The translations under genes and the position numbers were made by a program. Positions 1 through 33,780 of a DNA stretch of 33,780 nucleotides are shown in pieces. Below the pieces are notes generated by a model that worked only from the letters and a program-made list of their open reading frames with translations, did not search any database and was not told the origin of the DNA. Position 1 is the stretch's first letter. The number at the start of each line of letters is the position of its first letter. The DNA is from Zoogloea sp. (GTDB taxonomy: Bacteria > Pseudomonadota > Gammaproteobacteria > Burkholderiales > Rhodocyclaceae): positions 10,301-44,080 of the forward strand of contig NZ_JAOAUU010000109.1 in NCBI RefSeq assembly GCF_030157465.1, read 5' to 3'.

Positions 1-62
1 GCGCGGATCGCCTCGATGTCTTCAAGGCGGGTGAGGCGCAGGGCGAGATCGGCGGTTGGCAT
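1..62 (-). CDS. Start of a SnoaL/NTF2-like protein (partial, runs off window)
   Basis: An ATG at 62-60 lies one base beyond the TGA of the preceding minus-strand gene (TGAGATG arrangement) and opens a frame that continues off the left edge. The 20 visible residues begin MPTADLALRL and continue with RLEDIEAIR. That last stretch is typical of the first helix of SnoaL-like/NTF2-fold proteins, which often serve as small partner proteins in aromatic and steroid catabolism. It would be the fourth gene of the amidase-Rieske operon. The family call rests on about ten residues, so it is tentative. Confidence 0.5.
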   Translation of the reverse strand, partial: MPTADLALRLTRLEDIEAIR

Positions 63-63
63 C

Positions 64-408
64 TCAGGCCGCTACGGCGCCGTGGTCGGCCACGAAACGC
101 GCTTCGTCGAAGCTGTACGGAACCTTCGGATCGCCGCGGTAAAGCTCGATGTGCGGCGCCACTTCGGCCAGCGACAGGGCCAGGCAGAACAGGCGGTCGG
201 CATCGGGCGGGAGTTCGCCGAGCGGAAATTTATCCACGTAGGCGAGGATGTCCTCGAGGCGCGGCAGCATGGCGTCGTAAAAGGCGCGCAGCTCGCCGCG
301 GGACGAAGCGATGCGGCGCTGCTGACGGCCGTTCTGGGTGGGCAGGGCCCAGTTGGCGACCAGCGGCTCGAGGGATTCGAAGGATTTGGGCAGGGAGAGA
401 TCGGTCAT
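64..408 (-). CDS. Small conserved protein of unknown function following a Rieske oxygenase
   Basis: This 114-residue soluble protein has no signal peptide or membrane segment. It contains a helical central part with the run RAFYDAMLPRLEDILAYVDK and a C-terminal part ending in PKVPYSFDEARFV. I have a general memory of proteins of this kind next to Rieske oxygenase genes but know no function. The start is uncertain: ATG at 408, used here, or ATG at 423, which overlaps the TGA of the Rieske gene as ATGA and would add five residues (MRQTT). Neither has a clear Shine-Dalgarno sequence, so translational coupling to the upstream gene is likely. It could be a small accessory subunit of the oxygenase, but it does not resemble the usual beta subunit. 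Confidence 0.7.
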   Translation of the reverse strand: MTDLSLPKSFESLEPLVANWALPTQNGRQQRRIASSRGELRAFYDAMLPRLEDILAYVDKFPLGELPPDADRLFCLALSLAEVAPHIELYRGDPKVPYSFDEARFVADHGAVAA

Positions 409-419
409 GGTGGTCTGTC

Positions 420-1625
420 TCATTCGGCGTGCATGTAGGCTTCGAGGGCGTGGTAGCCGTGGCGGATCAGGACTTCGTCGTCCTGCAGGTGCATCACCGT
501 CTTGGCGCCGGATTCGAGGGCGGTCTGGGTGTCTTCCATCGTCGCGGTGTCTTCCAGCCAGGCGTTGCGCTGCAGGCACTGGGCGTGTTCGAGGGCCCAG
601 CGCTGGCTGTTGGTCTTGGCCGGGCGCACGTAGTACTTGCCTTCCCACAGGGTCTTGTTGTGGGCGACGGGCCAGAACTGGTGGGTAAACCAGATGCCTT
701 CGGAGATGTGCAGCAGCAGGTTGGGGAAGAGCACCGACAGCTCGAAGGAGAAGTCTTCGCGGCGATCGGGATTCACCGTCGGCGGCAGCATCGAGGTGCT
801 GCGCTTGGCGACCAGCGAGCCGGTGGCGAGGCTGTTGGCGATCTTTGCCACCGGCGTCGGCTCGGCGTTCAGCGACAGGCAGATCGCGGTGGTGCGGTGC
901 GGCCCGAACAGCTCGACGTTCTGCAGGCCCGACGAGAACACGTTGGGGAAGGAGCCGGCGTGGATGGTGGCCACGTGGTAGGCCTCGGCAAAGGCGTCGT
1001 GCGCCACCTTCCAGTTGCAGTCCAGGTAGGTGTGGTAGCTGAAGCACTGGCCCAGCTCGTCGTACGGAAAGCCGGCGAGGTGGGTGCCCATGCCGCCAAG
1101 AAATTCGGCCAGCGGCACGACGTTTTCGGACGGGTCGAGATTGACGAAGATGAAGCCTTCCCACACGTCGGTATGCACCGGGGTGAGGCCGTTCTTGTCC
1201 TTGTCGAAATCGGCGTGAAACTTGTTCTCTTCGGGCACCTGCACGATCTTGCCGCGGGCGTCATACACCCAGCCGTGGAAGCGGCAGGTGACGACCGCGG
1301 CCTTGTTGCGGCCGAAGGTTTCTTCGCCGGTTTCCACGATCACCTTGTTGCCGCGGTGGGAACAGGTGTTGTGAAAGCCGCTGATCTGGCCGTCCTTGCC
1401 GCGCATCAGGATCACCGAGGTCTTGGCAAAGGCCAGCTTCTTGACCTTGTAGTCACCGGGCTTGGCGATCTCCTCGATGCGGCCGACCTTCAACCAGCTC
1501 TTCAGGAAAACCTTCTTGCGCTCTTCTTCGTAGAACTCGGGGGAAATGCAGGGTTCGACCGGGATCGGGCCGGTGCCGAGATCCGGAAATTTCGCGGCCC
1601 ATTTCAGGTCGTTGGGGGCATTCAT
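420..1625 (-). CDS. Rieske [2Fe-2S] aromatic ring-hydroxylating oxygenase, alpha subunit
   Basis: The 401-residue protein is full length for the catalytic subunit of Rieske non-haem iron oxygenases, which use a reductase-supplied electron chain to hydroxylate or demethylate (hetero)aromatic and related substrates. The Rieske ligands are visible as C88-x-H90 and C114-x2-H117. The mononuclear iron site follows in the order D210, E214, H217, H222 within the NWKVAHDAFAEAYH region, with a probable carboxylate ligand D365 in MEDTQTALESG. The ATG at 1625 has AAGGAG about ten bases upstream. The gene lies 42 bp downstream of the amidase gene and overlaps or abuts the next gene, so one transcript is likely. 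No ferredoxin or reductase gene is visible in the window. The substrate cannot be told from sequence. Confidence 0.93.
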   Translation of the reverse strand: MNAPNDLKWAAKFPDLGTGPIPVEPCISPEFYEEERKKVFLKSWLKVGRIEEIAKPGDYKVKKLAFAKTSVILMRGKDGQISGFHNTCSHRGNKVIVETGEETFGRNKAAVVTCRFHGWVYDARGKIVQVPEENKFHADFDKDKNGLTPVHTDVWEGFIFVNLDPSENVVPLAEFLGGMGTHLAGFPYDELGQCFSYHTYLDCNWKVAHDAFAEAYHVATIHAGSFPNVFSSGLQNVELFGPHRTTAICLSLNAEPTPVAKIANSLATGSLVAKRSTSMLPPTVNPDRREDFSFELSVLFPNLLLHISEGIWFTHQFWPVAHNKTLWEGKYYVRPAKTNSQRWALEHAQCLQRNAWLEDTATMEDTQTALESGAKTVMHLQDDEVLIRHGYHALEAYMHAE

Positions 1626-1667
1626 GAGGTGTGCTCCTTATTTGTTGTGTGGTGTGGAACGGGGGCT

Positions 1668-2990
1668 TCAGTCAGTCTCGAGGCCGTACTGGGCGCGAAC
1701 GAGGTGGCCGATGCCGATACGATCGAGAATCGTCATCGGGCACTGGAAGGTGACGCGCACCACGCCCGGCAGGCGGCTGATCTCGATGGAGCCGGCGATG
1801 GTGGCGCGGTTGAGGATTTCCTCGGCCGACAGGCCGGTGACCTTCGCGGCGCGGTCGACGCCGTTGTGGGTGGCGTCGTTGAGGGTGCGGCCGCTGCCGA
1901 TGAAGGTGACCGGGCCGTTGTCCTCGATGAAGCTCTGGCCGAAGCGGGCGGCGAGGGCTTTCACGGCGCGGCGCTGTTCGCGGTTCATCGGGCGGGCCAT
2001 CGGCGGCAGGTCGTCGGGGCGCTGGAGCAGGATCGGGCCGTCGATGGTGAGGCCCTTGATCACGTTCACCTGGACTTCCGTGATGCCGGAAACATCCGTG
2101 GCGTGGCCGGCCACTTCGCCGTTGCCCTGCTGGGCGTGCATGTCGCCCATATACACGCCGGCGCCGGGCACCTTGACCGGACAGATCAGGATCGCCCCGG
2201 CCCGCACCGAGTTGGTGTCCATGTGGCCGTCGGTCTTGTGGCGTTCCAGCTCTTCCTGGCTCATCGCGTAGGCGTGGGGCGCATCGACCAGGAAGGCGCC
2301 AAAGTCGCCGGCATTGTGCGAATCCGGCAAATCCCGCGACGGCGTGGTGCCGATGTTGCCGAGAAAGGGCTGCATGTGCGCCGCGAGGCCGGCGATGTCG
2401 GCCCGGGCGAGGGACAGGATGGAATGCTGCTCGGAGTTGGCCGGCAGGCCCGAGTTGCCGCTGGCATCCAGCGCCAGGCGCTCGGCCACGGCCTTGTCGA
2501 CGGTGAGCGAAACCTGGTTGTCCTTGTCGAGGACGATGACGTAGCCGTTGGTGAAGCGGAAGGCATTCACCTCGGCGCCGCACACGTCGCAATGCACCGC
2601 GTCGTCGCCGATGCCCTCGATGTGGCTGGGCGGGCTCACCGTGCCGCAGCTCGGACACAGCTTGGCGACGAAGGGATCGCCGGTGTAGCGGCCATCGACA
2701 AACGACATCACGCCGGACGAAGTGGCCAGCGAGGTCACTTCCATGCGGCGGATAGTGATCGCCACGGCATCGCCGATTTCGGCGCCTTCCACGGCCACCG
2801 GCTGGGACACCTCATGGCCGCCCTGAAACTTGGGCGTGATCATCGGGCCCCAGCAGCCGGGAGGCGTGCCGACGCGGAGCGTGCCGCCGTCGGCCAGCGG
2901 CCCGAGCATCGGGTTGCCCGGCCCGACGATGCCGCGGGTGTAGGTGGAAACGACCACCTCTTGCTGTGCAGTTGTGCTTGTCTGGCTCAT
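1668..2990 (-). CDS. Acetamidase/formamidase family protein
   Basis: This 440-residue protein belongs to the FmdA/AmdA family, which hydrolyses formamide, acetamide or other short amides to the acid and ammonia. The family signature appears as GVYMGDMHAQQGNGE around residues 278-292, including the D283-x-H285 pair expected at the metal site, followed by the typical conserved C-terminal half. An unusual element is a paired-cysteine segment, C112-x2-C115 and C134-x2-C137, which looks like a small zinc ribbon inserted in the N-terminal half. The ATG at 2990 has AAGGAG eight to ten bases upstream. It is the first gene of the minus-strand operon with the Rieske oxygenase, so it may release ammonia from an N-containing intermediate. 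That role is inference. Confidence 0.88.
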   Translation of the reverse strand: MSQTSTTAQQEVVVSTYTRGIVGPGNPMLGPLADGGTLRVGTPPGCWGPMITPKFQGGHEVSQPVAVEGAEIGDAVAITIRRMEVTSLATSSGVMSFVDGRYTGDPFVAKLCPSCGTVSPPSHIEGIGDDAVHCDVCGAEVNAFRFTNGYVIVLDKDNQVSLTVDKAVAERLALDASGNSGLPANSEQHSILSLARADIAGLAAHMQPFLGNIGTTPSRDLPDSHNAGDFGAFLVDAPHAYAMSQEELERHKTDGHMDTNSVRAGAILICPVKVPGAGVYMGDMHAQQGNGEVAGHATDVSGITEVQVNVIKGLTIDGPILLQRPDDLPPMARPMNREQRRAVKALAARFGQSFIEDNGPVTFIGSGRTLNDATHNGVDRAAKVTGLSAEEILNRATIAGSIEISRLPGVVRVTFQCPMTILDRIGIGHLVRAQYGLETD

Positions 2991-3291
2991 GAAATCGACT
3001 CCTTGCTTGCAGGGCTGGGCTTACGCTTCCCGGACGCTGCGGGGTAGGCGGGTTCCCGCTTCGACCTGAAGCCTGTGGTTAATCTTTAAATTCAATTTAA
3101 ACTGTAATTTCATGTATTCGGACGCACCGCGGAGTGTTCCGGCAGCCTGTCCGGGAGGCCCGCCACATCCAGCGGGACCGTGCTGACAAGGCTATCGACG
3201 GGGGTTCGGGACGTAAATCGGGCGTCGCATCTAAGCGACTAGGTATAAATTCTTATCGGTCTTGGCAGGGGTGGCCCCCGGGGAAAATGAC
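2991..3291. other. Divergent intergenic region between the amidase operon and the histidine kinase
   Basis: About 300 bp without a credible gene. The part next to the amidase holds its Shine-Dalgarno sequence. The middle (about 3080-3115) is distinctly AT-rich and carries a perfect odd-length palindrome, listed separately. The part next to the kinase is GC-mixed. Promoters for both directions must lie here, but I could not identify convincing -35/-10 pairs. Confidence 0.6.
3085..3101. promoter_or_regulatory. Perfect 17-bp palindrome, candidate operator
   Basis: The sequence TTTAAATTCAATTTAAA reads the same on both strands apart from its central base at 3093. It lies about 95 bp upstream of the amidase start and 190 bp upstream of the kinase start, in the only AT-rich patch of the divergent region. 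That position and symmetry suit a dimeric regulator, most simply the FixJ-type protein encoded at 4778-5419. Which protein binds is not shown by sequence. Confidence 0.45.
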
Positions 3292-4797
3292 ATGCACGTG
3301 GCGACGAACTACAAGGACGTCTTCGATCACGCCAACGACGCGATCTTCATCCACGACGAGCTGACCGGCGCCATCCTCGACGCCAACCGGATGGCATCCA
3401 ACCTGACCGGCTTTAGCGTGGAACAACTGCGCCAGATGCGGGTGGGCGACATCAGCGCACGGCATCGCGGCTGCGACGACAGCGGCGCGGTGGCCTGGCT
3501 GCAACGCGCCATCCACGAAGGCCCGCAGCTCTTCGAATGGTGGCTGTGCCGGCCCGACGGCAGCGACGTGCCCATCGAGGTCAACCTCAAGCACATCATT
3601 TCCGACGGCAATCCGCGGGTGATCTCGCTGGTGCGCGACATCCGGGAACGCAAGGAAGCCGAGCAGCGCCTGGTGGCCCGCGAGGCCCATTACCGGCGCC
3701 TGATCGGCAGCATCAGCGACGGCATCGCCATCCTCGACCGCATGGGTCACGTGCGCTGGGTCGGCCCGTCGATCCGCCAGGTGCTCGGCTTTCGCGAGCG
3801 CGAGGTACGCGGCCACAGCGCCTTCCGGCGCATGCACCACGACGACGCCAACCGCCTGGCCACCCAGATCGAAGCCCTGGCCTGCAACGACGGCAGCGTG
3901 TTCGCCCTCGATTACCGCATCCAGCACCGGGACGGCAGCTGGCGCAACCACGAGGGCAGCTGCGTCAATCTGCTCCACGACCCCTGCGTGAATGGCCTGC
4001 TGGTCACCTTTCGCGACGTGACCAGCCGCCTCGAGGCCGAAGGCCGGGTCCGCCAGCGCGACCTGGAACTCAGCCACATGGCGCGCCTTTCAACCACCGG
4101 CGAAATGGCCTCGGCGCTGGCCCACGAGCTGAACCAGCCCTTCTTCGCGATCATGAATTTCGTCGGCGGGGCGATCCGCCGGGAGGCGGCCGGACGGCTT
4201 GGCAGCGATTCACTCCGCGAGGTGCTCGAAAACACCCGCGTCCAGGCCGAGCGCGCCGGCCGCATCATCCGGACAGTGCGCAACTTCACGCGAAAAAGCG
4301 GCTATCACCGGGAAACCGTGGATATCCGCACCATCGTCGAGGAAATCGCCCCTTTCATCGAGATCGAGGCGCGCGCCCGGCGTATTTCGGTGCGCTACCG
4401 CCTGCTGCGCGAGGCGGCGCTGGTGGATTGCGACTGGGTGCTGATCGAGCAGGTCATCTCCAACATTGCCCGCAACGGCATCGAGGCGATGGTCGACACC
4501 CCGGCCGAGCACCGCCAGCTCACCATCTCCACCCACCTCACCGCCGCCGGCACCCTCAACGTATCGATCGAAGACCGCGGCCACGGCCTGCCGCAGGCCA
4601 ACCCGGACCGCCTGTTCGACGCCTTCTTCACCACCAAGAAAGAGGGCCTGGGCATCGGCCTTTCGTTGTGCCGCTCGATTGTCGACTCCCACGGCGGCCA
4701 CCTGTGGGCCACCCGCGGCAGCAACGGTGGCGCCAAATTCCATTTCAGCCTGCCACTGGCAACAGGAGAAACCGGCCATGCCGAACCGATCCGCTAA
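3292..4797 (+). CDS. PAS-domain sensor histidine kinase (FixL-like)
   Basis: From the ATG at 3292 the protein has 501 residues and no membrane segment, so it should be a cytoplasmic sensor. Two PAS domains occupy roughly residues 5-120 and 130-250. The dimerisation/phosphoacceptor helix follows, with H278 in ALAHELNQPF. The ATPase domain shows the N-box NIARNGIEAM (N391 region), the G1 box DRGHGL (D428) and the F/G2 region FDAFFTTKKEGLGIGLSLC at 443-460. This is the FixL-type HWE-free HisKA arrangement. No haem-ligating histidine was assigned, so the ligand is unknown. A TTG at 3262 could extend it by ten residues, but the ATG has a GGGGAA ribosome site at good spacing. It overlaps the regulator gene by 20 bp, which indicates coupled translation. 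Confidence 0.92.
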   Translation: MHVATNYKDVFDHANDAIFIHDELTGAILDANRMASNLTGFSVEQLRQMRVGDISARHRGCDDSGAVAWLQRAIHEGPQLFEWWLCRPDGSDVPIEVNLKHIISDGNPRVISLVRDIRERKEAEQRLVAREAHYRRLIGSISDGIAILDRMGHVRWVGPSIRQVLGFREREVRGHSAFRRMHHDDANRLATQIEALACNDGSVFALDYRIQHRDGSWRNHEGSCVNLLHDPCVNGLLVTFRDVTSRLEAEGRVRQRDLELSHMARLSTTGEMASALAHELNQPFFAIMNFVGGAIRREAAGRLGSDSLREVLENTRVQAERAGRIIRTVRNFTRKSGYHRETVDIRTIVEEIAPFIEIEARARRISVRYRLLREAALVDCDWVLIEQVISNIARNGIEAMVDTPAEHRQLTISTHLTAAGTLNVSIEDRGHGLPQANPDRLFDAFFTTKKEGLGIGLSLCRSIVDSHGGHLWATRGSNGGAKFHFSLPLATGETGHAEPIR

Positions 4798-5419
4798 GCC
4801 CGCGACCACGCCAACCGTGTTTGTCGTGGACGACGACGACGGGGTGCGCGAATCCCTGCGCTGGCTGCTCGAATCCGTCGGCCACCCGGTGCGCGTATTT
4901 CGCAACGGGCGCGAATTCCTCGACGGCTACGACCCGGAGCAACCGGGCTGTCTGCTGCTGGACGTGCGCATGCCGCTGATGGGCGGCTTCGAGCTGCAGG
5001 AAGTGCTGCGCATCGACAACCCGGCACTGCCCATCCTGTTTCTCACCGGCCACGGCAGCATTCCCATGTCGGTGCGGGCGATGCGCAACGGCGCGTTCGA
5101 CTTCATCGAAAAACCCTTCTCGGACCAGGCCTTGCTCGACCGTGTCCAGGACGCCGCCAACAAGGCCGCCGAACTCTACCGCTTGCAACGCCACAGCCGC
5201 TCCATCAGCCAGCTGCTGGCGCTGCTCTCGCCCCGCGAGCGCGAAGTGCTCGAACTGCTGATCGACGGCCTGTCGAGCCGCGAGATCGGCGAAGAGCTGG
5301 GCATCAGCAAAAAAACGGTGGACGTGCACCGCGGCCACATCCGCGAAAAGCTCGGCATCGGCTCGGTGGCCGAACTGGTGCGGCTGGTGCTCAACAACCC
5401 CCACGGCGACGCACGCTAG
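4778..5419 (+). CDS. FixJ/NarL-type response regulator
   Basis: This 213-residue regulator has an N-terminal receiver domain with the acidic pair D19/D20, phosphoacceptor D62 (LLLDVRMP), T90 (FLTGHGS) and K112 (IEKPF). Its C-terminal LuxR-type helix-turn-helix reads LSPREREVLELLIDGLSSRE onward to about residue 203. Together these define a DNA-binding partner for the kinase encoded immediately upstream. The ATG at 4778 is preceded by AGGAGA at eight bases, inside the end of the kinase gene. The pair faces away from the amidase-Rieske operon, so control of that operon in response to the pathway substrate is the simplest reading, but it is inferred from position only. Confidence 0.93.
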   Translation: MPNRSAKPATTPTVFVVDDDDGVRESLRWLLESVGHPVRVFRNGREFLDGYDPEQPGCLLLDVRMPLMGGFELQEVLRIDNPALPILFLTGHGSIPMSVRAMRNGAFDFIEKPFSDQALLDRVQDAANKAAELYRLQRHSRSISQLLALLSPREREVLELLIDGLSSREIGEELGISKKTVDVHRGHIREKLGIGSVAELVRLVLNNPHGDAR

Positions 5420-5440
5420 GGCGCCGATCCGCAGTTTGAA

Positions 5441-6328
5441 TCAGGGTTCGGGCTGGCTCTGCACCCGCAGGATGCAGGCGCCGAACAGGAAGATCTGGGC
5501 CGACCAGTAGATCCACACCAGGATCGCCGCCAGCGAACCCGCCGCACCATAGGCCGAGGCCACGCCGGTGCTGGCCAGATAGGCGGCGATGAGGTAGCGG
5601 CCCACCGCAAAAAGGGCCGTGATCACCGCCGCCGCGGGCAGTGCGGCGCGCCAGCCGATGCCTTTTTCCGGTGCCAGCCGGGCCAGCAAAATCGAGAACA
5701 GCACGGCGCTGGTGGCATTGACGAAAACCAGATCCGACAGCCCGCCAATCACCCCCAGCCACGCCTGGCCTTCGCCCAGCCAGGCGATCGCCGCCGTCAC
5801 GGCCGCTTCGACCAGCATCGTCACCGCCAGCAAAAACCCGATGCCGAGGGCCAGCCCGAGCCCGTTGAGGCGGCCCAGGATCAGGCCTCTGGCCGTGGTG
5901 GGGGTTTTTTCAACAGCCCAGATGGCGTCAAGCGCCGCCTGCAGTTCGAGAAAAACCGCGCTGGCGCCCACCACCGTGGTGCCCACCGCGATCCACGCGG
6001 CAAGGCCCGGACCCCGCGCCCGGGCCAGCGCCGAATCGGCCAGGGCCTTCATCGAACGGGCCTCGTTTTCGCCCACCATGCGCAGCAGGTAATCATAGAT
6101 GGCCGCCTGCGCTTCGGACGTGCCCAGCACCAGGGCAACGCCGGCAGTGATCACCACCAGCAGCGGGGCCAGCGAAAACATCGTGTAGAAAGCCAGCGCG
6201 GCGCCGTGACGCGGGGCGCTGCGGTCGAGGAACAGCCGGGCCGCCGGGAGCAGGCTGGCGCCCAGATGGCTGAAACCCGCGTGAAGGGCCGTCTTGTTCG
6301 GCGGCTTTGGCAAAGATTCTGCTGACAT
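5441..6328 (-). CDS. YihY/UPF0761 family inner-membrane protein
   Basis: The protein of about 295 residues has the six-helix pattern of the YihY (formerly 'ribonuclease BN') family. Its diagnostic first segment is HGAALAFYTMFSLAPLLVV, and the protein ends in a hydrophobic helix with VWIYWSAQIFLFGACI. The old ribonuclease name is a misassignment in the literature, and the true function of the family is unknown. The ATG at 6328 is used because family homology begins shortly after it. An in-frame ATG at 6358 would add ten residues and has a GGAGG upstream at rather long spacing. It converges on the response regulator gene with only 21 bp between them, and no terminator is evident there. Confidence 0.85.
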   Translation of the reverse strand: MSAESLPKPPNKTALHAGFSHLGASLLPAARLFLDRSAPRHGAALAFYTMFSLAPLLVVITAGVALVLGTSEAQAAIYDYLLRMVGENEARSMKALADSALARARGPGLAAWIAVGTTVVGASAVFLELQAALDAIWAVEKTPTTARGLILGRLNGLGLALGIGFLLAVTMLVEAAVTAAIAWLGEGQAWLGVIGGLSDLVFVNATSAVLFSILLARLAPEKGIGWRAALPAAAVITALFAVGRYLIAAYLASTGVASAYGAAGSLAAILVWIYWSAQIFLFGACILRVQSQPEP

Positions 6329-6396
6329 GGCGGCGGGGCTTCGGGAGGAAGACCCCATTCTGACCCGCCACCCCTCCGAAAGACAGCCCCGCGTGC

Positions 6397-7218
6397 TCAG
6401 GCCAGGCGCCGGCGCAGGAATTCCGAAAGCGCGTCGGCGGCCAGCACCAGTACCAGAAAGGTGGCGAGAATGCTGGCCGCTTCGCCGCCGTTGAGCATTT
6501 TCATGGACTGGTCCATCAGCTGGCCAAGGCCGCCGGCCCCCACGAAGCCCATCACCACCGACGCGCGCACCGCGCATTCCCAGCGATAGACGGTGTAGGA
6601 CACGAGTTCCTGCGCGGCGTTGGGCAACAATCCGTAAAACAGAGCGGCCAGACGGCCACTGCCGGCTTCAAGCAGGCAACGCGCCGGACGGGCGTCGCTG
6701 GATTCGAGGATTTCGCCATACACCTTGCCGAGCATGCCGCCGTAGGTGATGCCCAGCGCCAGCACGCCGGCCGCTGCGCCAAGGCCGAAGATGCGCACGA
6801 AGAGCAGCGCCCACACCAGCTCCGGCACGCCGCGCAGCACCGCCAGCACGCCGCGGGCAGCGATGCGCAGCAGCTGTCCAGGCCAGCCGCCCCGCCCCGG
6901 CCCGAGGCGCGAAATCGACAGGCTGCGGGTGAGCACCAGCCCCAGCGGCACCGCCAGCAACACCGCCAGCGCAATGCCGGCGGTGGCCATCGCCAGGGTT
7001 TCCACGGTGGCCCTGGCGAGCAGGGCGAGAAAATCCGGCGCGGTTTCGGGCGGCAAGAAGCCACCGACGAAATGGCCCATCGCGGTGAGGTTGTTCGCCT
7101 CGAACAGCGCCGCCGGCTTGAACTGCGCCAGTTGCAAGAGCGGCCACAGCACCAGCAGCGCGGCCAGGGTCCAGCCGAGGCGGGGCAGGGTGGCAGGGTC
7201 GCGGGCAGGCACGCTCAT
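6397..7218 (-). CDS. phnE: PhnE-like ABC transporter permease
   Basis: This 273-residue integral membrane protein is the permease of a phosphonate/phosphite-type (PhnE) importer. Hydrophobic helices are spread along its length. The cytoplasmic EAA loop region is recognisable around [20 protein letters not shown], followed by the conserved [14 protein letters not shown] segment. Its ATG overlaps the stop of the ATPase gene by four bases (ATGA), so the two are translationally coupled. No C-P lyase or phosphonatase gene is nearby, so the substrate should not be taken as phosphonate on the name alone. Confidence 0.87.
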
Positions 7219-8045
7219 GCGCAGCGCAGCGGCGACAGCCCGACAGCAGGCCCTGCATCAGACCCGATGCCGCCGGCCGAGGGCAGGCCGCCTTCGGATG
7301 CGTAAAGTTCGCGCAGCAAGGCTTCGGTCACCTCGGCAGCCGGCAGGTCGAACAGGATGGCGCCGTCCTTCACGCCCACGACGCGCGCAAAGTGGCGCAG
7401 GGCAAGATCCACCGCGTGCAGGCTGGCCACCAGCGTCACGCCGCGGCGCAGGGCTTCTTCGTTGAGCAAGGCCACGGTGAGTTCGGAGAGCGCCGGGTCC
7501 ATCGCCGAAACCGGTTCGTCGGCGAGCAGCAGATCCGGCTGCTGGTAGAGCACCCTGGCCAGCGCAACCCGCTGCAGCTGCCCGCCAGAGAGACGGTCAC
7601 AGCGCTCGAACAGACGCTCGGCCAGATCGAGCCGGGCGAGTTCGCGGCGGGCCCCTTCCGGGTCGGCCGGCACCACCAGCGAAACCAGCGATTTCCACAG
7701 CGGCCACTGGCCCAGGCGACCCGCCAGCACGGCCGTCACCACCCGCTGGCGCGGCGGAATCGGCGCCGCCTGATGCACCAGCCCGATGCGCGCGCGGAGT
7801 GCCCTCAGCGCACGGGGCGACCCACCCCAGGGGTCGGCCCCAAGCAGGTTTACCCGCCCTTCGCCCGGCTTGAGCGACGCGGCGAGCACCTGCAGCAGCG
7901 TGGTCTTGCCGGCACCCGACGCACCGATCAACGCCACCCGCTCACCGGGCGCCACGCTCAGCGTGATGCCGCGCAACGCGCGGTAGCCATTGGCGTGGGT
8001 GAAGCCGACGCCATCGAGGGAAAAACCCATGCCTGAAATTTTCAT
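7215..8045 (-). CDS. phnC: PhnC-like ABC transporter ATP-binding protein
   Basis: The 276-residue ATPase has the Walker A motif GASGAGKTT, the ABC signature [15 protein letters not shown], the Walker B motif [12 protein letters not shown] and the switch histidine in [10 protein letters not shown]. It matches the PhnC type that powers uptake of oxyanions such as phosphonate or phosphite. The start at 8045 (MKIS) could alternatively be the internal Met six residues on. It sits between the binding-protein gene and the permease gene, but a 96-bp palindromic element separates it from the binding-protein gene, which may set different expression levels for the two parts of the operon. Confidence 0.9.
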
Positions 8046-8059
8046 AAAGACACAGGAAC

Positions 8060-8155
8060 CGTAGAGCCGTAGGTCGGGTTAGCCCGCAGGGCGTAACCCG
8101 ACATCGGCGGAATGCTGTCGGGTTACGCTGGGCTAACCCGACCTACGACTCTGCG
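8060..8155. repeat. REP/BIME-like double palindromic element
   Basis: Two inverted copies of a roughly 40-base unit face each other (8060-8103 and 8116-8155) around a short spacer. Each unit is itself a hairpin: a GTCGGGTTA arm pairs with TAACCCGAC across a GC-rich loop. The left copy has a few extra bases in its loop. Units built on 'taggtcgggtta...taacccgac' are familiar as dispersed extragenic palindromes in many GC-rich proteobacteria. Here the element lies between the binding-protein and ATPase genes of one operon, where its transcript could protect or attenuate the mRNA. Confidence 0.85.
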
Positions 8156-8171
8156 ATTCCTGGGGTTCGGC

Positions 8172-9053
8172 TTATTTCAGCAGGCCGGCGGCGTGGGCCG
8201 CGGTTTCGATGCCCTTGTAGTTCTCCGCGCGGGTCGGGATGAACTTGCTGGCACGCTGCAGGGCCATGATTTCCTTGTGGGCCGGGTTGGCCGGGTCCAG
8301 CTTCAGGAAGGCCTGGGTGATCTTGGCCTGGATCTTCGGATCGAGGTCGCCGCGCGCGGTCCAGTTGTAGTCGAAGTAGGGCGGCGTGGTGGCAAAGACG
8401 CGCACCTTCGTCGTATCCACCTTGTTCTGCTCGACCAGCTTGTCCCACACCGAAGCGTTGAGCACGCCGGCATCCACCTTGCCGGCCTGCACGAAGGCCA
8501 CCGTGGCGTCGTGGGCGCCGGAGAAGGCCGTGTTCTTGAAATCCTTGTCCGGATTGAGGCCTTCCTGGCCGAGGAAGTAGCGCGGCATCAGGTGGCCCGA
8601 GGTGGACGAGGGCGCACCGAAGGCAAAAGTCTTGCCCTTCAGGTCGGCAAAGGTCTTGATGCTGTCGTTGGCAGTGATGAAGCGCGAGGTGAATTTTGCG
8701 TCTTCGGCGCGCTGCACGAGGGGAATCGCGGTGCCCTTGGTGCGAATCTTGGCCTGCACGAAGGTAAAGCCGCCCAGCCAGGCCAGGTCGATCTTGCGGG
8801 TGGCCAGCGCTTCGACGACGGCGGCGTAGTCGGTCACCGGCACGAAGACCACTTTCATCCCGGTTTCCGCTTCCAGATAAGCCCCCAGCGGCGCGAACTT
8901 GCGCTGCAGCTCGGTGGGCGCTTCGTCGGGAATCGCGGAAACCCGCAGCACCTCCTCGGCCTGGGCGGCGAGGGGCAGACAGGCAGCGGCGGCAAGGGCA
9001 GAGGCAACACAGGCGCGCAACAGCGCGCGCCGCGAAAAGGGCACGGAATACAT
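8172..9053 (-). CDS. phnD: PhnD-family periplasmic substrate-binding protein
   Basis: This 293-residue protein starts with a signal peptide that carries a twin-arginine-like run (SRRALLRA) and ends near AQA-EE at about residue 32. The mature part has the phosphate/phosphite/phosphonate-binding fold, including AIPDEAPTELQRKFAPLGAY, VPVTDYAAVVEAL and IDLAWLGGFTFVQA. From memory, the 'IPDE-PTEL' form resembles a subfamily annotated as a putative selenate transporter component rather than classical PhnD. No selenium gene is visible to support that. GAGGAG lies just upstream of the ATG at 9053. It is the first gene of the minus-strand transporter operon. Confidence 0.88.
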   Translation of the reverse strand: MYSVPFSRRALLRACVASALAAAACLPLAAQAEEVLRVSAIPDEAPTELQRKFAPLGAYLEAETGMKVVFVPVTDYAAVVEALATRKIDLAWLGGFTFVQAKIRTKGTAIPLVQRAEDAKFTSRFITANDSIKTFADLKGKTFAFGAPSSTSGHLMPRYFLGQEGLNPDKDFKNTAFSGAHDATVAFVQAGKVDAGVLNASVWDKLVEQNKVDTTKVRVFATTPPYFDYNWTARGDLDPKIQAKITQAFLKLDPANPAHKEIMALQRASKFIPTRAENYKGIETAAHAAGLLK

Positions 9054-9228
9054 GGAAAACTCCTCAAAACGGCGCGCCCAAAAGCAACGCCAGCCGCCGG
9101 AACGAGGGAGAACGGCCCCGGCTTAATTTAGGGCCCGGCCAGAACCGGCGCCCACGAAAACCTGAAGCGGTACACAGACCGCGGGGCGGACTATAACGGC
9201 GAGGCCGGCAGCTGTACAGGCGGGGCCC

Positions 9229-10149
9229 TCAGGCCTCCAGCCTGGCCGCTGCCCGGCGGACCGACAGCCAGCCGAACAGGGACAGCAGGAGCAAGCCGCC
9301 GCCAATCAGCAGGATGCCGGCAATCTCGCTGGTCTTGAACGCCTCGCCGAGGGTCATGCGCGACGACAGGATCGCCACCACCGGCGTACCGAGCACCGAC
9401 AGACTGGCTTCCCAGGCCGGCACCCGGTCAAGGATCCACACCCACAGCCACCAGCACAGAGCCACGCTGATCACCGACAGGAAGCCGATCAGCATGAGGT
9501 AGTCGGGCGACCAATCGGTGGCCCGCTCCGGCACCAGCAGCGTCAGCCCGACCAGCGGCACCGAGCCGATGATCATCTGCCAGGTGGTCAGCACCAGCAG
9601 ATCCACCGGCTGGCGGCTGCGCAGGCGCTTGATGAGAATGGTGCTGATCGCCCAGCACATCGCCGCGCCCAGCCCGAGCAGCTTGGAAAACAGGCTGGCG
9701 TGCATGTCCCACGGCGCGATGATCAGCAGCAGGCCGGCCAGCGTACTGCCGGCCGCCAGCCATTGTCGTCCGCGCACCCGTTCGCCGAGGATCGGCCAGG
9801 CCATCAGCAAGGTCCAGATCGGCATCGTGAAGATCAGCACCGCGGTCTTGCCCGAGCCGCCCTCGACCAGCGCCCAGGTCTGCAGCGCGACGAAGCCGGT
9901 GATCTGTACCAGACCGAGCACCAGCGTCTCGCCGGGGGCCACCAGACGCATGGATTTGCCCATCAGTTTCACGGCCACCAGCAGCGCCAGTGCGCCCCCG
10001 ACACAGCGCTGGGTCGCCAGTGCGAAGGGCGGCGCATGGACCAGGGCCTGCTTGAGGAGCACCCAGGTATAGCCCCAGGTGCAGGTCAGGACGATGAGGG
10101 CTAAGGCAGGCAGCCAGCGCGCAAGGGACGACGGAGGGAAGGAGGGCAT
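9229..10149 (-). CDS. EamA/DMT-family transporter
   Basis: The protein of 306 residues has ten predicted hydrophobic helices in two EamA repeats. The first begins TCTWGYTWVLLKQAL and the second ends with LGEAFKTSEIAGILLIGGG. These are the signatures of drug/metabolite exporters in the inner membrane. The substrate cannot be inferred. The ATG at 10149 (MPSFPPSS) is chosen because the predicted first helix follows soon after. An in-frame extension to 10224 exists but adds 25 residues of low-complexity character. It lies alone between the transporter operon and the FRG-domain gene. Confidence 0.86.
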   Translation of the reverse strand: MPSFPPSSLARWLPALALIVLTCTWGYTWVLLKQALVHAPPFALATQRCVGGALALLVAVKLMGKSMRLVAPGETLVLGLVQITGFVALQTWALVEGGSGKTAVLIFTMPIWTLLMAWPILGERVRGRQWLAAGSTLAGLLLIIAPWDMHASLFSKLLGLGAAMCWAISTILIKRLRSRQPVDLLVLTTWQMIIGSVPLVGLTLLVPERATDWSPDYLMLIGFLSVISVALCWWLWVWILDRVPAWEASLSVLGTPVVAILSSRMTLGEAFKTSEIAGILLIGGGLLLLSLFGWLSVRRAAARLEA

Positions 10150-10246
10150 GCAGAAGGCCGCGGGAGGGTGATTTCGGAAATGAAGGGGGCGGACTGTACC
10201 GAAGTTCGCGGGTCGGGACAGCACTTGTCCGCCGTCGCGCGCGTCC

Positions 10247-11752
10247 TCAGGGCAAGCCCAGGCGCCACAGGTCCGCCGGATTGAAGAGGGTCAGGCTGCG
10301 CCCGCCGGCCAGCTGGGACGGAACGATGTATCGGCAGAACAGGCGTGCGAAGCGTCCGAAATCGAAGAGCAGATTCGGGTGCTGGGTCAGTTGCAGCGCC
10401 CGCCACACCGTCACGGCTTCCGAACGGTCGGTGAGCCGCGCCTTCCAGCTGTCGTCGATGGCCGCCAGCAGGCCGGCGTCGGAACACCAGCCCTTGGAAT
10501 ACGCGCCATCCGCAGTGGCGAACTCGACCTCCCGCGCATCCGGCCAGCGACGTCGGAAAGCCGCCGCGACGGTATGGCCGTCTGCCGAGCGGCAGTCCGC
10601 ATCGGACCACAACGCGACGAGGCTGCCCAAGGCCACGGCGATGTCCTCATCGGCATAAGCCAGCCCACGCAGGCCATTCCAGCCGGCCCGGAAAGCGCCT
10701 GCAAAACCGTCGGTGGCGAGCAGACCCGTTGCACCGGAGAACATCCACTCCACCGCCTGCCCGCGCAGGCCGGCATCGCGCGACAGTGCCGACAGGATCG
10801 CCCCTTCCACTTGCTCCGCGGCCGGCGGCGCCCCCGGGTCATCACGCAGGACGATCTTCTGGAAACGCCCCACGGTGGCACCGAAGGGCTCGCTGCGCGG
10901 CTGCCGCCAGTCCACCAGAAGATCGGGCGCCCAGCCCGGCAGCGGCTCGAGGGGAACGGAAAAATGCTCGGCCAGATAACCCTCCGGTCGGGCCGTCGTC
11001 AGCGCCATGCCGATCTTCGCCCCGGCGCGTTTGAGTCCTGCGATCGTCTCGAAGAAACGACGGCTTTCCTCGAGGCTCTTCTCGACGAAGAAATACTGGT
11101 CCAGCAGCTGCTCCAGCGCGCTCTTGTGCACCGGGTAGATCTGTTCCCGCGGCGGGTAGGCCGGGTAGCCCGTCCACGGAAAGACAATGCGATCGAGCGG
11201 ACCGTATAGCGCCTCAAGGTCATGGTTGATGAAAAGGAAATGTCCGCCTTGGGCCTGCAGGCGCCACAGGTTCGAAACGTCTATCGATACCGGCGCGGCC
11301 TTGAATTTTTCAGTCTCCGGGTCTTCGTCGAAATCCGCGTAGAAATCCCGCAGGTCGTCGGTGTCAAGGCAATAGATGACCGAGTCGCCAGCATCCTTCG
11401 GCGGCGTCACGCAGTCCGCCGAGAAGAAGCCGGCAACCGCAGGATCGGTGGTGAAATCCACGTAGTTGGTCGGGAAACCATAGTGCTGGAGGATCGCGAA
11501 AAGGGCGTCGGCATTGGCGCCCTCGCTGAGATAGGCCAGCTGCGGTGTGCCCGCCGCCCAGTCCATGAAACGCCCCAGCCGCTCGACATAGGCAGCGTGG
11601 GCCTCGCCGTCGCCAGCCAGCTTCCGGTGCAGGGAGGTCTGCAGCGGCCAGCACCTCACCTGGCCCCGAAACCAGTCGTAACGCCCTTCCCTTTTGAGCT
11701 GTGTGGCCAGCTGGATGGCTGCCTCGACATTCGCGACCCGTATCGTTTCCAT
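10247..11752 (-). CDS. FRG-domain-containing protein
   Basis: This 501-residue soluble protein carries an N-terminal FRG domain. The name-giving WFRGQ motif is at residues 27-31, and the second signature ILQHYGFPTNYVDFTTDPAVAGFFS spans about residues 87-111. The C-terminal 200 residues match nothing I recognise. FRG domains are found in varied bacterial and phage proteins, and their biochemical activity is not established. Neither a toxin-antitoxin nor a defence role can be claimed from this gene alone. GAGG lies about nine bases before the ATG at 11752. No partner gene is coupled to it: the flanking genes are an EamA and an AEC transporter, each with its own spacer. Confidence 0.85.
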   Translation of the reverse strand: METIRVANVEAAIQLATQLKREGRYDWFRGQVRCWPLQTSLHRKLAGDGEAHAAYVERLGRFMDWAAGTPQLAYLSEGANADALFAILQHYGFPTNYVDFTTDPAVAGFFSADCVTPPKDAGDSVIYCLDTDDLRDFYADFDEDPETEKFKAAPVSIDVSNLWRLQAQGGHFLFINHDLEALYGPLDRIVFPWTGYPAYPPREQIYPVHKSALEQLLDQYFFVEKSLEESRRFFETIAGLKRAGAKIGMALTTARPEGYLAEHFSVPLEPLPGWAPDLLVDWRQPRSEPFGATVGRFQKIVLRDDPGAPPAAEQVEGAILSALSRDAGLRGQAVEWMFSGATGLLATDGFAGAFRAGWNGLRGLAYADEDIAVALGSLVALWSDADCRSADGHTVAAAFRRRWPDAREVEFATADGAYSKGWCSDAGLLAAIDDSWKARLTDRSEAVTVWRALQLTQHPNLLFDFGRFARLFCRYIVPSQLAGGRSLTLFNPADLWRLGLP

Positions 11753-11851
11753 CGCTGCACCTCATGGCCGCATCCCGGAAGCGGGATGTCATGGACCCAT
11801 GAAATCCAGTCTAGTCCGTGCAGCAGATTTCTTCTTCGCGCAGGCCCGCCC

Positions 11852-12787
11852 TCAGCGCATCAGGCTCACGACCAGCGGCGTCGTCACCGCCGACAGCATC
11901 GTCGATAAAATCAGGCTGCCAGCCACCGGCCCTTCAAGCAGCTTGAAGTGGCGGGCCATCAGATAAACGTTGGCCCCCACCGCCAGCGAGGCGAGCAGCA
12001 CCACCACCTGGGTTTCCATCGGCGGCAGGCCGAGCAGGCGGGCCAGCAGCCACACCACCAGCGGCTGCACCAGCAGTTTCACCGAACAGATCGCCACGCT
12101 GATCCGCCAGCCCTCGCGCACCCCGTATTCGGCCAGCCCCATGCCCAGCACGATCATTGCCAGCGGCGCCGCGGCCTGGGCGATCATACCCAGCGGCTGG
12201 TCGATCAGCGCCGGCACCGGCAGACCGCTGAGGCCAAACAGACTGCCGCCGACAATGCTGGCAACGATCGGGTTGGTCGCCACCCCGCGCACCGTCTTGG
12301 CAAAGCCTTTGGCCGAAAAGCTGCCGTGCCGCGCCCATTCGATCGAAACGGTCACCAACGTCCATAAGATCAGCGAGTTGAACACCAGCACCAGCGCCAC
12401 CGAAGGCAGCGCCGCTTCGCCAAGCGCCGCCCTGGCCAGGGGAATGCCGAGCAGCACGTTGTTCGAAAAAATGCCGCCGAGGGCAAAGATCGACTGGGCC
12501 GAACCGTCGAGCCGGAAAAACTTCCAGGCCAGCACCCGGCCGATGACGAAGACGATCAGGCAACTTCCGAAAAAGGCGATCAGCAGCCGCGCATCCACCG
12601 GCGGCAGGCGCGACAGGTCGCTCATCATGCGGAACAGCATGGCCGGCATGGCCACCGAGAAAACAAAGCGCGACAGGTTGTCGGACATGGCCGCCGGCCA
12701 GCCGGAAAAGCGCATCAGCGCATAGCCGACAAAAACCAGCCCGAAGAAGGGCGCGGCAAGAGAAAGCTGGTGCAAAAAGGCGGACAT
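11852..12787 (-). CDS. AEC-family (auxin efflux carrier-like) transporter
   Basis: The 311-residue protein has about ten hydrophobic helices and the AEC/MdcF-type pattern: an N-terminal FFGLVFVGYALMR helix, the FALGGIFSNNVLLGIPLA region, and a C-terminal repeat with IVLGMGLAEYG and AVGANVYLMARHF. Bacterial members carry malonate, malate or other organic anions. The substrate here is unknown. The gene is flanked by short spacers and is not coupled to a neighbour. Confidence 0.88.
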   Translation of the reverse strand: MSAFLHQLSLAAPFFGLVFVGYALMRFSGWPAAMSDNLSRFVFSVAMPAMLFRMMSDLSRLPPVDARLLIAFFGSCLIVFVIGRVLAWKFFRLDGSAQSIFALGGIFSNNVLLGIPLARAALGEAALPSVALVLVFNSLILWTLVTVSIEWARHGSFSAKGFAKTVRGVATNPIVASIVGGSLFGLSGLPVPALIDQPLGMIAQAAAPLAMIVLGMGLAEYGVREGWRISVAICSVKLLVQPLVVWLLARLLGLPPMETQVVVLLASLAVGANVYLMARHFKLLEGPVAGSLILSTMLSAVTTPLVVSLMR

Positions 12788-12853
12788 TGGCAGAACGGGA
12801 TACGGAAACCCGCGCAGCCTACCCTACCGGGCGCCCGATCCGCCCCAAAACAG

Positions 12854-12898
12854 GCCGCCAAGGTGCCAATTCGGCAACAAAACTGCGGCCTTGGTGGC
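12854..12898 (-). terminator. Probable intrinsic terminator of the GspE/PilB-like gene
   Basis: Ten-base arms (12854-12863 and 12889-12898, one mismatch) form a GC-rich hairpin directly after the stop codon of the minus-strand ATPase gene. On the minus strand the stem is followed within three bases by TTTT. The loop of 25 bases is long, so this is moderate evidence. Confidence 0.45.
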
Positions 12899-12908
12899 TT
12901 CAGCGGCT

Positions 12909-14714
12909 TTAGCGCCCTTCGTGCTCGGCCGGCGGCGCCACCTTGACCACTTCGGCCAGCGTCGTGACGCCCGCCGCCACCTTCAGCGCGCCGGAAAGAC
13001 GCAGCGGCTTCATGCCCTCGCGCACCGCCAGGTCGCGCACCCGGGCCAGGTCGATCTCGCCGGACACCACCTTGCGCAGCTCGGGCGACATCAGCAGGAT
13101 TTCGTAAAGCCCGATGCGCCCCATGTAACCGGTCATGCGGCACTCGATACAGCCCACGGCGCGATGTACGCGCGCCGGGCGGGCCGCCTTCCAGGGGCGC
13201 ACCAGGTGATCCCAGATCGCCTCTTCCTCCGGCGTCATCGGGTGGGCTTCCTTGCAGTGGGGGCACAGGATGCGCACCAGGCGTTGGGCCATGATGCCCA
13301 GCAGCGTGGCATTGAGCAGGTAGGCCGGCGCGCCCAGGTCGAGCAGGCGGGTGATGGCCGACGGCGCATCGTTGGTGTGCAGCGTCGAGAGCACCAGGTG
13401 ACCGGTGAGTGCCGCCTGGATCGCCATTTCGGTGGTTTCGAGGTCGCGGATCTCGCCGACCATGATGATGTCCGGGTCCTGCCGCATCAGCGCCCGCACA
13501 CCTTCGGCAAACCCCAGGTCGATGGCCTGATGAACCTGCATCTGGTTGAAGGCCGGCTCCACCATCTCGATCGGGTCTTCGATGGTGCACACATTCACCT
13601 CGGGCGTGGCCAGCTGCTTGAGCGTCGAATACAGCGTCGTGGTCTTGCCGGATCCGGTCGGGCCGGTCACGAGGATGATGCCGTGGGGCTGGGCCGAGAT
13701 GGATTTCCAGCGCGCCTCGTCCTGCTCCGAAAAACCCAGCTCGACCATGTTGCGCACCAGCACCTCGGGGTCGAAGATGCGCATCACCAGTTTTTCGCCA
13801 AACGCAGTGGGCAGCGTGGACAGGCGCAGTTCGACCTCCTTGCCGCCCACCACCCGTGTCTTGACCCGCCCGTCCTGGGGACGGCGCTTTTCGACCACGT
13901 CCATCCGCCCAAGAATCTTGATGCGGCTGGTCATTGCCGTGAGCACGCTCATCGGCATCTGATAAACCTGGTGCAACACCCCGTCGATGCGAAAGCGCAC
14001 CAGGCCCATGTCGCGCCGCGGTTCGATGTGGATATCGCTGGCGCGCTGCTCGAAAGCGTATTGCCACAGCCAGTCGACGATATTGACGATGTGGCGGTCA
14101 TTGGCGTCGTACTGACGATTGCCCTGGCCAAGCTCCACCAGCTGCTCGAAGGACGACAGGCCGCTGCCGCCGTGGCCGCCGCTGCTCTGGGCCGCCTTTT
14201 TCACCGAACGGGCCAGGTTGTAGAACTCCACCAGATACCGCGCCACGTCGGCCGGATTGGCCACCACGCGGCGGATTTCCTTTTTCAGGATTCCCGCGAC
14301 TTCCTGCTCCCACTCGCGCATGAAGGGCTGGGTCGTGGCCACCACCACTTCACGCAGACCCACCAGCACCGGCAACACGCCAAACCGCGTCGCGTAAGCC
14401 GACGACATCACCGCGGTCACCGCCGCAAAATCGATTTTCAGCGGATCGATGCGCAGGTAATCCAGCCCCACCTTCCGGGCCAGCCATTCCGTGAGTTCCT
14501 CCAGGCCCAGCACCCGCTGGGGCGGGCGTTTCGAAACCCACTTCTGGTTGGCGACAACAATCAGCGGATGAATGTCAGCCGGTTTCTGGCGCTGGGAGAC
14601 GAGCAGGGCATCCCCATCGGCATGCTCGACCAGACCGTCGGCAACCAGCAGATCGACGACTTCGGCGAGACCAAGGCGGTGTTCGGGCACGGCCGGAGCC
14701 GTTTTCTGGGGCAT
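12909..14714 (-). CDS. GspE/PilB-type secretion or pilus assembly ATPase
   Basis: The protein of 601 residues is a full-length type II secretion/type IV pilus assembly ATPase. It has an N-terminal GspE-N-like domain (about residues 70-170). The Asp box is at ASDIHIEP (225-232), Walker A at GPTGSGKTT (351-359) and Walker B at DIIMVGEIRD (415-424), with the His box around LVLSTLHTNDA. A zinc tetracysteine is formed by C484-x2-C487 and C522-x2-C525. Such enzymes drive pseudopilin or pilin polymerisation from the cytoplasmic face. None of the usual partners (GspF, pilin, secretin) is adjacent, so it is an orphan whose machine is encoded elsewhere. ATG 14714 is preferred over TTG 14720. Neither has a good ribosome site. 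Confidence 0.9.
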   Translation of the reverse strand: MPQKTAPAVPEHRLGLAEVVDLLVADGLVEHADGDALLVSQRQKPADIHPLIVVANQKWVSKRPPQRVLGLEELTEWLARKVGLDYLRIDPLKIDFAAVTAVMSSAYATRFGVLPVLVGLREVVVATTQPFMREWEQEVAGILKKEIRRVVANPADVARYLVEFYNLARSVKKAAQSSGGHGGSGLSSFEQLVELGQGNRQYDANDRHIVNIVDWLWQYAFEQRASDIHIEPRRDMGLVRFRIDGVLHQVYQMPMSVLTAMTSRIKILGRMDVVEKRRPQDGRVKTRVVGGKEVELRLSTLPTAFGEKLVMRIFDPEVLVRNMVELGFSEQDEARWKSISAQPHGIILVTGPTGSGKTTTLYSTLKQLATPEVNVCTIEDPIEMVEPAFNQMQVHQAIDLGFAEGVRALMRQDPDIIMVGEIRDLETTEMAIQAALTGHLVLSTLHTNDAPSAITRLLDLGAPAYLLNATLLGIMAQRLVRILCPHCKEAHPMTPEEEAIWDHLVRPWKAARPARVHRAVGCIECRMTGYMGRIGLYEILLMSPELRKVVSGEIDLARVRDLAVREGMKPLRLSGALKVAAGVTTLAEVVKVAPPAEHEGR

Positions 14715-14806
14715 GGACAAAGTCGGGAAACCGGAAATCAGCCGACAACGATAGCGGCATTCCGCATCCCGGTGCCGGAAATTTGCGTGGCCTTACTTGC
14801 GTGGCT

Positions 14807-15028
14807 TTACCAACCCCGGCGACCGCGATCGTGATCCCCGCCCCGGCCACGATCATATCCGCGCCCGTAGCCCGGGCCCGGCCCGTAACTGCGATAAGGC
14901 GGCACCACCATGACCGGCGGCTCCACGTAGCGGCGGTGATGGCCGTAACCATAGCCGGGCCCGACCGGTGCGACGACGCAGCCCCCGAGAGTGGCAGCGG
15001 CAAGGGCAATGCAGATCAGGCGTTTCAT
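14807..15028 (-). CDS. Small Gly/Tyr/Arg-rich lipoprotein
   Basis: A 73-residue protein starts with MKRLICIALAAATLGGC, a lipoprotein signal with lipobox LGGC and lipidated Cys17. The mature part is low-complexity, rich in Gly, Tyr, Pro and Arg (PGYGYG, RGYDRGRGG). GGAG lies about nine bases before the ATG at 15028. Small proteins of this make-up are common in proteobacterial envelopes and have no assigned role. The gene is divergent from the ComEA-like gene. Confidence 0.72.
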   Translation of the reverse strand: MKRLICIALAAATLGGCVVAPVGPGYGYGHHRRYVEPPVMVVPPYRSYGPGPGYGRGYDRGRGGDHDRGRRGW

Positions 15029-15138
15029 GAGGCACTCCACGAGAGGTATGCAACTTCAACGCGCGACCCGCACTTTTGGTTAGAAAAAAACGGTCTCGAA
15101 ATGTTGCAGCGCCACCTGAAAAACTTCGCTGCCCCCCC

Positions 15139-15169
15139 TTGCCAAAGGTGTATTAATTAACAGTAAAAT
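15139..15169 (+). promoter_or_regulatory. Possible sigma70 promoter of the ComEA-like gene
   Basis: TTGCCA (15139-15144) and TAAAAT (15164-15169) are separated by 19 bp, slightly longer than ideal, about 30 bp upstream of the start codon at 15200. The surrounding stretch is the AT-rich part of the 170-bp divergent spacer. Weak evidence. Confidence 0.3.
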
Positions 15170-15199
15170 GACAATGTCACTTAACCGGAGCACCCTGTC

Positions 15200-15475
15200 A
15201 TGAAACGCATCCTGTCATTCCTCGGCCTGGCCCTGGCCGGCATCAACCTCGCCTATGCCGCGGTGAACATCAACACCGCCACCCCCGGCGAACTCGACGG
15301 CGTGAAGGGCATCGGCCCGTCCAAAGCCCAGGCCATCGTCGACTACCGCAGCAAGAACGGCCCGTTCAAAAGCCTCGACGACCTGAAAAACGTGAAGGGT
15401 TTCGGCGAAAAGAGCATCACCAAGCTGAAAAGCGAACTGAGCGTTTCCGGCGGCCCCGAAGCAGCAAAGAAATAA
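15200..15475 (+). CDS. Secreted ComEA-like helix-hairpin-helix DNA-binding protein
   Basis: This 91-residue protein has a signal peptide that ends near AYA (residue 20), then a complete double helix-hairpin-helix domain. The domain reads NINTATPGELDGVKGIGPSK and continues to NVKGFGEKSITKLKSEL. Exported short ComEA proteins bind incoming DNA in the periplasm during natural transformation, and this one is about the usual size for the single-domain gram-negative form. The ATG at 15200 has GGAG upstream. It stands alone, with the orphan GspE/PilB-type ATPase on the other strand 0.5 kb away. A role in DNA uptake is a family-based inference. Confidence 0.88.
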   Translation: MKRILSFLGLALAGINLAYAAVNINTATPGELDGVKGIGPSKAQAIVDYRSKNGPFKSLDDLKNVKGFGEKSITKLKSELSVSGGPEAAKK

Positions 15476-15482
15476 TCCCGGC

Positions 15483-15516
15483 GCGTGCGGCAAGGCTCGT
15501 CCGGGCCGCCGCACGC
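15483..15516. repeat. GC-rich inverted repeat downstream of the ComEA-like gene
   Basis: Perfect nine-base arms GCGTGCGGC and GCCGCACGC (15483-15491, 15508-15516) with a 16-base loop begin eight bases after the stop codon. There is no T-run, so it may stabilise the mRNA end or assist Rho-dependent termination rather than act as an intrinsic terminator. Confidence 0.4.
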
Positions 15517-15587
15517 ATGACGCCAAGCCCAAACCGCGCTAACGTGGCGAAACAGCCTTTCACCGACATTCCCTTCCGGAGAACGCC

Positions 15588-15812
15588 ATGTTCAGCCGCC
15601 TGCCCGCCATCGTTACCGGCACCCTGGCCATCCTGCTCACCAGCGCCTGCGGAGTTGCCGACACCGGAAGCAGTGCCGTCACCGCTGCAAAAATCAAGGC
15701 GCAGCAAGCCGAACAGGCCCAGGCCGCCAAAGTCGAGATCGAAAAACAGCTCGACGCCGCCCGCGAACAAGCCGAGCAACGCCGAAAAGACATCGAGGCC
15801 GCCACCCGCTAA
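15588..15812 (+). CDS. Small coiled-coil lipoprotein
   Basis: The 74-residue protein has a lipoprotein signal with lipobox LTSAC (Cys21) and a short mature part. Residues about 33-72 are a continuous charged helix rich in Ala, Glu, Gln and Lys, likely a coiled coil. CCGGAG lies just before the ATG. It resembles small Lpp-like helical lipoproteins only in general make-up. I recognise no family. It is 112 bp downstream of the ComEA-like gene on the same strand but probably separately expressed. Confidence 0.72.
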   Translation: MFSRLPAIVTGTLAILLTSACGVADTGSSAVTAAKIKAQQAEQAQAAKVEIEKQLDAAREQAEQRRKDIEAATR

Positions 15813-15892
15813 GGGCTGCAGCCTCGAAAAATCCGGATTTGTGCCGGGATAAGCCCCGGATCAACGCAAAACCCGTAAAAAACAGCCAGGAA

Positions 15893-17026
15893 TCAGCGGC
15901 GAATCACGGCTTCCAGCGCCGCCAGGCACAGGGCGATGTTGGCCGGACGACTCGAATGCCCCATCAGGCCGATACGCCACACCTTGCCGGCCAAAACGCC
16001 GAGGCCGGCACCGATCTCCAGATCGAATTCATTCAGCAGGCGCACCCGTGCCGCAGCCTCATCAACCCCTTCCGGCACCCACACCGTGTTGAGCTGGGGC
16101 AGGCGGGCGTCTTCGCGCACCACAAAACTCATCCCCATCGCTTCCAGCCCGGCGCGAAGCCGCAGGTGGTTGTCGCGATGACGCTGCCACGAGGCCTCCA
16201 GACCTTCCTCGGCCAGAATCACCAGCGCTTCGTGCAAGCCATAGAGCGGATTGACCGGCGCCGTGTGATGGTAGGTCCGCTTGGCGCCGCTCCAGTAGCC
16301 CAACACCAGGCCCAGATCCTGGAACCAGCTCGGGCAGGGCGTCTTGCGCGCCTTGATGCGCGCCACAGCGGCTTCCGAAAAACTCACCGGTGACAGGCCC
16401 GGCGTGCACGACAAGCACTTCTGGCTCCCCGAATAGGCCGCATCGATCCCCCATTCGTCGAGCAAAACCGGCACCCCGCCCAGCGAGGTAACACAGTCCA
16501 TGATCGTCAACGCCCCGTGACGGCGCGCGATGGCAGCCAGCGTTGCCGCGTCCGACAGGGCTCCGGTGGAGGTTTCGGCATGCACGAAGGCAAACAGCTG
16601 CGCGTCCGGATTGGCAGCAAAAGCCGCTTCGACCTTGGCCGGATCCACCGGTTCGCCCCAGGCATCCTCGACGATCACCGGCACACCGCCGATGCGCCGC
16701 ACGTTCTCGGCCATGCGCTGACCAAACACGCCATTGACGCAAACGATGACCTTGTCACCCGGCGTCACAAGGTTCACAAAACAGGTTTCCATGCCCAGCG
16801 AACCCGGCCCCGACACCGGAAAAGTCAGCTCGTTGCGGGTCTGGAAAGCATAACGGAGCAGCGTCTTGACTTCATCCATCATGCCGACGAAGGCCGGATC
16901 AAGGTGGCCGACGGTAGGCCGGGCCAGCGCCGAAAGCACCCGCGGCGGCACATCGGACGGCCCCGGCCCCATCAGGGTACGCACGGGCGGCTGGAAGGAA
17001 GTGATCGCGGGTTTTTCGATGCTCAT
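15893..17026 (-). CDS. Class V (alanine/serine-glyoxylate type) aminotransferase
   Basis: This 377-residue pyridoxal-phosphate enzyme matches the alanine-glyoxylate/serine-glyoxylate aminotransferase group. It has the N-terminal [13 protein letters not shown], the cofactor-ring region HAETSTG (149-155), D177 in [11 protein letters not shown], and the Schiff-base lysine K203 in SGSQKCLS. The [17 protein letters not shown] segment is also typical. It would interconvert glyoxylate and glycine using alanine or serine as donor; the precise donor cannot be told. The ATG at 17026 is preferred over an in-frame start 13 codons upstream because AGGAGA lies directly before it. It is followed on the minus strand by no coupled gene. 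Confidence 0.9.
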
Positions 17027-17080
17027 GGACGTCTCCTCTTTTTTTCCTGAATACACAGCACGCAAGGCCTTCCGTGGCCC

Positions 17081-17554
17081 TTATTGGGGCCGGCCGGTGG
17101 TCGCGATCATGCGGATGATGCGAACCGTATCCACGTCCGACTCCCGGTACGCGGCTTTGACGAACCCTGAAACCTGCATCACGTCTCCCGGCGCCATGCC
17201 TTCCGGCAGCGTGGTTTCGTAGGTGAAACGCAGATAGAGGCCCATGGCCTCGGGTTCTTCGAGGCGAATGATCAGTTTGCCTCCAGCGTGCTCGGCGTTG
17301 GCTGCCGACTCGAACCGGACCCATTCGTGATGCTCCAGGGTCACCGTATCGCGAATTCTTGCCGTACCGAAGTGAAGCTCGCGCTCGATCTGGCCGGCAG
17401 TCCGGGAAAGGATCACGCAACGATCGAGGCCCGGCAAAAACAGCGTGGGCTCATCAACCCGGTGCATCAGACCAGACCAGACCTGCTCGCGACTGAGGAT
17501 CTCGGCGAGCGGGTTCAGGGGATCGTTGATCTCGATGAGGTGTTCAAAACGCAA
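17081..17554 (-). CDS. DUF1857 (SRPBCC superfamily) protein, TTG start
   Basis: The 157-residue protein matches the DUF1857/AtaL-like group of START/SRPBCC fold proteins. It begins (M)[11 protein letters not shown] and has [19 protein letters not shown], then the central [14 protein letters not shown]. The function of the group is unknown; the fold forms a hydrophobic ligand pocket. The frame has no ATG near the expected N-terminus. The start is TTG at 17554, supported by GGGAG six bases upstream and by the family start. It lies 54 bp upstream of the aminotransferase on the same strand and may be cotranscribed with it. Confidence 0.82.
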
Positions 17555-17698
17555 AAGCGGCTCCCGAAGTCAGCCGCGGAGTGTATCGGTTCTTTGACAC
17601 GCTCGTCAGCCTGATCAGGGCCTGATTTAACGAACTTCGTCAAAAAATCAGCCTTGCTGAAAAACAGGCCCAGGCCGTGAAGGCGGCAGAGGTGGTTT

Positions 17699-17774
17699 GT
17701 TATGTTTTTTCTTTTATATATATAAGACTATGTTAACTATGCTCGGACTGTTTCTGTGGATAACCCGATAAAAC
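17699..17774 (+). repeat. AT-rich/DnaA-box module, copy A
   Basis: A T-run followed by CTTTTATATATATAA leads, 44 bases from its first C, to the perfect DnaA box at 17755, and ATAAAAC begins 13 bases after the box start. Copy B at 18288-18361 repeats the same order with spacings of 43 and 13. The intervening bases match only partly, so this is an old duplication or a convergent architecture. It lies in a 397-bp spacer (17555-17951) that otherwise contains no gene. Confidence 0.7.
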
Positions 17775-17940
17775 CTTTTACATTCAATTGCATCCGAGCG
17801 GGAAAAAGCTCTGGAAAGAGGGCTTGTTGTGCAGGGGACAAAATGGGGAGGAATTTTTCCGGTCTTCGTGCTTTCCGGTTTGTCCACATTTTTTGCCACC
17901 GTTAACAGCCGGCTTGTGCACAGATTCGCCTGAAAGCCGC

Positions 17941-17970
17941 GATGCCAGGCCTCAGGCCAGGCCTGGCATC
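17941..17970. repeat. Perfect 12-bp inverted repeat spanning a stop codon
   Basis: Arms GATGCCAGGCCT (17941-17952) and AGGCCTGGCATC (17959-17970) enclose six bases that hold most of the TGA stop codon of the small minus-strand gene. The last codons of that gene therefore form one arm of a strong hairpin in its mRNA. No T-run follows on either strand, so it is not a classical intrinsic terminator. Confidence 0.75.
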
Positions 17971-18221
17971 GGGTACTTGCGACAAAAATAGGCGTAGGAC
18001 TTGCGCAAATGCTGTTCGCGACCGACCTGACCCTGTTCGGTCGCGGCAGCAAGCTGGTCGCGGAACATTTCGTGCAGCAACTGAATGCCCCGTTCGCTCC
18101 TCAGGAGCCCCCTGGCCATTTCGGTCGCCTCGGCGTCGGACACCCGGGTGGCGTCGTTGACGATCTGGACGGTTTCCCTGTCCAGGTCCATGAAGTCAAG
18201 CAGATCGATGATCGAGAGCAT
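17952..18221 (-). CDS. Small hypothetical protein between the two DnaA-box modules
   Basis: This 89-residue soluble protein is acidic in its first half (MLSIIDLLDFMDLDRETVQI) and basic near the end (REQHLRKSYAYFCRKYPMPG). It has no signal peptide or membrane segment and appears mostly helical. AAGGAAG lies just before the ATG at 18221, and codon choice is like that of its neighbours, so it is probably real. I do not recognise the family. Its place between two AT-rich DnaA-box modules makes a role connected with replication worth asking about, but nothing in the sequence shows one. Confidence 0.68.
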   Translation of the reverse strand: MLSIIDLLDFMDLDRETVQIVNDATRVSDAEATEMARGLLRSERGIQLLHEMFRDQLAAATEQGQVGREQHLRKSYAYFCRKYPMPGLA

Positions 18222-18287
18222 CAGAGTTCTTCCTTTGAAAATTCTTGCCAGGGCCGGTAGGCCCGTTACTTTGACTGTGTGAATTGT

Positions 18288-18361
18288 TAGTTGTTTTTCT
18301 TTATATATAAATACTGTTTACGTTAATGCTTTGCCGTTTTCTGTGGATAAGCCCATAAAAC
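18288..18361 (+). repeat. AT-rich/DnaA-box module, copy B
   Basis: TTTTTCTTTATATATAAA (18294-18311) is followed by the perfect DnaA box at 18342-18350 and ATAAAAC at 18355-18361, in the same order and nearly the same spacing as copy A. The spacer 18222-18511 contains no other credible gene. An ATG frame at 18436-18570 codes for 44 residues of no recognisable character. Confidence 0.7.
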
Positions 18362-18511
18362 TCAAATTTTTCATCTGCTTACCCCGTTCATAAAGTTGTC
18401 GGCAAGGCAGGGTTCGAAGTGTGGATCGATTGTTGATGAAATTTCGCCTCGCCTTGCCAGCAGGCTTTGTGCACAATTTGTACGCCCGAGTTTCCCGTTT
18501 TGTCCCCAGTC

Positions 18512-19657
18512 TTGCCATCTACCGCTCCTTGCAGCCCGCGCTGGGATCTTTTTTGCTCCGTTGTGGATAACTTCGGAGACATCGGCGTGTGTTGGCGTCT
18601 GGCGCGGCAGCTGGTGCGCGAGCACGGGATTGCAGTGCGTTTGTGGGTCGATGACCTTTTGAGCACGCGCCGCCTGATTCCCTCCCTGAACGTGGAGCTG
18701 GCCGTTCAGAGGATCGACGGCGTGGAGATCGTTCACTGGACAGACGCCCCGCGGGCCAGCGATCCCGGCGAGGTGGTGATCGCTGCTTTTGCCTGCGCCC
18801 TGCCGGACGCCTTCGTCGAGGAGATGGCCGTGCGAACGCCGCGGCCGGTGTGGATCAATCTCGAATACCTCAGCGCGGAAGTCTGGGTTGCCGGTTGCCA
18901 CGGCCTGCCTTCGCCCCATCCGCGTCTGCCGCTGACCCAGCATTTTTTCTTTCCCGGGCTGGATGGCGGAACCGGAGGCCTGCTCCGCGAAGCCGATTAT
19001 GCGGCGCGCCGGGAGGCCTTCTCCAAGGAGCGCTTCCTGACGGCCATCGGCTTGCCGCCAGCCGCTTCCGGCGAGCTGCTCATTTCTTTTTTTTCATATG
19101 AAAACAACGGGTTGGACGAAATTGTCGATTGCTGGCAGCGCCATCCCGGGCCGCTCACCTGCCTGGTTCCGGAGGGACGTGTGCTGCCGCCGCTGGCCTC
19201 GGCGCTTGGAGTCGACGGCTTGCGTCCAGGTGACGTTGTGGTGCGCGGAGCCCTTACGCTGTGCGTGCTACCCTTCGTCGAACAGGCCCGCTACGACGAA
19301 TTGCTGTGGGCCTGCGATCTCAATTTCGTGCGCGGGGAAGATTCTTTCGTGCGCGCCCAGTGGGCCGAGCGGCCGTTTGTCTGGCACATCTATGCTCAGG
19401 AGGACGCCGCTCACCTGGAAAAACTCGACGCGTTTCTTGCGCGTTACGGGCAGGGACTGGAGGCTGGCGTGGCGCGGGCCCTTGGCGATTTCTGGCGGGC
19501 CTGGAATCTGGGCGTCGGCGTGGCCGCCGCGTGGCCGGCTTTCCAGGCGGCTTTGCCGGCGCTGAAAGCGCATGCCCCGGGGTGGTCGGCAAGCGTGCAG
19601 GCAGCCGGTGATCTCGCCCAAAATCTGGTGCAATTCTGCAAAGCTGAGATAGAATAA
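18512..19657 (+). CDS. earP: EF-P arginine rhamnosyltransferase EarP
   Basis: EarP transfers rhamnose from dTDP-L-rhamnose to Arg32 of elongation factor P, the modification needed to relieve ribosome stalling at polyprolines. The family N-terminus [20 protein letters not shown] is present, with the catalytic Asp in its DNFGD motif. The C-terminal sugar-nucleotide site shows [17 protein letters not shown]. Length from TTG 18512 is 381 residues, usual for the family. No ATG or GTG exists in frame before the conserved start. TTG 18512 is the closest candidate, with TTG 18500 and 18467 further up, and none has a good ribosome site. The third DnaA box (18562) lies inside the first codons. The target gene efp follows after 58 bp. 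Confidence 0.93.
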
Positions 19658-19715
19658 TCAGTTACGTATTCTCCGTGGCACGTGCCGCGCAATCTTTCAG
19701 CAGGCAGGAAACAGC

Positions 19716-20276
19716 ATGAAAACCGCAATGGAACTCCGCTCCGGCAACGTGATCATGGTGGGCAGCGACGCCCTCGTGGTTCAAAAAGCCGACTACAACA
19801 AGTCCGGCCGTAACGCTGCCGTGGTCAAGATGAAGCTCAAGAACCTGCTGACCGGCGCGCCGTCGGAGTCGGTTTACAAGGCTGATGATAAGTTTGAAGT
19901 TGTGGTCCTCGATCGCAAGGAAGTGACCTATTCCTACTTTGCCGACCCGATGTACGTGTTCATGGACGCCGACTACGAGCAGTACGAAGTCGAAGCCGAG
20001 AACATGACCGACGCGCTGAAGTACCTGATCGACGGCATGCCCTGTGAAGTGGTGTTCTTCAACGGCAAGGCCATCTCCGTCGATCTGCCGACCAGCGTCG
20101 TGCGCGAAGTGGAATACACCGAACCGGCCGTCAAGGGCGATACCTCCGGCAAGGTCATGAAGCCCGCGCGCATCGCACCGAGCGGCTTCGAACTGCCTGT
20201 TCCCGCCTTCGTGGAAATCGGCGACAAGATCGAAATCGACACCCGTACCGACGAGTATCGCAACCGGGTCAAGTAA
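19716..20276 (+). CDS. efp: Translation elongation factor P
   Basis: The 186-residue protein is full-length EF-P with three beta-barrel domains. It binds ribosomes stalled at consecutive prolines and promotes peptide-bond formation. The modification loop reads [12 protein letters not shown] with Arg at position 32, as expected for the EarP-modified type rather than the lysine-modified EpmA type. This agrees with earP immediately upstream. The C-terminal signature [13 protein letters not shown] is complete. A terminator hairpin follows within about 20 bases of the stop, so earP and efp form the whole unit. Confidence 0.97.
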
Positions 20277-20296
20277 TTCCGGATCTGCGTACTTCG

Positions 20297-20323
20297 AAAA
20301 AAGGGCCCTTGAGGGCCTTTTTT
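20297..20323 (+). terminator. Intrinsic terminator after efp
   Basis: A hairpin with A-run, GCCC stem, TTGA loop and GGGC stem, with one bulged G, is followed by TTTTTTC and another T-rich run. It starts 20 bases after the efp stop codon. Confidence 0.85.
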
Positions 20324-20381
20324 CTTTTACGGGAAAAGTCATCCTGCAAGCGGGTTGATGCGTTAGGATGGTGTGTGGATG

Positions 20382-20410
20382 TTCAAATCGAATTTTTTGT
20401 ACTTTAGAAT
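20382..20410 (+). promoter_or_regulatory. Possible sigma70 promoter of the Ala/Lys-rich lipoprotein gene
   Basis: TAGAAT (20405-20410, five of six to consensus) has a weak TTCAAA 17 bp upstream, in an AT-rich patch 35 bp before the start codon. It follows the efp terminator, as a new transcription unit would need. Confidence 0.35.
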
Positions 20411-20444
20411 CCTTTCAAATCAATAACCTGCTGGAGATACCCCG

Positions 20445-20816
20445 ATGAATACCCGTTCCCTCGCCCTTGCTGCCCTGATTGCCCTCAGCCTTGCCGCCTG
20501 CTCCAAGAAGGAAGAAGTGCCGGCTCCGGCTCCCGCCCCGGTCGTCGACGCCGCCAAGGAAGCTGCTGCCAAGGCCGAAGAAGCCGCCAAGCAAGCTGCC
20601 GAATCCGCCAAGGATGCCGCTGGCGCTGTGAAGGAAGCCGGCAAGGAAGCTGTCGATGCAACCAAGGAAGCTGGCAAGGAAGCCGTTGACGCAACCAAGG
20701 ATGCCGCCAAGGATGCAGTTGCTGCTGCAAAGGAAGCCGGCAAGGAAGCCGTTTCCGCCACGGCTGATGCCACCAAGGAAGCGGCCGACAAGGCCAAGGC
20801 TGCCGTCGGCAAGTAA
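20445..20816 (+). CDS. Ala/Lys-rich 11-mer-repeat lipoprotein
   Basis: The 123-residue protein has a lipoprotein signal (lipobox LAAC, Cys19), a short Pro/Ala linker (VPAPAPAPV) and then about 85 residues made only of Ala, Lys, Glu, Asp, Val, Thr, Gly, Gln and Ser. This part runs in an 11-residue period; the unit KEAGKEAVDAT occurs twice exactly at 63-73 and 74-84. Such repeats form long amphipathic helices, as in LEA-like and apolipoprotein-like proteins, and could lie along membranes or the cell wall. Function is unknown. GGAG precedes the ATG. Tandem terminators follow, so it is expressed alone. Confidence 0.88.
   Translation: MNTRSLALAALIALSLAACSKKEEVPAPAPAPVVDAAKEAAAKAEEAAKQAAESAKDAAGAVKEAGKEAVDATKEAGKEAVDATKDAAKDAVAAAKEAGKEAVSATADATKEAADKAKAAVGK
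20631..20696 (+). repeat. 33-bp tandem repeat coding for the 11-residue unit
   Basis: Two adjacent 33-base units (20631-20663, 20664-20696) encode the same 11 residues with only a few silent differences, which indicates a recent internal duplication in the lipoprotein gene. Looser copies continue downstream to about 20760. Confidence 0.75.
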
Positions 20817-20834
20817 TTTGCTGGCACTGCTGGT

Positions 20835-20861
20835 AAAACCGGGCCTGTGGCCCGGTTTTTT
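20835..20861 (+). terminator. Intrinsic terminator after the repeat lipoprotein gene
   Basis: AAAACCGGGCC and GGCCCGGTTTT pair perfectly around a TGT loop, ending in a six-T run. It begins 18 bases after the stop codon. Confidence 0.92.
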
Positions 20862-20864
20862 CTT

Positions 20865-20905
20865 GGGCGCGGCTGCCGGAAGGGGGCCGCGCCCGGATGT
20901 TTTTT
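20865..20905 (+). terminator. Second, tandem hairpin with T-run
   Basis: GGGCGCGGC (20865-20873) pairs perfectly with GCCGCGCCC (20886-20894), and a six-T run (20900-20905) follows five bases later. It lies only four bases beyond the first terminator, so it may act as a back-up. Confidence 0.6.
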
Positions 20906-20995
20906 GAGTGCCGCTGGCGAGGGTTTGTCCCGGTCCGCGGTAATCCTCGATTTTTGAGATGACAGCGGTTTTTCTGTCGCTGTCCGCGCAAAGCC

Positions 20996-21538
20996 ATGGC
21001 CATCAAGTCCACTATTTTTCGCGCCATACTTGGCGTTTCCGACCTTGATCGGGGTTATTACGCCGAGCACAACCTGACGCTTGCGCGTCATCCGTCGGAA
21101 ACCGACGAGCGGATGATGGTGCGCATCCTGGCCTTTGCGCTCAATGCCGACGAACGTCTGCAGTTTGGCCGGGGGATTTCCACTGACGACGAGCCGGCCC
21201 TGTGGCTGAAGGACGATACCGGCCGGATCCTCAAGTGGATCGAGGTCGGCCTGCCCGATGAGCGACTGCTGCGCCGTGCTGCCGGCCGTGCGGATGAGGT
21301 CATCCTGCTGACCTACGGCGGCCGGACTGTGGATATCTGGTGGCAGAAGGAGTCTGCCACGCTCTCCAAGCTGAATAACCTGACGGTTTTGTCGCTCGCG
21401 GTGGAGGATTCCCGTGCGCTGGCGGCGCTGGCCGAGCGGAACATGACGCTGACCTGCACGGTCCAGGACGGCCAGATCTGGTTTTCTGCCGGCGACACCA
21501 CCCTCGGAATCACGCTCCGCCAGATTTTTCCGGCCTGA
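20996..21538 (+). CDS. yaeQ: YaeQ family protein
   Basis: The 180-residue protein matches YaeQ along its length: MAIKSTIFRA, the ERMMVRILAFAL segment, and the ALWLKDDTGRILKWIEVGLP region. The fold is related to PD-(D/E)XK nucleases. A role in transcription elongation (suppression of rfaH defects) has been suggested for the enterobacterial member but is not well established. The ribosome site is weak. A long hairpin terminator follows. Confidence 0.92.
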   Translation: MAIKSTIFRAILGVSDLDRGYYAEHNLTLARHPSETDERMMVRILAFALNADERLQFGRGISTDDEPALWLKDDTGRILKWIEVGLPDERLLRRAAGRADEVILLTYGGRTVDIWWQKESATLSKLNNLTVLSLAVEDSRALAALAERNMTLTCTVQDGQIWFSAGDTTLGITLRQIFPA

Positions 21539-21566
21539 GGCTTTCTAAGCCTTTCGATATACCCAA

Positions 21567-21609
21567 AAAGGGGCCCTGGAAACGATTCAGTCGTTTTCAG
21601 GGCCCCTTT
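21567..21609 (+). terminator. Long hairpin after yaeQ
   Basis: AAAGGGGCCCTG and CAGGGCCCCTTT pair perfectly, and the stem continues inward through AAACGA/TCGTTT with single-base mismatches to a five-base loop. Only three T follow, but the A-run before the stem makes it work from either direction. Confidence 0.75.
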
Positions 21610-21723
21610 GCCTGCACTGCGTGATATCCGTCACAACCCAAAAAAGTTGTCATGCGGCATTTTCATCACCATTTTGCATAATCTCACAATTCATTTGTCA
21701 GATTATTTTTCATGAGTCTGGCA

Positions 21724-21767
21724 CGACATGGGTATGTGCCATCCGACTTCGGATGCACATCGTGTCG
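21724..21767 (+). promoter_or_regulatory. Hairpin in the leader of the degenerate receiver gene
   Basis: The core CATCCG-actt-CGGATG (21740-21755) extends outward through ATGTG/CACAT with one bulged C, and through CGACA/TGTCG with a small internal loop. It ends 30 bases before the start codon at 21798. The spacer 21539-21797 has no other gene, and the stretch 21640-21715 is AT-rich, so the promoter probably lies there and the hairpin is in the 5' untranslated RNA. Confidence 0.45.
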
Positions 21768-21797
21768 ACTCACCGAAATGGAAGCAGGGATTTCCCC

Positions 21798-22391
21798 ATG
21801 TCGACAGCCGTCCTGTTTGTTACCCGGGATGCCGGAATTGTGCCGCCCGGTATTGCAAAGAATTCAAGGGTGACCGATTCGATCGAGGACGCCCTGAACT
21901 TGTGCGCATCCGCGAGTTTCGGCGCCGTCTTTTGCGACGCGGCATCGCTCGCCGATGGAGGCAGCGGCTTCCGTCTCGGGCGTCAGATGCGCCGTAACGG
22001 CATCTCCATCCCTTTGTTCCTGATGACAAACTCGATCTTGTCCAGCATGGAGGGCGTGGCGGCAGCGTCGGGCGCCACCGGCTCGATCAGCAGAACCGCG
22101 ACGGCGATCCTGGAGGCGTTGCGATCGGTTGCCGCCGGGGCCGCGGTGTCGGAGACGGTAGCCAGAATCGACCGGCCGCTTCCCGAGATCGATCTGGTTA
22201 TCGAGCGGGCGCGGGTTGTGCTCAAAAAATATGCCGGCCCGGTGGCCAGCATGATGATCGACGACGTGCTCGACGAGCTTTATTCAAAGTACCCGAACGG
22301 AATTCATGTCGATGTCTTTGTCGATGCCGTGGTGCTCCATGTCGGCAACGGCAAGGCCCGTGCCGATTTTCTCCGTGAACTGCTGGTCTGA
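21798..22391 (+). CDS. Degenerate receiver-domain protein with an unidentified C-terminal domain
   Basis: From the ATG at 21798 (AGGGA seven bases upstream) the protein has 197 residues. Residues 1-110 follow a response-receiver pattern: TAVLFVTRD as strand 1, FGAVFCD with D47 at the phosphoacceptor place, and IPLFLMTN as strand 4. The usual lysine of strand 5 is missing, where GSISR is found instead. After a linker, residues 130-197 form a separate alpha/beta domain with YAGPVASMMIDDVLDELYSK, which I do not recognise. It has no DNA-binding domain. It lies 12 bp before the DUF3365 sensor gene and probably works with it. An in-frame extension upstream to 21621 is not convincing. Confidence 0.7.
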   Translation: MSTAVLFVTRDAGIVPPGIAKNSRVTDSIEDALNLCASASFGAVFCDAASLADGGSGFRLGRQMRRNGISIPLFLMTNSILSSMEGVAAASGATGSISRTATAILEALRSVAAGAAVSETVARIDRPLPEIDLVIERARVVLKKYAGPVASMMIDDVLDELYSKYPNGIHVDVFVDAVVLHVGNGKARADFLRELLV

Positions 22392-22403
22392 TTTTCCCTC
22401 CCC

Positions 22404-23369
22404 ATGATCGCCTTCAAGAAGCTTCCCCTTTCGTATCAGTTCGCCATCCTGCTTTTCGGCCTGGGGTGTATCGCGGCGCTGAGTGGCTACCTGATCGGTT
22501 CCTCGGTCTACGTGAGCGAAACCCGCAACCAGGCCCGTACCGTGGCGGACATGGTGGATAACTTCGGACAGTGGGCAACCCGCTACCGGGGTGTCTGGGT
22601 CAAGGATGATCCCCGTGATCCCAGGCTCGAAGTGGGCAGCTTCCTCGAGCGCGAGGCGTCGTCGATACAGGGCGGCGACTCGACCACGGCCCCCAATGTG
22701 GCTGCTTTCCATCGCAAGAATCCGGCCCTCGTGCAGCGCGAACTGTCCGATATCACGATGGCTTCGCCGGCCAAGGCAAAATTCCGCATGACGTCCGACC
22801 GCTTCATGAACCCCAACAACGCGCCGAGCGAATTCGACAAGGTGGCGATGGGCGTGATCCGCGATTCCGGTGCATCCGAATACAGCGAAGTGCGCGGTGG
22901 TCAGCTGCTCTACGCGCGTCGGTTGATTGCCGACAAGGGTTGCCTGAAGTGTCACGGCGCACCGGCTTCGGCACCCGCTGCGGTCACCGCCCTTTATCCC
23001 GGGCCGCAGGGCTACGGCTATGAGGAAGGCAAGCTGGCCGGCGTGATCAGCGTAGCGATTCCGCTAGAGTTCAGCTTTACCGGTTTCATCCAGCGTTTTG
23101 ATGCTCAGGTCTGGGCGGCGCTGGCGGCCGTGGGTCTGGGGGTGGTCGGGCTGTTGGTGTTCATTCGCCAGCAGGTGATTGTTCCGGTGCGCAGCGTACG
23201 GGCCTTTGCGCTGGCTGCATCCAGTTCCGAACCGGGCGCCAAGGTCGAAAAGGTGGATTTCATCGAGAGCGAGCACACCTCGGCCAATGAAATCCACGAA
23301 CTCAACACTGCGGTAAAGGCGATGCATACGTCCATCGACTACCTCTACCGCAAGATGATCAAGCGCTGA
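22404..23369 (+). CDS. DUF3365 (Tll0287-like) membrane sensor with a c-type haem motif
   Basis: This 321-residue protein has an N-terminal membrane helix (about 12-34) and a periplasmic DUF3365 domain. That domain contains the haem c attachment motif C180-L-K-C183-H184 and the typical WATRYRGVW and FHRKNPALVQR stretches. A second membrane helix follows (about 237-254), and a cytoplasmic tail of about 65 residues has a HAMP-like start (VPVRSVRAFA) and ends in a short helix. There is no kinase or methyl-acceptor domain, so the signal must pass to another protein, perhaps the receiver protein encoded just upstream. Redox or gas sensing through the haem is a family-based inference. Confidence 0.85.
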   Translation: MIAFKKLPLSYQFAILLFGLGCIAALSGYLIGSSVYVSETRNQARTVADMVDNFGQWATRYRGVWVKDDPRDPRLEVGSFLEREASSIQGGDSTTAPNVAAFHRKNPALVQRELSDITMASPAKAKFRMTSDRFMNPNNAPSEFDKVAMGVIRDSGASEYSEVRGGQLLYARRLIADKGCLKCHGAPASAPAAVTALYPGPQGYGYEEGKLAGVISVAIPLEFSFTGFIQRFDAQVWAALAAVGLGVVGLLVFIRQQVIVPVRSVRAFALAASSSEPGAKVEKVDFIESEHTSANEIHELNTAVKAMHTSIDYLYRKMIKR

Positions 23370-23377
23370 GGCGGATC

Positions 23378-23971
23378 ATGGAAACCATCGACCCCATTGC
23401 CCTTGCCCGCGTGCTGCTGATCTATGTGCATGTGCTGGCCATTGCCGCTGCCGCCGCTGCTGTCGCTTTTGGAGATTTTGCGATCTTCGCCAGGCAGCGC
23501 ATCGACAGGAACATGCTCGAAACGGCGTCATGGTTTGCCAGCGTCGCCCTTGCTGCGTTGTGGATCAGCGGGCTGACGGTGATCATCATGGATATCGGCT
23601 TCGACCTGCAGCAACTCGCCGACAAGCCCAAGCTGCTGGCCAAGCTGACTGTGGTGATGGTGCTGACCGTCAACAGCCTGGCCCTGCACTGGCTGGCGTT
23701 TCCAAGGTTTTACCAGCCGCAGGCGGACGCCCTGCGGGCTGCCACCTTGCCGGCCGTTTTCGGTGCCGTGAGTGCCACGTCGTGGATATACGCGGCCTTT
23801 GTCGGTGTAGCCAAGCCCCTTGCGGTGGTTCTTGGCTACAGCGGCTTCATCGGTTTGTTTGCCTTGCTGCTGCTGGGGGCGGTTGCGCTGGCCCTGCTTA
23901 CCGTGCGCCCCTGTCTCGCCAGCCGCATGGGTTCAGTTCAGGTTTCCGGCGGTAGTGTCGTGGCGGGATAG
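23378..23971 (+). CDS. Small multi-pass membrane protein of unknown function
   Basis: The 197-residue protein has about five hydrophobic helices. Histidines occur within or at the ends of helices (YVHVLAIA, SLALHWLAF), as in cytochrome b-like or CopD-like proteins, but I cannot assign a family firmly. The ATG at 23378 begins eight bases after the TGA of the DUF3365 gene, with GAGG contributed by that stop region, so cotranslation is likely. A haem-binding or electron-transfer partner for the c-type sensor is possible. Its end is only six bases from the end of the convergent acyltransferase gene. Confidence 0.75.
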   Translation: METIDPIALARVLLIYVHVLAIAAAAAAVAFGDFAIFARQRIDRNMLETASWFASVALAALWISGLTVIIMDIGFDLQQLADKPKLLAKLTVVMVLTVNSLALHWLAFPRFYQPQADALRAATLPAVFGAVSATSWIYAAFVGVAKPLAVVLGYSGFIGLFALLLLGAVALALLTVRPCLASRMGSVQVSGGSVVAG

Positions 23972-23977
23972 CGCCGC

Positions 23978-25858
23978 CTATTTCCAATCCCCACGCAATT
24001 CCGCAACCTGCAGCTGCAGGCCCGGGATGCTGACTGTTTCGGGTGCCAGGGCGCTGCCAGCGATGAGCTCGATGCGGCTGAACAGCCCGCGGCGCAGCGG
24101 TCGCGAGAGGGCCGGGCCGTCCTTGCGGGAAAACATGCTTCCCCACAGCCCGCGCAGCGCCAGCGGCACGACCGGCACCGGGGTGGCGTCGAGGATGCGG
24201 GTGATGCCGGGGCGGAAAGGGCACAGTTCGCCGTCGGCGGTGATCTTGCCTTCCGGAAAAAGTCCCACCAGCTCACCTGCGGCCAGCGCCTTCGAGACCT
24301 CCGCGAAAGCCGCTTCCATCATTTTTGGGTCTTCCCTGGCCGGTGCAATGGGAATCGCCCGGCTGTGGCGGAACACGAAGGAGAGCACCGGCCAGCGGAA
24401 GATCCGGTGGTCCATCACGAAGCGGATTGGCCGGCGGCAGGCGGCGGCGATCACCAGCGCATCGACAAAGCTCACGTGGTTGCACACGATGACGGCCGGG
24501 CCATCCTGCGGAATGTTTTCCATTCCTTCGGTGCGCAGGCGATAAACGCTGTGGATAAGTAGCCAGATGATGAAGCGCAGCAGGAATTCCGGCACCAGCC
24601 GGTAAATGTAGAGTGCCACCGCCGCGTTCATCACTGCTGCCAGGCCAAACAGCATCGGAATGCTGAGCCCGGCGCCGAGCAGCGCGCCGGCGGCCAGCGC
24701 GCCCGTCACCATGAAAAGCGCGTTCAGGATGTTGTTGGCGGCGATGATCCGCGCCCGGTGGCCGGGGGCAGAGCGGTTCTGCATCATCGCGTAGAGCGGC
24801 ACGATAAAAAGTCCGCCGAAGACGCCCAGCATCAAAAGCGCCAGCAGCACGCGGACGATGCCCGGCTGGGCAAGGACTGCACCGATGGCCAGCGGCGCGC
24901 CGGTCGGCAGCATGGTCGGAGAGGCAAAGGCGATATCCAGCCCGAACAGTGTCAGGCCGATCGATCCGAAGGGCACCAGGCCGATTTCCACCTGGCCGCC
25001 GGAAAACTTCTCGCACAGCAAGGAACCCAGCCCGATGCCCACCGTGAAGGTTGCCAGCAGTAGCGTCACCGTGCCCTCACCGCCGCCCAGCACACCTTTG
25101 GCGTAGGCCGGAAACTGGGCCAGAAACAGCGCGCCATACAGCCAGAACCAGGAGATTCCCATGATTGCCAGGAATACCGGACGGTTCTGGCGGGCAAAAC
25201 CGATGTTGCGCCAGGTTTCGGTGAAGGGATTGGGATTGACCTTGAGGCCGGGTTCCGGCGCTGGCGAGGGGGGTACGCCGCGGCTGGTGAGGTAGCCGCA
25301 GATGGCGACCACGATGCTGCCGCCGGCGATCCACAGTTCGCCGTTTTCCGCCGCGGCAAGCAGGCCGCCGACCAGCGTGCCGAGCAGGATGGCGACGAAC
25401 GTGCCTGCTTCCACCAGCGCGTTGCCGCCGACCAGCTCGTTCTCGTGCAGGTGTTGGGGCAGCAGCGCGTATTTCACCGGGCCGAAGAGCGTCGAGTGGC
25501 AGCCGAGCAGAAAGAGCGCAAAAAACAGCACGGCCAGGCTGTGAAGCAGAAAGCCGGCCAGCGCGACAGTCATGATGGCGATTTCCAGCACCTTGACGAG
25601 GCGGGTCAGGCGGGACTTGTCGTACTTGTCGGCAAGCTGGCCGGCGCTGGCCGAAAACAGGAAAAACGGCAGGATGAAGATGCCCGCAGCCAGGTTGGCG
25701 AGCAGTTCCGGCGCGATGCTCGTCCAGCTTGCGGCCTGAAAGGTGAGCAGCACCACCAGGGCGTTCTTGAACAGGTTATCGTTGAAGGCGCCGAGAAACT
25801 GGGTCAGGAAAAAAGGGCGGAAACGCCGTTCGCGTAGGAGGTGAAACTGGGAGCTCAT
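23978..25858 (-). CDS. MFS transporter-acyltransferase fusion (LplT/PlsC type)
   Basis: This 626-residue protein joins a major facilitator domain (about residues 10-420) to a PlsC-type acyltransferase (about 435-620). The first domain has the LplT-like GAFNDNLFKNALVVLLTF and loop motif AGQLADKYDKSRL. The second has the catalytic NHVSFVD box (H461, D466) and FPEGKIT (534-540). In enterobacteria LplT flips lysophospholipid inward and Aas re-acylates it. Here transport and acylation are in one chain, but the acyl-ACP synthetase (AMP-binding) part of Aas is missing. Phospholipid repair in the inner membrane is the likely role. Confidence 0.9.
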   Translation of the reverse strand: MSSQFHLLRERRFRPFFLTQFLGAFNDNLFKNALVVLLTFQAASWTSIAPELLANLAAGIFILPFFLFSASAGQLADKYDKSRLTRLVKVLEIAIMTVALAGFLLHSLAVLFFALFLLGCHSTLFGPVKYALLPQHLHENELVGGNALVEAGTFVAILLGTLVGGLLAAAENGELWIAGGSIVVAICGYLTSRGVPPSPAPEPGLKVNPNPFTETWRNIGFARQNRPVFLAIMGISWFWLYGALFLAQFPAYAKGVLGGGEGTVTLLLATFTVGIGLGSLLCEKFSGGQVEIGLVPFGSIGLTLFGLDIAFASPTMLPTGAPLAIGAVLAQPGIVRVLLALLMLGVFGGLFIVPLYAMMQNRSAPGHRARIIAANNILNALFMVTGALAAGALLGAGLSIPMLFGLAAVMNAAVALYIYRLVPEFLLRFIIWLLIHSVYRLRTEGMENIPQDGPAVIVCNHVSFVDALVIAAACRRPIRFVMDHRIFRWPVLSFVFRHSRAIPIAPAREDPKMMEAAFAEVSKALAAGELVGLFPEGKITADGELCPFRPGITRILDATPVPVVPLALRGLWGSMFSRKDGPALSRPLRRGLFSRIELIAGSALAPETVSIPGLQLQVAELRGDWK

Positions 25859-25922
25859 GCGGTTTTCCGGTTGAAGAAAGTACGTGTCTCTACGACGTCG
25901 GGGGCAAGCAAGCGGCGATGAT

Positions 25923-26477
25923 TCATCGCGGCTTTTCCGTGGTCTGTGAAGCTTGGCAGCGGAAGCCGAGTGCAGCCACCAGCCCGAGGAGGATTCCGCC
26001 GAGGTGGGCCTGCCAAGCGACGATGATGCCGTCGGGCAGCAGCGCCGAGGGGCTGGCGGTTGTGGCGTCGAAGATCAGTTTTCCGAGGTAGGCAATGCCC
26101 AGAACCCGGCCGATGATGCCGCCTTCGACGGCCGTTCCGACCACCAGCAGCGCTACCAGCCCGGACAGGCCGCGGTAGTGTTCCAGTGCGGGTGCCGCAA
26201 TCAGAAGAAAAGCCGACAGCAGCGGCGCCGCAACCGGCAGCAGGGCCAGCCAGCGGCGGATCGCCCGGCCCGCAATGATCGCCACGCCGGCGAGCGCAGC
26301 CAGGTTGCCGAACAGGTGCAGCGCCGACCAGTGGCAGAACTGGCCGCTCCACAGCCGCCACCATTCGCCCTGGATAATCGCGCTGCGATCGTATTCGACC
26401 AGGCTGCCGGGCAATACATTGGAGATGAGCAGAAGTCCGCCACTAACGAGGACGAGCAGGCCTTGATCAGCGCGCAC
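25923..26477 (-). CDS. rrtA: Rhombosortase RrtA (GlyGly-CTERM processing rhomboid protease)
   Basis: This 184-residue membrane protein is a small rhomboid serine protease of the rhombosortase type, which cleaves the GlyGly-CTERM tail of exported proteins. The catalytic serine is in HYRGLSGLVALLVVG, and the histidine is in WQAHLGGILLGL near the end. GEWWRLWSGQFCHWSALHLFGN is the typical rhomboid loop and second-helix region. The frame starts at GTG 26477 and overlaps the end of the GlyGly-CTERM-like tail frame by 11 bp, so the two are coupled. The adjacent lipoprotein gene encodes the expected substrate. Confidence 0.88.
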   Translation of the reverse strand: MRADQGLLVLVSGGLLLISNVLPGSLVEYDRSAIIQGEWWRLWSGQFCHWSALHLFGNLAALAGVAIIAGRAIRRWLALLPVAAPLLSAFLLIAAPALEHYRGLSGLVALLVVGTAVEGGIIGRVLGIAYLGKLIFDATTASPSALLPDGIIVAWQAHLGGILLGLVAALGFRCQASQTTEKPR

Positions 26478-26652
26478 GACGCAGTTGCCACAGGGCAGCC
26501 AGCCCGATCAGTCCCAGTCCGGCGAGGCCGCCATCACCGCCGCCACGTCTATCGTAGCCAGGCCGTTCGGTGATGCGGGCCACCTTCTCTTCGGTGACGC
26601 GGACCTTGAAGTTTTCCAGCTGTCGGTTGAGTTGGGGAATCAAGTTATCCAC
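26467..26652 (-). pseudogene. Detached GlyGly-CTERM-like tail of the rhombotarget lipoprotein
   Basis: This 61-codon stretch is in the same frame as the lipoprotein gene upstream and is separated from it only by a TAG codon (26658-26656) and one sense codon. It encodes a charged helix (NRQLENFKVRVTEEKVARI), a linker RPGYDRRGGGDGG, a hydrophobic helix (LAGLGLIGLAALW) and the basic end QLRRAR. That is the full layout of a GlyGly-CTERM sorting signal. A GTG at 26652 could start it separately, but there is no ribosome site and no export signal. I take it as the C-terminal part of the lipoprotein, cut off by a nonsense change, possibly CAG to TAG, or read through. Confidence 0.75.
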
Positions 26653-26655
26653 AGC

Positions 26656-27291
26656 CTAGCGGAAGCCTTCGCCGCGGGCCGCGCGGGAGGCCTCGGAGAA
26701 TTTCACCATCGGCGAACTGCCCTTGATCTGGCTGGTGCCGGGCGCGCGGAACAACAGCTGACGGCTGCTGACGTCGAATACTGCGGCGTCGACGAGGGTA
26801 TTTACGTCGTACTGGTCGCCATTGACCAGATAGGCGCCGACGATGGTCCAGTAGAGCAGTGACAGCCGGTTGCTGTCGTTGAACTGGACCTGGTCGTAGG
26901 AAAGCAGGGCCACCACCTCGACGTTGAACATCCGCGCTGTTTGCTGCAGGTTGTCGAAGCCGCCGCGGGCCCGCAGATAGGGGGTGGGGATGACTTCGAT
27001 GGCCGAGATGTAGGGCCGGTTAGCAAATGCGGCCCTGACCCGGTTGAGGAGCTGGTTGCGCTCGGCTTCGGTGAGATCGCCGAAGCGCTCGCCAGGAACG
27101 AAGGCGATCCCGACCCTTAGCGGCAGGTGCAGTTCCGGCGTGGCGGGTTTGAGCGTCGGCTCTTCGCCCTTCGGATAAAGGTATTCGACAACGCTGCCGC
27201 GCTGGACCTTGCTGCCTTGCTCCATCCAGGATGCGCAGCCGCTCAGCAGGAGGGCCGCGCAGAGTGGGGCAGTGAGGGATATCAGCTTCAT
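26656..27291 (-). CDS. Rhombotarget-type lipoprotein, ended early by an in-frame amber codon
   Basis: The 211-residue protein starts MKLISLTAPLCAALLLSGC, a lipoprotein signal with lipobox LSGC (Cys19), preceded by AAAGGAG. The body contains RVGIAFVPGERFGDLTEAER, RPYISAIEVIPTPYLRARGG and DAAVFDVSSRQLLFRAPGTS, as in the lipoproteins found beside rhombosortase genes and known as rhombotarget lipoproteins. Family members are expected to carry a C-terminal GlyGly-CTERM tail. Here translation stops at TAG after SRAARGEGFR, and the missing tail is encoded in frame directly beyond. Frame continuity upstream to 27432 adds 47 residues without a stop but has no good start. Gene order is lipoprotein, tail, rrtA. 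Confidence 0.82.
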   Translation of the reverse strand: MKLISLTAPLCAALLLSGCASWMEQGSKVQRGSVVEYLYPKGEEPTLKPATPELHLPLRVGIAFVPGERFGDLTEAERNQLLNRVRAAFANRPYISAIEVIPTPYLRARGGFDNLQQTARMFNVEVVALLSYDQVQFNDSNRLSLLYWTIVGAYLVNGDQYDVNTLVDAAVFDVSSRQLLFRAPGTSQIKGSSPMVKFSEASRAARGEGFR

Positions 27292-27433
27292 GGCAGGCTC
27301 CTTTGTTGAAGAGGGCTCAGGCTCTTTCGGCCCAGGTCCTGAGGGTGAGATGTCTATCTTGCCGGCCTTCGCCAGCGGCAGACAGGGGGCTTCGAGCACG
27401 CCCGAGCTGTCGAACCGCAGGTAGCCGGACAAT

Positions 27434-27745
27434 TCAGAGCACGCGATCGAAATAGGTCGAAACCTTGCCGAAGGCTTCCCGCAGGAAGGCCTTGTTCACG
27501 CGGAAGTAGATCTCCTTGCCTTCCCGTTCGGCAATCAGCACATCTGCTTCTCGCAGCACTTTCAGATGGTGGGAAACCGTCGAACGGGCGAGGGTCGAAA
27601 TCCCGGCGATCTGTCCGACGTTGAGGCGCTCGTCCGGCTCGAAGCTAAGCAGGATGCGCTGTCGGTGTTCATCGCCGAGGGCTGAGAACACTGCGGAGAT
27701 GTTCCGCCAGGCTTCCGGGAGGGCTCCTGAGTAGTCCTTATTCAT
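27434..27745 (-). CDS. ArsR-family transcriptional regulator
   Basis: The 103-residue protein has the ArsR winged helix: SALGDEHRQRILLSF, then the recognition region STLARSTVSHHLKVLREADV, then the wing LIAEREGKEIYFRV. No cysteine is present in the whole protein, so the usual thiol-based metal or sulfide sensing of the family is excluded; its signal is unknown. The ATG at 27745 lies within a palindromic operator-like site, so it probably represses itself. It precedes the lipoprotein and rhombosortase genes on the same strand (142 bp to the lipoprotein start) and may control them. Confidence 0.9.
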   Translation of the reverse strand: MNKDYSGALPEAWRNISAVFSALGDEHRQRILLSFEPDERLNVGQIAGISTLARSTVSHHLKVLREADVLIAEREGKEIYFRVNKAFLREAFGKVSTYFDRVL

Positions 27746-27764
27746 ATCGATGATGATCGATATG
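27743..27764. promoter_or_regulatory. Palindromic operator-like site over the ArsR start codon
   Basis: Perfect nine-base arms CATATCGAT (27743-27751) and ATCGATATG (27756-27764) with a four-base spacer have the size and symmetry of an ArsR dimer site. The left arm contains the start codon of the regulator gene itself, so binding would block initiation of that gene. The site is also about 80 bp upstream of the atp promoter candidate. Confidence 0.6.
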
Positions 27765-27846
27765 TTTTATGGGACTGTCAATGTTATTCGTCGTGACAGG
27801 CTTGTTTCCGGCCTTGTGGGGGCTGCCGGACAAGACGCGGAAGCAA

Positions 27847-27875
27847 TTGACTTGGATGCGGTAAACCCTTAATAT
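27847..27875 (+). promoter_or_regulatory. Probable sigma70 promoter of the atp operon
   Basis: TTGACT (27847-27852, five of six) and TAATAT (27870-27875) are separated by exactly 17 bp, 57 bp upstream of the atpI start. The rest of the 186-bp spacer contains the ArsR site and an imperfect hairpin near 27801-27834. Confidence 0.5.
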
Positions 27876-27931
27876 CCGCACGTTTTTAGTACGGCGGACG
27901 GCGCAATATCCGGCGTGCCACGCAGAGAACC

Positions 27932-28273
27932 ATGATAAAAGCGGTATACCTGCAAATAGGCGCGACAATCCTGGTGGCAATGATCGCGGGATTGGTTATA
28001 GGGGAGCGCGGTGCGGTGTCGGCGGCGTTGGGAGGCGCAGCCTGTGTTCTTCCCAATTTTTTGTTCGCCCTGCGCCTGCACGCGGTATCCAAGCGCCCTG
28101 CTGCGTCGTACCCGCTAGAGTTTTTTGTTGGCGAGTTCTTCAAGATCGCGTCAACCGTAGGATTGTTGGTGACCGTTCAACTCGTTTATCCAGACGTCCA
28201 TTGGTTGGCGTTGTTTATCGGGTTGGTCGTGGCGCTAAAGGCGAATTTATTTGCATTTTTGGTGAAGACCTGA
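27932..28273 (+). CDS. atpI: ATP synthase subunit I
   Basis: This 113-residue membrane protein has four hydrophobic helices and the AtpI pattern [27 protein letters not shown] and [17 protein letters not shown]. AtpI assists assembly of the c-ring and is not part of the final enzyme. It is the first gene of the operon and ends two bases before the atpB start. Confidence 0.88.
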
Positions 28274-28275
28274 CC

Positions 28276-29118
28276 ATGAGCACTGGTATCGAAGCACACG
28301 GCCCTACCGCGGGCGAATACATTGTCCACCACCTGACCCACCTGACTTCCACCGGTCACGCGCAAACCGCGATCATCGACTGGAGCGTGTGGAACCTCGA
28401 TACCCTGTTTTTCTCAATCGGTCTCGGCATCGTCACTTTGCTGATACTGATCAAGGCTGCCAGCAAGGCGACATCCGGCGTACCCGGGCGCTTCCAGGCT
28501 GCGATCGAAATCCTCGTAGAAATGGTTGCCGACCAGGCAAAGGGCATCGTGCATAGCGCCGAATCCCGCAAGTTTGTTGCTCCTGTCGCCCTTACCGTGT
28601 TCTTCTGGATCTTCCTGATGAACTCGATGGACTTCCTCCCGGTCGATCTGCTCCCCAAAATCTGGGCGCTGATTTCCGGCAACGAACATGCCTACCTGCG
28701 AGTTGTTCCTACCGCTGATTTGAACGGCACCCTTGGAATGTCAATCGGTGTTCTGCTGATCTGTGTGTACTACAACATCAAGATCAAGGGTTTCGGTGGC
28801 TGGATTCACGAACTCTTTACTGCGCCTTTCGGCTCGCACCCCCTTCTGTATCCGATTAATTTCCTGATGCAGATGATCGAATTTCTGGCGAAGACCGTCT
28901 CCCACGGCATGCGACTGTTTGGCAACATGTATGCTGGTGAATTGGTATTCATGCTGATTGCACTCATGGGCGGTACGGCCACGGTGTATGGTTTCCTCGG
29001 CCACATCGTTGCGGGCTCCATCTGGGCTGTCTTCCACATCCTGATCGTTGCCCTGCAGGCATTCATCTTCATGATGCTGACCCTGGTGTATATCGGTCAG
29101 GCGCACGAGAGTCACTAA
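28276..29118 (+). CDS. atpB: F1Fo ATP synthase subunit a
   Basis: The 280-residue membrane subunit forms the proton half-channels against the c-ring. The essential arginine is R213 in [13 protein letters not shown], with E222 nearby, and the last helices carry [19 protein letters not shown]. The ATG at 28276 is used because it follows the atpI stop by two bases and gives the usual family length. The longer open frame upstream lies in atpI. Confidence 0.96.
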
Positions 29119-29160
29119 GTTTTCAAGCTTCAAGCAGTTCGTTTAACAGTTTTAATTTAA

Positions 29161-29430
<270 letters not shown>

Positions 29431-29465
29431 GTTTCGCGGTTCAACCTGACTAAAGGAAGAGTACC

Positions 29466-29939
29466 GTGAATCTGAACGCAACCCTGGTAGCCCAGCTCGT
29501 TGTGTTCTTCATTCTGGCGTGGGTCACGATGAAGTTCGTGTGGCCCCCCATTGTGAAGGCACTCGATGAGCGCGCGAAGAAGATCGCCGACGGGCTGACG
29601 GCTGCGGACAAGGCGAAGAGCGATCTCGCGCATGCAGAGAAAAAAGTCGTCGAAGAAATGCGCAAGGCTCGTGAGTCCGCTACGGACGTACGCGCCGCTG
29701 CTGAAAAGCAGGCTGCAGTTTTCGTCGATGAAGCTCGCACCGAAGCCGCCCGAATCATTGCCCAAGCCCGTGAAGCCGCCGAAGCCGAAGCCGGCGTGGC
29801 AGCCCAGCGAGCCAAGGAAGCCCTGCGCGATCAGGTCGCCCAACTGGCTGTCGCCGGTGCCGAGAAGATTCTCCGCAAGGAAATCAACGCTCAGGCTCAT
29901 GCTGACCTGCTGGCCAACCTGAAACAGGAACTTCAATAA
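29466..29939 (+). CDS. atpF: F1Fo ATP synthase subunit b (GTG start)
   Basis: The 157-residue stator subunit has one N-terminal membrane helix ([20 protein letters not shown]) followed by a long charged coiled coil that ends with the delta-binding region ([13 protein letters not shown]). It starts with GTG at 29466, preceded by AGGAAGAG at good spacing. It links the membrane part to F1 through the delta subunit, whose gene starts three bases after its stop. Confidence 0.96.
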
Positions 29940-29942
29940 GCC

Positions 29943-30479
29943 ATGGCCGAGAACGTCACCATCGCACGCCCCTATGCTGAAGCAGCCTTTCAGCTCGCTT
30001 CTGCGGGCAATGCGCTGGGGCCTTGGTCGGAAGCACTAGGTCGGCTGGCACTTGTTGCCGCCGATCCGCAAATGAGGGATTGCATCAGCGATCCCAAGCT
30101 CCAGCCGAATCAACTGGCTGGACTTTTCCTTGATGTCGCCGGTGCCGGATTGTCTGCCGAACAGCAGAATTATGTCCGCGTCCTGGTCGATAACGAGCGT
30201 CTGCAAGTGCTTCCCGAGATCCGTGACCTGTTCGTTGCTCTCAAGAACGAACATGAAGGCGTCAAGGAGGCGAATATAACCTCCGCCTTCCCGATGGACG
30301 ATGCCACGCTGAATACACTTGTCGCTGACTTGGAAGCCCGTTTCAAGGCCAAGCTCAACGTCAAGGTCAGCGTTGACCCCGAATTGATTGGTGGGGTCAA
30401 GATCGCTGTTGGGGATGAAGTCATCGATGCCTCGGTCCGCGGCAAGCTCGCGAACATGGCCGCCGCGCTAAAGAACTAG
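29943..30479 (+). CDS. atpH: F1Fo ATP synthase subunit delta
   Basis: The 178-residue stator protein has the family start [14 protein letters not shown] and the conserved end [25 protein letters not shown]. It connects the top of the alpha3beta3 head to subunit b. It is packed between atpF (three bases) and atpA (11 bases). Confidence 0.96.
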
Positions 30480-30490
30480 GAGCATAAGCT

Positions 30491-32029
30491 ATGCAACTTA
30501 ACCCCTCTGAAATCAGTGACCTGATCAAGAGTCGGATTCAGAACCTGCAGCTGTCCGCGAATGCCCGCACTGAGGGTACCGTGGTTTCAGTGACCGACGG
30601 TATCTGCCGTGTCCACGGCCTTTCCGATGCCATGCAGGGCGAAATGCTGGAATTCCCCGGCAACGTTTTCGGCCTCGCCATGAACCTCGAACGCGACTCC
30701 GTCGGCGCCGTGGTTCTGGGTGAATACGAAGGCATCTCCGAAGGCGATACCGTCAAATGTACGGGTCGAATTCTTGAAGTTCCGGTTGGTCCGGAACTGC
30801 TTGGTCGTGTTGTGAACTCCCTCGGTCAGCCGATCGACGGCAAAGGTCCGATCAACGCCAAGCTGTCGGAGCCGATCGAAAAGGTCGCTCCGGGCGTTAT
30901 CTGGCGTAAGTCGGTGTCCCAGCCGGTGCAAACCGGTCTGAAGTCTGTCGATGCCATGGTTCCCGTCGGTCGTGGCCAGCGCGAGCTGATCATTGGCGAC
31001 CGTCAAACCGGCAAGACCGCCGTCGCCGTTGATGCGATCATCAACCAGAAGGGCGAAGGCGTCCTGTGTATTTACGTTGCTGTCGGCCAGAAGGCTTCGA
31101 CCGTCGCCAACGTTGTGCGCAAGCTCGAAGAGCACGGCGCGATGGAATACACCATCGTTGTCGCCGCTACCGCTTCCGAATCCGCTGCGATGCAATACAT
31201 CGCTCCGTATTCCGGTTGCACGATGGGTGAATACTTCCGCGACCGCGGCCAGGATGCCCTGATCGTTTATGACGATCTGACCAAGCAAGCCTGGGCCTAC
31301 CGTCAGGTTTCCCTGCTGCTGCGTCGTCCCCCGGGCCGTGAAGCCTACCCCGGCGACGTGTTTTACCTGCACTCCCGCCTGCTCGAGCGCGCAGCCCGCG
31401 TGTCCGAAGAGTATGTCGAGAAATACACCAACGGTGAAGTCAAGGGCAAGACCGGTTCGCTGACCGCTCTCCCCGTGATCGAAACCCAGGCCGGCGACGT
31501 TTCTGCGTTCGTTCCGACCAACGTGATCTCGATTACCGACGGCCAGATCTTCCTGGAAACCGACCTTTTCAACGCTGGTATCCGTCCCGCTATCAACGCC
31601 GGTATCTCGGTGTCCCGCGTGGGTGGTGCTGCTCAGACCAAGGTCATCAAAAACCTTGGCGGTGGCGTGCGTCTGGCTCTTGCCCAGTATCGCGAGCTGG
31701 CTGCGTTTGCTCAGTTCGCTTCCGATCTGGACGAAGCTACCCGCAAGCAGCTTGAGCGCGGTCGCCTTGTTACCGAACTGATGAAGCAGCCGCAGTACGC
31801 GCCGCTCAAGGTTTCGGAAATGGCGATTACGCTGTTCGCGGTCAACAAGGGTGCTTTCGACGATGTTGATGTCAAGCGCGCCCTGGCCTGCGAAACCGCG
31901 ATGCACCAGTTCGTGAAGACCCGTGCCGCCGATCTTGTTGCCAAGATCGAGTCGACCAAGACTCTCGATGCTGAAGGCGAAAAGCAACTCGCAGTCGCGA
32001 TCGAAGAGTTCAAGAAGAGCTGGGCGTAA
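30491..32029 (+). CDS. atpA: F1Fo ATP synthase subunit alpha
   Basis: The 512-residue non-catalytic nucleotide-binding subunit carries the P-loop GDRQTGKT (169-176), [23 protein letters not shown], and the arginine-finger segment [12 protein letters not shown]. Its length is normal for bacteria. Third codon positions are strongly C-biased, as in other highly expressed genes of this genome. Confidence 0.98.
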
Positions 32030-32050
32030 CGCAGGCACACGGAGAGCGAA

Positions 32051-32920
32051 ATGGCTAGCGGTAAAGAGATCCGTAACAAGATCAAGAGTGTCCAGAACAC
32101 TAAAAAGATCACCAAGGCCATGGAGATGGTTGCAGCATCCAAAATGCGGAAGGCTCAAGACCGCATGCGGGCTGCACGTCCCTATGCCGAGAAGATCCGC
32201 CGTCTCGCCGCGAATCTGTCTGCAGCCAACATCACCGACTACAAGCATCCGTTCCTTGTAACAAAGGACGATGTCAAGCGTGTTGGGCTGATCGTCGTAA
32301 CGACCGACAAGGGTCTGTGCGGCGGCCTCAACACCAACACCTTGCGCACCGGGTTGAACGCGCTCAAGGATTGGGAAAGCAAGGGTGTCACCGACATGCG
32401 CGTGACCTGTATCGGCAACAAGGGGCTGGGGTTCATGCAGCGCCTGGGTGCCAAGGTCATCTCGCATGTCACCCAGCTCGGGGATACCCCCCATATGGAA
32501 AAGCTGATCGGGCCCGTCAAGGTCATGATCGATGCGTTCCAGAATGGAGAGCTGGACGAAGTGCACCTTGTTTACTCACGCTTCATCAACACGATGAAGC
32601 AGGAGTCCCAGCTTGAGCAGCTTCTCCCGCTGACCGGCGAGCGTCTCGGTACCCCTGAAGGGAACTGGGACTACCTTTACGAGCCGGATGCGCAGGTGGT
32701 GATCGACGAACTCCTGGTGCGCTATGTCGAAGCGCTGGTGTACCAGGCTGTCGCCGAGAACATGGCGTCCGAACAGAGTGCCCGGATGGTGGCGATGAAG
32801 GCAGCTTCCGACAACGCAGGAAGCGTGATTGGCGAACTCCAACTGGTCTACAACAAGACCCGTCAGGCCGCGATCACGAAAGAACTGTCAGAAATTGTCG
32901 GCGGCGCAGCCGCGGTGTAA
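32051..32920 (+). CDS. atpG: F1Fo ATP synthase subunit gamma
   Basis: The 289-residue central rotor shaft has the N-terminal coiled-coil helix [20 protein letters not shown], the [10 protein letters not shown] motif near residue 80, and the C-terminal helix [20 protein letters not shown] with the usual end. Its rotation couples the c-ring to the catalytic sites. It lies 21 bp after atpA and 27 bp before atpD. Confidence 0.97.

Positions 32921-33780
<860 letters not shown>

Follow-up and report, generated by a model that had tools for sequence, protein, structure and literature searches.

We describe a short region beside the genes earP and efp which is very probably the chromosomal replication origin (oriC) of this bacterium. 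It lies at 17.70-18.57 kb of the window, by which we mean the whole 33,780-nt stretch of DNA that was analysed. The region is most simply explained as a DnaA-type oriC that left dnaA-dnaN and became established at earP, and we regard it as very probably a displaced and doubled oriC, placed beside the gene of a translation factor instead of dnaA. Its position, the arrangement of its motifs and a skew switch in several relatives mark the place. An origin beside earP-efp and apart from dnaA was the original prediction for this DNA, and it is supported by box density, by conservation of the modules and by the skew minima of relatives. To the left of the modules, the minus strand carries a type IV pilus ATPase gene, an aminotransferase-like gene and an AtaL-domain gene; to the right, earP and efp run on the plus strand and the atp operon follows from 27.9 kb. 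The features of the locus are as follows.

17697..17754, no strand: module 1 AT-rich candidate unwinding element (core TTTTATATATATAAG) with the spacer to the main box; low GC, kept in 21/21 genus loci aligned
17755..17763, minus strand: module 1 main DnaA box TTATCCACA; perfect in 20/21 genus loci, TTTTCCACA in L033
17880..17888, plus strand: module 1 partner box TTGTCCACA, on the opposite strand, 125 bp from the main box
17914..17922, plus strand: module 1 extra weak box TTGTGCACA, at offset +159
17952..18221, minus strand: 89-aa ORF between the modules (translation)
18285..18341, no strand: module 2 AT-rich candidate unwinding element (core TTTATATATAAATA) with spacer
18342..18350, minus strand: module 2 main DnaA box TTATCCACA; perfect in 16/21 genus loci, TTTTCCACA in the other five
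18467..18475, plus strand: module 2 partner box TTGTGCACA, within a palindrome, exactly 125 bp from the main box in 21/21 genus loci
18542..19657, plus strand: earP, EF-P arginine rhamnosyltransferase, conserved part (TIGR03837, E 9e-147, from ORF residue 26)
18562..18570, minus strand: third DnaA box, within the VVDN codons of earP; the main box of module 2 is 220 bp away
19716..20276, plus strand: efp, elongation factor P

The cluster of DnaA boxes stands well over the genome background. Three perfect TTATCCACA boxes in a single orientation had been claimed within 816 bp, and all three are present on the minus strand (17755-17763, 18342-18350 and 18562-18570), although the third lies within codons of earP, outside the spacer. 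The genome (4.70 Mb in 174 contigs) holds 19 such boxes, 5 of them in the 34-kb window, where 0.14 are expected. At the genome rate, about 0.003 boxes are expected per 816 bp, and the probability of three or more is about 6e-9. When one mismatch is allowed, the window contains 15 boxes, against 2.2 in shuffles. The two AT-rich modules said to carry a box each have the lowest GC of all 60-mers in the window (starts 18266 and 17696), and in each an AT-rich candidate unwinding element adjoins a strong box, an association that is conserved in the genus. The window has two further perfect boxes, one inside a predicted acyltransferase gene (24550-24558, minus strand; gene 23978-25858) and one adjoining a rhombotarget lipoprotein gene (26645-26653, plus strand; gene 26656-27432). 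Another contig of the same genome (L017, G000:C11) carries perfect boxes at 1796 and 1931, 135 bp apart, which is possibly a DnaA control site.

The gene earP was detected in 55/60 relatives, and the region upstream of it was compared in 20 of 22 same-genus relatives together with the window's own (21 loci); G001 and G008 were left out of the alignment because their earP matches were partial. Two modules are found in the same order and orientation in 21/21 of these loci (20/20 without the window's own), so the word bipartite, used in the original prediction, is fair, and the locus holds two separated DnaA-box subregions. A genus module consists of a T-rich stretch and a core like TTTATATATATAAG, followed by TGTGGATAA or TGTGGAAAA. 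An element of GTTAAC or GTTTAC type is present in most modules, and 354-592 bp separate the two main boxes. The intervening 89-aa ORF has no Pfam match, and among the 11 of 21 alignment rows inspected an ORF-like block is present in the five long-spacer rows and absent from the six short-spacer rows.

The modules share a fixed internal spacing. A partner box of type TTGTNCACA lies on the opposite strand 125 bp from the main box in 39/42 genus modules; for module 1 the distance is 125 bp in 18/21 and 124 bp in one, with no such box in two, and module 2 keeps it throughout. Across the family, a partner box is found at 123-125 bp in 17/30 module loci; the other 13 lack a TTRTNCACA partner, and one of them carries a box at 98 bp instead. 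All spacings in the 30 family loci, with a perfect pair counted once per strand, are 125 bp (18 times), 124 (4), 123 (1), 159 (3), 158 (1) and 98 (2). The 125-bp spacing recurs in Azoarcus L1K30 (both modules) and in Thauera sp. 28, and a module of G076 that lies beside dnaA has the same geometry. Two further elements were looked for. For an IHF site just inside the strong box, the best match to the consensus WATCARNNNNTTR often falls at offset 18, but shuffles equal it in a fraction of 0.37 (module 1) and 0.21 (module 2) on average, which is not clearly above shuffles. The basal unwinding system, as set out in PMC8287927, combines a DnaA box, a spacer of <=16 bp and repeated 3'-GAT-5' trios; no clean run of DnaA-trios was seen in the genus module alignment when read by eye.

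This anatomy leaves room for a narrower reading, in which the origin is module 2 alone and module 1 a duplicate whose role is DnaA binding or timing. We take it as a real possibility, if a somewhat doubtful one. Several genera show a single module match beside earP (e.g., G156, G078, G154 and G104), Thauera sp. 28 has one module match with a perfect box, the 125-bp partner is complete for module 2 and present in 18 of 21 for module 1, and the third box comes after module 2. However, every genus locus aligned has two modules, and it is in module 1 that the perfect main box is kept more often (20/21 against 16/21).

The earP-side module has a wider distribution than the window. A module model, based on sequence only and built from 32 of 44 module sequences, was run on 121 family genomes and matched in 57 of them (E <= 0.01); the other 64 gave no match under stricter filters, which lose weak matches. 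The gene earP was located in 115/121. The best module lies <=6 kb upstream of earP in 27/121 genomes and 16/68 genera, and a placement apart from dnaA, which had been called unusual for this group, is thus not peculiar to the window's genome. Among the 57 matching genomes, the best module is <=0.4 kb from dnaA in 17 and 4-27 kb from dnaA in 8, while the remaining 5 have it elsewhere or on short contigs. Matches at dnaA score weakly (E 7e-7 to 0.009), in part because earP-side modules supplied the sequences for the model. Six genomes (G074, G095, G114, G133, G149 and G161) carry a second, inverted module, 2.6-4.4 kb upstream of earP; G161 and Azoarcus L1K30 share earP coordinates and are therefore probably one genome. 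The EarP tree, drawn from 23 of 33 rows (the rest had short translations or none), is weakly resolved and has three label changes as drawn, with as few as one possible. A number of related genera seem, from the module matches, to share an earP-side origin.

The third box lies in the coding sequence of earP. In the window it reads GTT GTG GAT AAC, encoding VVDN of EarP. A perfect box in these codons is present in 20/25 genomes with an earP-side module and 1/61 others, counted over 86 genomes with the relatedness among them not removed; when only xVDN-encoding sequences are taken, the counts are 20/25 and 1/34 (Fisher 3.5e-10), and by genus they are 13/15 and 1/26. The 25 come from 27 earP-side genomes, G138 and G153 giving no pattern match, and the 86-row set omits one G064 match outside any detected earP as well as secondary matches of G079, G096, G099 and G155. 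The sole exception, G136, which has the box without an earP-side module, is congeneric with an earP-side genome. Minus-strand box pairs 223 or 224 bp apart number 14 as counted in 30 family loci, the distance in the window being 220 bp. In G063 and G123 earP is elsewhere, yet TTGTGGATAATTTTG stands 223 bp from the main box. From these data we think it probable that in at least 16 of 68 sampled genera (27/121 genomes) the origin has parted from dnaA-dnaN and is now located at earP, and that earP has been drawn into the origin through a DnaA box in its first conserved codons. This box, in most such genera 223-224 bp away from the main box, would be maintained by the choice among synonymous codons, and would have survived in G063 and G123 although earP itself is elsewhere there.

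It is unlikely, in our judgement, that the codon box is the VVDN protein motif spelled by chance, with common descent only. The motif is indeed present in the EarP of genomes whose module is elsewhere, the tests are uncorrected for relatedness, and the window's own genus retains a perfect codon box in only 5/21, so that the constraint there looks relaxed. Against this stand the counts given above, in the xVDN-only set and by genus alike, the box kept by G063 and G123 with earP elsewhere, and the distance between the EarP sequences: their median end branch is 0.36 changes per site, and because the branches are this long, unselected synonymous sites should differ. At the loci L206 (G123) and L209 (G063), an earP-like start sequence with a DnaA box persists though earP is elsewhere.

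The earP-side modules neither adjoin dnaA nor lie in the dnaA-dnaN gap. In seven genomes of the genus, dnaA is 38-94 kb from earP, on its upstream side, and in the window's own genome it is on another contig. The box count suggested for the dnaA-dnaN region gave zero in the gap, which supports an origin apart from dnaA: the gap, 44-88 bp long, has no TTWTNCACA-type box in ten genomes with an earP-side module (G000, G006, G012, G015, G017, G019, G020, G021, Azoarcus and Thauera, the dnaN start of G006 being read by eye). In these ten a single perfect box precedes dnaA, as would suit autoregulation. In G029 and G032, the gap is 520 and 190 bp, respectively, with two perfect boxes in each. Where parS-like sites and the DnaA domain match share a contig, which is the case in nine genomes, they are 4.5-16.5 kb apart, and the sites are therefore farther from earP.

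The GC skew of several relatives places the switch at earP. The skew-minimum check that the original prediction called for was run in relatives, and the cumulative minimum falls at the modules in G060, G020, G021 and G012, and not in G006 or G017. The clearest view is given by Azoarcus sp. L1K30, with earP on a 4.96-Mb scaffold and the same module upstream. Its cumulative minimum, over a contiguous 420 kb, is at 3,378,239, 8 bp from the start of the earP match (3,378,231), and its change point is at 3,378,000 (bootstrap 3,370-3,385 kb). The dnaA gene of this genome, at 3.483 Mb, is inside the positive arm, about 104-105 kb downstream of earP. In twenty 20-kb samples, the skew is negative over 0.99-3.24 Mb and positive in the others; the opposite switch lies between 0.76 and 0.99 Mb, and the diametrically opposite point is 0.90 Mb. 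In G020 the minimum is at 104,309, with the modules at 103.2-103.8 kb (bootstrap interval 97-114 kb); in G021 it is at 100,343, with main boxes near 99.5 and 100.1 kb (interval 72-141 kb); and in G012 it is at 267,650, with a box at 269,420 (interval 250-290 kb). In these three the minimum and the modules are no more than about 2 kb apart, dnaA is 65-94 kb away, and each interval excludes it. The four clear-skew genomes (G020, G021, G012 and Azoarcus) have the switch at earP whether dnaA is upstream or downstream. G133 is a weaker case, its minimum in a 40-kb sample (105,244) being 8 kb off the module (97,098). G006 fits dnaA better: its minimum (927.5 kb) is about 12 kb from earP, and dnaA (953 kb) falls inside the change-point interval (937-1060 kb), whereas earP (914 kb) falls outside it. 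In G017 the skew does not turn from negative to positive at earP. KOPS-like octamers (GGGNAGGG) proved too sparse to place the switch finely.

DnaA boxes occur also at control loci and promoters, and the dnaA locus has its parS, its one perfect box and the skew interval of G006 in its favour, but it is very improbable that the cluster serves to titrate or reactivate DnaA, or acts as an earP promoter under DnaA control, with the true origin at dnaA-dnaN, given skew minima at earP and not dnaA in Azoarcus, G020, G021 and G012, a box-free dnaA-dnaN gap in ten genomes, and modules that bear AT-rich elements and whose model also matches the dnaA-dnaN region of other genera.

For the oriC at earP, we infer from the anatomy of the modules how opening would proceed, with DnaA binding, opening and firing there. 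In each module, DnaA would occupy the strong box and the opposed partner 125 bp away, and its oligomer would extend in the direction of the AT-rich element that lies beyond the strong box. This element would open, two helicases would load, and forks would leave both ways. The origin would be doubled: one module in two tandem copies, of which the second extends into earP, where the first conserved codons would supply a third box.

The layout can be compared with known origins. The Escherichia coli oriC has an AT-rich unwinding side, a strong outer box and an opposed box, and is flanked by gidA (mnmG) and mioC. The modules resemble this layout in the AT-rich side, the strong outer box, the opposed box on the opposite strand and the TTATCCACA-type boxes, and in not adjoining dnaA. 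They differ in the earP flank, the two tandem modules, the 125-bp box pair and the box in codons, and an IHF site is weakly supported here. Nearer at hand, the module of sister genera (G029, G032 and others) is matched by the same model, with two perfect boxes in the gaps of G029 and G032; it adjoins dnaA, not earP, and its matches are weaker (E 7e-7 to 0.009). The bipartite origins of Bacillus subtilis and Helicobacter pylori, as presented in PMC4285127, likewise consist of two DnaA-box subregions, and the spacer between them may contain a gene; there the gene is usually dnaA and the unwinding element is in one subregion, whereas here an AT-rich element is in both modules and dnaA is tens of kilobases off in the genomes measured. 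PMC10225481 and PMC6323995 state that oriC usually, not always, adjoins dnaA. Synechococcus lividus, whose oriC is far from dnaA and dnaN according to the latter source, is similar in having a DnaA-box cluster away from both genes, and dissimilar in phylum, box type and neighbours. Among the papers listed in literature searches, none concerns an origin beside earP and none is an oriC study of Accumulibacter, Azoarcus or Thauera. The DoriC database may contain predictions for these genomes. In the main text of the paper on the Thauera MZ1T genome (PMC3558969), dnaA goes unmentioned.

The placement matters for practice. Closed genomes often start at dnaA, as do several in the present set. For origin finders, dnaA is the default indicator gene, as noted in PMC10225481. 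In these genera, origin calling by this default would be wrong by tens of kilobases, and such misplacement would bias growth-rate estimates from read depth. With related genomes carrying the module at dnaA-dnaN or at earP, how an origin leaves its initiator gene becomes a comparative question, and the fixed 125-bp box pair, together with a DnaA box in coding sequence, gives simple predictions on the assembly of the DnaA complex.

The skew of the window and its contig adds several smaller observations. A switch in skew at the modules had been claimed. Within the window it stands, the cumulative minimum being at 16-18 kb, but the whole 44-kb contig does not single the place out (change point 13 kb, earP 28.8 kb), because its first 13.6 kb are strongly positive. 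That segment (L014, contig G000:C108 1-13600) is out of keeping with a left arm and is possibly inverted or acquired. The spacer base counts quoted in the claim were right or nearly so: 9061-9228 has A 42, T 13, G 56 and C 57; 12788-12908 has A 28, T 15, C 43 and G 35; and 20862-20995 has A 15, T 35, G 48 and C 36. Coarse skew did not settle the origins of G027 and G032; in ten samples of G032:C1, a number too small for interpretation, it turns positive between 2.58 and 2.88 Mb, although dnaA with two perfect boxes is at position 1. In G006, the second half of L111 (G006:C9:810001-820000) has an apparent G+C of 0.30, against about 0.65 in its neighbours, and may be a low-GC island or masked bases.
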